This document shows, one piece after another, positions 1 to 59,108 of a stretch of DNA of 59,108 nt; positions within the stretch are counted from its first letter, which is position 1; the number at the start of each line of letters is the position of its first letter. The stretch is taken from positions 1 to 59,108 of the forward strand of contig JAFVTX010000023.1 in assembly GCA_017503015.1 (NCBI GenBank), given 5' to 3'. The notes under the pieces were generated by a model. That model had not been told where the DNA came from and ran no database searches. It worked only from the letters and a program-made list of their open reading frames with translations. A program made the translations under genes and the position numbers. The stretch is from Fibrobacter sp. (GTDB lineage Bacteria; Fibrobacterota; Fibrobacteria; Fibrobacterales; Fibrobacteraceae).

Positions 1-1989
1 CTTGTCCAAAACGAAGTCGGATATCAGAAGACCTTTTTCGTCCCAATTTTTTAGCGATACTGCTTTTGAATTTTTCCATTTAGATTCCGAGCGCTTTTTC
101 CCACTTTCGTAGTATTGGATCTCGGTCCCTTCAATATATTTTGCTTTATTGTCTGTTTTACCTTTAAAATCGAGTGATAATTTCTTGGGCTTGTAGTATA
201 CTTTAAAATGGGAGTTTATATTGAAGTCATGGGATATAGCCTCATTTTCGGGAAAATATTTTTTCCAAATCACTAATTGGTCTAAAAGATATTCTTCATG
301 TGAAATTTTTTTTCCTGTAGAATCAAAATTGTCGACAGAAACCTTTTTAAATTTTCCTGTACTTGGGTCAACCCCCTCTTTTTTTTCTTTATAAATTAAA
401 ATATTTCCTTGATATGTCTTTTTCGTGCAGAAGCCAGTGCACTCATATTCTTCTTTGTCATAAATAATGTCGCCAACATACTCCATATGCTCCGTTGGTG
501 AAATTTCTGTTATCAAGTGTTTCATTCGTTGAAAATCCATTTTTAGGACACCTGTAGAATCCCAGTATTTCATTGTTGTTTTTACGCCATTTTTGAAGAT
601 GGTTTCCCCTTGAAGTGTTCCGTTTTCATACCAATTTTTTTCTGTTCCTTCAAGAAGATTTGCAACGCCATTAATTGATTCTATCACACCGATGCTTTCA
701 AATGTTAATTGCCCATTTTCATAATAATTGCGTTGGTAACTAGAGTAATCTGTTTCCAATTTAGGCTTGCCGTTTTCATACCATATGGTCGTTTTGACTA
801 TTTTACCATCTTCGTAGGTTGATTCAATTGCAAGGTTCCCGTTAGGGTAGAATGATTTCCAAATACCCTTCTTTTTCGTCAATTCAGCATCGTTTGCGAA
901 TTCTCCTTGAAAAAACTCACGCAGCGTGCCATCATCGTAAAATAATTTGAAATAATTTGGATAATCAAAATCGAATAGGACGATGTTGTTCTCATTGCGT
1001 GTAATTGTTTTTGTTGGTTTGCCGTTGAAATAGAAACTTTCTTCTTTGGTTACTCCATTTTCAAAAAATTCAGATATGTGGCATTCTCCAGAGCAAGTTG
1101 TTTCCATCCTGATTAAAGAGTAGTTGACATTTCCTGTTGCGAATGTTGCCGTTTTTCCGTCGGGGAAAAGTTCATTGACTATGCTATCTTTCTTAAATTC
1201 AAAAACAGTTTGGCCCCCTTGGATCAAGTGCCGTTCAATGAGTTCGTTGTCTATGAAAACCATGGTTTCTGGAAAAGGATTCGTTATATTCACTTTGAAA
1301 TTAGAAAGGTTGCTATAACGTTCGTATTCAACTGTTGCCGCTTTGGAGGCACCTGTGGTATCGGTTGCTTTTTTTTTGTAGATAGTCGTGATTTTTCCAT
1401 TGGTGGTGGTAATAGAAACTGCGGCATCTGGGTCGCCGAGAATCAAGTTGTATATGTAGATGGACACAGGGTAAGGTAGTGCCGTCTTGATTCTATAAGG
1501 GTCCCAGCTGCTGCCATCGGTTGTTTCAATGTATGCGGAGTCAATAATTGTTCCGTGTGAAAAAATGTATTCCATTCCGGATTTTCCGCCATTTACGTAG
1601 TATGAGGAACGAATGACTTCTCCGTCTAAGTACTCTCGCTCTTCTCCATTTCTAAATCCTCCTACTATTTCGGCTTCTACCCAATGCCCATCGTTGTTTT
1701 CCGTTCGTCCAATGTAGTCGCAGTTTTTGCATGCATCGCCATTCAAGAAATGTCTGGTGTCGCTAGCGGTGGGAATGGTATTGTGCTTGTCTTCATTTTT
1801 TACCGTAACACCAAGTACTTTGATATTTTTTGAATTGTCGTTGGACTTTACTTTGACTCCAGGAACATCTACAGAAACATTGGAATTTGATTGATTGCTC
1901 GAATTAAAAAAAATCGTGTTGCTTGTCCCGGAACATGATGTGAGGAAGGCGATACACGCGATAAGAGCTAGTGTTGTGAAAATGTTCAT
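1..1989 (-). CDS. MORN-variant repeat lipoprotein (cut off by the window edge)
   Basis: An open frame of 663 codons starts at ATG 1989-1987 and runs off the left edge without a stop. A GGGAG-type ribosome site sits just upstream of the ATG. The N-terminus is a lipoprotein signal with lipobox LTSC, so the product should be lipidated and exported. The body carries repeated units such as WYENGK, FYPNGNL and YYENGQL, which are the hallmark of MORN_2 (YwqK-type) repeats. Proteins of this family are usually cell-surface or periplasmic and their biochemical role is mostly unknown. The C-terminus is not visible. It reads divergently from tyrS. The family call is firm; the function is not. Confidence 0.8.
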   Translation of the reverse strand, partial: MNIFTTLALIACIAFLTSCSGTSNTIFFNSSNQSNSNVSVDVPGVKVKSNDNSKNIKVLGVTVKNEDKHNTIPTASDTRHFLNGDACKNCDYIGRTENNDGHWVEAEIVGGFRNGEEREYLDGEVIRSSYYVNGGKSGMEYIFSHGTIIDSAYIETTDGSSWDPYRIKTALPYPVSIYIYNLILGDPDAAVSITTTNGKITTIYKKKATDTTGASKAATVEYERYSNLSNFKVNITNPFPETMVFIDNELIERHLIQGGQTVFEFKKDSIVNELFPDGKTATFATGNVNYSLIRMETTCSGECHISEFFENGVTKEESFYFNGKPTKTITRNENNIVLFDFDYPNYFKLFYDDGTLREFFQGEFANDAELTKKKGIWKSFYPNGNLAIESTYEDGKIVKTTIWYENGKPKLETDYSSYQRNYYENGQLTFESIGVIESINGVANLLEGTEKNWYENGTLQGETIFKNGVKTTMKYWDSTGVLKMDFQRMKHLITEISPTEHMEYVGDIIYDKEEYECTGFCTKKTYQGNILIYKEKKEGVDPSTGKFKKVSVDNFDSTGKKISHEEYLLDQLVIWKKYFPENEAISHDFNINSHFKVYYKPKKLSLDFKGKTDNKAKYIEGTEIQYYESGKKRSESKWKNSKAVSLKNWDEKGLLISDFVLDK

Positions 1990-2136
1990 AATTTCTCCCA
2001 CTTCTTTATTTCGAAAAATACATAAAAAAAGGAGAAAAGGGATTTTTATAGAAAAAAAACTTAATTTCGCTATCCGCAAAGTTTGAATTTCTATATTTAT
2101 CCCGTATGATTATCCATTCCTTCTACATGGGCTTCC

Positions 2137-2208
2137 AGTGATTAGTGGTTTAGACCTGTAATTTTCCTAACCACTAACGGCCTTCGGCCCACCAACCACT
2201 AACCACTT
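2137..2208. repeat. Intergenic element with AGTGATTA and CTAACCACT arms
   Basis: AGTGATTAGTGG stands at the left end, CCTAACCACTAA in the middle, a GGCC-TTC-GGCC mini-hairpin follows, and CCACTAACCACTT closes it. The left end is roughly complementary to the two right words, so it can fold. A related element lies at 24580-24655. It fills most of the gap before tyrS. Confidence 0.5.
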
Positions 2209-2218
2209 AATTAAAAAC

Positions 2219-3436
2219 ATGCAATTCCGTCCTGTAAAAGAACAGCTTGAAATTTTGATGCGCGGCGTTATCGATGTTGTGCCGCAAGAAGAACTCGAAA
2301 AGAAACTCCAGAAGTCCTACGATACCGGAGTTCCGCTCCGTATCAAGATGGGCGTGGACCCGACCGCCCCGGACGTTCACTTCGGCCATACGGTGGTGAT
2401 GCGCAAGCTCCGCCAGTTCCAGGATTTGGGCCATACCGTAGTGCTTATCGTGGGTGACTACACTGCCCAGATTGGTGACCCCAGCGGCCGCAACAAGGCC
2501 CGTCCGCGTCTCACGCACGAACAGGTGCTCGAGAACGCGAAGGAATACCAGGAACAGTTCTTCAAGGTCGTCCGCCGCGACCAGGTGGAAATCCACTACA
2601 ACGGCGAATGGTTCTCTAAGCTCCCGTTCAGCAAGGTGACCGAACTCATGGGCCAGTTCACTGTAGCCCAGATGCTCGAGCGCGAGGACTTCCACAACCG
2701 CTACACGGCCAATACGCCCATCAGCCTGCACGAATTCATGTACCCCATGATGCAGGGCTACGATTCCGTAGCCATCAAGAGCGACGTGGAATTGGGCGGC
2801 ACCGACCAGAAGTTCAACGTGCTCCGCGGTCGCGACTTGCAGATTTTTGAAGGCATGGAACCGCAGATCGGCCTCTTCATGCCGATTTTGCTCGGTACCG
2901 ACGGCAAGGTCAAGATGAGCAAGTCCATCGGCAACTACGTGGGACTGAACGAGCCCGCCGACGTGATGTACCACAAGATTTACAGTCTCGCCGACAGCAT
3001 CGTCGAGAACTGGTTTGAACTCCTCACGAACATTCCGCTTGCAGAAATCAAGCAGATGATGGCCGACATCGCCGCGGGCAAGATGAACCCGAACGATGCG
3101 AAGCACCGTCTCGCCATCGACATCGTGACGCAGTACTACGGCGCAGAAGCCGCCGGGGCCGCCGCTGCCAAGGAACGCGAAATCCACAGCGGTAACGCTA
3201 TTCCGAGCGATGCTGCCGAATGCAGCGTGGCGGCCGGCACCTATGGTGCCCTGGACCTGCTCGTAGAAATCAAGGCCTTTGCAAGCAAAGGCGAAGCCCG
3301 TCGCATGGTCCAGAACGGCGGCATAAAAATTGACGGTGAAAAGCTTGCCGATCCGCAGTCCCAGATTGAAATCAAGGGTGCAGACCAGCTGGTTGTCCAG
3401 GTGGGCAAGCGTAAATTTTACAAGGTGAACTTCTAG
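2219..3436 (+). CDS. tyrS: Tyrosyl-tRNA synthetase
   Basis: Charges tRNA-Tyr with tyrosine in the cytoplasm. The protein has 405 residues, usual for the bacterial TyrS class with this HIGH variant. The class I HIGH motif appears as HFGH at residues 54-57, and the KMSKS loop is exact at residues 232-236. The C-terminal ~60 residues (GEARRMVQNGGIKIDGEK) are an S4 RNA-binding domain that grips the tRNA. There is no obvious Shine-Dalgarno sequence before the ATG; the leader is A/T-rich with repeated CTAACCACT words. The PfkB-type kinase gene starts 7 bases downstream, so the two may be co-transcribed. Confidence 0.95.
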   Translation: MQFRPVKEQLEILMRGVIDVVPQEELEKKLQKSYDTGVPLRIKMGVDPTAPDVHFGHTVVMRKLRQFQDLGHTVVLIVGDYTAQIGDPSGRNKARPRLTHEQVLENAKEYQEQFFKVVRRDQVEIHYNGEWFSKLPFSKVTELMGQFTVAQMLEREDFHNRYTANTPISLHEFMYPMMQGYDSVAIKSDVELGGTDQKFNVLRGRDLQIFEGMEPQIGLFMPILLGTDGKVKMSKSIGNYVGLNEPADVMYHKIYSLADSIVENWFELLTNIPLAEIKQMMADIAAGKMNPNDAKHRLAIDIVTQYYGAEAAGAAAAKEREIHSGNAIPSDAAECSVAAGTYGALDLLVEIKAFASKGEARRMVQNGGIKIDGEKLADPQSQIEIKGADQLVVQVGKRKFYKVNF

Positions 3437-3443
3437 GTTTATT

Positions 3444-4399
3444 ATGGCTCAAGAAATCCTTATTCTCGGTCTCAACCCTGCTTGGCAGCGCCTGTTCTTC
3501 TTGGACAAGTTTACTCCGGGCGAAGTCCATCGCATCCCGAAGGTCGAAGAGTATGCTTCTGGAAAGGGCGTCAACTGCGGGCGTGTCTTGCAGCGTTTGG
3601 GCGGAATTCCTTTGCTGATGCATTTCTTGGGCGCCGAGAATGGCTCAAGGATTTTTGACGAATTGTCTGCTTGCGGTATTCAGCAGGCCCCTGTCTGGAT
3701 TAAGGAACCGACCCGCATTTGCACCACAATCGTAAGTGGCGGAAGCACGACCGAACTGATTGAGCCGTCTCCGGTCTTGACAGGCAATGAGAATGAGGAT
3801 TTTCTTCAGACATTGAACGAACACTGGACATCTACCCAATGTGTCGCTCTATGCGGGTCTTTCCCGCAAGCCTTTGACCTGGAGAAGATAAATTCCCTGG
3901 ACTTCACGGGCAAGCGAGTGTTTATCGATGCCATCGAAGGTATCGACACCTGGCTTTCGAAGGGCGTTGAACTTTTGAAAATCAACATGCAGGAATACTG
4001 CAAACTTTTGACCCGTCTTGGAATCCCGCAGGTCACCTCCAGCCCCCAGTTCTGGAAAATGACGGCCACCGCCGTACTGGAACGCCTTCCTATCAAGAAC
4101 CTGGTGGTGACCGATGGCGATTCTCCGGTTCGCGCCTTCCGTTTTGTAGAAAAGAAGTTCCAGGGAATGCAACTGCAACCGCCTACTATCACCATGAAAA
4201 ACAATATTGGCGCAGGCGATTCATCTTTGCTGGCTGGCTCTATGCCGATGGCGAAGGTATGAGCTTTGAGGAGTGCTTGATCAAGGCTACGGCAGTGGCC
4301 GTTTCTCGCTGTGAGGTGGACAAGCCTTGGGATTTGGATCTTGCCCGTGTAAGCGAACTGGAAGCGAAATTCAAGGACGCTATCGAAAAGTTGGAATAA
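3444..4399 (+). pseudogene. PfkB-family sugar-phosphate kinase (1-phosphofructokinase-like), frameshifted
   Basis: The first 272 codons (3444-4262) encode a ribokinase/PfkB-fold kinase. The N-terminus LNPAWQR and the substrate motif GKGVNCGRVLQRLGG resemble FruK and tagatose-6-phosphate kinases. The catalytic motif GAGDS is reached at 4209-4223. Immediately after it the frame breaks. Another frame continues as FAGWLYADGEGMSFEECL and ends ESELEAKF-like sequence before TAA at 4397-4399, restoring the usual ~318-residue length. A single missing base near 4224-4226 explains this. As written, the protein loses its last ~58 residues, which close the nucleotide site. It is either a recent pseudogene or a sequencing error. 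Confidence 0.75.
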
Positions 4400-4415
4400 A
4401 ATCTTCGGAGGCGTT

Positions 4416-5066
4416 ATGGCAAAAACCCTGATTGTCTTTGCGTCTAAGCAAGAATTCCAGTTTTTTTTCAAGAACATTTCGTCGGTGGTGGCATCCTCCA
4501 CGCCGGCAATGGTCAATCCCTCTGTAGACGTTGCAATAGCTGGAGTGGGAATCGTAGATTTCTCGGCGAATTTGGCGCGTTTTTTAAGTCTAAAGAAATA
4601 CGATAGGGCTTTTTTGCTCGGTATTTGTGGAGCTTACCCGAAGAGCGGTCTTCAGGTGGGGTGTGTTGTCCGTATCGATACCGAAGTCGTTGCCGATATG
4701 GGGGCTCAGAGCAGGGAGGGGCATTTTATCCCATGGGGAACCCTGGTGTCAAAAGAGACCCGTTATAGTGGGGCCTCTATCCGTGATTTGCCGTTGTGCC
4801 TTTTGGATGCTCCTGGGGTTGCCGGGGGAACAGTCAACTGCTGCACGGGAACCCAATACTTGGGCAATCGTCGGGAAACCCTTTTCCAGATTCAGGTGGA
4901 AAACATGGAAGGGGCAGCTTTTTTTGCCGTATGTAAAAATTTTGGCGTGCCCGGCTATCAGTTCCGTGCCGTAAGCAACATGGCCTCTGACCGTGACGAA
5001 TCCTCCTGGGATATTCCTCGTGCACTTTCCGCTTTGAAACAATCCGTTCTTGATCAACTTTTCTAA
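4416..5066 (+). CDS. mqnB: Futalosine hydrolase
   Basis: Cleaves futalosine to dehypoxanthine futalosine plus hypoxanthine in the futalosine route to menaquinone. The 216-residue protein belongs to the nucleoside phosphorylase/hydrolase fold: LGICGAYP is the ligand-binding glycine stretch, and VENMEGAAFFAVCK is the ribose-binding motif with the catalytic Glu-Met-Glu. A good ribosome site (GGAGG) precedes ATG 4416. It lies 16 bases after the broken kinase gene and 94 bases before mqnD, a functional neighbour in the same pathway, which strengthens the assignment over a generic 5'-methylthioadenosine nucleosidase. mqnA and mqnC are not in the window. Confidence 0.88.
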   Translation: MAKTLIVFASKQEFQFFFKNISSVVASSTPAMVNPSVDVAIAGVGIVDFSANLARFLSLKKYDRAFLLGICGAYPKSGLQVGCVVRIDTEVVADMGAQSREGHFIPWGTLVSKETRYSGASIRDLPLCLLDAPGVAGGTVNCCTGTQYLGNRRETLFQIQVENMEGAAFFAVCKNFGVPGYQFRAVSNMASDRDESSWDIPRALSALKQSVLDQLF

Positions 5067-5079
5067 TTCGGAATCGTTC

Positions 5080-5160
5080 TCTAAAAAAAAACTAATTCCG
5101 AAATCCGAAATCCGAATTCCTAATTCCTAATTAATCTCACACCTCACACCCCACACCCCA
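5080..5160. repeat. Word-repeat spacer before mqnD
   Basis: Short tandem words fill the gap: (AATTCCG/AAATCCG) several times, AATTCCT twice, then CTCACACC, CTCACACCCC and ACACCCC right up to the ATG. AATTCGGAAT at ~5066-5075 can pair with the ATTCCG words. No ribosome site is present. Confidence 0.5.
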
Positions 5161-5952
5161 ATGCGTCTCTCTCTCGGCATCTCTACCTGTCCAAACGACA
5201 CCTTCATCTACGAAAACCTCATCGCAGGCCTAAAAGATTCCCCCTTTGAATGGGATGTCCATTACGCCGATGTTCAGACCTTGAACGAAATGGTCATGGC
5301 GGGCAAACTGGACGTGGCAAAAGTCAGCGCCCAGATTTACCCCCAGGTTCGCGAGAATTACCGGGGGCTTGGCTGTGGCGGTGCCATCGGTTATGGTTGC
5401 GGACCGCTCCTGCTGTCAAGCAAGGGGGACGAATTTGACCCCAATGGCGAAACCACGCTGCCCGGAAAAAACACAACGGCTGCCCTTTTGTTCAAATTTT
5501 GGTACCAGAAAAACTTCGGTGGTGCGCCCCGTCTCCGCTACGCCTTTTTTGATGAAGTGTACCGCGGGCTACTTGCGGGTTCGGTAGCTCAGGGCGTGAC
5601 TATCCATGAACACCGTTTCACCTGGAAGCGGGACGGCCTTTATCTGTTACAGGATTTGGGTGCTTATTGGGAGCAGGAAACGGGTACTCCGATTCCTCTG
5701 GGAATAGCGGTTGCTCGAAAAGATTTTTCGAATGAAGTAATAGAGGGCGTTGAATCGGAAATTCGAAAGAGTCTAAAAATGGCATGGACGAGGGCTGAAA
5801 TGGTAACCCCGTTCATTCAAGAAAAGGCCCAAATTGAAGAAAAAAATGTTATAGAATCTCACATAAAAATGTTTGTAAATGACTTTTCTGAGGCAATTGG
5901 CGAAAAAGGGAAAGCCGCCTTGGAACGATTGTGGATGTTGTCAAGTTGTTGA
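5161..5952 (+). CDS. mqnD: 1,4-dihydroxy-6-naphthoate synthase
   Basis: Converts cyclic dehypoxanthinyl futalosine to 1,4-dihydroxy-6-naphthoate in menaquinone synthesis. At 263 residues it has the family length. The N-terminus LGISTCPNDTFIYENL is the MqnD signature, followed by DVQTLNEMVMAGKLDVAKVS and GCGPLLLS, which line the cleft of this periplasmic-binding-protein-like fold. No Shine-Dalgarno sequence precedes the ATG; the leader is a simple CACACC-rich repeat. Together with mqnB it shows that respiratory quinone is made by the futalosine route. The gap 5953-6080 is A/T-rich and looks like the promoter region of the next gene. Confidence 0.92.
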   Translation: MRLSLGISTCPNDTFIYENLIAGLKDSPFEWDVHYADVQTLNEMVMAGKLDVAKVSAQIYPQVRENYRGLGCGGAIGYGCGPLLLSSKGDEFDPNGETTLPGKNTTAALLFKFWYQKNFGGAPRLRYAFFDEVYRGLLAGSVAQGVTIHEHRFTWKRDGLYLLQDLGAYWEQETGTPIPLGIAVARKDFSNEVIEGVESEIRKSLKMAWTRAEMVTPFIQEKAQIEEKNVIESHIKMFVNDFSEAIGEKGKAALERLWMLSSC

Positions 5953-6080
5953 TAAAGTGTTTATAAGTAAAAAAATCTTGTAATAATTCGTTAATGTATC
6001 TTTAAATTTACAAAATGGCGATTTTTTAGCAAAAACTTTATTTATTTTCCGTAAAGCATCTTTTTTATGGGAGTTCTATT

Positions 6081-6281
6081 ATGAGCTTAGTAAACGACCT
6101 TGAACTGGAAGTCGAAAACTTCAAGCGCGAGTACGAAAAGTTCGAGCGCGGTAACAAGTCCGCCGGCACCCGTGCCCGCAAAGTCCTGCAGGACATCAAG
6201 AAGACCTGCCAGGAGATTCGCGTGTCCATCCAGGGGGCGAAGAAGGAGGACGTGAAGGAGTCTCAGACTCCTGAATCGTAA
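6081..6281 (+). CDS. Histone H1-like protein, Hc1 family
   Basis: A 66-residue, highly charged, all-helical protein. The segment NKSAGTRARKVLQDIKKTCQ matches the conserved core of the bacterial Hc1-like family (seen in Chlamydia and Bacteroidetes), small basic proteins thought to bind and compact DNA. It lacks the long Lys/Ala tail of chlamydial Hc1 and instead ends in an acidic Glu/Ser stretch. A ribosome site (GGGAG) precedes ATG 6081. It is monocistronic: a hairpin with A and U flanks lies ~40 bases after the stop. DNA binding is inferred from family membership. Confidence 0.75.
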   Translation: MSLVNDLELEVENFKREYEKFERGNKSAGTRARKVLQDIKKTCQEIRVSIQGAKKEDVKESQTPES

Positions 6282-6319
6282 TTTTTGCTTTGCATAAGGC
6301 TGACTTTGATTCCTTTTTT

Positions 6320-6343
6320 TGCGAAAAATGCCGTTTTTTCGCA
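6320..6343 (+). terminator. Hairpin, probable terminator after the Hc1-like gene
   Basis: TGCGAAAAA and TTTTTTCGCA pair around a TGCCG loop, with a T-run just before the stem. The stem is A/U-rich, so it is weaker than a classic terminator but could work in both directions. Confidence 0.45.
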
Positions 6344-6465
6344 GAATTGGTTTGACTAAACTCGATTTTTGAGGTATATTCCCACTTGAGTTTGATTTTG
6401 TCAGTCTTGGCAAATGATAAAGCTAAACGAATTTATGTGTTCTATGATTGGAGAAACGTAGCAGT

Positions 6466-7983
6466 ATGACCCTAAAGAAACTGGTCTTAGTAACGGCCGG
6501 GGCGATGCTTCTTTCTGGAACCGCCATGGCAAAGAATATCAACGTGCCTGGCGATTACTCAAAGATTGCCGACGCTCTTGGCAATGCGGATGCTGGCGAT
6601 ACCATCTTGGTAAAGCGTGGCACCTACAACGAAAACATTACCTTGGTGATGGATGTGGTCTTGAAAGGTGAGGATCCTCTCACGACTATCATCGATGGTG
6701 GCCGAAACGGTCCGACCGTCATGGGTACTTCGGGTGCCGAGATGTCGCACTTCACTATCAGGAACGGTCTCGAAGGTATCCTTTGCGAAAACGCAGCCCC
6801 CTATATCCACCACTGCTACGTGCTGGATAACAAGGCCACGGGTATCGGTGCGTTCATCTCGCTTCCTCACCTCCGCAATAACGTGGTGTACGGCAACCGC
6901 TGGTCCGGCATCCTTGCTTGGGGTGCTAAGGCGCTGGATGCATCCATCGAACAGAACGTGGTGCTCCGCAATGGCTACTCCGGCCTTGCATTGAAGGGCC
7001 CCACCAACGTCATCGCCACCAACAACATCTTCATGGAAAACCACTACTACGGTGTGTTTGCCGACCCTGCTGCTGGTCAGACCAAGGTGGAGTACAACAA
7101 CATCTACAAGAACTACTACCCCTTCAACCAGTTCATCAAGGTGAACCGTACCAACGTTTCCCTTGATCCGAAGTTCATCAACCACTCTCTTTCGAAGCCG
7201 AACTTCTACTGCCAGTCCACCTCGCCGATGCTCAAGCGTGGAAAGGGTAAGTTGGATATCGGCCTTACTGCTACTGAGATTGAGAAAGAAGAAGAGGAAG
7301 TAGAAGAGACCCGTAACCCGGACTCCGATGCCGACGGCATGTGCGATCCTTGGGTCTCCGAAGAAGGTCTTGCAGACAAATACGCATCGGTCTGTACCGG
7401 TGTAGACAACTGTCCCGAAGAAGCTGAAGACTTCGACGGTTACCAGGATGACGATGGCTGCCCGGATGCCGACAACGACCGCGACGGTATTTGCGATCCT
7501 TGGGTAGAAGCCAAGGCTATGCAGGCCAACTTCGCTCACGTTTGTAAGGGCGTTGACCTGTGCCCCGAACAGCCCGAAACCATCAACGATTACAAGGACG
7601 ACGACGGATGCCCGGACGAAGTGCCGCAGCCGCCCAAGAAGGTCTTTGTGCTTGAAGGTGTGAACTTTGAATCCGGTAAGGCAACCATCACTCAGGATTC
7701 CTACATCTCTCTGATGAAGGTGGTGGACATCATGGAAACCTTCACCGAAGCTACGTTTGAAATCGTAGGCCATACGGATAACCAGGGTAACAAGGCCAAG
7801 AACAAGCAGCTCTCTGCCGACCGCGCCGAAGCTGTGAAGAACTTCCTTGTAGAAAAGGGTATTTCCGAAAGCCGTATTACAACATCCGGTATGGGTGATA
7901 CCAAGCCGGTGGCCTCCAACAAAACCCCCGAAGGGCGTGCGCAGAACCGTCGTATCGAATTCAAGCGCACGGATATCAAGTAA
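6466..7983 (+). CDS. Beta-helix / TSP3-like / OmpA-domain outer-membrane protein
   Basis: ATG 6466 gives 505 residues starting with a clear signal peptide cut after GTAMA; a TTG at 6448 is possible but spoils the signal. Residues ~25-270 form a right-handed beta-helix of the NosD/pectate-lyase type (NNVVYGNRWSGILAWG). Then follow two extended calcium-loop repeats of TSP3 type (DADGMCDPWV and DRDGICDPWV). Residues ~395-505 are an OmpA domain with FEIVGHTDNQG and SADRAEAVKNFL, which binds peptidoglycan. It should sit at the outer membrane with the OmpA domain holding the wall. It leads a series of envelope genes ending at 17291, with only 8 bases to the next gene. Confidence 0.85.
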   Translation: MTLKKLVLVTAGAMLLSGTAMAKNINVPGDYSKIADALGNADAGDTILVKRGTYNENITLVMDVVLKGEDPLTTIIDGGRNGPTVMGTSGAEMSHFTIRNGLEGILCENAAPYIHHCYVLDNKATGIGAFISLPHLRNNVVYGNRWSGILAWGAKALDASIEQNVVLRNGYSGLALKGPTNVIATNNIFMENHYYGVFADPAAGQTKVEYNNIYKNYYPFNQFIKVNRTNVSLDPKFINHSLSKPNFYCQSTSPMLKRGKGKLDIGLTATEIEKEEEEVEETRNPDSDADGMCDPWVSEEGLADKYASVCTGVDNCPEEAEDFDGYQDDDGCPDADNDRDGICDPWVEAKAMQANFAHVCKGVDLCPEQPETINDYKDDDGCPDEVPQPPKKVFVLEGVNFESGKATITQDSYISLMKVVDIMETFTEATFEIVGHTDNQGNKAKNKQLSADRAEAVKNFLVEKGISESRITTSGMGDTKPVASNKTPEGRAQNRRIEFKRTDIK

Positions 7984-7991
7984 AGGAGTAG

Positions 7992-10226
7992 ATGATGATG
8001 CGTACTAGTTTCATCAAAACGTCAGTCCTCGGACTAACAGTAGCTGCCAGCGCGCTTTACGCTGAAGCAGTCTACTCCCCGCACAAATACCAGCAGAACG
8101 ACTGGTTCGGTGAATTTGGTAGTAACAACACTGCTATGTATGTGAACCCCGCTGGAATTTCCATGACGGACCAGCTGGAAGTAAGTGCCGCTTTCTTCAG
8201 TTCTATCAGTGGTGAAGCCAGCCAGGAATATGTGAGCTTGGCTTTCCCTATGGATTACAAGCACACCATCGGATTCTCCTTCTTCGAGAACGGTGCTTCT
8301 ATCGATGGCGGCAAGTCCTACGATGAATTCGCCTTCTTGCTGGGCTATGCCTATAACCTGATGCACTGCGTGGCCGTGGGTCTCGACATCTCTGTGCTTT
8401 ACATCAACCAGTTCGATGAAGTGAAGCACGTGACCTTCGGTGCCGACGTGGGCGTGAGCTGGAACCCGCTTTCCTCCTCCAAGTATGGTGACTTATTTGT
8501 GGGTGTTGCTTTGCAGAACGCTCTGCAGCCTGCAGTAAGCACCGCCGAAAAGGATGCACCCACGGTGGTCCTCTTTACGGAGAGCGAAGCGTACAAGATT
8601 CCTGCTAACCTGAACTTCTCCTTGTTCTACCGCGGACTTAACCGCGCTCTCGAGGCCAAGGCCGAACTTTCTGTTATCGACGTGATGCACGACGATGAAG
8701 AAGGTGGTGAGGGCATGAACTTGGAAGAAAGCTTCACCTTGACCTACTATCTGTCCCCGCACCTTGGTGTTCGTCTTCGTTTCACGAAGGAAGGTTACCC
8801 GGTTGTCGGCGCTACGGTTAACGTGAAGGACGTAAGCTTCTTCCGCTACCTGCAGCTTGACCTGGAAATGTCTCACGACGACCTCTACGCCAAGAAGAAC
8901 CGTGGCTTTATCTGGGCTGTGAAGCTCACCACCCGCTTCGGTGACACTCGTGAAGAGAAGATTGGCGAAGAACGGTATCGTCGTTTGAAGATCGAACCTG
9001 AAAACGATTACCGCGCTGCTATGCGTCTGTACTTGAACCGTCAGTTCCTCGAAGCCGCATACGCTTTCGGTAAGGTTCAGACCAAGTATCCCGCATTCCA
9101 CTTGGTGGACCAGGCCGCGTTCTATAAGGCAAAGTCCTTTGAAAACCTCCGCATGCACAAGGCTGCCCGTGCCGTTTACGAAGACGCTATCAAGCGCTAT
9201 CCCAGAACGGAACAGAACGCCAAGTACCACTTCCAGTTGATGAACATCGACTATAAGGAAGGCAAGTACACCGACGCTATGGCCAAGTACCAGAACATTG
9301 TTCAGGTGTTCGGCAAGAGCGACGTGAAGGCGGACGCCGACTATATCGCCGGTCAGATCAAGTTCGAACAGGGCCTCTATCAGGAATCTGTAGACCTGCT
9401 CGCCGCCATTCTCCCCGGTAACGCAAACTACTTCTATGCCCGTTACACCATGGGTATCGCCTACAGCCGCATGGGCAAGTGGGAAGAAGCCGAAAACTGC
9501 TTCCGCGACATTACGGAACAGCCGGTTTCCAACCAGTCTGAACGCGACCTGCAGGATGCCGCCAAGGTGAAGCTCGGCCATATCTACTTCTCTGGCGAAA
9601 AGCCCGACGTGGCTGCTGCCGCCCAGATGTACGGCCAGGTGGAACCGGGTTCCCCTGTGTATGACGAAGCAATGCTCGGTATCGCATGGTCCTTCCTCAA
9701 GGTGAACAAGCCCGACGAGGCATTGAAGCCTGCCAACTGGATTATCAGCAACCTTCCGGAATCCTTCCTGGTTTCCGAAGCCTACCTGGTTCAGGGTTAC
9801 TGCTACTTCATCAAGAAGGACTACGACAAGGCCGTGAAGTCTCTGGAACAGGCCGAAAAGCGTACGGAACAGCCGGTTGTGTCTGTAGCCGCACGTGACA
9901 GCGCCCGTCAGGCTTACGAAGCCATGCAGAACGATTTCGATTCTGTTCAGGTCAAGGCTCTTGACCTTGCCCGTCAGTTGCCCACGCCTCGTGTGGAAAG
10001 CAAGCGTGAAGCTTTGAAGCCTGATTTCGATAAGGCCAACAAGGCTATCGAAGATTATGCTGAGTTTACTCAGAGGTCTATCCAGAGCGACCGCTTTGAA
10101 TCTAACCGTAAGCGCATTTTGGACGACGCTGGCTTTACTCTGGCTACCGTCAAGACCAAGATGGCTGGTGGTGCCGGTGGTTCTGGCGCTGCTCAGGAAC
10201 TGGAGGAATTGGATGACCTGGAGTAA
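7992..10226 (+). CDS. Outer-membrane beta-barrel with C-terminal TPR domain
   Basis: 744 residues. A signal peptide ends near YAEAV. Residues ~26-325 resemble a PorV/UPF0164-type barrel (GEFGSNNTAMYVNPAGISM). From about residue 328 the chain becomes a TPR solenoid (NDYRAAMRLYLNRQFLEAAY, then repeated helix pairs with YP turns) up to ~650, followed by a helical tail with an acidic end. A barrel carrying a periplasmic TPR arm fits a scaffold role in an envelope complex. A ribosome site (AAAGGAG) precedes the ATG. It lies between the OmpA-type gene and the giant TPR gene in the same direction. The exact function is unknown. Confidence 0.75.
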   Translation: MMMRTSFIKTSVLGLTVAASALYAEAVYSPHKYQQNDWFGEFGSNNTAMYVNPAGISMTDQLEVSAAFFSSISGEASQEYVSLAFPMDYKHTIGFSFFENGASIDGGKSYDEFAFLLGYAYNLMHCVAVGLDISVLYINQFDEVKHVTFGADVGVSWNPLSSSKYGDLFVGVALQNALQPAVSTAEKDAPTVVLFTESEAYKIPANLNFSLFYRGLNRALEAKAELSVIDVMHDDEEGGEGMNLEESFTLTYYLSPHLGVRLRFTKEGYPVVGATVNVKDVSFFRYLQLDLEMSHDDLYAKKNRGFIWAVKLTTRFGDTREEKIGEERYRRLKIEPENDYRAAMRLYLNRQFLEAAYAFGKVQTKYPAFHLVDQAAFYKAKSFENLRMHKAARAVYEDAIKRYPRTEQNAKYHFQLMNIDYKEGKYTDAMAKYQNIVQVFGKSDVKADADYIAGQIKFEQGLYQESVDLLAAILPGNANYFYARYTMGIAYSRMGKWEEAENCFRDITEQPVSNQSERDLQDAAKVKLGHIYFSGEKPDVAAAAQMYGQVEPGSPVYDEAMLGIAWSFLKVNKPDEALKPANWIISNLPESFLVSEAYLVQGYCYFIKKDYDKAVKSLEQAEKRTEQPVVSVAARDSARQAYEAMQNDFDSVQVKALDLARQLPTPRVESKREALKPDFDKANKAIEDYAEFTQRSIQSDRFESNRKRILDDAGFTLATVKTKMAGGAGGSGAAQELEELDDLE

Positions 10227-10271
10227 TCCGGGTTCGTCCCTTTTATAGAAATTATAGGTGGATAGAGAATA

Positions 10272-13200
10272 ATGAAACGTATCTTACTCTTAACGGCAAT
10301 GGTCCTTTCCTTGGTGGGAACCTCCTTTGCCGCTTCCGATCCCTGTAAGGATAAAACCGAAGAAGCCAAGAAACTCTACGCAAAGTGCAAGTCCATGGAA
10401 AAGGGCTCTGCAAAGTACAAGGAATGCGCCAACTCTTACAAGCTCCTTAAGAACCAGGCTGCTCAGGCTTGCCGTTCTGGTGGTCTTGACGAAGAAGGCA
10501 TGCGCTCTGCTATCAAGCAGTGGGAAAAGCAGGTGAACAACTGTAAGGGTAAGCAGAACGCCCGCTGCGCTTCTGCCTTGCAACAGTTGGGCCACTACCA
10601 GTTCCAGTTAGAAGAAAAGCTCTTCCTGGATAAGCAAGCCCAGTACGAAGAAGACGTGGCATGGTGTGCCGACCGCGACAACAAGCCCGCCAAGTGCGCA
10701 AACATCGACCAGTTCCCCAAGGCAGACCACCAGAAGTCTCTGGGATATTTCCTGGAATACATCGACAAGTATCCCAAGGAAAGCAAGACTCCCATGGTGC
10801 TGTATCAGGCTGCTGCCGTGCAAGAAGCCAGTGGCGAAGACGAGAAGGCCTTCCGCCTCCGTGAACGCTTGGTCCGTAACTTCCCGGATAACGGCCTTGT
10901 TCCCAAGGCATGGCTCCGTATGGCAGAATACCACTTCATGAACCGCAAGTTCCGCGATGCCGTGGAAGCCTACAAGAAGGTGACTGGTTTCGAAAACCTG
11001 ACGGGTAAGGAAGCTGCTCTTGCCATGTATCACTTGGCCGAATCTTACTACAACATTGCAGAATACGAAACTGCAGCCGTCAAGTACTACGACTACATCA
11101 TCGGTGCCGACAAGGGTAAGTATCCCAACGACCTCCGTGCCGAAGCTATGGACTTCATGGCGGCCTCCTTCTCTGACTTGGAAGGTGGTGGTGTCGCCGA
11201 AGCCGAAGCCTTCTTGAAAGACAAGAAGGTGCCCTTCAAGGATTCTGTGTACTACCGTATCGGTATGAAGAACAAGGACCATGACCGTAACGAAGAAGCG
11301 GTGCAATCCTTCAAGCGTTTGATGACCATTAACCCGGACTACATTGATGCTCCTTTGGCCGATATTGCGATGATTGAAATCCTTATCATCCAGCAGAAGT
11401 TCGAAGATGCGCAGAAACACCGCTACACCGTGGTGAAGCGTTATGACCGCAACTCTTCTTGGTACAAGAAAAACCAGAAGTATCCCGAATCGGTAAAGAA
11501 CGCTGAAACGGCTATCCGTGGCGCTATGCTGGATATTCCGCAGTATCACCACGCTCGTGCTGCCAAGCTCACCAAGGAAGGTGACCTGGAAGCCGGTAAG
11601 AAGCAGTATGCCGAAGCCATCAAGGCTTACGAAGCATTCTTGAAGCGTTATGCCAAGGAACCGTCTTGGGATGAATACAGGGTTCACATCAATTTGGCCC
11701 TGGTTTACCAAGAAATGCAGCAGTTTGCAAACGCTGCCAAGATGTTCAACTGGATCGTGGATTCCGACACCACCCGCTATGGACGCCGTCCCATGGGTGA
11801 CAAGGAACTCCTGAAGAAAGAAGAAGCTGCCTATAACGCTGTGCTCATGATGGACCAGGCTCGTGAAGCTGCTAAGACCAAGAAGTACGGTGGTGATGCT
11901 ACCAAGGCCTATAAGGGTGAAGAAACCAAGGCCTACTTTGCCCAGGTTGACAAGTACATGGCCAAGTTCGGTCAGAACAAGGAAGCTGCTGAACTTGCCT
12001 ATAACGCTGCCATTGTCCATTACGAAGCTAAGCAGTATAAGACTGCCGTGACAGTGTTGCGCGATCTAGTGCAGCGTTATCCGGATCACCAGTACATTTT
12101 GCTGATTCGTCGTATGCTCGCCCAGTCCTTGCTGGAATCTGATCAGCTGGATGAAGCCTTGGTGGAATTTGAATGGCTGTACAAGCAATACCATGATGTT
12201 AAGGCCACCAAGAACGACTCTATGGCGAAAGAAATTGAAAAGGCTATCGCAGCAGTGCTCTTCCAGAAGGCAGAAAAGGCTGTCAAGGCTCAGCGCTACG
12301 AAGAAGGTGCTGTTGCATACTTGGCTCTCGTGAAGCGTTATCCGTTGGTTTCCTTCGCCGATAAGGCCGTGTTCGAAGCTGGTGTTGCTTACGAAAAGGC
12401 CAACAAGCACGAACAGGCTGCCGAAACCTTTATGATGCTCCCCAAGAGCTACGCATCGTCCTCCTTGACTATCAAGGGTATCTTGCGTGCGGCAAGTAAC
12501 TACAAGAAAGCCGGTAACCCCCGTCAGGCTGCTCAGACCTTCTTGTTCATCACCAATAACTTCCCGCAAGACTCTATGGCCTTCCAGGCAATTGGCTTTG
12601 CAGCCCAGACCTTCGATTCCATTCCGGATAAGAAGCAGGCTGCTGTGACTTACGAACTGGCTTACAAGCGTTACCCCAAGGATGAACGTACTCCGAGCTT
12701 CCTTTATAGCGCCTGCTTGAGCTATGACGAAGCCCAGATGACTGACGAAGCCATCCGCTGCTCTAAGGACCTTGTCCACGACTATCCCAAGAGCACCTAC
12801 GCCCTCGATGCAGCCTTCAGCATTCCTGTGGCTTACGGTAACGCCAAGAAGTGGGAAGAGGCCGCCAAGGAATACCATTTCTTCATCAAGAACTACACCG
12901 AAGACAAGGAAAAGCTGATTGCTGCCTACATCGGTGCTGCTCGTGCTTACATGGAACTTAAGGAAGAAGAAAAGGCCGTTGCTGATTACGACCAGACCCT
13001 TAAGAACTACGACAAATACGGTCTGCAAATCAAGAATGCCGATCCGGGCGTTCCTGCTGAAGCTGCCTTCTACTTGGGTGAACACGAATACAACAAGATG
13101 GAACCCTATGTGTTGAAGGGCAAGGAAAAGGAAAAGGCCGCGACCATCAAGAAGTTGGTGGAAATCCTGCAGGCCGCCATGGGTCACTACTCCAAGTCTG

Positions 13201-14111
13201 CGTCTTATGCTTCTGAAAAGTGGACCTTCCGTGCTACTAACAAGATGGGTATGCTCTTTGTGGTCATGGCCACCAAGGTTCGTGAACAGGAAAAGAGCGC
13301 CAAGGGCGAAGAAGAAATGTTTGCTGAACGTATCACTATCGTGCAGCAGCTGCCGCCTTACTACGACCAGGCTCGTCCTATCTTCCAGAAGAACATCGAC
13401 CTTGCCCGTGACCAGGGTTTCTACAACCAGGATGTGGTCCAGGCCGAAGAGGGCTATATCGAAATGTACTACCAGCAGTGCGCCGTGTTTGCCGAAGTGG
13501 CTGACGCCTTCGCCAACGCTCCGCTGCCGGACTCCGCTGCCATCGTAAGGGAATATGTGGAATACGAAGGTGCTGTGAAGGAAGACGCTATCGAAATGGC
13601 TCACGAAGACTTGGAAGCCTATCGTGAAGAACTGAACAACAAGTCCGACGCCGCAAAGCAGGCTGCAGTGCCCGTGTGCGCCACCGGTATTAAGGCTTCT
13701 GCCCACTACGGTATCGACAACCAGTGGACTGCCAAGCTCTTTGAACTCTTGAAGCAGATGGATGAAACAAACGAAACCTTGAACACCAAGATTGAAAAGT
13801 TCGACCCGTCCACCTTGTTTGCTGACCCGGCATACTTCAAGACCAAGGCTCGTATCGAGCAGATTTCCAAGTCCGAAGTCATGACTCCGGAAGAAAAGCT
13901 CGCTACCTACCGCGACATTATCAAGGAAGCCAAGGCTGAAAACGAAAAGTTGAAGAAGGAATTGGCTGAACTGAAGGCTCAGATGGCCCCGGCTCCCTCC
14001 GCTGCCGGTGCTGCAGGTGCAGAAGTAGGCGCCTCTGAATCTGGTGCTGAACCCGAGGCCGCCCCCGCTGCTGCTCCTGCCCCGAAAAAGAAGGGAAAGA
14101 AGAAAAAGTAG
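10272..14111 (+). CDS. Giant periplasmic TPR-repeat protein
   Basis: 1279 residues with a signal peptide (MKRILLLTAMVLSLVG, cut near SFAAS). Nearly the whole chain is tetratricopeptide repeats of the CpoB/YbgF and BamD type, each with KRYP- or NFP-like turns, up to about residue 900. A helical region and a coiled coil (EKLKKELAELKAQM) follow, and the tail is Ala/Pro-rich, ending in a poly-Lys cluster. Such proteins act as protein-protein scaffolds. Placed directly before the ExbB/ExbD/TonB-like genes, it probably links the inner-membrane motor to the outer membrane. Long TPR proteins occur in the Myxococcus gliding machinery, but orthology is not claimed. Confidence 0.8.
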   Translation: MKRILLLTAMVLSLVGTSFAASDPCKDKTEEAKKLYAKCKSMEKGSAKYKECANSYKLLKNQAAQACRSGGLDEEGMRSAIKQWEKQVNNCKGKQNARCASALQQLGHYQFQLEEKLFLDKQAQYEEDVAWCADRDNKPAKCANIDQFPKADHQKSLGYFLEYIDKYPKESKTPMVLYQAAAVQEASGEDEKAFRLRERLVRNFPDNGLVPKAWLRMAEYHFMNRKFRDAVEAYKKVTGFENLTGKEAALAMYHLAESYYNIAEYETAAVKYYDYIIGADKGKYPNDLRAEAMDFMAASFSDLEGGGVAEAEAFLKDKKVPFKDSVYYRIGMKNKDHDRNEEAVQSFKRLMTINPDYIDAPLADIAMIEILIIQQKFEDAQKHRYTVVKRYDRNSSWYKKNQKYPESVKNAETAIRGAMLDIPQYHHARAAKLTKEGDLEAGKKQYAEAIKAYEAFLKRYAKEPSWDEYRVHINLALVYQEMQQFANAAKMFNWIVDSDTTRYGRRPMGDKELLKKEEAAYNAVLMMDQAREAAKTKKYGGDATKAYKGEETKAYFAQVDKYMAKFGQNKEAAELAYNAAIVHYEAKQYKTAVTVLRDLVQRYPDHQYILLIRRMLAQSLLESDQLDEALVEFEWLYKQYHDVKATKNDSMAKEIEKAIAAVLFQKAEKAVKAQRYEEGAVAYLALVKRYPLVSFADKAVFEAGVAYEKANKHEQAAETFMMLPKSYASSSLTIKGILRAASNYKKAGNPRQAAQTFLFITNNFPQDSMAFQAIGFAAQTFDSIPDKKQAAVTYELAYKRYPKDERTPSFLYSACLSYDEAQMTDEAIRCSKDLVHDYPKSTYALDAAFSIPVAYGNAKKWEEAAKEYHFFIKNYTEDKEKLIAAYIGAARAYMELKEEEKAVADYDQTLKNYDKYGLQIKNADPGVPAEAAFYLGEHEYNKMEPYVLKGKEKEKAATIKKLVEILQAAMGHYSKSASYASEKWTFRATNKMGMLFVVMATKVREQEKSAKGEEEMFAERITIVQQLPPYYDQARPIFQKNIDLARDQGFYNQDVVQAEEGYIEMYYQQCAVFAEVADAFANAPLPDSAAIVREYVEYEGAVKEDAIEMAHEDLEAYREELNNKSDAAKQAAVPVCATGIKASAHYGIDNQWTAKLFELLKQMDETNETLNTKIEKFDPSTLFADPAYFKTKARIEQISKSEVMTPEEKLATYRDIIKEAKAENEKLKKELAELKAQMAPAPSAAGAAGAEVGASESGAEPEAAPAAAPAPKKKGKKKK

Positions 14112-14300
14112 TGCGGTAAAAACAATTTTACGGGGACCTTGTTCATAGGGTTCCCTCGCCTTTTAGGGGGATTAGGGATGATTTGCCTGCTGTAAATAAA
14201 GTTTTACCGCGCCAAGACTCCCTAAAACGCTCTAAAAAAAATAAATATGAACTTAAGAATTCAAAAAACAAACCAAAAACAACTCTAAAGGAGTACACTA
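14112..14300 (+). promoter_or_regulatory. Structured spacer before the ExbB-like gene
   Basis: GCGGTAAAAAC just after the TPR stop is nearly complementary to GTTTTACCGC near 14203, enclosing ~85 bases. Inside, GGGGACC can pair with GGTTCCC. An A-rich stretch and a good ribosome site (AAAGGAG) precede ATG 14301. It may be a partial terminator, a processing site or a leader. Confidence 0.35.
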
Positions 14301-14921
14301 ATGTCTAAAATGCTTCAATCCTTCAGCCCTGAATCTGATGGTTACCAGTTCATGTGGATCATCTTGGTCGTGTTCATGATCGGTCTGGGCTTCTCCATCG
14401 AACGTATTATCTACATCATGGTGAAGAGCTCCAAGGGTCGTGCCAAGTTCCTGGCCGACTTCGGTAAGCTCATCAGCTCTCAGCAGTTCGATGAAGCACT
14501 TGGCCTTGCCAACAAGACCAACCTCCCCATTGCTCGCATCATGGCATCCATCGTTTCCACCCGTGCCGGTGGCCGCGAACAGATGCAGGCCGCATGCGAC
14601 GCCGTGTTCCTGACCGAAGCTCCTCGTCTTACTCGTTATATCAGCATTATCCAGGTGATGGCATCTATCTCTACCTTGCTCGGACTGATGGGTACGATTT
14701 ACGGTCTGATCTTCACATTCGATGCCGTGGCTAACAAACCCGCTTCTGAACGTGCTAAGGCTCTTTCCGACGGTATCGCTATCGCTATGGGTACGACGCT
14801 CCTCGGACTTCTCTCCGCCGTGCCTCTTCTGGTCATTGTGGGTCTTCTCAACATGAACTCCGAACGCCTGATCCAGGAAATGGAAGAAAAGGGCCTCAAG
14901 ATTATCAACTCCCTCTCCTAA
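14301..14921 (+). CDS. MotA/TolQ/ExbB-family proton channel
   Basis: 206 residues with an N-terminal membrane helix (WIILVVFMIGLGFSIERIIY), a cytoplasmic loop, and two C-terminal helices (MASISTLLGLMGTIYGLIF and TTLLGLLSAVPLLVIVGLL). GLMGTIYGLIFTF is the signature of the family. ExbB/TolQ pentamers conduct protons around an ExbD/TolR dimer and turn proton-motive force into motion across the periplasm. Here it heads a group of four genes with two ExbD-like proteins and a TonB-like protein. A strong Shine-Dalgarno sequence is present. Whether it is TolQ, ExbB or a gliding-type AglR cannot be decided from sequence alone. Confidence 0.9.
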   Translation: MSKMLQSFSPESDGYQFMWIILVVFMIGLGFSIERIIYIMVKSSKGRAKFLADFGKLISSQQFDEALGLANKTNLPIARIMASIVSTRAGGREQMQAACDAVFLTEAPRLTRYISIIQVMASISTLLGLMGTIYGLIFTFDAVANKPASERAKALSDGIAIAMGTTLLGLLSAVPLLVIVGLLNMNSERLIQEMEEKGLKIINSLS

Positions 14922-14959
14922 TTTCGACTGAGAGTTTTAATTTAACGGAGTTATAAAAC

Positions 14960-15856
14960 ATGGCAAAAGAATTAAAGAAACCAGCCAAGCCTGAAGAACC
15001 GGACCTGTTGCCGGCCATGGGCTTGTTTACTATTCTGATTCCTATGCTTTTGTCTATGACCGCTTTCTCCAAGCTGGCTATTGTTGAAGTCAATCTGCCT
15101 GAACGTTCTATGATGCAGATGGACAACGACACTCCTCCGGAGCCCGACCAGCAGGCATTGAACCTTTCCCTCGCGATTACCAGCGATTATCTCGTGATAG
15201 GTGCTCGTGGTGGTTTCCAGCCCAACGTCTATTTCAAGGAAATGTGGACGTTCCGCTGCAAGTCCGATGCTAAACTGATTACCTACGCCGTTGACGACGT
15301 CAAGGCAACAGTGGAAAGTGGACACGGACCCAAGTGCAAAGATGGTTCTGAGATGGATAAAGAAAAGTATCTTTACGAAATCGAGAACATCGAACTCTGG
15401 GCAATCCAGAAGGAATCTGAAGAAGATCCCGGTAAGGTTATCTGGGCCCTGTACACCAATGGTGGCAGCGCTGAAGAACCCCTTGCTGACAGTGCATACG
15501 TAGATGGAAACAACAGCTTCCTCGCTCTCCCTGGCGAAGGCACCTTGGGACTTACCCCGCCGCCGGCTTTGAAGAAGCCCGGTGCAGGCGTGACCCTTGC
15601 AACCCTTACGCCTAACTCCGCTCGTACGCTCAAGCCGGACGTGGCCGCCAAGACCATGATTTACCCGCTTTCTGCCTACGACCTGATTGCGAAGGACCTG
15701 ATTGCAATTCATACGCAGTTTATTGACCTCGAAGACGTGGATAACATTATCATCGTGGCAAACGACGATACTCAATTTGACAAGATTATTCAGCTCATGG
15801 ACCGCTCTAAGGAAGCCGGTTTTGTGAAGATTCAACTTGCTAAGTTGGGAGGTTAA
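14960..15856 (+). CDS. ExbD/TolR-like protein, long form
   Basis: 298 residues, about twice the size of a normal ExbD. A short cytoplasmic start leads into one membrane helix (MGLFTILIPMLLSMTAFSKL), then a periplasmic domain beginning VEVNLPE, as in ExbD/TolR. A ~120-residue extra region, with a Pro-rich segment (GLTPPPALKKPGA), interrupts the domain before it ends in a typical ExbD close (DDTQFDKIIQLMDRSKEAGF). It lacks an obvious Asp in the membrane helix, the residue that normally handles the proton, so it may be a structural partner of the neighbouring ExbD rather than the proton carrier. Two bases separate it from that gene. Confidence 0.78.
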   Translation: MAKELKKPAKPEEPDLLPAMGLFTILIPMLLSMTAFSKLAIVEVNLPERSMMQMDNDTPPEPDQQALNLSLAITSDYLVIGARGGFQPNVYFKEMWTFRCKSDAKLITYAVDDVKATVESGHGPKCKDGSEMDKEKYLYEIENIELWAIQKESEEDPGKVIWALYTNGGSAEEPLADSAYVDGNNSFLALPGEGTLGLTPPPALKKPGAGVTLATLTPNSARTLKPDVAAKTMIYPLSAYDLIAKDLIAIHTQFIDLEDVDNIIIVANDDTQFDKIIQLMDRSKEAGFVKIQLAKLGG

Positions 15857-15858
15857 TC

Positions 15859-16353
15859 ATGGCTAGAAGAACTCGTAAATTTAGTGAAGACGTACCTTTC
15901 TCCCTCACGTCCATGATGGACATGATGACCATCATTCTGGTGTTCATGATTAAGAACTTGGACGCTGAAGGTCAGCTTTTGACTCAGGCCGAAAACTTGA
16001 TTCTTCCGATTTCTACCTCCAAGGTGCAACCTACGGAAGTGTCCTTGACGGTGGTTGTCGATAATGCGTACGTTATCGTGGATAATGAAAAGGTGGTTCC
16101 CACTCCCGATGTCCTCAGTCAGGAAGACCTCCTGGTCGAAAAGGTGAACGACGTTCTGAAAGACCGTCGCGCTATCGAACAGGAACACAACCTGAAGATG
16201 GGCCTCCCGGCTGATGAAGCTGGCCATATCATTGTCCAGATTGACAAGAACATCCCGTACGATGCCATGTATAAGGTGATGGCCACTTGTGGCTTTGCCG
16301 GTTATACGAACATCGCATTTGCCGTGATGGAAAAGAACGGCGGGGAGGAATAA
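15859..16353 (+). CDS. ExbD/TolR-family protein
   Basis: 164 residues. The membrane helix region SLTSMMDMMTIILVFMIKNL contains the conserved Asp of the ExbD/TolR family, which shuttles protons in the ExbB/TolQ pore. The periplasmic domain closes with IPYDAMYKVMATCGFAGYTN, the family's usual C-terminal pattern. The start lies 2 bases after the previous stop and the next gene begins 2 bases after its own stop, so translation is probably coupled. Together with the long form this gives the motor two ExbD-type subunits, as in the Myxococcus Agl motor and some Tol/Exb variants. Confidence 0.88.
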   Translation: MARRTRKFSEDVPFSLTSMMDMMTIILVFMIKNLDAEGQLLTQAENLILPISTSKVQPTEVSLTVVVDNAYVIVDNEKVVPTPDVLSQEDLLVEKVNDVLKDRRAIEQEHNLKMGLPADEAGHIIVQIDKNIPYDAMYKVMATCGFAGYTNIAFAVMEKNGGEE

Positions 16354-16355
16354 CT

Positions 16356-17291
16356 ATGGCTAAGAAAAAAGCTCCTATAGATCCGTTAGTAGCGTCTCTG
16401 ATGCCGGAATCCGACAAGAAGATGGGCGCTATCGCCGGTATCTCTTTGATCGTTGCTCTTGCTTTCTCCCTGTGGGCTTCCATGTACGAAGCTGTGGTTG
16501 ACGAAGTGATCTTCGAAGAATCTGCAGCTGCCGACCTTTCCGCTTCCATGGTGATGGACGAAAAGAAGGAAGAAAAGAAAGAAGAGAAGAAGAAAGAAGA
16601 GCCCAAGAAGCCTCGTAAGAAGGCTGGTGGCGGTGGCAAGCCCCGTGGTAAGGGCCAGCCCAATGCTCCCCAGACTCGTGGCGTGCTTAAGCTCCTCACT
16701 GCTCAGACCAAAAACGCTAGTGCTGCTGCCTACGACCTAATGAAGAACCAGAAGTTCACCAAGGACATCGATAAGGTTCTTAAGGACGTGGCAGGCCTCC
16801 AGACTACGGGTAAGACCGTTCTCGGTGGTCGTCGCGGTAAGGCTGATGGTGGCTTTAACGAAGGTTATGCCGAAGGCGGTTCCGGTGGTATCGGTGACGG
16901 TCTGGCTGGCCTCCTTGGCGGTGGTGGCGGTGGTATCGCTACCAAGGCTAAGGGCTCCATCAAGACTCCGTCTGAACGCGATATCGACATGGGTGCCGGT
17001 GGTGGATCTCGTTCCGCTGCAGACATCATGAAGGTTGTGCGTCAGCGTACTCCGGGTCTGCGCCATATCTATAACAAGTTCCTGAAGAAGAAACCGGGAT
17101 TCCAGGGTAAGGTTACCCTGAAGTTCACGATCGCTCCGGGCGGTGAAGTTATCAGCATTTCCATTGCTTCTTCCACCACTGGTTACGGCGAGTTTGATGG
17201 CGAAATCAAGAATGCCGTGAGCCGCTGGAAGTTCAGCAAGGTGAAGTCCGGTAACACTACGGTAACCATTCCGTTCACCTTCTCTGAATAA
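16356..17291 (+). CDS. AgmX/PglI C-terminal-domain protein, TonB-like
   Basis: ATG 16356 follows a GGGGAGGAA ribosome site and gives 311 residues; earlier in-frame codons lie inside the previous gene. One membrane helix (AIAGISLIVALAFSLWASM) is followed by a Lys/Glu-rich and then a Gly-rich linker able to span the periplasm. The C-terminal ~95 residues (ADIMKVVRQRTPGLRHIYNK to VTIPFTFSE) match the AgmX/PglI C-terminal domain, related to TonB. This domain is known from Myxococcus gliding and secretion-type proteins. It is likely the energy-transducing arm driven by the ExbB/ExbD motor. A terminator follows immediately. Confidence 0.85.
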   Translation: MAKKKAPIDPLVASLMPESDKKMGAIAGISLIVALAFSLWASMYEAVVDEVIFEESAAADLSASMVMDEKKEEKKEEKKKEEPKKPRKKAGGGGKPRGKGQPNAPQTRGVLKLLTAQTKNASAAAYDLMKNQKFTKDIDKVLKDVAGLQTTGKTVLGGRRGKADGGFNEGYAEGGSGGIGDGLAGLLGGGGGGIATKAKGSIKTPSERDIDMGAGGGSRSAADIMKVVRQRTPGLRHIYNKFLKKKPGFQGKVTLKFTIAPGGEVISISIASSTTGYGEFDGEIKNAVSRWKFSKVKSGNTTVTIPFTFSE

Positions 17292-17311
17292 TTCAGGTCT
17301 AGCGATACGCT

Positions 17312-17345
17312 AAAAAAGGCCGCGCGAAAAGCGCGGTCTTTTTTC
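17312..17345 (+). terminator. Rho-independent terminator of the ExbB/ExbD/TonB-like operon
   Basis: An A-run, then GGCCGCGC paired with GCGCGGTC around a GAAAA-type loop, then a run of T. It is the strongest terminator in the window and works in both directions. Confidence 0.9.
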
Positions 17346-17415
17346 ATTTTTCTGTTGCGTTTTTCAAAGAATATATTTAACTTTATGACAGATATTTCAA
17401 CAGGAGTCCTGTACA

Positions 17416-18708
17416 ATGAATTTTAAAACAGCTGCGGCAGTGGGTCTATCCTTCGGCGTCCTCGGCGTGGGGTCTGCCTTTGCAACCTTCGCTCGTGTGG
17501 AATCCATGGGCAAGAACACCACTTACATTATGGATGATGTTAGCATCTTTGACAACGCTGCAAACATCAACCTTTACCCGAACTACTTGATCGGTGAATT
17601 TGGACCTTATACCCAGGATGTGCCTACGGGAACGAACAAGGATCCGCAGCATCCGAACTTTGGTGGCATTTTCTCGCTTTCTTTGGGTGACGAAAACAAT
17701 CCCGATCCGCGTCTCTCTATCGGTGGTCTTTTTGGCCGTATTAACAACGAGCTGATGCGTTATTTCCCGACGAAAGTTGTTGGTGAAACCTCTGGCGACA
17801 CCACGGCAGTTCCTGAGACTGTGACGAACTTCGACGGCTTCTTGGGTGGTACCCTTTCTAACGGAGATGCTTGGGGCTTGCACATCTACATTGCCCACCA
17901 GGATGGTGGTGACAAGACGGAAAGCGGCGAATACCAGGTTGAAGATGGAGCGTATGCTTCTGCAGTCCAGGCCGATGGTGGTTTGAATCTGCAGTTCGGA
18001 AGCAATATTGATTTCGAGTTCAGCTTTGGCTTGGCTCGTATTCAGTACGGTCCGGAACACCTGAATTTCTTCGATGACGGTGATTTCTCCTTCCTTGCCA
18101 AGTCCCGCGCTTTCTTTACGCTGGACGCTCTGGACGGTGAGCTGGTGCCGGCCTTCTCCATGAGGTTGATGCAGGCTCCTGGTATCGAAGACAAGCATGC
18201 TCAGGCCGGTCTCGGTATCAATGTGGCTCTTGATCGTGGTTTCTTCTGGATGGGTGCTGACTTCATTTGGAACAAGCTGAAGGCTCACGACTGGTACTTT
18301 GACTACGAGTCTGGCGAATCCATTTATGACTCTCAGGGAGAGGAACACCCCCATTGGGACAAGCGTTCCGATATTGGCGGTATGATTACCTTCGGTATTG
18401 AGCGTAACATCTGGTGGGATTGGTTCGTGATTCGCGTTGGCGGTCAGAAGTCTATCCTCTATACCAAGTGCGACGTCAACGAGAAGAACAAGTCTGGTCA
18501 GGGTATCTGCCGTGAAGACGGAAACTTCTTCAGCACAAACCCGCTTGCTGACGGTACTGCCGATGACCATGTGGGCTTTGGTTTTGGCATCAACATCGAA
18601 GAAAAACTGAAAATTGATGTGACCGTTGCTGAAGACCTGTTGTTCCGTAACCCCTTCCAGGGTGAAGGCAGAATCTTCTCTAGAATCTCTGCGACGTATT
18701 CGTTCTAA
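17416..18708 (+). CDS. Outer-membrane beta-barrel protein, lineage-specific
   Basis: 430 residues. A signal peptide (cut near SAFAT) is followed by alternating beta-strand sequence rich in Gly, Asp and aromatic residues and ends in SRISATYSF, the aromatic C-terminus typical of barrels inserted by BamA. I do not recognise a named family. A ribosome site (AGGAG) precedes ATG 17416, and TATATTT-type promoter sequence lies ~45 bases upstream. Terminators on both sides make it a single-gene unit. The regular pattern suggests a porin or surface barrel; substrate unknown. Confidence 0.7.
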   Translation: MNFKTAAAVGLSFGVLGVGSAFATFARVESMGKNTTYIMDDVSIFDNAANINLYPNYLIGEFGPYTQDVPTGTNKDPQHPNFGGIFSLSLGDENNPDPRLSIGGLFGRINNELMRYFPTKVVGETSGDTTAVPETVTNFDGFLGGTLSNGDAWGLHIYIAHQDGGDKTESGEYQVEDGAYASAVQADGGLNLQFGSNIDFEFSFGLARIQYGPEHLNFFDDGDFSFLAKSRAFFTLDALDGELVPAFSMRLMQAPGIEDKHAQAGLGINVALDRGFFWMGADFIWNKLKAHDWYFDYESGESIYDSQGEEHPHWDKRSDIGGMITFGIERNIWWDWFVIRVGGQKSILYTKCDVNEKNKSGQGICREDGNFFSTNPLADGTADDHVGFGFGINIEEKLKIDVTVAEDLLFRNPFQGEGRIFSRISATYSF

Positions 18709-18733
18709 TTTGTTTGTATCAGGACTTGAAAAC

Positions 18734-18760
18734 GCTCCCGCTACATGCGGGGGCTTTTTT
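18734..18760 (+). terminator. Rho-independent terminator after the barrel gene
   Basis: GCTCCCGC pairs with GCGGGGGC around a TACAT loop (one T-G pair), followed by six T. Confidence 0.88.
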
Positions 18761-18761
18761 G

Positions 18762-19132
18762 ATAATCTGCATCAAGGAAAATTATTTAATATCCGCAGGA
18801 GCTTGGCGAAGAGTCTGTTATTTATGCAACGGATGGAGTAAAAAATACTCATATAAAATCGTATTTCGTTAGATGACTGCTGATGCCTAGTATCGTCATT
18901 CCCTTTGTTATTGAGTCATATAGTCTTGATCATGTCCACTAACGATAAAATAATCTCATTTGGGGAAAATAATGCGCCAAGTGCTGTTAGTTTGTGTTGG
19001 TTCATGGCGTGTTTCCGTTAAAACAGAATGTTTCTGATTATTTCAGAAGAAGTTGTATGTTGGATTGTGTGAATTGTGATACTATATTTTGTCTGTAATA
19101 TAGCGATTACAATTAAAGTAAAGAAGTTTTCC
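18762..19132. other. Gene-free stretch before the decayed MATE gene
   Basis: About 370 A/T-rich bases with no convincing reading frame, repeat or RNA on either strand. It may hold the former promoter of the decayed transporter gene that follows. Confidence 0.5.
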
Positions 19133-19911
19133 ATGAGCCACTTTATTGGACCACAGGGGGTCACTGTCCTCGGCTATGTTACCCCTTTGCTGATGTTCCT
19201 GTAAATTATCGGTAGCACCATCGCAAATGGATCCCGCGTAAAGGTGTCCTCGCTAATGGGATTCCCAGATAGGGCTAATGACGGGGGACTACATTCGCGG
19301 ATACATCGTGGGAAAGCCCTTTTTTGCGAGAGTTTTTCTAAAGTCCAACGACCCTCAGGCTCTTGATCTGTGTATCGAGTGAATCAGGGAGGCCGCTTTT
19401 TCGATTCCCTTCTATTCGGTGGTCTATAACTTCAATAATTACCTCATGGCGGTCAAGCGGCTTCGTTTTGATACGTTCTATAGTTTTCTGATAGAGTGCG
19501 GAAACCTGGTCTCGATCACCTTCTTGCTTTTGCAAGTGGTGGGCTATCGGGGAGCGTGGATTGGTAGGGTGGTGAACATGCTGGAGCTTGCTCTGTTGGC
19601 GGTTTTCTACATACACCGCCAAAAAGAGAAAGGTTCGTTCGGTGACAAGATGCTTCTGATGCCCGCGTCCTTTGGAATTCCTAACGAAAACGAGATAAGC
19701 GTGACTGCCGATTCCACCGAAGAAATCCTGGACCTTTCCCATATTGCCGTTGCCTTTGCCCTTGAGCATGGAGCCGACAAGAAACGGGCCAGGTCTTTCG
19801 GGCTTTTGACCTAGAAAAGGACCTGAGCCTTGCTATCATTATGCGACGGGCGAAAGACGTGCGCTACGCCTCGACATTTGGTGCCAACAACCTTGTGATA
19901 AGGATATAAGC
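19133..19911 (+). pseudogene. Decayed MATE-family transporter with an anti-sigma-kinase-like tail
   Basis: Pieces in different frames line up into one former protein. It opens MSHFIGPQGVTVLGYVTPLL, hits TAA where a Gln would stand, then continues after gaps as YIRGYIVGKPFFARVFLKSN (stop TGA at its end) and FSIPFYSVVYNFNNYLMAVK. These match MATE/NorM-type transporter helices. The last part (ADSTEEILDLSHIAVAFALE, then RYASTFGANNLVIRI) looks like a GHKL ATPase of the anti-sigma-kinase type fused to the transporter. At least two stops, large deletions and another stop at 19812-19814 mean it cannot be expressed whole. The longest open piece is 19419-19814. Confidence 0.7.
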
Positions 19912-19943
19912 GGGGTTTCGTTACCGCCGAGGGCAAGTGCCGC

Positions 19944-20603
19944 CTATCCTTCGCCGCTTTCGCGACGGGAATAGACACACCCGCAGTAGTTTTGGCGGTA
20001 GAGCTTGTATTCGGCGGACAACTGGATAGAACGCTTGTAGCCGCCTTTTTTCTTGAAATCGCTGGGGAGTCGTTTGATGCCGTAGATGTCGCACTGCTCC
20101 TGCACCACTTCGTTTAGCACCTGGGCGTCTTTCATGGGGCTGATGGTGAGGGTGGTGGTGAAGTAGTCGGCGTTCAGTTCTTGTGCGAGGCGGGCCGCTT
20201 CGGCGAGGCGGAGCTCGAAACACTTGCGACAGCGCTTGCCCCCTTCGGGTTCTTTTTCCAGCCCACGGACGGCATCGTAGAATTTTTTCGGGTCGTATTC
20301 GCCTTCGATTAATGTGACGGGGTGCTTTGTCTTGAATTCTTTCACGAACCGCTTGATTTCTTCGACTCGGTGGCGGTATTCCTCGTCGGGTGCGATGTTT
20401 GGATTGTAGTAGAAGAGCGTAATCTTGAAGTATTGCGACAGGTATTCGATGGTGTAGCTGCTGCAGGGGGCGCAGCAGGCGTGCAACAACAGCGTCGGCA
20501 CATCGCCGGTGCGTTCCAGCCGGCGAATGATGTAGTCCAGGTCCCGCTGGTAGTTGTGCTTGGGGACGTTACTTTTGTCGTTGCTTTTTATTAGGTTTGT
20601 CAT
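19944..20603 (-). CDS. queH: Epoxyqueuosine reductase, QueH type
   Basis: Performs the last step of queuosine synthesis, reducing epoxyqueuosine in tRNA anticodons. 219 residues in the DUF208/QueH family. The Cys-Cys motif LLHACCAPCSSYTIEYL near residue 42 and the later GGKRCRKCFELRL and YCGCVYS motifs hold the iron-sulfur cluster and the metal. QueH is the cobalamin-independent alternative to QueG. It reads from the strand opposite to the MATE remnant and is 106 bases downstream of lpxA on the same strand; the gap holds two REP-like hairpins. The assignment is confident. Confidence 0.92.
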   Translation of the reverse strand: MTNLIKSNDKSNVPKHNYQRDLDYIIRRLERTGDVPTLLLHACCAPCSSYTIEYLSQYFKITLFYYNPNIAPDEEYRHRVEEIKRFVKEFKTKHPVTLIEGEYDPKKFYDAVRGLEKEPEGGKRCRKCFELRLAEAARLAQELNADYFTTTLTISPMKDAQVLNEVVQEQCDIYGIKRLPSDFKKKGGYKRSIQLSAEYKLYRQNYCGCVYSRRESGEG

Positions 20604-20653
20604 TTTTTTCTAGAAAATAGTCTTTTTCCATCGTGACGATGCGGTTGAACGTC

Positions 20654-20700
20654 ATGGCGAACCTGGTTCGCCATCTAGATTCCGGCTCATGGGCCGGAAT
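20654..20700. repeat. Two adjacent REP-like hairpins
   Basis: ATGGCGAA/TTCGCCAT with a CCTGG loop (20654-20674), then ATTCCGGC/GCCGGAAT with a 6-base loop (20679-20700). The second stem is identical to one found inside a coding gene at 50130-50151. Such elements can stabilise mRNA ends or act as weak terminators between lpxA and queH. Confidence 0.75.
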
Positions 20701-20709
20701 GACGTTGGT

Positions 20710-21477
20710 TTAGGGACGGATAAGCGTGCCGCCCCAGTGTTCGTCAAAAAATTCCTTGAATAGAGGATCGCCGCTGGCCTTTAGTTCGTCAATAACTTCT
20801 TGGATGGGCCTTCCGCTGCGGTACAGCGCCCTGAAGGCCTTGTCTAGGCCTGCGATGCGTTCTTCGGAAAATTCTTCACCGTGGAGCTTCAGGGCGTGCA
20901 GGTTCAGACCGCCCCACTTGAGCGGAGTCCCGAAGGCCTTGCTTGCCGGTGGCACGTCCTTTTCCACTTTCAGGGTTGCCCCTACGAAGGCATAGGCTCC
21001 TACCTGGTTCCGCTGGGGCATTCCGACGTTTCCGCCCAGGGTGGCATAGCGCCCGATTCTGGCGTGGCCGCCCAGCTGGCACCCGTTAGAAATTACCGCC
21101 CCTTCGTCGATAAAGCAGTCATGCCCCACATGGGAGTATGTCATGAGCAATACTTTGTCTGCAAGGCGGGTGACTCCGCCGCCCTGTGCCGTGCCCCGGT
21201 TCAGGGTGCAGTATTCCCGGATGATGCAGTTCTCGCCGATTTTTAGCCGGGTGTTCTCGCCGTTGTATTTCAGGTCTTGGGGTGGGGCCCCCAGGACGGC
21301 CCCGTCAAAGACGCGAGTGCTTTTGCCTATGGAAACGCCGCCGTACACATGGACACGGGCTTCCAGCACCACCCCTTCGGCAATTTCGGCTCCGGCATCT
21401 ACAAGACACCAAGGGCCGATTGTCGCGGTCTCATGGACTTTTGCAGAAGGGTGCACAAATGCGGAGGGGTGAACCAT
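20710..21477 (-). CDS. lpxA: Acyl-ACP--UDP-N-acetylglucosamine O-acyltransferase
   Basis: First committed step of lipid A synthesis: transfers a 3-hydroxyacyl chain to UDP-GlcNAc. 255 residues, near the family's ~260. The N-terminal two thirds is a left-handed beta-helix of hexapeptide repeats (VHPSAFVHPSAKVHETATIG). The catalytic region MTYSHVGHDC matches the His pair of LpxA, the second His being the general base. The C-terminal helices begin HALKLHGEEFSEERI. Finding lpxA alone, not beside lpxB or lpxD, is normal for this lineage as far as I know. It proves an LPS-type outer membrane. Confidence 0.95.
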   Translation of the reverse strand: MVHPSAFVHPSAKVHETATIGPWCLVDAGAEIAEGVVLEARVHVYGGVSIGKSTRVFDGAVLGAPPQDLKYNGENTRLKIGENCIIREYCTLNRGTAQGGGVTRLADKVLLMTYSHVGHDCFIDEGAVISNGCQLGGHARIGRYATLGGNVGMPQRNQVGAYAFVGATLKVEKDVPPASKAFGTPLKWGGLNLHALKLHGEEFSEERIAGLDKAFRALYRSGRPIQEVIDELKASGDPLFKEFFDEHWGGTLIRP

Positions 21478-21502
21478 GGCAGGGAATATAGCTAATGGAA
21501 GG

Positions 21503-21892
21503 TTAGAAATTCAGGGTGCCCACGGCCACGATCCAGAAACAGACGGCGCTCACCACGGCGAAGCTCCCCATGACGGTGCGTTCCTTGTAGCTGGTGCTGA
21601 AAAGAACCGTTGCCGTATAGAAGGTCACGTACAGCGCAAAGAAGAAGGCGAGAATCCGGGTGATGAGGAAGGGGATAATTTCGGGCAGGATTCCCCCTGC
21701 GCTGAGCAGCACGAACAGGGCCACGAACTGCAGGCAGGTCGGCACGATAAAGGCCTTGCGGAGTTCCGGCGGGATAACCTTGTGCTGGGCGTTCATGGCG
21801 TAGGCTCCCCAGGGAGCACCGCAGGCAAGGGCGATGTTCAAGACGATGGAGGGCAAGAAGGCGACAGCTCCGATGGCGGCGGCGATAAACAT
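21503..21892 (-). CDS. Small four-helix membrane protein
   Basis: 129 residues with four predicted membrane helices (AAIGAVAFLPSIVLNIALAC, AFIVPTCLQFVALFVLLSAG, IIPFLITRILAFFFALYVTF and MGSFAVVSAVCFWIVAVG). The loop GAPWGAYAMNAQHKVIPPEL recalls a widespread family of uncharacterised membrane proteins with a GAPWG motif. Function unknown. It ends 25 bases before lpxA begins on the same strand, so they may share a transcript, though a link to lipid A is only a guess. Confidence 0.65.
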   Translation of the reverse strand: MFIAAAIGAVAFLPSIVLNIALACGAPWGAYAMNAQHKVIPPELRKAFIVPTCLQFVALFVLLSAGGILPEIIPFLITRILAFFFALYVTFYTATVLFSTSYKERTVMGSFAVVSAVCFWIVAVGTLNF

Positions 21893-21925
21893 TAAGACAA
21901 AACTAGAATTATCAAAGACAATGAG

Positions 21926-21945
21926 ATCCCCGCCTTCGCGGGGAT
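21926..21945. repeat. REP-like hairpin
   Basis: ATCCCCGC and GCGGGGAT pair around CTTC; on one side it reads GTCATCCCCGCGAAGGCGGG, a common dispersed bacterial palindrome. Confidence 0.75.
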
Positions 21946-21956
21946 GACAACAAAAA

Positions 21957-21991
21957 GACGTCCCTGGGCAAAGGAGCAGCCTAGGGACGTC
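21957..21991. terminator. Long perfect hairpin
   Basis: GACGTCCCTGGGC pairs with GCCTAGGGACGTC (13 pairs, one G-T) around a 9-base loop. An A-run (CAAAAAG) on its left gives a U-run for transcripts on the minus strand, so it could end the 22133-23704 transcript. Confidence 0.6.
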
Positions 21992-22132
21992 AAGGGAGTG
22001 TTTGGGTATGCATTAAGATAGAATCTGGCAGGGCATAAAGCCCATAGGTTGTATACTTTTCTGTTTACCCGTGTAACCATGAGCAAACATTTCCTTTGAG
22101 GTGTTTTTTGAGAAAAAACAGGGCCTTTAGTC

Positions 22133-23704
22133 TCAAAAACGCACTTTTGCCTCGGCAAAACCCCGTAACGGGGTCAGGTGCAGGCGGTTAACGTCCTTGA
22201 AGGTGCAGACAAGGGAAATGTCCAAGTAATCTCCGGAAATAAGGAATTCCGAACGCAGGCGCATGTCGTCTCGGGGGCGGCCCTTGGGAAGGATGAAGGT
22301 GAATTTCGTGTAACTTTGTCTATAATCCGTGAATTTTGAGGATAATTCCAGGTGGGGAGGGGAAAAACCTTCGGGTCGGTCGTGCCGGACTCGGGCAGAA
22401 GCCCCCAGAGCCCAGAGTTCCAAGGGGGTAAGGTTCAGGCCGCCTTTCCAGTCCGTCTGTCTGCAGTTGGAGCCCGCGTCTCGGCAGGTGGCGCTGGCGG
22501 ATAATCTCAAAAATTCAGGACCCGATTCCGCTCCCAGCTTGAGCCGGACCGCCATGGTGTCGGCGTCCAGGGGCTCTATAAGGGTCCCGTTTGCGGAAAC
22601 TCTCGTGTCCAGCAGGTCGGGCGCCCTGACGGACAGGCTTTGGGACCCCCAAAACCTGCTTTTCTGGATGGTTTTGCTCAAGCGGGCATACCTGGGGAAC
22701 TCCTCCCGATGGATATAGGCGGTGGTCCGCCAGCTGTAGGTGACGGCACCGCCTGGACCTGAGTTGCCGGCGCCGTTCTGACCCGCCTTGCTGACGGATT
22801 TTCCGGCGTTTGCGTCGTCGCGCTCCTTTTTCTCGCTGCCGTGCAACTGAACCTTGATAAGCGGGAATTCTTGACCGTGCTGCCACCAGGCGGCCACCTG
22901 CCCGAAGGGGAATTTCGTCTGTAGGCCTGCGGAATGGACGCCGTTGATTGGCGGGTAGGCGGATTCGGTGCCTTCGCGAAGGCTGCTGGTGCCGCTTGTG
23001 TCGCTGGTGCCGCCTGTGCCAAAACCGTGCCAGTAAAATGCTTCGACGCTGGCGATGCCCCGCCTGCCGTATCCCAGCCGGAACTGTGTCGTCTTGGCGG
23101 TGTCCAGAAGGCCTGCCACATGAAAGTTCCCGAAGGGGTAGAGGAGGGCCGTTCCCCAGAGGGTGTCCAACGGGATCTGGCTGTGGAGTTCCCGTGTGGA
23201 AACGTCTCCGAAATAGGCCTCGCTCCCCTGGTTCTTGTAGGCGAGAAGTTCCTGGGAGCCGAGCCTCAGGGTGTAGCGGTAGAACTGGACCTGCAGTTCT
23301 GTGCGGTGACTTTCCAGGTGTCCCGTGGAATCGATTCGACCTTTCCAGTCTATGTAGCCGTGAGGTGTGAGGTCTGGGCGGGTCGGGGCTTTCGCGGACT
23401 TCTTGCCGCTGGAAATTTTCCCTAGGGTGGAGCCTGCGCGGGTCTTGCCACTAGCCGTTTCGTCGCAGGGCTCTTGGGCGTAAGTCTGTGCAAGGAGGCA
23501 GGCCTCCTCTTGGTTGCCTTCTTCTAGCAGGTCCAGGATTTCGGTAGCTTCTTCGGCGGTAATGATTCCGTTGTCCCACCAGTCGAAAACCTTCGATTCG
23601 CCTAGCGGGGCGGCAAGAACGACCCCAGCCAGGGCAAAAAGTGCCGTCGCAATGACGGATGAGCGCAGGACTCCAGCTTCTTTTTCGTGTCTATCTTTGG
23701 ACAA
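22133..23704 (-). CDS. Probable secreted or outer-membrane barrel protein
   Basis: 523 residues. The start is TTG 23704-23702: a GGAGG ribosome site lies seven bases before it and no better ATG keeps the signal peptide (VIATALFALAGVVLAA). After the signal comes a short helical segment (WWDNGIITAEEATEILDLLE) that looks like a small helix-turn module, then a Lys/Thr-rich linker, then ~370 residues of alternating strands with SHRTELQVQFYRYTLRLGSQ and a final aromatic FAEAKVRF close. This is typical of an outer-membrane barrel. I recognise no family. It is divergent from rsmG. Confidence 0.65.
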   Translation of the reverse strand: MSKDRHEKEAGVLRSSVIATALFALAGVVLAAPLGESKVFDWWDNGIITAEEATEILDLLEEGNQEEACLLAQTYAQEPCDETASGKTRAGSTLGKISSGKKSAKAPTRPDLTPHGYIDWKGRIDSTGHLESHRTELQVQFYRYTLRLGSQELLAYKNQGSEAYFGDVSTRELHSQIPLDTLWGTALLYPFGNFHVAGLLDTAKTTQFRLGYGRRGIASVEAFYWHGFGTGGTSDTSGTSSLREGTESAYPPINGVHSAGLQTKFPFGQVAAWWQHGQEFPLIKVQLHGSEKKERDDANAGKSVSKAGQNGAGNSGPGGAVTYSWRTTAYIHREEFPRYARLSKTIQKSRFWGSQSLSVRAPDLLDTRVSANGTLIEPLDADTMAVRLKLGAESGPEFLRLSASATCRDAGSNCRQTDWKGGLNLTPLELWALGASARVRHDRPEGFSPPHLELSSKFTDYRQSYTKFTFILPKGRPRDDMRLRSEFLISGDYLDISLVCTFKDVNRLHLTPLRGFAEAKVRF

Positions 23705-23773
23705 AATAAGCCTCCTCTATGTATAGACTTATTTTTGTTCCGAAAAGTGCCTAAGTTTTTTTATTTTTTCAAT

Positions 23774-24574
23774 ATGGCAAGTTCAAACTGGTCCAAGAAG
23801 CCTTTTTCTGCAGGGTCCAATTCCGGCGTGGCGCGGCAACCTTCCCGTAATGCCTCTGCCGCAGGTCGTGACTTTGTGCCCCACCTGAAGGCGCCCCGTA
23901 CCGACTTTCCGCTGTTTAACGGTAAGCGGGTGAAGCCCTCGATTGAGGGACTGGACAAGCTCCTGCACTATTACGGTGTAGAACTCCAGCCCGAGACCTT
24001 GAAGCAGATTTGGGAGTTCCACCAGTTGTTGCGGGCCAACAACGACGACCAAGACCTGACCCGCCTAAACGCTTTCGAGACCATGGTGGAGCGGCACTAT
24101 GCCGACTGCACGCTTATAAACGCCTATGTGCCCAAGTGGCCCGCCCGCATGATCGACGTGGGGAGCGGCGCCGGTTTTCCGGGAATTCCTCTGAAAATCG
24201 TGAATCCGGGGATTCGTCTTACGCTTTGTGAACCCCGGCCCAACCGCATCAACTTCTTGAACATGGTCATCGAGAAGATGGGCCTCAAGGGAATCGACGT
24301 TTTTGGTCACAAGGTCACCAGCCGCAGCATGACAATCCCCGTAGATGGCGTCATCAGCCGAGCCTTCGAACTGATGGAAAAGACCTTGCCCCGCATCGCC
24401 AATTCCTTGAAGGTGGGCGGCCGGGTGTTCTTTATGAAGGGCCCTGCCGTGGCCGACGAACTCAAGACATTTCACCCCGAAGATTACGGCTACAAGTTCG
24501 TAGGCAAGCACTTCTACACTATTCCCAACAGCACCCAGGAACGGGCACTGATTGTTCTGGAACGGGTGGAATAG
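23774..24574 (+). CDS. rsmG: 16S rRNA (guanine-527-N7)-methyltransferase
   Basis: Methylates G527 of 16S rRNA using S-adenosylmethionine. ATG 23774 gives 266 residues; about 50 extra, basic, low-complexity residues precede the RsmG core (SSNWSKKPFSAGSNS), longer than the usual ~210. The SAM site is MIDVGSGAGFPGIPLKIVNP, followed by LCEPRPNRINFL and VISRAFELMEKTL. There is no Shine-Dalgarno sequence and the leader is a run of T, so the mRNA may be leaderless. rsmG often sits with mnmG and parAB near the origin, which is not so here. Confidence 0.93.
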   Translation: MASSNWSKKPFSAGSNSGVARQPSRNASAAGRDFVPHLKAPRTDFPLFNGKRVKPSIEGLDKLLHYYGVELQPETLKQIWEFHQLLRANNDDQDLTRLNAFETMVERHYADCTLINAYVPKWPARMIDVGSGAGFPGIPLKIVNPGIRLTLCEPRPNRINFLNMVIEKMGLKGIDVFGHKVTSRSMTIPVDGVISRAFELMEKTLPRIANSLKVGGRVFFMKGPAVADELKTFHPEDYGYKFVGKHFYTIPNSTQERALIVLERVE

Positions 24575-24579
24575 TATCA

Positions 24580-24655
24580 AGTGATTAAAACAGAGCGGTT
24601 TCGCTGCAATTATTAGTCCTAACCACGGCCGTGCGGTCTAATCACTAACCACTAG
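24580..24655. repeat. Intergenic element, second copy of the AGTGATTA/CTAACCACT type
   Basis: AGTGATTA at the left and TAATCACT at the right are perfect complements. Inside are AGCG-GTTT-CGCT, the word CCTAACCAC and a GGCC-rich hairpin; CACTAACCACTA closes it and overlaps the stop codon of the next minus-strand gene. The order of words matches 2137-2208. Confidence 0.5.
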
Positions 24656-26832
24656 AACTTGAACAGCATGCCAAATCGCATCTGGCCGTCGCGGACGCCG
24701 TCGTTGTCGCCTACGTCGCGGATGGTGGCAAAGTCGAACTGCAACATGTCCGAAATCATGAAGCCGAAACCGAAGTCCACTTCGCTACGCTGGCCCACGT
24801 CGTCGTAGAGGTAGCCCAGGCGGAGCGCGATGGTGTTGGCGTAGATGAATTCCGTACCTACGTTAAACACGCCCTGCATCAGGGAGTTCTTGGCGGCGGT
24901 AGCGCCGTGTCCGCCCCGTTCCGGGTTGGCGATGGATTTCCAGCAGGCGATGTAGAAGGGTTCGGGGTCGCCCTTGCTGTCGTCATAGACCACTTCGCGG
25001 TTGTAGTCGGCGGCCACGATCCACTTGTAGTCGGCAAGAGCCAGAAGCTCGTACGAAAGCCCAAGCCGCCAGGTGAGGGGGATGGGGTCTTCGATGGTCT
25101 TGTCCACGTAGTAGACGCTGGGGCCGATGTTGGCGAGAACCAAGGCTAGATTTAGTTTGTCTAAAATGACGCCCTTCTTGAGGATGCCCACGTCGAAGGC
25201 GTAGCCGAAGGTGGTTGCCTCCTCTTCGCCGGCGGCGGCTCCGGAGCTCAGGTCAGAATAGAAGAACTTGATAGAGAGGCCAAGACCGATGTTCCCGGGG
25301 AATCGGGTGCCGTAGCTCACGCCGCCCACGATTTCGGAACTGTTGTAGGCCACCAGGTCGTCGGCGTCGATATCGCCGGAAACCACCGTAGAACCGAAGC
25401 TCACAAAGTTCACGTGGAAACCGATGGTGCCCCAGTCTCCCATGGGTACCGTCATGCCGCCGTAGAGGTGGTACAGGTCGGGGATGTTCAAGATGGGCAA
25501 CAGCTTTTCGTAGAAGGCGGTTAGCTGATAGTCGGCGTCCTTGTACTGCTCCATGCCGTTTGCAGTGCTGAACCAAACATCGTTACCCTGGGGGAGAACC
25601 GCCCACACCTTGTTTACCGAAAGTCCGTTGCCGCTGTGGTAGTGGGTCCATTCGTCGTCGCTCTTGACGTCGCCTTCGGCGGTGCCCCGTTCTAGTTCGG
25701 CCTTGCGGCCGCTGGCGGTGGCGTAGTCCGGCAGGTGGCGCCAGACGCCCTTGTCGGTTGCAATCCAGATGGCGCCCTTGCGGTCCACCGAGATGTCGTT
25801 GATGGTATTGCCTTCGAACTTGATCTGTTCCCACTTGCGCAGGTTGAAATGGGAGAGGCCGTCTTTGTGGCTGGCCCACACGTGGCCGGAACTATCGACG
25901 GCAAGGGCCTTCGGGTTCAGGTCCATGATGCCGTCTTCTTCGGTGAAGAGGCTCCAGCGGTCCTTGTCGTTAACGCTTTTCTTGGGAACCAGGCGGGCAA
26001 CGCCTGCGCCTTCTACTGCCACAAACAGTTCCTTGCGGTTTTCGGACCACACCAGGGCGTTGATTTTCTGGCTGGGGAGCACCTTGCCCTTTTGCTCGAA
26101 CTGTCCGTTGCGGTACAAGAAGAGACCGTTGTCGGTGCCTATCCAGAGGCTTGCGCCTTGGTTCACCAGGGCGGTGATGCGCCTGCTGCCCAGTTCTTCG
26201 TCGTAGTTTTTCCAGGCCTTGCCGTCAAAGCGGAAGAGACTCTTGGGGGTGCCTACCCAGAGTTTTTCGGTGCGGTTGTCGTAGATGATGGCCGTGATGG
26301 TGTCGTTTACCACCAGGTTCCAGGGCATCTTGACTTCTACCACGTCGGATTCTTCTTCGGCGGACTTGATGTCGTTGAACTTTTTCACCTGGCGGGAGTA
26401 TTCGTCGATACCGCGTTCCGTACCTACATAGACCTTGACGGCGTCCTTAATCTTGGCGTTGCCTTGCAGGGTGACGGAGTGGTAGTCTACCCACTGCTCT
26501 CCGTCATAACGGAGGATGCCTTGGGCGGTTCCGGCCCAGAGTTCGCTCTTGGCGAAAAAGCCGTTCTTGCTGCGGGCCGCCATCTTGGTAAAGAAGGGAG
26601 CGGTCTTGGAATCGGCGGGGTAGGACATGCGCCATTCGTCGGCCAGGGGGCCAAAGGCAAGTCCTGCCGGGTTGTAGAACATGGCGGTGGCGTCGTCGGC
26701 AACGGCGGCGCCGACTTCACCCATACCCAGCTGGCGGGCGCCTACGGGCATTTCCAGGGTGATAATGGCGGATCCTGCGGCATGGGTCAGGACCGGTGCC
26801 GCTATCAGGAGGGCAAGGAGGGATTTACGCAA
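24652..26832 (-). CDS. PorV/PorQ-like barrel carrying an inserted propeller domain
   Basis: The best start is TTG 26832-26830, preceded by GGAGG and overlapping the stop of the upstream gene; it places the signal peptide (SLLALLIAAPVLTHAAG) right at the N-terminus. 726 residues follow. LEMPVGARQLGMGEVGAAVA plus ATAMFYNPAGLA is the PorV/PorQ signature at residues ~25-60. Residues ~80-430 hold repeated LWVGT, LWIGT and IWIAT blades of the two-component-regulator propeller type. The barrel resumes near residue 440 and ends MRFGMLFKF. PorV proteins serve type IX secretion or surface anchoring in Bacteroidetes; here the role is open. Confidence 0.75.
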   Translation of the reverse strand: MRKSLLALLIAAPVLTHAAGSAIITLEMPVGARQLGMGEVGAAVADDATAMFYNPAGLAFGPLADEWRMSYPADSKTAPFFTKMAARSKNGFFAKSELWAGTAQGILRYDGEQWVDYHSVTLQGNAKIKDAVKVYVGTERGIDEYSRQVKKFNDIKSAEEESDVVEVKMPWNLVVNDTITAIIYDNRTEKLWVGTPKSLFRFDGKAWKNYDEELGSRRITALVNQGASLWIGTDNGLFLYRNGQFEQKGKVLPSQKINALVWSENRKELFVAVEGAGVARLVPKKSVNDKDRWSLFTEEDGIMDLNPKALAVDSSGHVWASHKDGLSHFNLRKWEQIKFEGNTINDISVDRKGAIWIATDKGVWRHLPDYATASGRKAELERGTAEGDVKSDDEWTHYHSGNGLSVNKVWAVLPQGNDVWFSTANGMEQYKDADYQLTAFYEKLLPILNIPDLYHLYGGMTVPMGDWGTIGFHVNFVSFGSTVVSGDIDADDLVAYNSSEIVGGVSYGTRFPGNIGLGLSIKFFYSDLSSGAAAGEEEATTFGYAFDVGILKKGVILDKLNLALVLANIGPSVYYVDKTIEDPIPLTWRLGLSYELLALADYKWIVAADYNREVVYDDSKGDPEPFYIACWKSIANPERGGHGATAAKNSLMQGVFNVGTEFIYANTIALRLGYLYDDVGQRSEVDFGFGFMISDMLQFDFATIRDVGDNDGVRDGQMRFGMLFKF

Positions 26833-27391
26833 GTTGCCTCCAGTCGGGGACTTCGTAGGTGCTTCCGTGGGAGGGTACAACGGCCTTCCAGCCGGACTTG
26901 CTGGGGTTTTCCCAGGGCTGCTTGGGCAAAAGCTTGCAGTCGCAGCCCAGCACGTAGGGCGGCAAAATTTCGGCGTGGTTCCTTATTTGCTCGCGAGTAA
27001 TAAAATTGTCTTCGCCGACGAACTTCACGTAATTCTTGCCCTTGGGGCCTAGTTCGATGCGGTAGGTGACGGTGCCGTTCTTGTCACCTTCGTCGATGGT
27101 GCGGATGGTCTCTTCGAGAGAGGCGTTCCACTGGCGGATATATTCTTCCCGCTGTTCGGGGGTGAGCTGCGTCTGGGTTTCTAGCCAGGAACGCAGGGAT
27201 ACTTCGGAGGGCTTTACGTTGGTGAGGGATTCCCGTGCGGGGCGGACCACCACGGCATACTGGCCGGAAACGTCGATAACCGGCTTGGGTTCTTCTTTTT
27301 CTTCGGTGCTGTGGATAACCACGTAGGCACCGATGGCCGCAAGAATAATGGACAGCACGACAATCGTTATGACAATAACAACAGATAGCAT
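26825..27391 (-). CDS. Membrane-anchored protein of unknown function
   Basis: 188 residues: one N-terminal membrane helix (VVIVITIVVLSIILAAIGAY) and a mixed polar domain outside, with charged Glu/Lys-rich sequence and two Cys (GCDCKLLP). No family recognised. Its stop overlaps the TTG start of the propeller-barrel gene, and its last codons contain that gene's ribosome site, so the pair is translationally coupled and probably works together at the envelope. Confidence 0.65.
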   Translation of the reverse strand: MLSVVIVITIVVLSIILAAIGAYVVIHSTEEKEEPKPVIDVSGQYAVVVRPARESLTNVKPSEVSLRSWLETQTQLTPEQREEYIRQWNASLEETIRTIDEGDKNGTVTYRIELGPKGKNYVKFVGEDNFITREQIRNHAEILPPYVLGCDCKLLPKQPWENPSKSGWKAVVPSHGSTYEVPDWRQLA

Positions 27392-27468
27392 ATTCTTTTT
27401 CCGTTCAACTGTGGAAAAACCTTACTCTGTAAAACTAGCATTTTCTATCTTGTGGGGTAGGAGTTTTT

Positions 27469-28899
27469 ATGCCGAAATTGAAGATTTTCTTGGTCCTCGC
27501 GTTATTTTGTAATCTGTGGGCTATCCCTTTTAACATTGAAAGCGTCAGGGACGGTCAGGGCGACGAGATCCGCAAGGGCCAGCTTATCAAGGTCCATTTT
27601 AAGGGCTACCTGATTCTCGACAGCCTGCAGATGGAAGAAATGCGGAAAAGGGCCATGGAAGACTCCCTGGCGGCTCTGGAATTTGCAACGCCAGAGACAT
27701 CTACGGATTCTGTGACAGCGGACAGTGCCAAGGCCGCCCCTGCCGATACGGCAAAAACCGCTCAGGATGCCACAAAGTCGAAGGATTCGAAGGCCACAAC
27801 TGCAGACATGGCTAAGGACTCAAAAGTCGCCGTGCCCGCCCCTACGGATAGTGCCACTGCGGCGAGGAACATTGCGGCCACGGCAGACAGCATCGCCCGT
27901 TACAAGGACAAGTGGCTCTACGCCAGTTCCTACGATGGAGAGCCTCTGGAATTTACCTTGGGAATGGGGCAGGTTATCCAGGGCTGGGAAAAGGGAATCC
28001 TGGGCATGAAGGTGGGTGAAATCCGCTACCTGACGGTGCCTGCGGTCATGGCTTATGGCGACCGTTCCCTAGAAAACATTCCGCCCAATTCCGACCTGTA
28101 CTTCGAGGTGGAGCTGGTCCATGCCGACCCGCCCATGGAGCCGGACAAGTTCCCCCAGAGTGTAGACGCCCTCAAGTGGAAAGAAATTTCCAAGGGCCTC
28201 AAGGCCTACGACGAGAAATCGGGTAGCGGCAAGCCTGCAGTCGCTGGTGCAACCCTCAAGACCCATTACACCGGCTGGCTCCTTTCGGGGCGCAAGTTTG
28301 GCAGTTCCAAGGACTTGGGCAAGCCTTTAGAAGTGGTTCTCGGCAACGGCAAACTTATCAAGGGCTGGGAACAGGGGCTAGACGGCATGCGTGAAGGCGG
28401 GGTCCGCTGGCTCCGTGTGGCGCCAGCCATGGGCTACGGTGCAACGGCTTATTCTATGATTCCTTCCAATTCCACCCTGATTTTCCGGGTGGAGTTGGTG
28501 GAGTCCGAAGTGGATTCCGCAGTTGTCGAAAAGATGGACTTTTTCCCGGATACCACCACCCTTGCTCTTGAAAACGGTTCCGAAGGCCTGCGCTACGCCA
28601 TCGTGAAGCCTGGCGAGGGAGAACCTGCGAAGGTGGGCTCTAAGGTCCGGGTGCATTACACGGGCTGGCTCACCAACGGTCACAAGTTCGACAGCTCCCG
28701 TGACCGTGACCAGGAATTTAGTTTCCCCTTGGGCGGTGGCCGTGTGATTCGCGGTTGGGAGTTGGGGGTTGCCGGAATGCTTCCCGGCGAAAAGCGCATC
28801 TTGATTGTGCCTCCTGGCCTTGGCTACGGAGCCCGTGCCGCAGGCCCCATCCCAGGCGGTTCTACGCTTATCTTTGCCGTGGAGTATTTGGGCGAGTAA
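27469..28899 (+). CDS. FKBP-type peptidyl-prolyl isomerase with three FKBP domains
   Basis: 476 residues with a signal peptide (MPKLKIFLVLALFCNLWA), so it acts outside the cytoplasm on folding envelope proteins. Three FKBP domains can be seen: residues ~20-220, ~225-350 and ~365-476. Each has the family core, e.g. VIQGWEKGILGMKVGE, LIKGWEQGLDGMREGG and VIRGWELGVAGMLPGE, and YGxR/YGA motifs near its end. The first domain is split by a ~90-residue Ala/Asp/Lys/Thr-rich insert. The ribosome site GGAG is well placed. Its stop overlaps the next start (TAATG), so it is coupled to the DUF1538 transporter gene. Confidence 0.9.
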   Translation: MPKLKIFLVLALFCNLWAIPFNIESVRDGQGDEIRKGQLIKVHFKGYLILDSLQMEEMRKRAMEDSLAALEFATPETSTDSVTADSAKAAPADTAKTAQDATKSKDSKATTADMAKDSKVAVPAPTDSATAARNIAATADSIARYKDKWLYASSYDGEPLEFTLGMGQVIQGWEKGILGMKVGEIRYLTVPAVMAYGDRSLENIPPNSDLYFEVELVHADPPMEPDKFPQSVDALKWKEISKGLKAYDEKSGSGKPAVAGATLKTHYTGWLLSGRKFGSSKDLGKPLEVVLGNGKLIKGWEQGLDGMREGGVRWLRVAPAMGYGATAYSMIPSNSTLIFRVELVESEVDSAVVEKMDFFPDTTTLALENGSEGLRYAIVKPGEGEPAKVGSKVRVHYTGWLTNGHKFDSSRDRDQEFSFPLGGGRVIRGWELGVAGMLPGEKRILIVPPGLGYGARAAGPIPGGSTLIFAVEYLGE

Positions 28900-30431
28900 T
28901 GTTCAAGTCCTTCTTTGAAAAACTTCACGAGGCGTTTTCGTCGGTGCTGCCGGTCACCTTGATTGTGCTGTTTCTTTCCTTTACGCCCCTGGTGGAACTT
29001 TCTACAAAGGAACTGGTTGTTTTTTTGGTCTGTGCGGTATTCCTCATCGCGGGAATCGGACTTTTTAATCTGGGGGCGGACCTTGCCATGACGCCTATGG
29101 GCGAACAGGTGGGCTCTGGCCTTGCCAAGTCCCGCAAGTTGCAGCTGCTCGCTTCGGTCTGTTTTGCCATGGGCGTGTTCATCACCATTGCAGAACCCGA
29201 CCTTTCGGTGCTTGCCGAACAGGTCAAGCAGGCGGTACACCCCACGCTGCTGGTGGCCACGGTGGGCGTTGGCGTGGGACTGTTCCTGCTGCTTTCGATT
29301 ATCAAGATTGTTTTCAGGCTGGACCTTTCGAGCATCATCATCTTTTTTTACATGGTGCTTTTCATGTTGGGCATGCTCATGGTGTCCATGGGCAGGGAAA
29401 TTTTTGTCCCGCTGGCTTTTGATTCGGGCGGCGTGACGACGGGCCCTATTACGGTTCCCTTTATCATGGCGCTGGGCGTGGGTGTGGCCGGCGCCATTGG
29501 CGGTAAGCATGCTAGTGAGAATAGTTTCGGCTTGATTGCCCTTTGCTCCGTAGGGCCGATTCTCGCTTTGATGGGCCTGGTTCTTTTTTCTAAGGGCGAC
29601 CTGACTTATTCCCTTGAGCCTGCGGCCTATTCTGTAGACGCATGCCTCGGTAGCCATTTTATTCCGACTGTCCTTGAGGTGGCCAAAGAGGTGTTTGTTG
29701 CCCTGGCACTAATTGTGGTGTTTTTCATGGTGCTCCAGTTTTTTGCCTTCAAGCTTTCCCGCAATAGCCTTCTTAGAATCGGGTTCGGCATCTGCTATAC
29801 CTTTGCAGGGCTCCTGATATTTTTGACGGCGGTGAAGATTGGCTTTATGCCCGTGGGCTTCGAGCTTGGCCGCGCCCTGGCCCAAAGCCCCCATATTCTC
29901 GTGGCATCGGGCTTTGTCATCGGCATGGTGGTGGTGCTTGCAGAACCTGCGGTGCACGTGCTGAACAGGCAGGTCGAAGAAATTACCGGCGGCCTCGTGA
30001 CCAAGCGTTCCATGCTGGTGGCCCTTTCTATTGGCGTGGGCGTTTCTATCGGGCTTTCCATGTTCCGCATCTACATGGGCTTCCCCCTGATTTACTACCT
30101 GATTCCCGGCTATTTTGTTTCCCTCGGCCTGTCGTTCTTTGTGCCCAAGCTTTATACGGCTATCGCCTTCGACTCGGGTGGTGTGGCCAGCGGACCCTTG
30201 ACCTCCACCTTTATACTGCCTCTTTCTATCGGGGCTTGCTCCGTCATCCACGGCGGTGACGATTCCATTCTGAGTTATGCTTTCGGTATCGTGGCCATGG
30301 TGGCCATGACTCCCTTGATTACCATCCAGATTCTCGGCTTCAAGGCCATTGTTTCTAGGTTCTTCAGGAACCGCAACATGATGCGCCGTATCCAGGATGC
30401 CGACGACGAGCAGATTATAGACTTTGTGTAG
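28899..30431 (+). CDS. DUF1538 membrane transporter-like protein
   Basis: ATG 28899 overlaps the FKBP stop and gives 510 residues, mostly membrane helices. The chain is an internal duplication: TIAEPDLSVLAEQV plus AFDSGGVTTGPITVPF in the first half, and LAEPAVHVLNRQVEE plus AFDSGGVASGPLTSTF in the second. These repeated AEP and DSGG motifs identify the DUF1538 family, thought to be transporters. Two PII-like signal proteins follow at once, the classic arrangement of a PII-controlled transporter such as AmtB-GlnK. The substrate cannot be told from sequence. Confidence 0.85.
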   Translation: MFKSFFEKLHEAFSSVLPVTLIVLFLSFTPLVELSTKELVVFLVCAVFLIAGIGLFNLGADLAMTPMGEQVGSGLAKSRKLQLLASVCFAMGVFITIAEPDLSVLAEQVKQAVHPTLLVATVGVGVGLFLLLSIIKIVFRLDLSSIIIFFYMVLFMLGMLMVSMGREIFVPLAFDSGGVTTGPITVPFIMALGVGVAGAIGGKHASENSFGLIALCSVGPILALMGLVLFSKGDLTYSLEPAAYSVDACLGSHFIPTVLEVAKEVFVALALIVVFFMVLQFFAFKLSRNSLLRIGFGICYTFAGLLIFLTAVKIGFMPVGFELGRALAQSPHILVASGFVIGMVVVLAEPAVHVLNRQVEEITGGLVTKRSMLVALSIGVGVSIGLSMFRIYMGFPLIYYLIPGYFVSLGLSFFVPKLYTAIAFDSGGVASGPLTSTFILPLSIGACSVIHGGDDSILSYAFGIVAMVAMTPLITIQILGFKAIVSRFFRNRNMMRRIQDADDEQIIDFV

Positions 30432-30439
30432 GGAGCGGT

Positions 30440-30862
30440 ATGGCTGAAAAGGAAAGACAGGTCAGGCGAAAGAGAAGCGGGTCTCCCGATGGGCATTCCA
30501 AGGTGTCCATGAACCGCCTCAAGATTCTCGTGACCATGGTGAACCGCGCCAAGGCGGATTTTTACATGGACCACATCCAGTCTTTTGGCGTGAACATGCA
30601 GATGGTCTTTTATGGCAGGGGAACCGCCTCTCAGGAAGTTCTTACGGCCATCGGTCTGGTGGATTCCGAGCGTGCGGTTATTCTGAGCGTGATAGGCGAG
30701 GACAAGCTCAAGGCGGCCCTGGAAAGCATCGAAGAAAAATTCAACACCATCGCGGGTGGCAAGGGTATCGCCTGTACGATTCCCATGACAAGCATTATCG
30801 GCAAGTCCATTTTCAACTTTTTGAGCGACAACCGCAAGGCGGTACGGAGGAACGAGAAATGA
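30440..30862 (+). CDS. PII-like signalling protein, first copy
   Basis: 140 residues. After a basic N-terminal tail (KERQVRRKRSGSPDGH) the chain follows the PII ferredoxin-like fold: KILVTMVNRAKADFYMDHIQ, the T-loop region MVFYGRGTAS, and a B-loop-like GGKGIACTIPMTSIIG. The Tyr of GlnB used for uridylylation is absent, so any control is more likely by ligand binding. Its start lies 8 bases after the transporter stop, behind GGGAG. It probably binds the DUF1538 protein. It overlaps the next PII-like gene by ATGA. Confidence 0.8.
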   Translation: MAEKERQVRRKRSGSPDGHSKVSMNRLKILVTMVNRAKADFYMDHIQSFGVNMQMVFYGRGTASQEVLTAIGLVDSERAVILSVIGEDKLKAALESIEEKFNTIAGGKGIACTIPMTSIIGKSIFNFLSDNRKAVRRNEK

Positions 30863-31230
30863 GCGCAAGCAAGCACGAGATGATTATGTGCATTGTCAAT
30901 GCCGGATTTTCCGAGACGGTCATGGAGGCGGCCAAGAGTGCAGGCGCCCGTGGCGGCACTATCCTGAACGGTCGCGGCACGGCCAACAAGGAGGCGGAAT
31001 CTTTTTTCCACATCGCCATCCAGCCCGAAAAGGAGGTGGTGATGATTCTGGTGTCCGCAGAAATCAAGGACGCCGTGCTCCACGCCCTATACCAGAAGGC
31101 AGGGCTAGACACCATGGGCCAGGGCATCGCGTTTTCGCTCCCCGTAGATGAAGTGGTGGGGCTTACCCCGTGGAAAGCCGTAGATAAAGACGGCAAGACC
31201 CTCAAGATGCCCGCCGTCGCGAAGGCTTAG
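30859..31230 (+). CDS. PII-like signalling protein, second copy
   Basis: 123 residues with the PII pattern: MIMCIVNAGFSETVMEAAK, then GARGGTILNGRGTA, which resembles a T-loop, and MGQGIAFSLPVDEVVGL, the B/C-loop. It is about as different from the first copy as two PII families are, so the pair may form a heteromeric sensor. ATG 30859 overlaps the previous stop, coupling translation. The two PII-like proteins and the DUF1538 membrane protein form one unit behind the FKBP gene. Confidence 0.82.
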   Translation: MSASKHEMIMCIVNAGFSETVMEAAKSAGARGGTILNGRGTANKEAESFFHIAIQPEKEVVMILVSAEIKDAVLHALYQKAGLDTMGQGIAFSLPVDEVVGLTPWKAVDKDGKTLKMPAVAKA

Positions 31231-31266
31231 GCTTTGCAAATTCCAAAGAGTAAAATTGTCAACTGG

Positions 31267-31297
31267 ACTTAACGATTTTTGCTTGATTTTGTTAAGT
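31267..31297. terminator. Hairpin between convergent genes
   Basis: ACTTAAC pairs with GTTAAGT around a T-rich loop. It lies where the PII-like gene and the XRE gene converge and overlaps the XRE stop codon. Weak. Confidence 0.35.
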
Positions 31298-31663
31298 GTG
31301 GTTGCCAATTATGCGTAATTTAGAACCATTTTGATGTGGTGCTTTTTTTGGAGGGTAGCAGTCGCTTGCCTCGATAAGGACTTCTTGCAGGAATTCGCCG
31401 GGCTGATAGCCGAAAAATGCGGCTAGCCGGATGAAGTTTGCCATGGTGAGCTGGGTGTGGCTAAAGTGCCCGCTCTTGCGCTTGATGCCGACTTCCACGC
31501 CGTAGAGGGTGTTCTTGTGGAGACCGAGCTGGAACGCGAGCCCGTCGCGGGTGATGCCCCTTGCCTTGCGGTGCCGCCTGAGTACCTTTGCGAGGGCTTC
31601 GGAGAAGCGGTCATCCTCAATTTTCTGCAAGTTTTGCAGGTCTATCTTTGGCATGTGTAGCAT
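31292..31663 (-). CDS. XRE-family transcriptional regulator
   Basis: 123 residues with a helix-turn-helix of the XRE/Cro type at ~residues 30-90: RKARGITRDGLAFQLGLHKN followed by TLYGVEVGIKRKSGHF. An alternative start (Met4) is 9 bases in. It is transcribed away from a 287-base region holding several TCTGT/ACAGA palindromes, which are likely its own operators and also serve the divergent gene at 31951. The first ~34 codons plus this upstream region are duplicated at 38306-38659, where the gene copy is cut off. Target and ligand are unknown. Confidence 0.82.
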   Translation of the reverse strand: MLHMPKIDLQNLQKIEDDRFSEALAKVLRRHRKARGITRDGLAFQLGLHKNTLYGVEVGIKRKSGHFSHTQLTMANFIRLAAFFGYQPGEFLQEVLIEASDCYPPKKAPHQNGSKLRIIGNHT

Positions 31664-31913
31664 GCCAAGATATTAGTTTTTGGACTGTCCTTGGGGTATA
31701 TAGATGTCTGTTATTATTTTACAGAGGATTGTGATAGCGTGAAGAAGGCTTGGCGGGGTGGCGAAATAGCTTGAAGGGGCCAATTTTGCTTTGTTTGTTC
31801 AAAAAAAGCAAGAAAAACCACATATCTCTGTGATTTTTGGAAAATAATGATGTATATTTCGTAAATGTTACAGATGTCTGTGACTCCTGGTCGGGGTTAT
31901 CCCGGTTCTGGCC
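31560..31913. repeat. Direct repeat, copy 1 (XRE 5' end plus divergent promoter)
   Basis: About 354 bases nearly identical to 38306-38659, offset 6746. It covers the first ~34 codons of the XRE gene and the divergent promoter region to the left of the gene at 31951. Confidence 0.92.
31707..31881. promoter_or_regulatory. Operator/promoter region with TCTGT/ACAGA and TGTGA palindromes
   Basis: TCTGT and ACAGA at 31707-31725, AAACCACA-N6-TGTGATTT at 31815-31836, and ACAGA-TG-TCTGT at 31870-31881. TATATTT at ~31852 could be a -10 box for the gene at 31951. Probable binding sites for the XRE regulator. Confidence 0.5.
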
Positions 31914-31916
31914 AAG
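31887..31916 (+). promoter_or_regulatory. Leader hairpin, copy 1
   Basis: CTGGTC pairs imperfectly with GGCCAAG around GGGG-TTAT-CCCG. The same 29-base element occurs at 33185-33213 and 38631-38659, each shortly before a small gene. Confidence 0.5.
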
Positions 31917-31950
31917 TAACAACACAGGGAGATAAAGAGAGGATAATCAT

Positions 31951-32325
31951 ATGGTCAAAAAAATAATTTTGGGCTTGCTAGTGACGGCTGCATTCTGTTT
32001 TGCGCGTCAGTGCAAATGGACTTATGTAGAATTCTACCAAGTGGATGGCAATGGCAATTTTCTACAAAAGGTGGTGCTGCCAGATCACGATGTAGATTTC
32101 AGGGGCGATGGTGATAAAGTCTTTGAGGCATTTTATGAATGCGATGATGGTTACAAGAGCTCGACTACTCGTACCTCCTTCGACCGATTAGTTCGTTCTG
32201 CGGAAAATAACACCATACTGTATTTTATCAGGACTACTGGAGCCTCGTCATGCATGGCTTGGACTTTTATTTACAATGGTACGATAAAAGATGATGGCGC
32301 AACATCAACCAACTGTGGACTATAG
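31951..32325 (+). CDS. Small secreted Cys-containing protein, paralogue A
   Basis: 124 residues with a signal peptide (KKIILGLLVTAAFCFA), then a ~105-residue domain starting RQCKWT and ending CGL. Four Cys after the signal (QCKW, YECDDGYK, SSCMAW, TNCGL) are kept in the paralogue at 33247, so two disulfides are likely. No family recognised; lineage-specific. It is divergent from the XRE regulator and controlled from the shared operator region, so its expression probably depends on that regulator. An AGAGAGGA ribosome site precedes the ATG. Confidence 0.65.
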   Translation: MVKKIILGLLVTAAFCFARQCKWTYVEFYQVDGNGNFLQKVVLPDHDVDFRGDGDKVFEAFYECDDGYKSSTTRTSFDRLVRSAENNTILYFIRTTGASSCMAWTFIYNGTIKDDGATSTNCGL

Positions 32326-32364
32326 TTTAGAAATATAAAAGCAAATTTTTCAAGTGAGATAAAG

Positions 32365-33099
32365 ATGAAAAAGATACTAGTCTTGACGGGACTGGTTTTT
32401 TGGGCGGTTCTTGGCATGTCATGCGGGAACAATGCTGAAGACACATCAGCCAAAAATTCGTTCTTTAATCGAGAAAGTGCTCAACAAGATCAGGCTCCCG
32501 CAGAAGACACATCTGTCAAAGATGCAGACGGAAACTCGTATAGAGTAGTAACCATAGGTAACCAGACCTGGATGGCGGAGAATCTCAAACTAAGAACGAG
32601 TGATTCGTGGTGCTACGATGATAACGAATTGATGTGTGAAAAATATGGGCGCTTGTATACATGGGCAGCTGCTATGGGGTATCCGAGCAGATATAATCAT
32701 GAGCAGCCTGATGAACAATATCCACACAAAAATGTTTGCCCTGCTGGGTTCCGGATTCCGACTGAATCTGATTTTGAAACTCTATTTGCTCATGTGAAAG
32801 ACGCCGGTGAACTAATCTCGACGACACTTTGGGGTAATTATAATGGGTCTGACAAATATGGATTCAATGCGTTGCCAGCTGGTTTTCGCATGGACCAACT
32901 ATATCCAGACTGTGAAGGCGAATACAGCGATTGCATCACTGAATACTACAATCGTTTGGGAGAAACGGCGGAGTTTTGGACATCTACAAAAGTTAGTAAT
33001 TCTTCGGTAAAAAGCGTTCAATTATATATGAAGTCTCACAATATATGGAACGGAGATAAATCATATGGTTATAGTGTTCGTTGCATAAAAGACGAATAA
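32365..33099 (+). CDS. FISUMP-domain lipoprotein
   Basis: 244 residues. A lipoprotein signal with lipobox LGMSC is followed by a ~30-residue linker. From residue ~53 runs the Fibrobacter succinogenes major paralogous domain: DADGNSYRVVTIGNQTWMAE, WCYDDNELMCEKYGRLYTWA, then CPAGFRIPTESDFETL and the C-terminal YGYSVRCIKDE. Such proteins are exported and numerous in this lineage; the fold resembles a C-type-lectin/formylglycine-enzyme type. Function is unknown, surface interaction being usual speculation. The signal region is nearly identical to that of the lipoprotein at 35534, as is the upstream TTTTCAAGTGAG. Confidence 0.88.
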   Translation: MKKILVLTGLVFWAVLGMSCGNNAEDTSAKNSFFNRESAQQDQAPAEDTSVKDADGNSYRVVTIGNQTWMAENLKLRTSDSWCYDDNELMCEKYGRLYTWAAAMGYPSRYNHEQPDEQYPHKNVCPAGFRIPTESDFETLFAHVKDAGELISTTLWGNYNGSDKYGFNALPAGFRMDQLYPDCEGEYSDCITEYYNRLGETAEFWTSTKVSNSSVKSVQLYMKSHNIWNGDKSYGYSVRCIKDE

Positions 33100-33184
33100 A
33101 CTGTGAAACCTCCCGTTCTATTCACAATCTCTTTAATTTTACACGGGCCGGTATTATTTCTATAATCATGAATGACCGTAACTA

Positions 33185-33213
33185 CTGGTCGTGGCGCTGT
33201 CGGCTTTGACCAG
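33185..33213 (+). promoter_or_regulatory. Leader hairpin, copy 3
   Basis: CTGGTC and GACCAG pair perfectly around a 17-base loop; the loop differs from the other copies while the arms are kept. It precedes the gene at 33247 by ~35 bases. Confidence 0.5.
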
Positions 33214-33246
33214 GTGACAACACAGGCAGGTAAAGAGGGTAATCAT

Positions 33247-33567
33247 ATGGTCAAAAAAATAATTTTGGGCTTGCTCGTGATGGCTGCATTCTGTTTTGCG
33301 CGTCAGTGCAAATGGACTGATGTAGATATCCACAATGTGGGGGAGGGCACTAGAGGCTCTAATGAACACTTTTATGCAAGTTATGAATGCGATGATGGTT
33401 ACAAGGGCTCGACTGCTTCTATATACAACCGATTCGTTCGTTTTGCGGAAAACAATACCAAACTGTATTACATCAGGATTTCTGGAACCTTGATATGTGA
33501 GGTTTTAACACTTAATGACAATGCGGTTTCATCTAATAGCGCTGAATCGAGCAAATGTGGACTATAG
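33247..33567 (+). CDS. Small secreted Cys-containing protein, paralogue B
   Basis: 106 residues, chosen at ATG 33247 because the sequence from there (MVKKIILGLLVMAAFCFARQ) matches paralogue A from its start. The four Cys are in the same places, but ~15 residues are missing between CKW and the YECDDGYKG motif. Upstream sequence including the leader hairpin and GGTAATCATATGG is also duplicated, so gene and leader moved as one block. Function unknown. Confidence 0.65.
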   Translation: MVKKIILGLLVMAAFCFARQCKWTDVDIHNVGEGTRGSNEHFYASYECDDGYKGSTASIYNRFVRFAENNTKLYYIRISGTLICEVLTLNDNAVSSNSAESSKCGL

Positions 33568-33699
33568 TTTAGTTTCGAGCGGAAGATGCATTAAAAACAA
33601 TGGATGCGTCCTTCGTATAAATTTGGTGTATGCGGGGCGCCCATTGGAAAATTTGACCAGATAAGAATACTCTGATTTCATAATAATCTAGGAATTTTT

Positions 33700-35511
33700 A
33701 TGCAAAGAATAACCGTTCTTATTTTCCTGTTGACCCTATTTTGGGGAAATTCCTTTGGGTGGGTCGATCCGGCATCAAAGATAAAGAAAGTTACTGCCAA
33801 TATTAAACTCGCTTCGATTCGAGACAAAGAGACCGGAGAACTGAAAACATTTTATGATGATTGCGCTTTCAAGGTCTATAACGGTGAAGGGAGAGTCATT
33901 TATTCCTATGGAAGCAAGAAAGAAAGTGTAGAGACTCCGTGTAGGGCTTATACGGTGACGGAAACGCCGGATTATGTGATAATCGTCAATGAAAATTCGG
34001 GTTCGGCAAAAAAATGTCAAAAACTTGAATACGATGGTAATACCTGGAATACCTATCCACTCGGCAACTGCTTTTATACGCGTGATGATTGTATTCGTCC
34101 AAAGATGACATGCTCCAATGGCGTAAACGAAGGCTGGCGTAACTATCAGGAGATTGTAAAAAAGAATGCCGGGCTTGTAAGCGGGCGAAAAGTTCTAGAG
34201 AACAGTTTTGAAGCAGAAGTTGGAAAGAATGTCATTGAATTGTACTTTGATAGGAAAATTCAATTAGAAGGGGACCAAGTTACATATCGCGGAAAGGTGT
34301 ATCGCTTGTCGAAGCGCGATCATCAAATGTTGGTTAGATTCATTCTTAATAAGTCGGATTGTGAAGGAAAAAACCATAGTCGCGAGCATCGATACCTTGA
34401 ATGCAAACAAGGCCGTTTGACAAGTTCCGACAAAACTGAAGAAGAAATTGCTAGCGGCCGTTGCGACCCAGTAGAGGTGTACACAATTTTTGATGCATAT
34501 GAAGATAACTGCGACAAAAAAGATTGTGCCCCTCCTAAAGAAGTCGTCGAATATGCAAATAAAATGTGCGCAAAAGGAGAAAAAAGTTATTGCAAGTCTG
34601 TCCAAGAAAAAAACAAAGCGGAAAATCTTGCACGGAAAAAAGCAGCGGATATTGCAGAAAAGAAGGCAAGAAAGCGTGCGGAAAAAGAGAGATTTTTGGA
34701 ATCCTATAATTCAGATAGGGATGGTTTCTGTTCAGAAGGATACGAAGAGTCTTCTATGAGCAATTTATGCGAAGGCCTTGACCTCTGTCCAACTATTTCA
34801 GGGGCCAGTCCCGACGGTTGCACGGAAGAAGTCCGTGCAATGAGAAAAGAGGAAGCCAAGGAGACCATCGAACTGCAAATACGGCAGTTGTTCGACAGCG
34901 ATAACGACGGGTTCTGTTCGGAGGAGTTTGTCTGTTTGGATAAATGGGGCGAGTGTGCCAAATATGCAGCATCCCTTGGAATAAAAGGAAATCTCTCTTT
35001 CAAGAAATACAAGTATTCCAATCCGTTCCTATCTAAAGCCGAGAAAAAAGCCGCTATTGCCGATGCGAAGGAAAAGGTTTGCACGAAAGGCTATATCGAC
35101 GCGTGTCCTTACAATTGGGGTCGAGCCATGGGATGCTCCAACCAAAATCTTAGGGAATATGTTAAGAAGACTTATGGCGACTACGACCAGGACCACGATG
35201 GATTCTGTGACAAGTGGATTGAAGAAATGGGACTTTGGAGAGCCGAGGGTATCGGCTGTGACCAGGACTATCTTGACGAATGTCCCACGGAATTTGGCGG
35301 CGAACGAGGCTGCCCGAGGCAACAAGATAACAGTTTTGCGCGACAAAAGGCGAACCGGCCGAAAGGACGCTGCTGCCCGCCTGGTGCCATAGGGTGCCAT
35401 GATGATTGCACGCAGTCTGAAAGGAATGCTGGAGGCAAGAATTACGACAATAGCAGACAAAATAATGGAAACGGACTTTTCGTAAACGGGAAGAAAGTAA
35501 AATTCTGGTGA
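33700..35511 (+). CDS. Secreted Cys-rich protein with calcium-loop repeats
   Basis: 603 residues with a signal peptide (ITVLIFLLTLFWGNSFGW). The first ~300 residues are a Cys-rich domain of no known family. A strongly basic helical stretch (ARKKAADIAEKKARKRAEKE) follows. The last ~270 residues hold three EF-hand-like/TSP3-type loops: SDRDGFCSEGY, DSDNDGFCSEE and DQDHDGFCDKWIEEMGL, each followed by a CP-containing turn (DLCPTISG, DACPYNWG and DECPTEFGG). The last one is the same extended module as in four other proteins here. Probably an extracellular or cell-surface protein that needs calcium. The role is unknown. Confidence 0.68.
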   Translation: MQRITVLIFLLTLFWGNSFGWVDPASKIKKVTANIKLASIRDKETGELKTFYDDCAFKVYNGEGRVIYSYGSKKESVETPCRAYTVTETPDYVIIVNENSGSAKKCQKLEYDGNTWNTYPLGNCFYTRDDCIRPKMTCSNGVNEGWRNYQEIVKKNAGLVSGRKVLENSFEAEVGKNVIELYFDRKIQLEGDQVTYRGKVYRLSKRDHQMLVRFILNKSDCEGKNHSREHRYLECKQGRLTSSDKTEEEIASGRCDPVEVYTIFDAYEDNCDKKDCAPPKEVVEYANKMCAKGEKSYCKSVQEKNKAENLARKKAADIAEKKARKRAEKERFLESYNSDRDGFCSEGYEESSMSNLCEGLDLCPTISGASPDGCTEEVRAMRKEEAKETIELQIRQLFDSDNDGFCSEEFVCLDKWGECAKYAASLGIKGNLSFKKYKYSNPFLSKAEKKAAIADAKEKVCTKGYIDACPYNWGRAMGCSNQNLREYVKKTYGDYDQDHDGFCDKWIEEMGLWRAEGIGCDQDYLDECPTEFGGERGCPRQQDNSFARQKANRPKGRCCPPGAIGCHDDCTQSERNAGGKNYDNSRQNNGNGLFVNGKKVKFW

Positions 35512-35533
35512 TGTTTTTTCAAGTGAGGTAAAT

Positions 35534-35764
35534 ATGAAAAAGATACTATTCTTGACAACGCTCTCCATTTGGGCGGTTCTTGGCATGGCATGCGGGGAAA
35601 AGGCTGAAGACACAACAGCCAAAAATCCAGACCCCGATCAGGACGGAATATGCAGCCCTTGGGTAAGTCAAAATGGCGTTATGGATAAATATGACGCTGT
35701 CTGCAGTGGTGTCGACAAGTGCCCCGACCAGGCTGGTTCCGTAGATGCAGACGGTTGTCCCTAA
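35534..35764 (+). CDS. Minimal TSP3-module lipoprotein
   Basis: 76 residues: lipoprotein signal (lipobox LGMAC), a short linker and one complete extended TSP3-type module (DPDQDGICSPWVSQNGVMDK ending VDADGCP). The start has AGTGAGG before it. Its signal peptide is close to that of the FISUMP lipoprotein at 32365. It is the smallest carrier of the module in this region. Possibly a surface calcium-binding peptide; function unknown. Confidence 0.65.
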   Translation: MKKILFLTTLSIWAVLGMACGEKAEDTTAKNPDPDQDGICSPWVSQNGVMDKYDAVCSGVDKCPDQAGSVDADGCP

Positions 35765-35823
35765 GGCCGCGCGGCCATGTGGTTGGCGCGGTGTGGTGCC
35801 TTTTATTTCAATCAGGAGTTCCT

Positions 35824-36474
35824 ATGTATTGTGAACAGTGCGGAAAAAGAATTGCGGAAACGGCAAAGTTCTGCCCCTATTGCGGAAACGCTGTGGGGAT
35901 AGCGGATTCTGTCCAATCTCAACAGAGTGTAAAGCAGGAAATATCAACCCCGCCTTCGCTTGAAACTAAACAAGGATCTATCCCGGCATCCCTTGAAACG
36001 AGGCAGGAATATACCCCGGCTTCGCCCGAAACAAGACAAGAACAGAAATATGTCGGGTTCTGGGCACGATTTGCAGCAAATTTTCTTGATGGTATTTTGA
36101 TCAGTATATTCGTTTCTCCGGCTTCGATCCGTATAATTTATTTATTATCTAAGGGAAAAATAAGAAGTGATTGGATAAGTGAAAGTGCGTGTGTGGCCAT
36201 AGCTTTTTATAGTGTACTGTATATCCTTTCTCAGGTTATACTCCTCGTTCTTTGGTACAAGAAACAAGCTTCGATTGGTAAAATGGCTATTTCGGCCAAG
36301 ATTGTTGACGCAAGGACGGGTAAGGCTTCTACAAAGAATCAACTTATAGGGCGATATTTTGCATACTTGCTTTCTTTCCTTCCTCTGGGTCTTGGATTCC
36401 TTTGGATTGCGTTTGATTCTAAAAAACAAGGGTGGCACGATAAGCTCGCTGGGACTGCGGTGATTTATGTCTAG
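35824..36474 (+). CDS. Zinc-ribbon plus RDD-family membrane protein
   Basis: 216 residues from ATG 35824, behind an AGGAG ribosome site. The N-terminus CEQCGKRIAETAKFCPYCGN is a zinc ribbon with two CxxC pairs. A ~50-residue linker contains a threefold repeat (ASLETRQE-like). From residue ~78 the RDD domain begins (GFWARFAANFLDGILISIFV), with three membrane helices and the closing QGWHDKLAGTAVIY. RDD proteins are poorly characterised; some move ions. The Sel1-repeat gene follows after 13 bases behind an AGGAGGT that overlaps the stop, so they are probably co-translated. Confidence 0.82.
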   Translation: MYCEQCGKRIAETAKFCPYCGNAVGIADSVQSQQSVKQEISTPPSLETKQGSIPASLETRQEYTPASPETRQEQKYVGFWARFAANFLDGILISIFVSPASIRIIYLLSKGKIRSDWISESACVAIAFYSVLYILSQVILLVLWYKKQASIGKMAISAKIVDARTGKASTKNQLIGRYFAYLLSFLPLGLGFLWIAFDSKKQGWHDKLAGTAVIYV

Positions 36475-36487
36475 GAGGTAATTGACA

Positions 36488-37678
36488 ATGAACAATAAGA
36501 ACAGATTTATTGTGCCCCTGGTCTTGGGGCTTGTGGCGGTTCTGTTTCTCGTCGCAGTAGTTGTTACAGCGGTTGTCTTAAAAACATCCGATAAAATTGT
36601 CGGCCTTGACAATGAGTGCAATTATTCGCACAACAGTTCCCTCATTAGCAGTATTGCCGCTATGTTGGGAAACCGGGCCGCTGAATATAATAAAGGCGTT
36701 TGCTTGCTGGAAAAGAAGGAATATGGCGAAGCCTATGATGTCTTTGTGTCTGCCGCTGAAAAGGGGCTTGCAGAAGCTCAATGCGAACTCGGGTATATGT
36801 ACGCAGAAGGTTTGGGAGTTACCCAAGATCCTGAAAAATCGGAACATTGGTACAGGATGGCTGCAAATCAAGGAGATGGGAGTGCTTTAGTCTCTTTGGG
36901 ATTTATGTATTATGATGGAACGGTTGTGCCAAAGAATCGATTGGAAGCCGCAAAATTATGGGAAAGGGCGCTTGACATTCATCCAATTCCTCGAGGATGG
37001 GATGTTTGGCATGTCGATGTTGAATTTTTGTTAGGGGATATGTATCTGAATGGAGATGGGGTTGCGCAAGATTATGGCGAAGCTCTTCGTTATTTGACAC
37101 GGTCGGCTAACGCCGGTAATGCAGTAGCCCAGAACAATCTTGCTTATATGTATGCGGTAGGCAAGGGTGTGGAACAGAATCACCAAAAGGCTGTTGAATG
37201 GGGGATGAAATCGGCTATGCAAGGTAACGCTCAGGCTCAGCTTTCCGTGGCTGGAGCTTATAAACGCGGTGAAGGCGTGGAGCAGGATTACGAAAAGGCT
37301 TTTGAATGGATGGAAAAAGCTGCAATGCAAGGTGACGCCGTGGCTCAGAATGAATTGGGTATTGCGTATGAGCTAGGCAAAGGCGTGGAACGGGATTATA
37401 ACAAGGCCATTGAGTGGTACCAAAAGGCGGCCGCGCAGGGATATCAGATTGCACAGCAAAATCTGGAGCGCTTTTATGAAGCCCCATCCGCTGGTTGGGA
37501 AGAAATCGATGAAACGGCTGAAAACACATCAGCCGAAGATCCTGACCCCGATCGTGACGGCGTCTGCGATCCTTGGGTAAGTCTAAATGGAGTTATGGAT
37601 GAATATAACCATCTCTGCAAGGGTGTCGATGAGTGCCCCGCTCAGGCTGGTTCCGGAAATGCCAACGGTTGCCCGTAA
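36488..37678 (+). CDS. Sel1-repeat membrane-anchored protein with C-terminal TSP3 module
   Basis: ATG 36488 is spaced 8 bases after AGGAGGT and gives 396 residues. One membrane helix (FIVPLVLGLVAVLFLVAVVV) anchors it. Residues ~75-325 are Sel1-like repeats with the typical LGYMYAEGLGVTQD, YAVGKGVEQNHQKAVEW and YKRGEGVEQDYEKAFEW units, a protein-binding solenoid. The C-terminus is an extended TSP3 module (DPDRDGVCDPWVSLNGVMDE). A Sel1 solenoid with this calcium loop is unusual. Probably an extracytoplasmic adaptor. Confidence 0.82.
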   Translation: MNNKNRFIVPLVLGLVAVLFLVAVVVTAVVLKTSDKIVGLDNECNYSHNSSLISSIAAMLGNRAAEYNKGVCLLEKKEYGEAYDVFVSAAEKGLAEAQCELGYMYAEGLGVTQDPEKSEHWYRMAANQGDGSALVSLGFMYYDGTVVPKNRLEAAKLWERALDIHPIPRGWDVWHVDVEFLLGDMYLNGDGVAQDYGEALRYLTRSANAGNAVAQNNLAYMYAVGKGVEQNHQKAVEWGMKSAMQGNAQAQLSVAGAYKRGEGVEQDYEKAFEWMEKAAMQGDAVAQNELGIAYELGKGVERDYNKAIEWYQKAAAQGYQIAQQNLERFYEAPSAGWEEIDETAENTSAEDPDPDRDGVCDPWVSLNGVMDEYNHLCKGVDECPAQAGSGNANGCP

Positions 37679-37709
37679 TTACCCTTGGGATGAAAACTAA
37701 GGAGACGTC

Positions 37710-38327
37710 ATGAGCACTGTATTTATCATCCTTCTCGTAATCCTACTGATTATCGTTGGCATAATATTGCTCGTCAATATTGGCATCCGATTCGCCATCT
37801 TCACTGCCAGTACCGTCATCGACATTGTCAAGAGCCCCGCATCGCTGTTTTTTATCATGTGCTTCATAGTGGTAGCCATTTTGGCACTTCTCGCTAACCA
37901 AAAATCTGCGAGGGACTCGTCCTATGACCATGGCAAGGATATTCCTGTAGCTACAGAATACAAGCGGTCTCTCCTCGAAAATAAGCGCACTCATTTTAAC
38001 ACAAGCGAGACAAACACGCCAACCCGCGAAACGCAAGAAGAACCGATCTACGTCGATGAGATGCCAGAACATAAACCAATTATGGATTTTATAGAGGAAG
38101 AAGTTTCCAGCGCGGAGGTCGTCTATGACGCCCAAGGAAATAAATACAAAACTGTAAAAATTGGCGAACAAATTTGGATGGCGGAAAACCTGAATTACAG
38201 GACGCAGGATAGTTATTGCTATCAAGACGATGAAACGAATTGTTCCAAGTATGGTCGTCTATATACCTGGAATGCAGCTAAAATGGCATGCCCGAGCGGC
38301 TGGCACTTGCCTTGCGGTGCCGCCTGA
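37710..38327 (+). pseudogene. Two-helix membrane module fused to a FISUMP domain, truncated
   Basis: The protein opens with two membrane helices (TVFIILLVILLIIVGIILLV and ASLFFIMCFIVVAILALL), nearly identical at DNA level to the gene at 42695. A linker is followed by a FISUMP domain starting VVYDAQGNKYKTVKIGEQIW near residue 133. It runs normally to ACPSGWHLP and then is lost: at 38306 the sequence switches to the reverse strand of the XRE gene's 5' end, giving only CGAA and a stop. The last ~110 residues of the domain are missing. The junction shares CTTGCC with the XRE gene. The product may still be made as a truncated protein. Confidence 0.85.
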
Positions 38328-38409
38328 GTACCTTTGCGAGGGCTTCGGAGAAGCGGTCATCCTCAATTTTCTGCAAGTTTTGCAGGTCTATCTTTGGCAT
38401 GTGTGGCAT
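38306..38409 (-). pseudogene. Truncated XRE regulator, 5' end only
   Basis: Minus-strand ATG at 38409 starts a frame matching the XRE gene at 31663 for about 34 codons (HMPKIDLQNLQKIEDDRFSE and onward to LRRHRKA). The reading frame then continues into FISUMP antisense and stops near 38277. The DNA-binding helix-turn-helix is absent. Confidence 0.85.
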
Positions 38410-38558
38410 ACCTAGATATTAGTTTTTGGACTGTCCTTGGGGTATATAGATGTCTGTTATTATTTTACAGAGGATTGTGATAGCGTGAAGAAGGCTTGGC
38501 GGGGTTCCGAAATAGCTTGAAGGGGCCATTTTTGCTTTGTTTGTTCAAAAAGCAAGAA

Positions 38559-38625
38559 AAATCACATATATCTGTGATTTCCGGGCGAGAATAATATATA
38601 TTTCCTAAAAGTTACAGATGTCTGT
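38559..38625. promoter_or_regulatory. Operator/promoter region of the precursor gene
   Basis: AAATCACA-N6-TGTGATTT (38559-38580) is a perfect 8+8 palindrome; ACAGA-TG-TCTGT lies at 38614-38625; TATATTT near 38597 could be a -10 box. In copy 1 the first palindrome has one mismatch. Confidence 0.5.
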
Positions 38626-38630
38626 GACTT

Positions 38631-38659
38631 CTGGTCGGGGTTATCCCGGCTTTGACCAG
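38631..38659 (+). promoter_or_regulatory. Leader hairpin, copy 2
   Basis: CTGGTC and GACCAG pair perfectly; GGGG-TTAT-CCCG forms an inner stem. It lies 35 bases before the precursor ATG. Confidence 0.55.
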
Positions 38660-38694
38660 ATTAGACAAAGGGAAATATACTCTAGAGGTATAAT

Positions 38695-38838
38695 ATGAAG
38701 ACAATGAAAAAGATGGCTTACAAGAAGCCCCAGCTTATCGCCAAGAACAACCCCACCGGCAGCTTCGCTGCTGGATGTCCTGCTAACCACCGTTCGTTTA
38801 GCAGCCAAACTTGCTTGAACTGCGAACGCACCAAGTAA
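38695..38838 (+). CDS. Putative RiPP precursor peptide
   Basis: 47 residues behind a good ribosome site (AGAGG, 6 bases). The first ~20 residues are basic and free of Cys (MKTMKKMAYKKPQLIAKNNP), as in a leader. The rest contains TGSFAAGCP, then a Ser-rich stretch and a final CLNC, with three Cys at 28, 40 and 43. Size, Cys content and the position directly before radical SAM/SPASM genes, one with a PqqD-like leader-binding domain, fit a ribosomally made peptide modified at Cys or nearby residues. The phrase NNPxGSFAAGCP seems like a conserved recognition/core motif; I cannot name the subfamily. The coding strand uses normal Fibrobacter-like codons. Confidence 0.7.
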   Translation: MKTMKKMAYKKPQLIAKNNPTGSFAAGCPANHRSFSSQTCLNCERTK

Positions 38839-38857
38839 AATAATACGCAATTCTCCT

Positions 38858-38882
38858 GCGTGCGGGGGTATGCCCCGAACGC
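38858..38882 (+). terminator. Hairpin after the precursor gene
   Basis: GCGT.CGGGG pairs with CCCCG.ACGC around GTATG (one mismatch). There is no T-run, so it is more likely an mRNA-stabilising or partial-stop structure that favours the precursor over the downstream genes. Confidence 0.4.
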
Positions 38883-38955
38883 CTGGAGTTTGCTTTCACT
38901 AGGGGTAAAGGCTTTTGCACTCTTGCCTTATAGCCCCATAAAAACTGAGAAAAAA

Positions 38956-39114
38956 ATGGAAAACTATGAAAATTTCAAAAAATCGATTGATTATGTCATC
39001 GAAATGTTAAACACATTGAAAGAACAAATGAAGAAGGAAGATTCTCTAAGTCGGGAATTTATTGATACAATGGATAACTTCAGGGGGAAAATTGAGAAAT
39101 ATTTAAAAATATAA
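38956..39114 (+). CDS. Small helical protein in the RiPP locus
   Basis: 52 residues (MENYENFKKSIDYVIEMLNT to FRGKIEKYLKI) with heptad-like spacing, so probably a coiled coil. It has no Cys and no leader-like features, so it is not a second precursor. ATG 38956 follows an A-rich stretch with weak ribosome binding. It lies between the precursor and the first radical SAM gene. It could be a chaperone-like or recognition subunit, but nothing in the sequence proves this. Confidence 0.45.
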   Translation: MENYENFKKSIDYVIEMLNTLKEQMKKEDSLSREFIDTMDNFRGKIEKYLKI

Positions 39115-39138
39115 GTATTGCTTTGAATCCGTTTCTTT

Positions 39139-40423
39139 ATGACCCCAATTGAACATTTAAAAAGCCTTTCCCTTGAAATATCCAACCCGTGCAATGAACG
39201 TTGTGTTCATTGTTATCGAGTTTGTGATTCTACAAGGTAAGGGTTTTTAACCATTGAAGATGTCCGACTGGTATTTAAGCAAATTGAGAACATCCGTTCC
39301 GACAAATTACAAGTGACTATCACTGGCGGCGAAGCCCTGCTGAATAGAAATTGGAAAGAAATTCTAGCCTTTATTCAAAATGAAGGATGTTCGTTCAGTC
39401 TATTTTCTAACGGAACGCTTTTATCGGATGCTGATGCGGATTTTCTTGCATCTCTTGTCAGCAAAGGCCTTAAAGAAGTTCAATTGTCTATATATGCCTT
39501 GGATCCCGTTATTCATGATAACGTGACAAACTTGAAAGGGTCTTCAAAAAAAACTTTACAAGCTCTACAAAAGCTGCGTATGCGCAATGTTCCTGTTTTC
39601 GTTTCGTGCCCGGCGATGCAAGTTAATAAGAATAATTTGGCGGATTTGATGCGGTGGGCAGACAAGGAAAAAATCCCATCGTGTGTGGATTTGTTTATTT
39701 TCGGAGCTTCGGATTATTCGGAAAAAAATTTGAGTCAAAGGTTGAATTTTGATGACTTGGAACGTTTCTATGAAGAAACGATGCAAAACAACGGGGAGTT
39801 GGCATATGTATGGGGGAATAATCGCCAAAAAACGAAGCCATCGGAATGCCTTTTTTATGGGGAGGCGGCGAATGGACTTTGTATTTCTGGAGATGGTTCC
39901 ATCTATCCCATGATAGGGTGGTATGAAAAATTGGGGAACATCCATCAAGATTCGATAGAGAATATTTACGCCAATCATCCGGTATTGCAACAGTGCCGGA
40001 AAATCAATGTCTCAGATTTTTGCGAGTGCATTAAATGTGATGCTTATGGTTACTGCTCTTTATGTCCGCTGCCGCATCTTTCTGCTAACCATGGCAATCT
40101 TTTGAATTTAGACAAATCGTATTGTGATTATGTACACAAGGTGAAAGAACTTGCACAACGAAGGGATAAAGTTATGGAAGAACTTGCAAAAAATAAAAAG
40201 GATGTCATAAAGTCATTGTCAGATAATAAACGATTGAAAGCTCACCATGATATGTTAGTAAAGCTGTTTTTGAGGACAAATGATGAAAAATTAAAAAAAA
40301 CTATTAAATGATGCAATTGTTTTCATAGCAGATTCAGGGATGATTAATAATCCCGAAAAGATAACTCTTGCTCTTTCAACAGTTCCTCCATATACTGACC
40401 TGATAAATTATTGCAAGGAATGA
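39139..40423 (+). pseudogene. Radical SAM/SPASM peptide maturase, broken by a stop and a frameshift
   Basis: Starting at ATG 39139 the chain has the radical SAM motif CNERCVHC at residues 18-25. The 35th codon on (39238-39240) is TAA, after which the same frame continues as GFLTIEDVRLVF, then TITGGEALLNRNW and the rest of a TIM-barrel maturase with SPASM-like Cys (CECIKCDAYGYCSLCPLP). Near the end a run of 8 A at ~40294 gives a premature stop at 40309; removing one A restores LNDAIVFIADSGMINNPEK to a stop at 40421-40423, six bases before the next gene. It was a ~420-residue enzyme; as read here it is inactive unless the stop is read through. Confidence 0.8.
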
Positions 40424-40427
40424 TTTT

Positions 40428-41879
40428 ATGTTCTACCGTCAATCTCGTGACACATTTATCCGTTCCATTGGTGAATACAGCTATATCTATAGTCAGCTTA
40501 CCAAACACGACCGCACATACACTCAAGAAGGCAGGGCCTTCCTTGAAGTTCTTTCCCGCGATCCACAAAGTCTTGATGCCTTGGCTGCCAAAGCAAGTGA
40601 ATACTTCGAGGGCGTTGCCCCAGCAAACATCAAAGAAGACTTGAGGGAAGTTCTAGATTCCCTAGTTGCCGATCGTTATCTGGTTTCCGGCAATACTGCC
40701 GAAGAATGTGCCGCCAAGGATACATATTTTAGTTATGCGGAAAATCCGAAAACTTTGTTCACCTACAACGCCCAGCAAAATCCTGACGACGACAAACTCT
40801 ATTCTGACACCCAGGAGGTGCTGGGCGTACATTATCGGGAACATCCACAAATACATAGTTGCCAAATTGAAACGACTAATCGTTGCAATGAACGATGTAT
40901 CCATTGCTACATTCCCCATGAATTGAAGAATGTAGTGTTACCCTACGAAGTGATTGAAAGCGTCTTGCAACAATTACACGATTTAGGCGTGCTAGGATTG
41001 ACTCTCTCTGGTGGAGAATTTTTCACGCACCCCGATGCCGAAAAAATATTGCGCAAGGCTCGTGAACTCGACTTCAGTTTCTATGTGCTGTCAAATATCG
41101 CATTACTCACATCGCGCATGATAGATGTACTTAAAGAAGTCAATCCGAGTTACGTGCAGACTTCGCTTTATAGCGTTAATCCCGAAGAGCATGACCACAT
41201 CACCCAATTGAAGGGTTCTTGCGAAAAGACTAAGGCTGCGATAGAAGCTTTGATTGCAGCGAATATCCCCGTACAAATCAGTTGCCCTGTAATGAAGACT
41301 AATTATCACACTTATAAGGATGTCTTGAAATACGCTTACGAGCGTAATTGTAAAGCTCAGACCGACTATGTGATGATGGCCCGATACGATTTTACTACAG
41401 ATAATCTTGCCGAACGATTGACAATGGAGCAGACGGAAGAACTTCTCAAAGACATTATCCAGTTCGACAAGGATTATCTTGACTTTACCGATACCCCTGT
41501 GCCGGAGGCTTTCCGCGAGGAATGGGGCAAGCGCCCTTTTTGTGGCGTAGGCATGGACAACCTATGCATCGCAAGCGACGGAATTGTTTACCCGTGCAGC
41601 GGTTGGCAAGGTATGGCTTGTGGCAATGTTCGCGAGCAACCCATCAAGGACATTTGGGAAAAATCCCCACAACTCAATAAGTTGCGTAAACTTACCAAGT
41701 CGGCTATTCCGCAGTGCTATGACTGCGAAGACCGTCAATTCTGTGCACCTTGCCTTGTTCGCAACTTCAACGAAAGTGGCGGCGACTATTTGAAGGTGGC
41801 TCCGCATTTTTGCAAGGCTGCTCACTTAAACCGCAAACTTGTAGAGGAAGCCAAGGCGAAACGGACGATTTTAAAATGA
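40428..41879 (+). CDS. Radical SAM/SPASM peptide maturase with PqqD-like leader-binding domain
   Basis: 483 residues. Residues ~1-100 look like a PqqD-type RRE domain (RTYTQEGRAFLEVLSRDPQS and EVLDSLVADRYLVSG) that grips precursor leaders. The radical SAM cluster motif CNERCIHC sits at residues 153-160, followed by LGLTLSGGEFF (GGE motif). The SPASM part has CGVGMDNLCIASDGIVYPC, then CYDCEDRQFCAPC and a final HFC, for auxiliary iron-sulfur clusters. Enzymes of this build make carbon-sulfur or carbon-carbon links in peptides. It is intact and starts 4 bases after the previous frame's restored stop. Confidence 0.9.
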   Translation: MFYRQSRDTFIRSIGEYSYIYSQLTKHDRTYTQEGRAFLEVLSRDPQSLDALAAKASEYFEGVAPANIKEDLREVLDSLVADRYLVSGNTAEECAAKDTYFSYAENPKTLFTYNAQQNPDDDKLYSDTQEVLGVHYREHPQIHSCQIETTNRCNERCIHCYIPHELKNVVLPYEVIESVLQQLHDLGVLGLTLSGGEFFTHPDAEKILRKARELDFSFYVLSNIALLTSRMIDVLKEVNPSYVQTSLYSVNPEEHDHITQLKGSCEKTKAAIEALIAANIPVQISCPVMKTNYHTYKDVLKYAYERNCKAQTDYVMMARYDFTTDNLAERLTMEQTEELLKDIIQFDKDYLDFTDTPVPEAFREEWGKRPFCGVGMDNLCIASDGIVYPCSGWQGMACGNVREQPIKDIWEKSPQLNKLRKLTKSAIPQCYDCEDRQFCAPCLVRNFNESGGDYLKVAPHFCKAAHLNRKLVEEAKAKRTILK

Positions 41880-42676
41880 TGACGGACTATCATGTTCATA
41901 TTGGTCAATGGAACGATGTCTATTTTAAGGCAGAAGATATTTTCTATGCCTTGAAAAAAAATGGCATTGGCGAATGCTGGTTTTCTTCTACAACCAGTTG
42001 CTTGTATTCAAAAACAATTGTCGCAGGGAAAAGCGATGCCGAGGTCTTAAATCATGAGGAACTTTATCTAAAAATCCGCGAAGAAGTCGTGTCCGCCTTG
42101 GAATATGCGCAAACAATAGATTTCAAGGCTCATGCCCTTTATTGGGTTGTTCCCGATATTGTCAAAAGCGGCATTGGCATTGAGCGGGCAATGACAGAAT
42201 GCCCTTACGATGGTTTCAAGTTACACCCTCGCGCTCAAGAGTGGAAACTTGACGATCCCGTAACTGTAAATTTTACGGAAGAGTTCTTTTCGTATGCGGA
42301 AAAACAAAATTTGCGTATTTTGATTCATACAGGGGCCAGTGGCGATGATTCGCCGAAACGATTCGAGCATTTTATCAAAACGCATCCAAAATGCCTTGTT
42401 CAGCTTGCACATTTGAAAGACCTAGATGCTCAGGAATATATGCTAAAAAATTACCCTAATGTAGTGGTCGATTCCTCTTTTGCCGGCGAGAACGAAATTG
42501 GAGCACTTGTAGGTGACGGCATCGAACGCAAGCGAATCCTTTGGGGGACCGATATGCCAGTTACCTATTGGTGGTATAATGTCCTCGGAAAAGAAAAAAT
42601 TCCGAGTATAGGAAAAGAAGTGTTGACCGAGTTTTATAAGAGAAATCATTATCCGACCGCATCACAATCACTTTAA
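41876..42676 (+). CDS. Amidohydrolase-family metalloenzyme
   Basis: 266 residues. The start overlaps the maturase stop (ATGATGA); either ATG is possible. DYHVHIGQWND gives the HxH metal motif, followed by LRILIHTG, VQLAHLKD and ILWGTDMPVT with the late Asp. This is the amidohydrolase-2 TIM-barrel family (hydrolases and decarboxylases on small carboxylic or amide compounds). Its place directly behind the maturase suggests it modifies or processes the peptide or supplies a substrate, but the family is broad. It ends 18 bases before the M15-type gene. Confidence 0.82.
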   Translation: MMTDYHVHIGQWNDVYFKAEDIFYALKKNGIGECWFSSTTSCLYSKTIVAGKSDAEVLNHEELYLKIREEVVSALEYAQTIDFKAHALYWVVPDIVKSGIGIERAMTECPYDGFKLHPRAQEWKLDDPVTVNFTEEFFSYAEKQNLRILIHTGASGDDSPKRFEHFIKTHPKCLVQLAHLKDLDAQEYMLKNYPNVVVDSSFAGENEIGALVGDGIERKRILWGTDMPVTYWWYNVLGKEKIPSIGKEVLTEFYKRNHYPTASQSL

Positions 42677-42694
42677 TTTTACAGGGAAGATGCC

Positions 42695-43414
42695 ATGAGC
42701 ACTGTATTTATCATCCTTCTCGTAATCTTGCTGATTATCGTTGGCATAATATTGCTCGTCAATATTGGCATCCGATTCGCTATATTCACCGCCAGCGCCG
42801 TCATCGACATTGTCAAGAGCCCCGCATCGCTGTTTTTTATCATGTGCTTCATAGGGTTCGCCATTTTCGTACTTGTCGATATGAAAAAATCTCCGAGTGG
42901 TTCGTCCTACGATCACGGCAACGATATTCCTGTAGCTACAGAATACAAGCAGTCCCACCCCGAAGAAACCTATCAGAAACCCGACGAGAGAACATATAAG
43001 CAAACTGACGATACTGAGCCTTCCATAGACAACGTCAACTACGATGTCCCTCTCCAAACAGGGTCAAACCATGACTACATCATGGAGAACACTTTCCAAA
43101 AACCAGGTGTCGTCATGGAACTTACCCCTCAACTCGAAAGCGGCCTCGTCTATGCCATAAAGGTGTTCAAGAGCCAGTTCGGACCAGACTTCTCACCTAC
43201 CATCATCTCCGCCCGTGACTCCTACCATATACACGACCGGTGGTCACCCCATAGGTATGGACAAGCTGTCGATATCAGTCTCGCTGACCTCCCCCTGAAC
43301 CAGAGAAGACGTGTAGTCAGAATCCTCGAAGGCACCCTACCCAAAGACTACAAGGTAAGATGGGAAGACAAGTACCTCTCAAATGAACATATCCACCTCC
43401 AATTCAGACTCTAA
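42695..43414 (+). CDS. Membrane-anchored M15-like peptidase
   Basis: 239 residues. The first ~65 residues are the two-helix membrane module shared with the truncated gene at 37710, nearly identical in DNA (ATG plus ~150 bases). A polar linker follows. The C-terminal ~95 residues carry SPHRYGQAVD (H-x6-D) and NEHIHLQF, the zinc and catalytic pattern of peptidase M15 and D-Ala-D-Ala carboxypeptidases. It probably cuts peptidoglycan peptides in the periplasm. A role in processing the neighbouring RiPP is possible but unproven. Confidence 0.75.
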   Translation: MSTVFIILLVILLIIVGIILLVNIGIRFAIFTASAVIDIVKSPASLFFIMCFIGFAIFVLVDMKKSPSGSSYDHGNDIPVATEYKQSHPEETYQKPDERTYKQTDDTEPSIDNVNYDVPLQTGSNHDYIMENTFQKPGVVMELTPQLESGLVYAIKVFKSQFGPDFSPTIISARDSYHIHDRWSPHRYGQAVDISLADLPLNQRRRVVRILEGTLPKDYKVRWEDKYLSNEHIHLQFRL

Positions 43415-43418
43415 CATC

Positions 43419-44126
43419 ATGAAACACGCAATCATTCTCATAATCGGCATCCTGGCAACCTCCGCGTTCGCCGAGTTTGTGCCTACATACATGACAGAAG
43501 CCGACTCTGGAAAGGCCGACACAGTAAACATGAATGTGACCAAAGTGTACGGCTCAGGTATCGCATTCCACGAGCACTACATCGTTACCACTGGTGACGT
43601 CGCTCGTCACGCTAAGAAACTGGCTGCCATAGTTGTTATGGTCAACAACACCCCTGTTGTAGCCAGGGTGGAACGCTCCGCAGACACTCTTTTCAACAAA
43701 GATAAGAACGAGTACCTCAACATGGCTATTCTCCAAGTTGACAACGATGTTCCACTAAACGCATGTAAAATCGAAGAGAGACTAATCAAGGTCGGTGAAC
43801 TCGTAACCGTCACTGGCTTCCCTGAGGACAGTAAAAAGGTACAGGTGAAGTCCTTGCCAGCAAAAGTCGTTGCGGACTCGACATTCCCCGAACATGTAGC
43901 AAGCGCAATCAACGTGAAGTTGCCTAGCGGATTCGGCGGAGCAGCCCTGTCTAGTCACGGAAAGGTAATCGGAATGGTATTCGGGTACAGTACACGCAAG
44001 CCAAACACATCGTTCTTCTACGATGGAATTCTAATGTCGGAGTACATCTTACACAGAAACAAGCCCACGACGACAGACATATCAAAATGCGTGTATCAAG
44101 TCCGAAGCTATGTCCCGGTAGAATAA
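43419..44126 (+). CDS. Secreted trypsin-fold pseudoprotease, copy 1
   Basis: 235 residues from ATG 43419, chosen because it aligns with the start of the paralogue at 44890; signal peptide AIILIIGILATSAFA. The fold is chymotrypsin-like: GSGIAFHEHYIVTTGDV where active enzymes have TAxHV, MAILQVDND at the Asp position, and GFGGAALSSHGKVIGM where GxSGGP is expected. So both His and Ser are replaced and it should not cleave peptides. Its stop overlaps the start of the active protease (TAATG), implying a partnership, perhaps as inhibitor, chaperone or sensor. Confidence 0.7.
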   Translation: MKHAIILIIGILATSAFAEFVPTYMTEADSGKADTVNMNVTKVYGSGIAFHEHYIVTTGDVARHAKKLAAIVVMVNNTPVVARVERSADTLFNKDKNEYLNMAILQVDNDVPLNACKIEERLIKVGELVTVTGFPEDSKKVQVKSLPAKVVADSTFPEHVASAINVKLPSGFGGAALSSHGKVIGMVFGYSTRKPNTSFFYDGILMSEYILHRNKPTTTDISKCVYQVRSYVPVE

Positions 44127-44788
44127 TGATGATACGGCTAATCGGTATCATCCTTGCGTTTGCGGTCATGGCTTCTGCGGAAGGGTTTCACAACGGCACG
44201 GGGTTCTTTGTCAACTCAGAGTACATCGTGACTGCGTATCATGTCGTAGAGGATTACGACTACAATTGTTATTACGATATCCAGAACGATTCGTGCTATA
44301 AGGTACATATCGTTGATTACGATAAGGAAAGAGACATTGTTCTGTTGAAGCTGGACGAGGAACCTGTTGAAATGCCTAGGGTATGTCGTATCGCACACTC
44401 GGAATTGCCTGTCGGGGAAAAACTCACCTCGTATGGCTACGTTGAACCGTTTCTTGACCATGATTTGACCGTTATCCCTATGAACATCCGTGTTCAATAT
44501 CGTTACGACGGTGATTATAGTTATTATCGCATGACTGGAACTCTGCAGCTTGGCATGTCTGGCGGGCCAAATTTTACAACGGATGGTCGAATTGGTGGAG
44601 TGAGCAAGTCGATATCGACAATGGAGAGGAATACCAGCAACCTGGTTAAGTCTACTGAAGTAATTCGTTTCCTTCGTAAGAATGGTGTACAGGAATATCC
44701 GAACACCAAGAATGTCAAAAAATGTGTTATCAGCATCGTGAACAGTAAGAAAGTATTCAGGTCTGCTCATGATGAATGGGGGGTGTAA
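44126..44788 (+). CDS. Secreted trypsin-like serine protease, copy 1
   Basis: 220 residues; the tandem copy suggests Met at 44129 may be the true start. A signal peptide (LIGIILAFAVMASA) is followed by the trypsin/HtrA-type fold with a full triad: TAYHVVE (His), RDIVLLKLD (Asp) and GMSGGPNF (Ser). Two Cys pairs are likely. It is translationally coupled to the pseudoprotease before it, which lacks the triad. It probably acts in the periplasm or outside on unknown substrates. Confidence 0.8.
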   Translation: MMIRLIGIILAFAVMASAEGFHNGTGFFVNSEYIVTAYHVVEDYDYNCYYDIQNDSCYKVHIVDYDKERDIVLLKLDEEPVEMPRVCRIAHSELPVGEKLTSYGYVEPFLDHDLTVIPMNIRVQYRYDGDYSYYRMTGTLQLGMSGGPNFTTDGRIGGVSKSISTMERNTSNLVKSTEVIRFLRKNGVQEYPNTKNVKKCVISIVNSKKVFRSAHDEWGV

Positions 44789-44889
44789 AAGCCTTCTTCT
44801 GTGTTTGCGAAATTTTACAACGATCTAACTTTACATTGGCGGGACTGCCATCGATAATTATATAGAGAATACAATCAACGGAGGTAATT

Positions 44890-45606
44890 ATGACGACTCT
44901 GAAACACGCACTCATCCTCATTATCGGCATCTTGGCAACTTCCGTGTTCGCCGAGATTGTACCCACCTACATGACAGAAGCCGACTCGGGAAAGGCTGAT
45001 ACTGTACATATGAAGACCACCCAGATATCTGGGACAGGCATCGCATTCAACGAGCACTACATCGTCACTACAGGAGACGTTGCACGCAATGCTGAGAAGC
45101 TTGCCGCAATTGTCGTGATGATAAATAACACACCCGTTGTAGCAAGGGTGGAACACTCTGTTGATACTGTTTTTGATAAGAGCGTAAACGAGTACCTAAA
45201 CGCTGCAATCATTCAGGTTGACAATAGTGTATCACTAACCGCATGCAAAATCGAAGATAGGGCTGTCAAAGTGGGTGAACCAGTCACGGTTACAGGATTC
45301 CTTGAAACCAACCCCAAAGTTCAAGTAAAGGCTTTTCCTGCAAAAGTCGTTGCCGACTCGACATTCCCTCATTACTTCGCACATGCACTGAATGTACGGT
45401 TGCCAGGTGGGTTCAGTGGTGCCGCAATTTCCCGTCATGGAAAAGTAATTGGAATGACATTCGGAAACAGCACACGCAAAGAAAATACATCATTCTTCTA
45501 CGATGGCATGTTAATATCGCAGTATATCATGCACAAGAACAAGCCAACCACGACAGACGTATCAAAATGTACGTATCAAGTACGAAGCTATGTCCCCGTA
45601 GAATAA
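44890..45606 (+). CDS. Secreted trypsin-fold pseudoprotease, copy 2
   Basis: 238 residues, signal peptide ALILIIGILATSVFA, with a strong GGAGG site. It is the tandem duplicate of the gene at 43419, ~75 percent alike by eye. The His position is again Asp (VTTGDV), but here the Ser region reads GFSGAAISRHGKVIGM, so the nucleophile may remain while the base is gone. Thus it too is probably inactive. It is followed, 2 bases after its stop, by the copy of the active protease. Confidence 0.7.
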   Translation: MTTLKHALILIIGILATSVFAEIVPTYMTEADSGKADTVHMKTTQISGTGIAFNEHYIVTTGDVARNAEKLAAIVVMINNTPVVARVEHSVDTVFDKSVNEYLNAAIIQVDNSVSLTACKIEDRAVKVGEPVTVTGFLETNPKVQVKAFPAKVVADSTFPHYFAHALNVRLPGGFSGAAISRHGKVIGMTFGNSTRKENTSFFYDGMLISQYIMHKNKPTTTDVSKCTYQVRSYVPVE

Positions 45607-45608
45607 TC

Positions 45609-46268
45609 ATGATACGGCTAATCGTCATCATCCTTGCTTTCGTCGCCATGACTTTCGCCGACGGCATGCGTAACGGAACTGGGTTCTTCGTTAACAGCGA
45701 GTACATCGTGACCGCATATCATGTGGTGGACACGTATGAACATGTCTGTTATTACGATATTCAGAACGATTCGTGCTACCAGGTTCATCTCGTGGATTAC
45801 GACTTGGAGTCAGACCTCGCTCTGTAGAAACTTGATGAAGTGCCTGTTGCAATGCCTATGGTATGCCGTCTTGCCCGCTCTGAGTTACCTATTGGGGAGA
45901 GGCTTACCTCTTATGGTTACCCTGACCCGTTTATTGACCATGATTTGACAATCATCCCATTGAGTATTCGTATGCAGTATCGTTACGATGGTAATTACAA
46001 CTATTATCGCATGACAGGAACATTGGTGATTGGAATGTCTGGTGGCCCCAACTTTACCAAGGATGGTCGAATTGGTGGAATGAGTAAGTCTATATCGAAT
46101 ATGGAAAGGAATACTAGCAACCTTGTGAAGTCTACTGAAGTGCTTCGTCTGCTTCGTCAAAACGGTGTAAGGGAATATCCGAACACCCAAAATGTCAAAA
46201 AATGTGTTATCAGTATCGTGAACAGCATTGAAGTGTTCAGGTCTGCTCACCTCAGATGGGGGGTATAG
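45609..46268 (+). pseudogene. Trypsin-like serine protease, copy 2, with an internal stop
   Basis: The frame from ATG 45609 is homologous to the protease at 44126 throughout. At codon 73 a TAG (45825-45827) stands where copy 1 has TTG in LLKLDE. After it the same frame continues in good order through GMSGGPNFTKDGRIGG to the stop at 46268. A single base change explains the break. The triad His (TAYHVVD) is before and the Ser after the stop, so no active enzyme can be made without suppression. Confidence 0.85.
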
Positions 46269-46271
46269 AAT

Positions 46272-47459
46272 ATGGCAGTTTTTGAAACGCTTTTTATCTT
46301 GGCCGGTTTTTTCGTTGGCCTTGTGTCGCGGGGAGGAATGTCCCTGTTCTTGCTTCCGCTTGCCGTGGTGGCGTTCGTGCTCGCCATTATGAACAGGCCG
46401 AGCCAAACGGGTTCCAGGGCAAAGAAAATCGTGAGTTCGATTTTGTCGGCGGCATACCTTGCCGCGGTAGTTGCCGCGGTAGTTGTCTGCTCACTTGCTG
46501 CCACAGTCCCCAAAAAGGAGTCGGCAGTTGCATTGCCGGCTCGGGATGACAAGGACTTGTCCGTTCTGGAAGAGAAGGTGGATAAAGTCTATTCCATGCT
46601 TGACGACATGAAATTTGAATACAGCCTGATTGGAAAAAGCGATCTGGAGCGGGTCAAGGCGGAAATCGCCATGCATGACGACGAATTGATTGAATGCGAC
46701 CCCACAAAAGAGAAGGGTTGTATGGAATTCTCCAATTACGGGACGGAACGCGACAGCAACAGGTTTTACACGGTATCTTTGCACTGGAAGTTGCCGAGAT
46801 TCCAAGTTTATCCTAAACGGGTCTACTGGAAAATCATCAAGGGATTGTTGGGCGAGGACTTGACCGATGCCGACACAGTCCTTGATGCTAGACATTTACA
46901 AAAAATTCATAAAAGAGCCCTTTACCGTCAGGTGGAGGCATACAAGCGGTCCATTGAATCCGAACTCAGGAATTATCCCAATGACTGGTACTATGACAGC
47001 GCCCAGACGGAAGTCGCCGCCACCCTCAAATACGAGCGTATGGACAGTATAGATGTTGCGTTCGATTCACAGCTGTGGACGACCTATTATATTTCGAATG
47101 CCGGGTACGATGCCGGTGCCGCCGGAGGATACAATTACGAGTATCATCGGACCTTCTCGAAGAAAGACGGGTCGCTGGTTGATTCCACTATTTTCAATCC
47201 AGAAGAAAAGGAAAAGATTGTATCGCTTCTTCGCAAGTATGCAGAAAAATACGATGCCCGTCCCAATGCCATCGGCATGAATTTCATATTGAAGCCTTCT
47301 TTCTTGAAGGACGGTATCGGTTTTGATGGTTCCTCTTTCGAAATCGGCGAGCACACCCACGGCAGCGTGATGATCGTGGTGCCTTACAAGGAAATTCTGC
47401 CCTATATGGAACCTTGGGCCCGCCGAGAATTCGGTCTTACTGAAGGCGGAGGTTCGTAA
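46272..47459 (+). CDS. Membrane protein with DUF3298/RsiV-like domain
   Basis: 395 residues; three N-terminal membrane helices (ETLFILAGFFVGLVSRG, LFLLPLAVVAFVLAIM and ILSAAYLAAVVAAVVVC) are followed by an extracytoplasmic region. The last ~90 residues (GMNFILKPSFLKDGIGFDGS plus VMIVVPYKEILPYME) resemble DUF3298/RsiV, a domain found on anti-sigma factors and lysozyme sensors. Residues ~82-92 are encoded by a REP-like hairpin. It starts 3 bases after the broken protease gene, and no ribosome site is obvious. Confidence 0.65.
   Translation: MAVFETLFILAGFFVGLVSRGGMSLFLLPLAVVAFVLAIMNRPSQTGSRAKKIVSSILSAAYLAAVVAAVVVCSLAATVPKKESAVALPARDDKDLSVLEEKVDKVYSMLDDMKFEYSLIGKSDLERVKAEIAMHDDELIECDPTKEKGCMEFSNYGTERDSNRFYTVSLHWKLPRFQVYPKRVYWKIIKGLLGEDLTDADTVLDARHLQKIHKRALYRQVEAYKRSIESELRNYPNDWYYDSAQTEVAATLKYERMDSIDVAFDSQLWTTYYISNAGYDAGAAGGYNYEYHRTFSKKDGSLVDSTIFNPEEKEKIVSLLRKYAEKYDARPNAIGMNFILKPSFLKDGIGFDGSSFEIGEHTHGSVMIVVPYKEILPYMEPWARREFGLTEGGGS
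46518..46542. repeat. REP-like hairpin inside the coding region
   Basis: GAGTCGGCA pairs with TGCCGGCTC (one T-G) around 7 bases, followed by GGGATGAC; the reverse reads GTCATCCCGAGCCGGCA, as in dispersed palindromes. Confidence 0.5.
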
Positions 47460-47465
47460 AAATCT

Positions 47466-47494
47466 TTGACTTAGGATGGCGTCTTTTTTATATA
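47466..47494 (+). promoter_or_regulatory. Sigma70-like promoter, probably giving a leaderless mRNA
   Basis: TTGACT and TATATA are spaced by 17 bases. The -10 box ends 10 bases before the ATG at 47505, so transcription should begin within about 4 bases of it; there is no ribosome site. Confidence 0.6.
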
Positions 47495-47504
47495 AATTTA
47501 CGCC

Positions 47505-50500
47505 ATGAACATCCTAGTCTATTTTCTCTTTGCGCTTTCGGGTTTTGCAGGCCTCATTTACGAAGGTTCCTGGGCCCGCTACCTCAAGCTTTTCTTGGGC
47601 CACGCCAGCTACGGCCAGGTGCTCACGCTGTGCATTTACATGGGCGGTCTTGCCATCGGTAGTTTTATTGCGGGCAAGATGGTGGAATGGGTAAAGCGGC
47701 CCCTGCTTGGCTATGCGGCGGTGGAACTGGCCATCGGTATTGGCGGCCTGGTTTACCACCCGCTCTACAACCTGCTTACGGGCTTCTTCTTCGACAGCGA
47801 ATGGATTGCGGGCCTGGGCTTTACCGGCGCCGAGATTACCAAGGTGGTGCTGGCTACGGGTTCTACGCTCCCCATCGCCATTGCGGTGGGCATGACTTTC
47901 CCCTTTATTGCGGCGGGGCTCCTGCGCAAGAGCGGTCAGGAACTTTCGCTTCCCATGCTCTACTTTACCAACAGCCTGGGTTCTGCCATTGGCATTCTGG
48001 TGACCAGTTACTTGCTGATCCCTGAACTGGGTAACCACGCCACCCTCTGCGTGGCGGCTTCTATCAACTTCTTGCTGGCGGCGGTTTTCGGCTACATCGG
48101 GTTTGCCACGTCTCCCAACAAGGAAGACGACGAGGACGATGTTGCGGATGTTGGTGCGGACCGTGCCACGGCTGGTTCGGAAAGTTCCACGGCAGGTTCA
48201 AACCGTGCCGCCGAGCCCCTGAACGTCGATTACGTTGCCGAGCACAAGCTGCCCATGCCGCCCAAGAACACCTGGCTCTGGATTGCGGCCATTACGGGGC
48301 TTACCTCCTTCGTTTACGAGATTGTCTGGATACGCCTGCTGAGCCTCTTGATGGGCAGTTCCAGCCACAGCTTCGACCAGATGCTTTCGGCTTTCATTCT
48401 GGGGCTTGCCATCGGAAGCGCCGTCAGCGGAAAACTTTTGAAAAAAGATTCCTTGGTCATCCTTTCCCTGGCCCAGATTTTCATGGCGTTTTTCGCCCTG
48501 TGCACGCTCTACTTCCACAAGCCCTTCTGGGGCATGATGAACGAGGCGAACCAGATTTTCAATACCACCGCCGACGGCTATATCTGCTGGAGCCTTTTCA
48601 AGTATGCCCTTTCCGTTTTGTGGATGGTGCCTACCAGTTTCTTTGCGGGCATGACGCTCCCGCTCATCACGGTGATTCTCACCCGGGCCTTCAAGAGCGA
48701 AGCCCCCATCGGCAAGGTTTACGGCTGGAATACGGTGGGCTCTATCATCGGTTCGGCAGGTGGCGGCCTGATTCTCTTGCCGTTCTTGCAGTTGAAGGGC
48801 GCCCTGGTGCTTGCCGCCGTGCTGGACTTTGCCATCGGCTTTGTGCTGCTGGTGGTCTATCGTAAAAAGTTCCGCTACAGCGTGCCTTTCTACCTGGTGG
48901 CGGCCCTGATGGTTCTGCCTTCCATCTTTGTGAATTTTGACCCGCACCTCATTACCTCCGGGGCGTTCCGTGCCTACAAGAACCTGCACCCCGACGAAAA
49001 GATTGTGGTGAAGGACGGAAAGACGGCCACCATCAGTTTCCACGAGTCCGATGTGCATTGGTACATCAAGACCAACGGCAAGGCCGACGCCAGCATGAGC
49101 AAGGACCGCAAGCACCCCATCGAAGGGGATGAACTGACCCAGGCGGCTACGGCGTTCATGCCCATGGCGGTGCGCTCCGAGCCCTACGACGCGGGCATGG
49201 TGGGATTTGGCTCCGGCATGGGCGCTCATTACCTGCTGGCCGACCCGCTGCTAAAGGACTTTGACTGCGTGGAAATCGAGGACGAAATGATGAATCTTGC
49301 CCGCGGGTTCTACCCCTGGAACGCCCGCGGCTACGACGACCCCCGCATCCACATTTACATCGACGACGCCCAGACGTTTTTCCTGACCAACCGCCGCAAG
49401 TACGACCTGCTGATCAGCGTGCCCAGCAACCCCTGGGTCAGCGGCGTGGCGAGCCTTTTCAGTCACGAGTTCTACGCCAAGATGCGCCGCTACATGAAAC
49501 CCGGCGGACTTTGGGTCCAGTGGATCCAGACCTACGAATTCAACGACCAGCTGTTCCTGAACATCTTGAAGGCACTGGACGTGGTGTTCCCCTATGTGAG
49601 CCTGTACCGCGCTCCCGAAGAACCCGACATCATCATTATCGCAAGCGACCAGCCGGTAATCCAGAAGAACATTGGGCGGTTCAGCACCGACCCCGTGCTG
49701 GTGGCGGAATTCGAGCGCATCCACCGGGAACCTGACTTCTTTGGTGAACAGAACTTCCTGTTCACCTCCAAGATGGTCCGGCCCATGATGGAAAACATCC
49801 AGCCCAACAGCATCTTCACGCCCATCGTGGATAACAAGGCCGAAGAGGCCCGCTTCGTGCATTCCAACGCCCATATTGTGCAGGTGTTCGACAGCTGCGA
49901 AGTCTGCTGGCCCGAATACCTGGACAGCGCCGACTATGCGCTTCGCAGGCCCGCCAAGGTCAAGGCCATGATGCAGAACAAGGATACCTACCGCGAAAAC
50001 GCACTGCTCGCCTACCTAGTCCGTACGGATTCCCTGATGCGCGCAGGTGCCCAGCCACAAGCTGCGCAGGATACTAGTGGTGTCGCATCCTCCGGCAACA
50101 ACGTCGTTCCGGCCTCCAACAACAACGTCATTCCGGCCCCCGAGCCGGAATCTGGCGCCCTGGCGCAAAAGCCCCGCTTTATGGTGGCCGAGGCCACGCC
50201 CGAATGGAAAAAGTTCCGCGAAGAATACATCGAGTGGGTGAGGGGCATTCCTATGGAAGCCCGCGACACCAACGCCGTCTATGTGAAGGTCCGCGACCTG
50301 GTGAACGCAGGGGTGTTTCCCGCCTCCTTTGTAGATGAATTCAACATCCTGGAAACGGCTCGTGCCAAGGACTATGCGACGGCTGCCAAACTGGTGGCGG
50401 ATTTCTACGAAAAGTACGAAATCAAGAACATGGACGAATTCTTCCTCCGGAACGTCGCCGTCATATCGTTCCTTGCCCGTGAACCCGAACTGGCCAACGC

Positions 50501-50618
50501 CCTGTACAAGGATGCCATCCGGCGTCACGAAGATATCCCGGCCGTGGAAAAACTCCTCATCGAAAAGGAAATCGTCCGCCTCCGCCGGGAACAGACCCGC
50601 AAGAACATGGGGATGTAG
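47505..50618 (+). CDS. Fused MFS-like / spermidine synthase-like membrane protein
   Basis: 1037 residues. The N-terminal ~500 residues are a membrane region of ~12-14 helices opening FALSGFAGLIYEGSWARYLK, the signature of the fused MFS/spermidine synthase family. Residues ~560-760 are a spermidine synthase-like Rossmann domain (MVGFGSGMGAHYLLAD, DCVEIEDEMM, DDAQTFFL and DLLISVPSNPWVSG). A ~270-residue helical tail is extra and includes a REP-like insert (NNVIPAPEPESG). The catalytic Asp of polyamine synthesis is not obvious. Function of the family is uncertain. It ends 16 bases from the convergent barrel gene. Confidence 0.85.
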   Translation: MNILVYFLFALSGFAGLIYEGSWARYLKLFLGHASYGQVLTLCIYMGGLAIGSFIAGKMVEWVKRPLLGYAAVELAIGIGGLVYHPLYNLLTGFFFDSEWIAGLGFTGAEITKVVLATGSTLPIAIAVGMTFPFIAAGLLRKSGQELSLPMLYFTNSLGSAIGILVTSYLLIPELGNHATLCVAASINFLLAAVFGYIGFATSPNKEDDEDDVADVGADRATAGSESSTAGSNRAAEPLNVDYVAEHKLPMPPKNTWLWIAAITGLTSFVYEIVWIRLLSLLMGSSSHSFDQMLSAFILGLAIGSAVSGKLLKKDSLVILSLAQIFMAFFALCTLYFHKPFWGMMNEANQIFNTTADGYICWSLFKYALSVLWMVPTSFFAGMTLPLITVILTRAFKSEAPIGKVYGWNTVGSIIGSAGGGLILLPFLQLKGALVLAAVLDFAIGFVLLVVYRKKFRYSVPFYLVAALMVLPSIFVNFDPHLITSGAFRAYKNLHPDEKIVVKDGKTATISFHESDVHWYIKTNGKADASMSKDRKHPIEGDELTQAATAFMPMAVRSEPYDAGMVGFGSGMGAHYLLADPLLKDFDCVEIEDEMMNLARGFYPWNARGYDDPRIHIYIDDAQTFFLTNRRKYDLLISVPSNPWVSGVASLFSHEFYAKMRRYMKPGGLWVQWIQTYEFNDQLFLNILKALDVVFPYVSLYRAPEEPDIIIIASDQPVIQKNIGRFSTDPVLVAEFERIHREPDFFGEQNFLFTSKMVRPMMENIQPNSIFTPIVDNKAEEARFVHSNAHIVQVFDSCEVCWPEYLDSADYALRRPAKVKAMMQNKDTYRENALLAYLVRTDSLMRAGAQPQAAQDTSGVASSGNNVVPASNNNVIPAPEPESGALAQKPRFMVAEATPEWKKFREEYIEWVRGIPMEARDTNAVYVKVRDLVNAGVFPASFVDEFNILETARAKDYATAAKLVADFYEKYEIKNMDEFFLRNVAVISFLAREPELANALYKDAIRRHEDIPAVEKLLIEKEIVRLRREQTRKNMGM
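50130..50151. repeat. REP-like hairpin inserted in frame in the fused MFS gene
   Basis: ATTCCGGC and GCCGGAAT pair around 6 bases, the same stem as at 20679-20700. A decayed copy (GTCGTTCCGGCC) stands just before it at ~50103-50114. Confidence 0.8.
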
Positions 50619-50634
50619 GCCTAGGGACTAAGGC

Positions 50635-51252
50635 TTAGATTCTCAGTGCAATGCCGCCGCTCATGAAGCCGCGGTAGCCTGCACCCAGTTCGGCGTACAC
50701 GCTTACGTACGGGAACAGGAATTCCAGGCCCACAGGCGTCAGTTGGACGGAAGGCAACCCGACTCGTTCCAGCCCGCTGTCAAATTCGAGCAATGCTCCG
50801 ACGCCTACGCGACTGTAAGGCCTGAAATGGTCAAAAAGCGTGAACCAGTTGAACTTTCCTTCGACAGCGACATGGACCAGGTGGTGGTCAAGAAAATCCC
50901 CTGCCTTACAGTACATTTCACGGTCTGTGCCTTCGCAAACGTTATCGTAGGAACCGTAGTATTCGTAAGAGGCCGCCAGGCCCGCCTCAATGTGGGGTGT
51001 GAAAATGTAACGGGCGCCAAGGCTTGCTACCGCATAGTTTGTTTCGTGATCAACTTCATCGGGCGGGTCGCATTTCCCGTTATTGCAATAATCGAAATCG
51101 TCCATAGCTCCGTCAAGAACGATAAGGCTGGAGTAAGTCGCAAAACCGCCGCCCACGTCGATGACAAAATGTTCCTGGGGCTTCGCCTCTTCGGCAAACG
51201 CTGTAAGGGACAGTCCTAGAAGGACTGTTAGGGCAAACCTAATCTTCTTCAT
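50635..51252 (-). CDS. Outer-membrane beta-barrel protein
   Basis: 205 residues from ATG 51252; signal peptide IRFALTVLLGLSLTAFA. Alternating strands, Gly- and aromatic-rich, with a four-Cys acidic loop (DDFDYCNNGKCDPPDE) on what would be an outer loop, and a barrel-like end GGIALRI. About the size of an 8-strand barrel of the OmpX/OmpW type, no family named. It is in series with the next barrel gene on the same strand, which starts upstream. Confidence 0.7.
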   Translation of the reverse strand: MKKIRFALTVLLGLSLTAFAEEAKPQEHFVIDVGGGFATYSSLIVLDGAMDDFDYCNNGKCDPPDEVDHETNYAVASLGARYIFTPHIEAGLAASYEYYGSYDNVCEGTDREMYCKAGDFLDHHLVHVAVEGKFNWFTLFDHFRPYSRVGVGALLEFDSGLERVGLPSVQLTPVGLEFLFPYVSVYAELGAGYRGFMSGGIALRI

Positions 51253-51327
51253 AATCCGTGAAAATACAAAAAGCACCTGCGCGAAAGGTCAAGTGCTCGT
51301 AGAAAGTTGGTCAGGCTTTTGTCACGC

Positions 51328-52437
51328 CTAGAACACGAAGGTCAGGCCGAGGCTGGTGTAGAACGTGTAGAGGTGAGCCTTAGAGAGGCTGGATTCGGCG
51401 ATGGCGTCTTCGTTCAGCAGGTTGGTAAAGCACTGCACCACGCGGATGTCGGCAATGAGCCAGCGGTTGATGGCGTAGCCCACGTTGAATACGCCTCCCA
51501 GTTCCACGCCCGAAGAGGGCAGGGTGTTCTTGCGTTTGTCCTTTTCGCCGGTTTCCTTGGTCTTCTGGGTAATTTCCGAGGAGCCGGTAAGTTTCAAATC
51601 CAGGTTCATGCCCAGCCCCACGAAGAAGTTGTCTTCGTCGAAGGTGTAGCGGACAATGATGGGAATCTCGAAGAGCATGTAGTCCAGGCTGCCTTCGGTC
51701 TTGCTGTATTCGTTCTTGCTTTCGTAGTTGTAGTTGCGGTAGACGAAGTCCAGTTCGGGAACGAGGCTCACGTGGCGGATACCTACGGGGAGCCTTACCA
51801 AAATGCCGCCTCCGGCCTGGTAGCCAAAGCCCCAGTCGTCGCTCTTTTTACCGAAGAAGGTGTTCATGCCGCCGGCGGCGCGAATGCCAATCTGGATGGA
51901 CCTGGAGAATCCTTCCTTGCGGGAGCGGTACATTTCGGCGTTTTCCTGCAGGTAGCGGTCGTAGGTGTCGGTCTCGTCAATTTCCACGCATTCGGTGTTG
52001 GTGGAATCCGCCTCGGTGCAGTCTTCGTATTCGTCGGGGTCGATAGGCTTGTTCGCGGCGGTTTTCACCTGTGCGGAATCTTTTTTGGTGGAGTCTGCGG
52101 TTGCCTGGGCTGTGTTGTCCGTTGTGGAACTGTCGGCGGTAGACTCTGCGGACTGTTCGCCTGCGTTCTCGCCTTGGTTTGCGGTTTCGCTGGTGGCAGG
52201 TTCAGATGTTGCTTCCGCTGACTCTGTGGCCGCTGTTTCCGTGCCGTCGCAGCCATCGCCTATGCAGGCGGGGGCAGCCTCGGCGGGCTGTTCTTCGCTT
52301 TCGAGGGGCTGTCCGCCATTCTGGGACGCCACCCATGCGGAATCTACGTCGGGCTGGTAGTATTCCTCTTGGGCAAGGACGCTCGTTCCAAATAGGGCGA
52401 CAAAAGACAAGGACAGTACAAAACCGGAAAGCTTCAT
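51328..52437 (-). CDS. Outer-membrane porin-like barrel with low-complexity N-terminal linker
   Basis: 369 residues from ATG 52437 (the signal peptide FVLSLSFVALFGTSVLA begins there). Residues ~25-150 are a disordered, acidic, Ala/Ser/Thr/Glu-rich linker (ESAEATSEPATSETANQGEN). From ~170 onward it is a barrel of the Bacteroidetes PorT-like/OMP_b-brl type, ending LYTFYTSLGLTFVF. It is divergent from leuS. The linker suggests it reaches into the periplasm. Function unknown. Confidence 0.75.
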   Translation of the reverse strand: MKLSGFVLSLSFVALFGTSVLAQEEYYQPDVDSAWVASQNGGQPLESEEQPAEAAPACIGDGCDGTETAATESAEATSEPATSETANQGENAGEQSAESTADSSTTDNTAQATADSTKKDSAQVKTAANKPIDPDEYEDCTEADSTNTECVEIDETDTYDRYLQENAEMYRSRKEGFSRSIQIGIRAAGGMNTFFGKKSDDWGFGYQAGGGILVRLPVGIRHVSLVPELDFVYRNYNYESKNEYSKTEGSLDYMLFEIPIIVRYTFDEDNFFVGLGMNLDLKLTGSSEITQKTKETGEKDKRKNTLPSSGVELGGVFNVGYAINRWLIADIRVVQCFTNLLNEDAIAESSLSKAHLYTFYTSLGLTFVF

Positions 52438-52499
52438 GTGAACAATTATAACAAAAAAGGGACCTTCCGCCCTGTTTTTGCTAAATTTACACCCGAAAA

Positions 52500-52574
52500 A
52501 ATATAGAGCTATGAGGTATGGGCTCGGCGACCTCAAACCTCATACCTTGCAGCTCCTACTAGAGGTATAAAATA
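52500..52574 (+). promoter_or_regulatory. leuS leader with alternative pairings
   Basis: TATGAGGT can pair with ACCTCATA, and AGGTATG with CATACCT; the two helices use the same right arm and exclude each other. A ribosome site (AGAGG) follows. It may be regulatory or only repeat-derived. Confidence 0.35.
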
Positions 52575-55262
52575 ATGGCTAAGTACAATCCGCAAGAGAT
52601 CGAAACCAAGTGGCAAGCCTACTGGGAAGAACATCAGACTTTCAAGACGGGCACCGATAAGTCCAAGCCCAAGTATTACTGCCTGGACATGTTCCCGTAC
52701 CCGAGCGGCGCAGGCCTCCATGTGGGCCACCCCGAAGGTTACACCGCTACCGATATCATCTGCCGCTACAAGCGCAGCCGCGGTTTCAATGTGTTGCACC
52801 CGATGGGTTGGGACGCTTTCGGCCTCCCCGCCGAACAGTACGCTATTCAGACCGGTACGCATCCGGCCATTACCACCAAGAAGAACTGCGGCAATTTCCG
52901 CCGCCAGATCAAGCGCCTTGGCCTCAGCTACGATTGGAACAAGGAAGTCAACACCACCGACCCGAAGTATTACAAGTGGACGCAGTGGATTTTCAAGCGC
53001 CTTTACGGCACCTGGTTCGATGAAGCCCAGCAGAAGGGCCGCCCCATCGAAGAACTCCCGATTCCTGCCGATGTCGAAGCCAAGGGTGCTGCCGAAGTCC
53101 GCAAGTACAAGGATTCTAAGCGCCTCGCTTACTACGCCGACGCACAGGTGTGGTGGTGCAAGCACTGCAAGATTGTTTGCGCAAACGAAGAAGTCTTGAA
53201 CGACGGCAGCCACGAAAAGTGCGGCACCAAGGAAGTGGAACGCCGTAACCTCAAGCAGTGGCTCATGCGCATTCCGCTGTATGGCGACCGCCTGCTGAAG
53301 GGCCTCGACAAGCTCGACTGGCCGCAGGGCGTCAAAGACATGCAGAAGAACTGGATTGGCAAGAGCTACGGTGCCGAAGTGGATTTTGCCATTGCCGACG
53401 CTAACGGCAAGCCGACTGAAAAGAAGCTCCGCGTCTATACCACCCGTTGCGATACGCTGTTTGGCGCTACCTACATGGTCGTCGCTCCGGAACATGCGAT
53501 GGTGCCGGAACTCACGACCGCCGAACAGAAGGCCGCCGTGGAAGAATACGTGCACGCCGCCGCCTTGAAGAGCGACCTCGACCGTACCGAACTTGCGAAG
53601 GAAAAGACCGGCGTGTTCACCGGTAGCTACGCCGTGAACCCGCTCACCGGCACCAAGATTCCGGTGTGGGTTGCCGACTACGTTCTGACCGGCTATGGCA
53701 CGGGCGCCATCATGGCCGTGCCCGCTCACGATACCCGTGACTTCGATTTCGCGAAGAAGTTTAACCTGCCCGTCATCTGCATCATGGAACCGGATGCAAG
53801 CTGCCCCGAGGACGTTCGCCCGAAGGTTCTCGCAGGGGACGCCTGCTGGGCTGCCGACGGCACCTACATCAACAGCCAGAACGACACGCTTTGCCTGAAC
53901 GGCCTCAACAAGAAGCAGGGCATTGCGAAGGTCATCGAATGGCTCGAAGCGAACAAGATCGGCAAGGCCACCGTGAACTACAAGCTCCGCGACTGGCTCT
54001 TCAGCCGCCAGCGCTACTGGGGCGAACCGTTCCCGATTATCCACTGGGAAGACGGCGAAATCTCTACCGTCGACGATTCCGAACTCCCGGTTCTGTTGCC
54101 GGAACTCAAGGACTACAAGCCGGGTGACGGCGGACAGTCCCCGCTCGCAAACGCCACCGAATGGCTCCAGGTCACGGACAAGAACGGCCGCAAGGGTATC
54201 CGCGAGACGAACACCATGCCGCAGTGGGCTGGCTCATGCTGGTATTACCTGCGCTACATCGATGCCTGCAACGGCGACGCCTTCGTCGCTAAGGAACTCG
54301 AAAAGTACTGGATGCCCGTTGACCTCTACGTGGGCGGCGCCGAACACGCCGTGCTCCACCTGCTCTACAGCCGCTTCTGGCACAAGGTGCTCTTCGACCT
54401 CGGCCTCGTCTCTACCGACGAACCGTTCCAGAAACTCTTCAACCAGGGCATGATTCTCGCCTTCGCTTACGAAGATGCCGCTGGCTCCAAGGTCCCCACC
54501 GACGAAGTCGAAGAGAAGAACGGAAAGTTCTTCAAGAAGGGAACCGACATCGAACTCAAGCAGATTGTGGCTAAGATGAGTAAGTCCCTCAAGAACGTCG
54601 TGAACCCCGATGACGTTGTTCGCGACTACGGTGCCGACAGCCTTCGTTTGTACGAAATGTTCATGGGCCCGCTGGACGCCGTGAAGCCGTGGCAGACCAA
54701 GGGTATCGAAGGCATGAACCGCTTCCTCGGCCGCGCCTGGCGCTCTGTCGTGGGCGACAGCGATGAAGCCCCGGTGTTCGTTGACGAAACCGCTCCGGAA
54801 GCGATCGAGAAGGTGATGCACCAGACCGTCATCAAGGTCACGAGCGACATCGAGAACATGAGCTTCAACACCGCGATTAGCCAGCTGATGATCTTCAACA
54901 ACGAAATGATGAAGATGGACAAGCGCTACCGCGAACCGTGCGAAACCTTCGTGAAGTTGCTGCACCCGTTTGCCCCGCATATCGCCGAAGAAATGTGGAG
55001 TATCCTCGGTCACGAAGGCTCGCTCACGAACGTCGCCTGGCCCGAAGCCGACCACTCCAAGGCTGTGGAAAACACCGTGGAAGTCGTGTTCCAGGTGAAC
55101 GGCAAGGTCCGCGCCAAGGCCTCCGTCGCGAAGGACATGGACAAGACCGCCCTCGAAAAGCTCGCCATGGACAACGACCGCGTGAAGGAGTTCATGGCTG
55201 GCAAGACCGTCGTGAAGTCCATCGTGGTTCCCGGCAAGCTCGTGAACATCGTGGTAAAATAG
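52575..55262 (+). CDS. leuS: Leucyl-tRNA synthetase
   Basis: Charges tRNA-Leu. 895 residues, a little above the bacterial ~860. HIGH appears as HVGH at residues 49-52 ([17 protein letters not shown]), and KMSKS at 667-671 ([14 protein letters not shown]). The editing domain lies between ([17 protein letters not shown]). The C-terminal domain ends [16 protein letters not shown] zinc-ribbon-like CKHCKIVC segment stands near residue 195. An AGAGG site precedes the ATG. Codon choice is strongly biased, as expected for a highly expressed gene. Confidence 0.97.
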
Positions 55263-55291
55263 CCGCAAGCCGGCGTAATTCCGCGACTGTC

Positions 55292-55323
55292 ATCCTGGAG
55301 CGTCCGTGAGGACGCGATAGGAT
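55292..55323. repeat. REP-like hairpin after leuS
   Basis: GCGTCC-GTGA-GGACGC inside ATCCT/AGGAT arms, preceded by GTC: the dispersed GTCATCCTGGAGC palindrome. Confidence 0.7.
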
Positions 55324-55336
55324 CCATAGAAATTCA

Positions 55337-55368
55337 GACCGTAGCACCTAACCGCTGCGGTCTTTTTA
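55337..55368 (+). terminator. Rho-independent terminator
   Basis: GACCGTAGC pairs with GCTGCGGTC (one T-G) around 8 bases, followed by TTTTT. It ends leuS. Confidence 0.85.
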
Positions 55369-55380
55369 TATTTTCATCAA

Positions 55381-55908
55381 ATGAAGTTCCCTAGGTCCAA
55401 ATTTGCGGTGTACTGCGTGCTGGTGTCTTCGTGGCTGGCGTTTTGTGCTACATCGTGCGACGAAGGAGGATTTGAAAGCAAATATACCGCCAGTATTTGC
55501 GCCCAGAAACCAGCAGGCGTAGATTCCTTGAATTTACAGGTTACCTACCAGGCAGGGGATTCCGTTTGGGCTGACTCCAACTCTACGGTATCAGAATATG
55601 ACTTCTTTGACCGTCGCAATATGGCTTGCGTAAGTTGTATATGGAAATGTGACAGTTTGTTTTCGCTCAGTAGCAAAAACAAGATATCGGTTGATCTTTC
55701 TTTTTATTGTGCGGGTAAGGTAATAACATTGCCCACTTATGCTATTGACGGACAATCCCATCGTTGGGGCGAAGACGATATCGATTACCGTTTTGTGGAA
55801 TTTGACGAACGGAAAATTAATGGGGATTTTGTGGTGGAATCGTTTCTGCCACCGGATGACACCTCATGTGGAAAGTTCGTGAATTACGCCGTGTTGAGGT
55901 TGCCGTGA
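55381..55908 (+). CDS. Cys-containing lipoprotein
   Basis: 175 residues. Signal with lipobox CATSC, followed by a ~150-residue domain with several Cys (ACVSCIWKCDS and the terminal DDTSCGKF) likely in disulfides. No family recognised. There is no ribosome site; TATATT lies 8 bases before the ATG, right after the leuS terminator. The next gene starts inside its final codons (GTGA overlap), so they are co-translated. Confidence 0.62.
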   Translation: MKFPRSKFAVYCVLVSSWLAFCATSCDEGGFESKYTASICAQKPAGVDSLNLQVTYQAGDSVWADSNSTVSEYDFFDRRNMACVSCIWKCDSLFSLSSKNKISVDLSFYCAGKVITLPTYAIDGQSHRWGEDDIDYRFVEFDERKINGDFVVESFLPPDDTSCGKFVNYAVLRLP

Positions 55909-56678
55909 TTCGCGTTCTCTTTTTGATAGCCTGCTTGGTGTGCGTGACCCTGGCCGACACGGACGAGCCGGCACAGCCTCGCAAGAGGCGGCGTCATCGT
56001 GCATCAGAATTTGTCTACCCCTATTTTGAAATCTCTGCAGGGGGGCAGTATTCAAAGTCTGATTACAAGACGGAATCTATCGCCCATTGGTACCACGATA
56101 CCGACCGGGATGAAATGGTTTACGACAAGGACCTTTATTACAACATCTACTCCTTTGAAGGTTATGGTCCGCAGTTTGAAACGAAGGTGGGTATACTTTT
56201 GTTGCAAAGGGGCATTTTTTTTGTTGATTTTGGCCTGGCCTGGTCCTTTGGGGATGCCTATTACAAGTACTATTCCCGGGACAAGGAGGAATTCAAGGAA
56301 AGCGGCGGTCAACTCTGCCCCTTTTATGGTTTTGGAACCAAGGTGTACCCTTTCGTGAAATTGGTGCCGCTTTTGGACGGGTTCTTTGTAGGGGCTTCAG
56401 TATCTTTTTTGGTCCCGGATAATTCTTGGGACAAGTATGATATGGATTATGCTAGTGAAGAAGTGGGCTATAAATTCGAGATGGGAAACGTCTGGAGCGT
56501 TTCGGAACACTATTTTGTGGGCATAACCTTGAGTACGGCCATTTATTGGAGCGGTGTAGGCTCCAACAAGGAATACGGTGACGATGAGTTCCAGGTGAAC
56601 AAGAACTCCAAGCGGGACCCCGTTGAAGAAGTGAATACTCTGCAGTTGGGCGCCGCAGTGACCATCGTGCGCAAGTAG
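55905..56678 (+). CDS. Outer-membrane beta-barrel protein
   Basis: Start chosen at GTG 55905, which overlaps the previous stop and has TGAGG six bases before it; it puts the signal peptide (VIRVLFLIACLVCVTLA) first. 257 residues. After a short basic region (RKRRRHRASEF) the chain is a barrel with alternating aromatic strands (FFVDFGLAWSFGDAYYKYYS). It ends LQLGAAVTIVRK. Coupled to the lipoprotein before it, so the two may form one outer-membrane complex. Function unknown. Confidence 0.68.
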   Translation: MIRVLFLIACLVCVTLADTDEPAQPRKRRRHRASEFVYPYFEISAGGQYSKSDYKTESIAHWYHDTDRDEMVYDKDLYYNIYSFEGYGPQFETKVGILLLQRGIFFVDFGLAWSFGDAYYKYYSRDKEEFKESGGQLCPFYGFGTKVYPFVKLVPLLDGFFVGASVSFLVPDNSWDKYDMDYASEEVGYKFEMGNVWSVSEHYFVGITLSTAIYWSGVGSNKEYGDDEFQVNKNSKRDPVEEVNTLQLGAAVTIVRK

Positions 56679-56681
56679 GGC

Positions 56682-56710
56682 TTGCTTGCCGTGCCGCCGA
56701 GTTCTATATT
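56682..56710 (+). promoter_or_regulatory. Sigma70-like promoter, probably giving a leaderless mRNA
   Basis: TTGCTT and TATATT are spaced by 17 bases; the -10 box ends 6 bases before ATG 56717, so the transcript should begin at the ATG. No ribosome site. Confidence 0.55.
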
Positions 56711-56716
56711 TAAAGC

Positions 56717-57715
56717 ATGTTTAAGGTAATCAAGGCTATTAGCCGTCTGCTTTCTAACTACGCTTCACCCTTTGTCATCGCAAGCGCAATAGTCGCATTC
56801 TTCGTCCCGGTCGCTTTTGGCTGGGTTCACGGGAATGTATCCTCCATCATTCTCGGCGTCATCATGTTGAGCATGGGACTTACCATCTCTATGGACGACG
56901 TGCGGAATCTGCTGAAGCAGCCTTTCCACATTCTGCTGGGCGCTGTGGCGCAGTATACGATCATGCCCTTTGTGGCCTTCGGGCTTACGAAGGTGTTCGG
57001 GCTGGATCCGTACCTTGCTGTGGGTATCATTCTGGTGGGGTGCTGCCCGGGCGGTGTTTCCAGCAATGTTATGAGTTTTTTGGCCCATGGCGATGTCACG
57101 TATTCCGTGAGCATGACCATGGTGAGCACCCTCCTTGCGCCTATCATGACTCCGCTCTTGGTGCTTTGGCTTGCCGACACCAGTATCGACGTGAATGCGA
57201 AGGGTATGTTCCTGAACATTCTATATGTGACAATCGCGCCCATTACTATCGGGTTCCTCTGCAACTACTTCTTGGGCAAGCGCGCCGTGTTCAAGGAAAT
57301 CCAGTCCAACATGCCTGCGGTAAGCGTCATAGGCCTGATGCTCATCGTGGGCGGTGTGGTGGTGACGGTGCGTCCGCAGTTGTTGACCAACGGCTTTTCG
57401 TTGATTTTCCTGGTGCTTGCGGTGGTGTTCTGCCACAATGCGCTAGGCTATGTGCTGGGCTACGGCGTAGGTAGGCTTTTCAAGTTCAATACCGCCAAGA
57501 AGCGGACTATCGCTATCGAGGTGGGCGTGCAGAACGCCGGCATGGCCACCGTGCTTGCCATGGCCTTCTTTGCGAACCCCGAAAATGTGGCGGCCAACCC
57601 CAAGGCGGTGCTTTGCATGGTGCCTTGTGCCTTGAGCTGTGCCTACCATTCCATTAGCGGGACGGTGCTGGCCAACATTTTCGCCTGGTGGGACGGTCGC
57701 TCAAAACGGGCCTAG
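56717..57715 (+). CDS. Bile acid:sodium symporter family (BASS) transporter
   Basis: 332 residues with ~9-10 membrane helices. GCCPGGVSSNVMSFLAHGDV and EVGVQNAGMATVLA are the two conserved sodium-site motifs of the BASS/SBF family (as in ASBT-NM and plant BASS2). Substrates in bacteria include pantoate, pyruvate and other organic anions; which one here is not clear. It starts without a ribosome site from its own promoter and its 3' end overlaps the convergent barrel gene by 15 bases. Confidence 0.9.
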   Translation: MFKVIKAISRLLSNYASPFVIASAIVAFFVPVAFGWVHGNVSSIILGVIMLSMGLTISMDDVRNLLKQPFHILLGAVAQYTIMPFVAFGLTKVFGLDPYLAVGIILVGCCPGGVSSNVMSFLAHGDVTYSVSMTMVSTLLAPIMTPLLVLWLADTSIDVNAKGMFLNILYVTIAPITIGFLCNYFLGKRAVFKEIQSNMPAVSVIGLMLIVGGVVVTVRPQLLTNGFSLIFLVLAVVFCHNALGYVLGYGVGRLFKFNTAKKRTIAIEVGVQNAGMATVLAMAFFANPENVAANPKAVLCMVPCALSCAYHSISGTVLANIFAWWDGRSKRA

Positions 57716-58528
57716 CCCCAGCTTGACGCCCACCCGGTGGCCGGTCTCGAACCCGAAAAGGGTTCCCTTGTTGATGGTGTAGTTTATTCCCAGTTCCAGC
57801 GGTGTGCCGAATAGCCGAAAGCCCCGTGCCAGGGCGAAGGCGATTTTCATGCCCTTGTACTTGTCGTCCATCTTGCGGCAGTTTTTGGCCAGGTTGTGGT
57901 TCTCCGACTCCTGGAAACGGGCCTGGTAAAGCAGGACCTCGCTGAGCTTCCAGCCGGTCTGTTCCGAATCGCTCCACCAGAACTTCCAAAGCAGGCTGGC
58001 CTTGAACCCGATTTCGTCGCCGGGCTCAAAATTCTTGTCTTCGAGAAACTTGTTGTAACGCAGGGATGTTCCGAGCAGCAGGTGCCGCGTCGCCGGGAAC
58101 AGCACGAAGGGTTCCGCGTTCAGCCTGTGGAAACGATCCTTTTGGGAGCCTTCGCCGGGCGGAAACCGCCAGCCTGCATCTAGCCCGAAGTTCCGGTAAA
58201 ACAGGGTCCGGACACCCAGATAGCTCTCGTTGAAACCGTTCACGTGCAGGTTGCAGTAATTATGGATGTAACCTTCGGTGGAATACTCGTAGCTGTAGCT
58301 GGCAAAACGGAAAGAGGTGCTTCCGTAAAAGCTGAACCAGTCGGTAAGGGCGTATTCCGCCGACACCGTCAGGTCGTTGCTGTAAACGTCGTCGTCCAGT
58401 TCCTCGGCTTCTTCTAGGGAGATTGCCGTTGTCGGGAAATGCAGCGGCACAAGCCCTTCGGTGGCATATACCTTGGATAGGCATAGGCCGGCAAGTGCGA
58501 GTAACAGGTAGGCCGCTTTCCTTTGCAT
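57701..58528 (-). CDS. Outer-membrane beta-barrel protein
   Basis: 275 residues from ATG 58528; signal peptide YLLLALAGLCLSKVYA. Strand-rich barrel pattern (VSAEYALTDWFSFYGSTSFR, YLGVRTLFYRNFGLDAGW) ending HRVGVKLGLGPF. No named family. Its stop lies inside the convergent BASS gene. It is divergent from the CotH-like gene, with only 28 bases between the starts. Confidence 0.7.
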   Translation of the reverse strand: MQRKAAYLLLALAGLCLSKVYATEGLVPLHFPTTAISLEEAEELDDDVYSNDLTVSAEYALTDWFSFYGSTSFRFASYSYEYSTEGYIHNYCNLHVNGFNESYLGVRTLFYRNFGLDAGWRFPPGEGSQKDRFHRLNAEPFVLFPATRHLLLGTSLRYNKFLEDKNFEPGDEIGFKASLLWKFWWSDSEQTGWKLSEVLLYQARFQESENHNLAKNCRKMDDKYKGMKIAFALARGFRLFGTPLELGINYTINKGTLFGFETGHRVGVKLGLGPF

Positions 58529-58556
58529 AGGCAAAATTTATATTTTGATAGTCCCA

Positions 58557-59108
58557 ATGAAATTCTCGCATCTGAAAGTTTTGCGTTCTACGCTTGTCTT
58601 GATGGTTACGGCAAGCCTGTCAGGCTGTTTCTGGGAAAGTCCCGAAAGCAATCCGGAATACTTGCCCCTGGACGATTCCAAGTACCCCTATGCGGGGCTC
58701 CCGCGCATTGTCATCGAGACGGAAGACTTTCATGAACTGCGGGACCGGGAAACGGAATTCCCGTCGAAGCTCCAGATTTACGGCAAGGACAATTACGAAA
58801 GCGAAGTCTATAGCCTTACGGTCCGGGGCCGCGGAAACTCCAGTTTCAAGATGCCCAAGTACGGCATGAAACTGGAATTCGATGACAAGGTTTCCCTGTT
58901 CGGTATGCCCAAGAACAGGGACTTTGCCCTTATCGCAAACTATGGAGACAAGACTCACCTGCGGAACTACATGATGGGGCGGCTTTCGGAATGGCTTGCT
59001 CCCAGGTGGACGCCCAAGATGCAGTTCGTGGAGGTTTTTCTGAACCGCAAGTACATGGGGCTCTACCACTTTTCGGAAACGGTGAAGGTGGCCCACGACC
59101 GGGTGGAC
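58557..59108 (+). CDS. CotH-like lipoprotein (cut off by the window edge)
   Basis: 184 codons are visible. A lipoprotein signal with lipobox LSGC is followed by the N-terminal part of the CotH kinase-like fold: LTVRGRGNSSFKMPKYGMKL, then LFGMPKNRDFALIANYGDKT and LRNYMMGRLSEWLAP, and VEVFLNRKYMGLYHFSETV. In Bacillus CotH phosphorylates spore coat proteins; many bacteria, and Fibrobacter-like cellulose degraders, have exported CotH proteins, sometimes on cellulosome-like complexes. The catalytic part is beyond the edge. TATATT precedes the ATG by 12 bases and there is no clear ribosome site. Confidence 0.85.
   Translation, partial: MKFSHLKVLRSTLVLMVTASLSGCFWESPESNPEYLPLDDSKYPYAGLPRIVIETEDFHELRDRETEFPSKLQIYGKDNYESEVYSLTVRGRGNSSFKMPKYGMKLEFDDKVSLFGMPKNRDFALIANYGDKTHLRNYMMGRLSEWLAPRWTPKMQFVEVFLNRKYMGLYHFSETVKVAHDRVD

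What the first reader, a model, noticed from the sequence alone, without database searches (positions are those of the whole stretch)
38695..42676. Compact RiPP-like locus: Cys peptide, helical protein, two radical SAM genes, amidohydrolase
A 47-residue peptide with a basic Cys-free start and three Cys at the end is followed by a radical SAM gene (broken), an intact radical SAM/SPASM gene with a PqqD-like leader-binding N-terminus, and an amidohydrolase coupled by ATGA. Radical SAM/SPASM plus RRE next to a short Cys peptide is the known layout of sactipeptide- and ranthipeptide-type RiPPs. I cannot place the precursor (GSFAAGCP, final CLNC) in a named class, and the amidohydrolase partner is unusual. 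Product and activity are inference.
Basis: partly seen in the sequence, partly recalled or inferred. Interest (0 to 1): 0.8.

Follow-up and report, generated by a model that had tools for sequence, protein, structure and literature searches.

The report
Fibrobacter modular radical-SAM peptide locus
This is a small bacterial gene set that makes a chemically modified peptide: the peptide's front half and its radical-SAM enzyme barely change between species, while its business end is swapped as a block together with the genes beside it, and relatives of the set ride on conjugative plasmids of E. coli, Salmonella and a fish bacterium.

Summary
In detail: a 47-aa Cys peptide, a small variable ORF, a radical SAM gene with one in-frame TAA, an intact radical SAM/SPASM gene with a PqqD-like N-terminus, and an ATGA-coupled amidohydrolase. 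Comparison with relatives supports and extends the RiPP reading. Twenty loci in 18 Fibrobacteraceae genomes carry the precursor. Its leader YxKPx[LVM]xAKNxPxGS[FY]xxGCP is under purifying selection (pN/pS 0.11) and holds a YxxP motif, known from other RRE-bound leaders; the core is hypervariable but ends C-x-x-C-[ED]. DNA homology between loci stops right after GCP and resumes at the maturase start, so core plus adjoining genes swap as a cassette. Precursor, RRE-SPASM maturase and amidohydrolase are the conserved trio; the second radical SAM occurs only with C[LM]NC cores (4/4 versus 0/14, post hoc). Full-length maturase homologues (35%) sit on E. coli, Salmonella and Photobacterium plasmids behind an identical 38-aa YxKP peptide (17 of 17 nucleotide differences synonymous). 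The window's copy looks partly decayed (nonsense codon in the second radical SAM gene, truncated HTH regulator). I judge this an undescribed radical-SAM RiPP family with an unusual amidohydrolase partner. Cross-link chemistry and activity are inferred, not shown.

The parts
38278..38409 (-). Truncated remnant of a divergent HTH_3/XRE-type regulator (43 aa left)
   Evidence: 82% identical to the N-terminus of the complete gene at the same place in L007; complete relatives in L042 and L084; HTH_3 5e-6 in L084's copy
38614..38625 (.). Operator-like palindrome ACAGATGTCTGT, 81 bp before the precursor start
   Evidence: Same palindrome at -79 to -83 in L007, L008 and L042 and several times in L084; other loci have TTTGCANNNGCAAA at -82 to -85
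38695..38838 (+). Precursor peptide, 47 aa: leader to Pro29 (YKKPQL...GSFAAGCP), variable core 30-47 ending CLNCERTK
   Evidence: 20 Fibrobacteraceae loci; leader pN/pS 0.11; homology breaks after codon 29
38853..38888 (+). Hairpin followed by T-rich tract after the precursor stop (terminator/attenuator)
   Evidence: Hairpin after the precursor in 17 of 17 loci tested, z -2.9 to -7.0; window z -4.0
38956..39114 (+). Small helical ORF (52 aa), part of the variable cargo; function unknown, may not be expressed
   Evidence: Lies in the region without homology to other loci; no family
39139..40311 (+). RSAM2: radical SAM gene without RRE, one in-frame TAA at 39238-39240; optional, core-linked
   Evidence: 51-60% homologues in L004, L044 and L042; only with C[LM]NC cores
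40428..41879 (+). RSAM1: RRE (PqqD-like) + radical SAM + SPASM peptide maturase, 483 aa
   Evidence: orthologues 63-91% in Fibrobacteraceae, 35% on plasmids of Gammaproteobacteria
41876..42676 (+). Amidohydrolase (PF04909), translationally coupled (ATGA); HxH, K/H, H, H, D metal-site residues conserved
   Evidence: present in 18 Fibrobacteraceae loci

Best explanation
A ribosomally made, post-translationally modified peptide (RiPP) locus of a family not described in the literature I could search. (1) The leader's YxxPx[LVM] motif docks on the PqqD-like RRE fused to RSAM1 (inferred from motif and domain). (2) RSAM1, a radical SAM/SPASM enzyme, acts on the core; the invariant Cys28 and the invariant C-x-x-C-[ED] tail are the likeliest sites, most probably as thioether cross-links (chemistry inferred, perhaps 55%). 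(3) The ATGA-coupled amidohydrolase acts next, most probably cutting or trimming the modified peptide as PurAH does in bottromycin; deamidation or decarboxylation are alternatives (inferred). (4) RSAM2, where present, adds a second modification to C[LM]NC cores (correlation only). (5) The core is exchanged between strains as one block with the adjoining small genes while leader, maturase and site stay; the product is therefore polymorphic and probably tied functionally to its neighbours, as in a toxin-immunity or signal-receptor pair (swap shown, function inferred). The window's copy has lost an intact RSAM2 and its HTH regulator but keeps the trio.
For: Conserved precursor with the maturase in 20 loci; protein-level selection on the leader; RRE support; seven invariant SPASM cysteines and CxxxCxxC; nearest solved relatives PqqE and SkfB; hairpin after the precursor in 17 of 17 loci; cassette swap with breakpoint at codon 28-30; plasmid homologues with an identical YxKP peptide, 17 of 17 differences synonymous; a Thiodictyon cluster with RRE-radical SAM, radical SAM, amidohydrolase, YcaO and TfuA; YxxP-type motifs are known RRE recognition sequences (PMC12710340).
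Against: No transporter or leader peptidase in the locus; no product or modification has been shown; the RRE score is below Pfam's cut-off in Fibrobacter; the RSAM1 structure model was unusable; the amidohydrolase is missing from the plasmid relatives and its substrate is unknown; cargo genes are absent in genus g5, so an obligatory immunity partner is not supported there.
Confidence: 0.82

Rival explanations
1. A peptide-derived cofactor or small-molecule pathway like PQQ or mycofactocin: RSAM1 modifies fixed residues, the amidohydrolase excises them, and the rest is scaffold.
For: RSAM1's nearest solved relative is PqqE; no exporter; a hydrolase is always close by in Fibrobacteraceae; C..C[ED] is invariant.
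Against: The core is hypervariable and swapped as a cassette, which a cofactor scaffold does not need; MftC and PqqE models score far below cut-off.
Confidence: 0.08
2. The RiPP is one element of an anti-phage or inter-strain conflict module whose variable cargo is the effector or immunity gene.
For: Core and cargo swap together; L083's cargo is an FRG-domain protein matching phage-defence candidate PDC-S15 at 6.4e-45; relatives lie on conjugative plasmids.
Against: Only one of the cargo proteins tested matches a defence family; genus g5 has no cargo; RSAM1 matches the viperin models only through the shared radical SAM core.
Confidence: 0.2
3. The short ORF is only a regulatory leader peptide of the maturase operon: an attenuator sensing translation, followed by its hairpin.
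For: A short ORF is followed at once by a terminator-like hairpin in all loci tested.
Against: Leader residues are held by selection while codons change freely, including 17 of 17 synonymous changes between plasmids; the YxxP motif and CxxC have no attenuator role; there is no codon run shared between loci.
Confidence: 0.03
4. In this genome the locus is a dying remnant and makes nothing, whatever it does elsewhere.
For: In-frame TAA in RSAM2; HTH regulator truncated next to a partial duplication of the flanking gene.
Against: Precursor, RSAM1 and amidohydrolase are intact with all expected catalytic residues; 14 loci lack RSAM2 altogether, so it is dispensable to the family; the TAA could be a sequence error, as reads were not available.
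Confidence: 0.3

Closest known systems
Sactipeptide maturation systems (AlbA, SkfB, StsB)
   Same: Radical SAM/SPASM maturase with an RRE beside a short Cys peptide; SkfB is among the nearest solved structures.
   Different: AlbA, SkfB and StsB models score far below cut-off; leader motif YxxPx[LVM] with GCP boundary; no transporter; amidohydrolase partner; thioether not shown.
Ranthipeptide (SCIFF, TIGR03973) systems
   Same: Cys peptide plus radical SAM/SPASM maturase; Glu or Asp next to Cys fits the Cys-Asp/Glu links of PapB in principle.
   Different: No NCBIfam match of the precursor; only three Cys; found in Fibrobacterota, not Clostridia.
Mycofactocin and PQQ biosynthesis
   Same: PqqD-type domain, radical SAM/SPASM enzyme, short peptide, hydrolase in the cluster.
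   Different: Core hypervariable; equivalog models fail; hydrolase is PF04909, not creatininase-like MftE (latter from own knowledge).
Bottromycin amidohydrolase PurAH/BotAH
   Same: The one RiPP pathway in the papers read where an amidohydrolase cuts the modified peptide (PMC10885120).
   Different: YcaO-based pathway without RRE-SPASM maturase of this type; no direct sequence comparison with PurAH was made.
Unannotated plasmid locus of E. coli, Salmonella and Photobacterium damselae (L085-L088)
   Same: 35-36% identity over the whole maturase including the RRE, with a YxKP peptide and hairpin directly upstream.
   Different: Peptide invariant, no GCP or CxxC tail, no amidohydrolase in the flanks, recombinase gene adjacent.
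Candidatus Thiodictyon plasmid cluster (L090)
   Same: RRE-radical SAM, second radical SAM and amidohydrolase in a row; amidohydrolase 27% identical, E 5e-11.
   Different: Carries YcaO and TfuA in addition; precursor not identified; second radical SAM not orthologous by evidence here.

Membership tests
Radical-SAM RiPP (general kind) | Short precursor with conserved leader and variable core beside the maturase | tested here: met
Radical-SAM RiPP (general kind) | Maturase with radical SAM CxxxCxxC and SPASM cysteines | tested here: met
Radical-SAM RiPP (general kind) | RRE domain that can bind the leader | tested here: inconclusive
   PqqD in 9 of 10 members, best 1.9e-5, mostly under the Pfam cut-off; hhalign E 2e-4, probability 44%; binding not testable here
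Radical-SAM RiPP (general kind) | Modified peptide product | not testable with these tools
   needs mass spectrometry
Sactipeptide | Maturase matches a curated sactisynthase model (AlbA, SkfB, StsB) | tested here: not met
   75.6, 64.4 and 59 bits against cut-offs of 850, 300 and 625
Sactipeptide | Cys S to C-alpha thioether | not testable with these tools
   needs MS/NMR
Ranthipeptide (SCIFF) | Precursor matches the SCIFF model TIGR03973 or another NCBIfam precursor model | tested here: not met
   no NCBIfam family for the 47-aa peptide at E up to 1
Mycofactocin / PQQ | Maturase passes MftC or PqqE cut-off | tested here: not met
   57.2 of 265 and 91.7 of 381 bits
FibroRumin system (TIGR04136) | Maturase in this genome matches TIGR04136 | tested here: not met
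   no match in the window's genome at E <= 0.001
Amidohydrolase superfamily PF04909 | Pfam cut-off passed and metal-site residues HxH, K/H, H, H, D kept | tested here: met
   30.8 against 26.4 bits; D4 H6 H8 K115 H117 H151 H179 D226 (alignment numbering as printed) invariant in nine sequences of two subfamilies; ACMSD/dihydroorotase-like fold of a pLDDT 75 model
Anti-phage defence system | Locus proteins match PADLOC models specifically | tested here: not met
   only generic viperin matches for RSAM1/RSAM2; one cargo protein in another genome matches PDC-S15

The most novel reading that the evidence does not exclude
A RiPP family spanning Fibrobacterota and gammaproteobacterial conjugative plasmids in which the core peptide and its neighbouring partner genes are exchanged as one cassette between a fixed leader and a fixed maturase, with an amidohydrolase doing chemistry not yet seen on radical-SAM peptides, and in which the peptide-partner pair works as a polymorphic conflict (toxin-immunity or phage-defence) module.
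Probability: 0.3. Interest if true: 0.8.

Novelty: new variant of a known kind. Interest (0 to 1): 0.63.

Why it matters
It gives Fibrobacter, a main rumen cellulose degrader for which the searched papers named no such peptide, a conserved radical-SAM peptide pathway. It is a natural experiment: leader and maturase are held constant while nature swaps the core, so the maturase must tolerate at least 15 different cores, which is of direct use for peptide engineering. It pairs a SPASM maturase with an amidohydrolase, a combination whose chemistry is unknown. Homologues on transferable E. coli plasmids make the chemistry testable in a standard laboratory host.

Tried and rejected
The AlphaFold model of RSAM1 was too poor to use (pLDDT 48.5), so no fold search was run on it. 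FibroRumin membership was tested and rejected. Viral contigs hold no relative of RSAM1, and phage records hold only partial matches under 30%. The E. coli complete-genome collection gave no match to the plasmid locus, although PLSDB holds five E. coli plasmids with it; I have no explanation. CagA matches to the RRE profile and the ZorA match to the helical ORF were set aside as probable coiled-coil noise; the viperin matches reflect the shared radical SAM core. Text searches for the leader sequence, for 'FibroRumin' and for Fibrobacter + radical SAM + RiPP found no description; the Hungate1000 bacteriocin survey does not mention Fibrobacter. The idea that the second radical SAM is essential was rejected because 14 contiguous loci lack it. 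No precursor was found for the Thiodictyon cluster.
Full report
1. What is there. The window holds, in order on the + strand, a 47-aa ORF (38695-38838), a 52-aa helical ORF (38956-39114), a radical SAM frame with a single in-frame TAA (39139-40311, here RSAM2), a 483-aa radical SAM/SPASM protein (40428-41879, RSAM1) and a 266-aa amidohydrolase that starts inside the maturase stop codon as ATGA (41876-42676). Pfam gives Radical_SAM and SPASM for RSAM1, Amidohydro_2 for the last gene, and a weak PqqD match. No curated NCBIfam model reaches its cut-off for either radical SAM protein in the listed matches, and the 47-aa peptide matches nothing.

2. Is the peptide real? It is found with the maturase in 20 loci of 18 Fibrobacteraceae genomes: 12 of 80 Fibrobacter genomes, three genomes of two sister genera, and three genomes of a further genus (g5), one of them with three copies (in G088 precursor and maturase lie on different contigs, and in L082 the maturase is mostly masked). 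A DNA pattern for the leader has no hit outside this family in 168 genomes of the phylum. Over 19 loci the 21 leader codons from Tyr9 to Pro29 have pS 0.68 and pN 0.074, ratio 0.11. The peptide is selected as protein.

3. Leader and core. The leader is YxKPx[LVM]xAKNxPxGS[FY]xxGCP; the rest varies in sequence and length but ends in Cys-x-x-Cys followed by Glu or Asp (in L004 the core is frame-broken and its tail reads on in another frame). In 53 of the 57 pairwise DNA comparisons, homology that covers the leader ends between codons 25 and 32, mostly 28.3-29.7, just after GCP; two of the four exceptions are the pairs L004/L044 and L005/L045, which share core and cargo. L002 and L005 lie at the same site (95% identical for 4.7 kb up to codon 29), then differ completely until the maturase start; L006 and L045 likewise share another site. 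Yet L005 and L045 are 89% identical without a break across core, small genes and maturase. So core plus cargo moves as a cassette between a fixed leader and a fixed maturase. The window and L007 show the same: 95% from -389 to codon 29, no detectable homology in core and cargo, 78% in RSAM1, then 95% downstream.

4. The cargo. The genes in the swapped position are mostly unrelated between loci: small helical ORFs, possible membrane proteins, 56-59-aa zinc-ribbon-like proteins, and in L083 an FRG-domain protein that matches the phage-defence candidate PDC-S15. In genus g5 there is no cargo; precursor, maturase and amidohydrolase are adjacent. Cargo is therefore linked to the core but not obligatory.

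5. RSAM2. It occurs in four loci (window, L004, L042, L044), upstream or downstream of RSAM1, and these four are the only ones with a C[LM]NC core; 14 contiguous loci without it have other CxxC tails (Fisher p 0.0003). This was noticed after the fact and L004/L044 are related, so it is suggestive only. L082 (CLDC) is undecided because its maturase region is masked. RSAM2 has no RRE and lacks the first SPASM cysteines. In the window it has one stop codon where homologues have K, R or Q.

6. RSAM1. The N-terminal 90 residues match PqqD in 9 of 10 members (best 1.9e-5), in the plasmid and g5 homologues just under the cut-off and in the Thiodictyon homologue above it. A profile comparison with three PqqD-type domains aligns residues 33-86 (E 2e-4, probability 44%). 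The structure prediction was too weak to add anything. The radical SAM and SPASM cysteines are invariant. RREs that read W/Y/LxxP motifs include PqqD, lasso and StsC types (PMC12710340), and YxxP is essential for RRE binding in lasso and LPP leaders (PMC13381572); this fits the YxxP in the leader here.

7. Amidohydrolase. Two subfamilies, 25-29% identical, occupy the place after RSAM1 (before the precursor in L041); the metal-site residues are invariant. It is present in 18 loci and absent in L115, whose RSAM1 also carries a stop. A predicted model (pLDDT 75) matches ACMSD-type decarboxylases and dihydroorotase. The precedent for an amidohydrolase in a RiPP pathway is PurAH, which removes the bottromycin follower (PMC10885120). 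Trimming is the most likely role here but is an inference.

8. Regulation. A hairpin follows the precursor stop in 17 of 17 loci tested, z -2.9 to -7.0, with different sequences, consistent with a terminator that leaves more precursor than enzyme mRNA. Some 80 bp before the precursor lies ACAGATGTCTGT or, in other loci, TTTGCANNNGCAAA; a divergent HTH gene is complete in L007, L042 and L084 and truncated in the window.

9. Range. tblastn against plasmids found full-length maturase homologues (35-36%) on conjugative plasmids of E. coli (five records), Salmonella Milwaukee and Photobacterium damselae. About 190 bp before each lies the same 38-aa peptide MSYSKPTVLAKSSTYMAQCRPNSKPSGRPCNPPGPSGR, not listed as a gene in the tables held. 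Between Photobacterium and E. coli its DNA differs at 17 positions, all synonymous, while the maturase is 77% identical. A recombinase gene precedes it. A Thiodictyon plasmid carries RRE-radical SAM, radical SAM, amidohydrolase, YcaO and TfuA in a row. The search could not cover all phyla, so the true range is unknown.

10. Verdict. Shown: a conserved precursor-maturase-amidohydrolase trio, protein-level selection on the leader, cassette exchange of the core, and plasmid relatives. Inferred: leader docking, Cys cross-links, the hydrolase's reaction, a conflict or signalling role. It works like a radical-SAM RiPP and meets the testable features of that kind; it is not a member of any named class tested. 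The window's own copy is probably impaired in RSAM2 and in regulation but may still make a product.

Noticed in passing
37703-37979 and 42688-42964: The gene before the locus is a partial, 89% identical copy of the gene after it (MSTVFIILLVILL...), joined to a fragment with a FISUMP-like WMAENLNY motif (named from memory) and running into the truncated HTH gene; looks like a rearrangement junction.
   Followed up: partly
43420-45486: Tandem paralogous secreted-protease-like genes (70-78% identical repeats) with an M15-peptidase-like gene before them; they lie after the locus in L007 and L008 too.
   Followed up: no
L041, about 3.8 kb before RSAM1: A different radical SAM gene (MNLVLCLTEQCNLRCSYCYY...) followed by a 113-aa ORF; possibly a second peptide-modifying system beside this one in G020.
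   Followed up: no
L090:4629-10706: Thiodictyon plasmid cluster with RRE-radical SAM, radical SAM, amidohydrolase, YcaO and TfuA; an IS66 element lies directly upstream and no precursor was recognised.
   Followed up: partly
L088:5085-5925, L086:7172-7923: In the plasmid relatives a recombinase-family gene, different in E. coli and Photobacterium, directly precedes the peptide gene; a diverged copy of part of it lies after the maturase in E. coli and Salmonella.
   Followed up: partly
L089:4415-8491: Macrococcoides plasmid with discrete PqqD protein, two radical SAM genes, a 40-aa ORF and an ABC transporter: a separate RiPP-like cluster.
   Followed up: no
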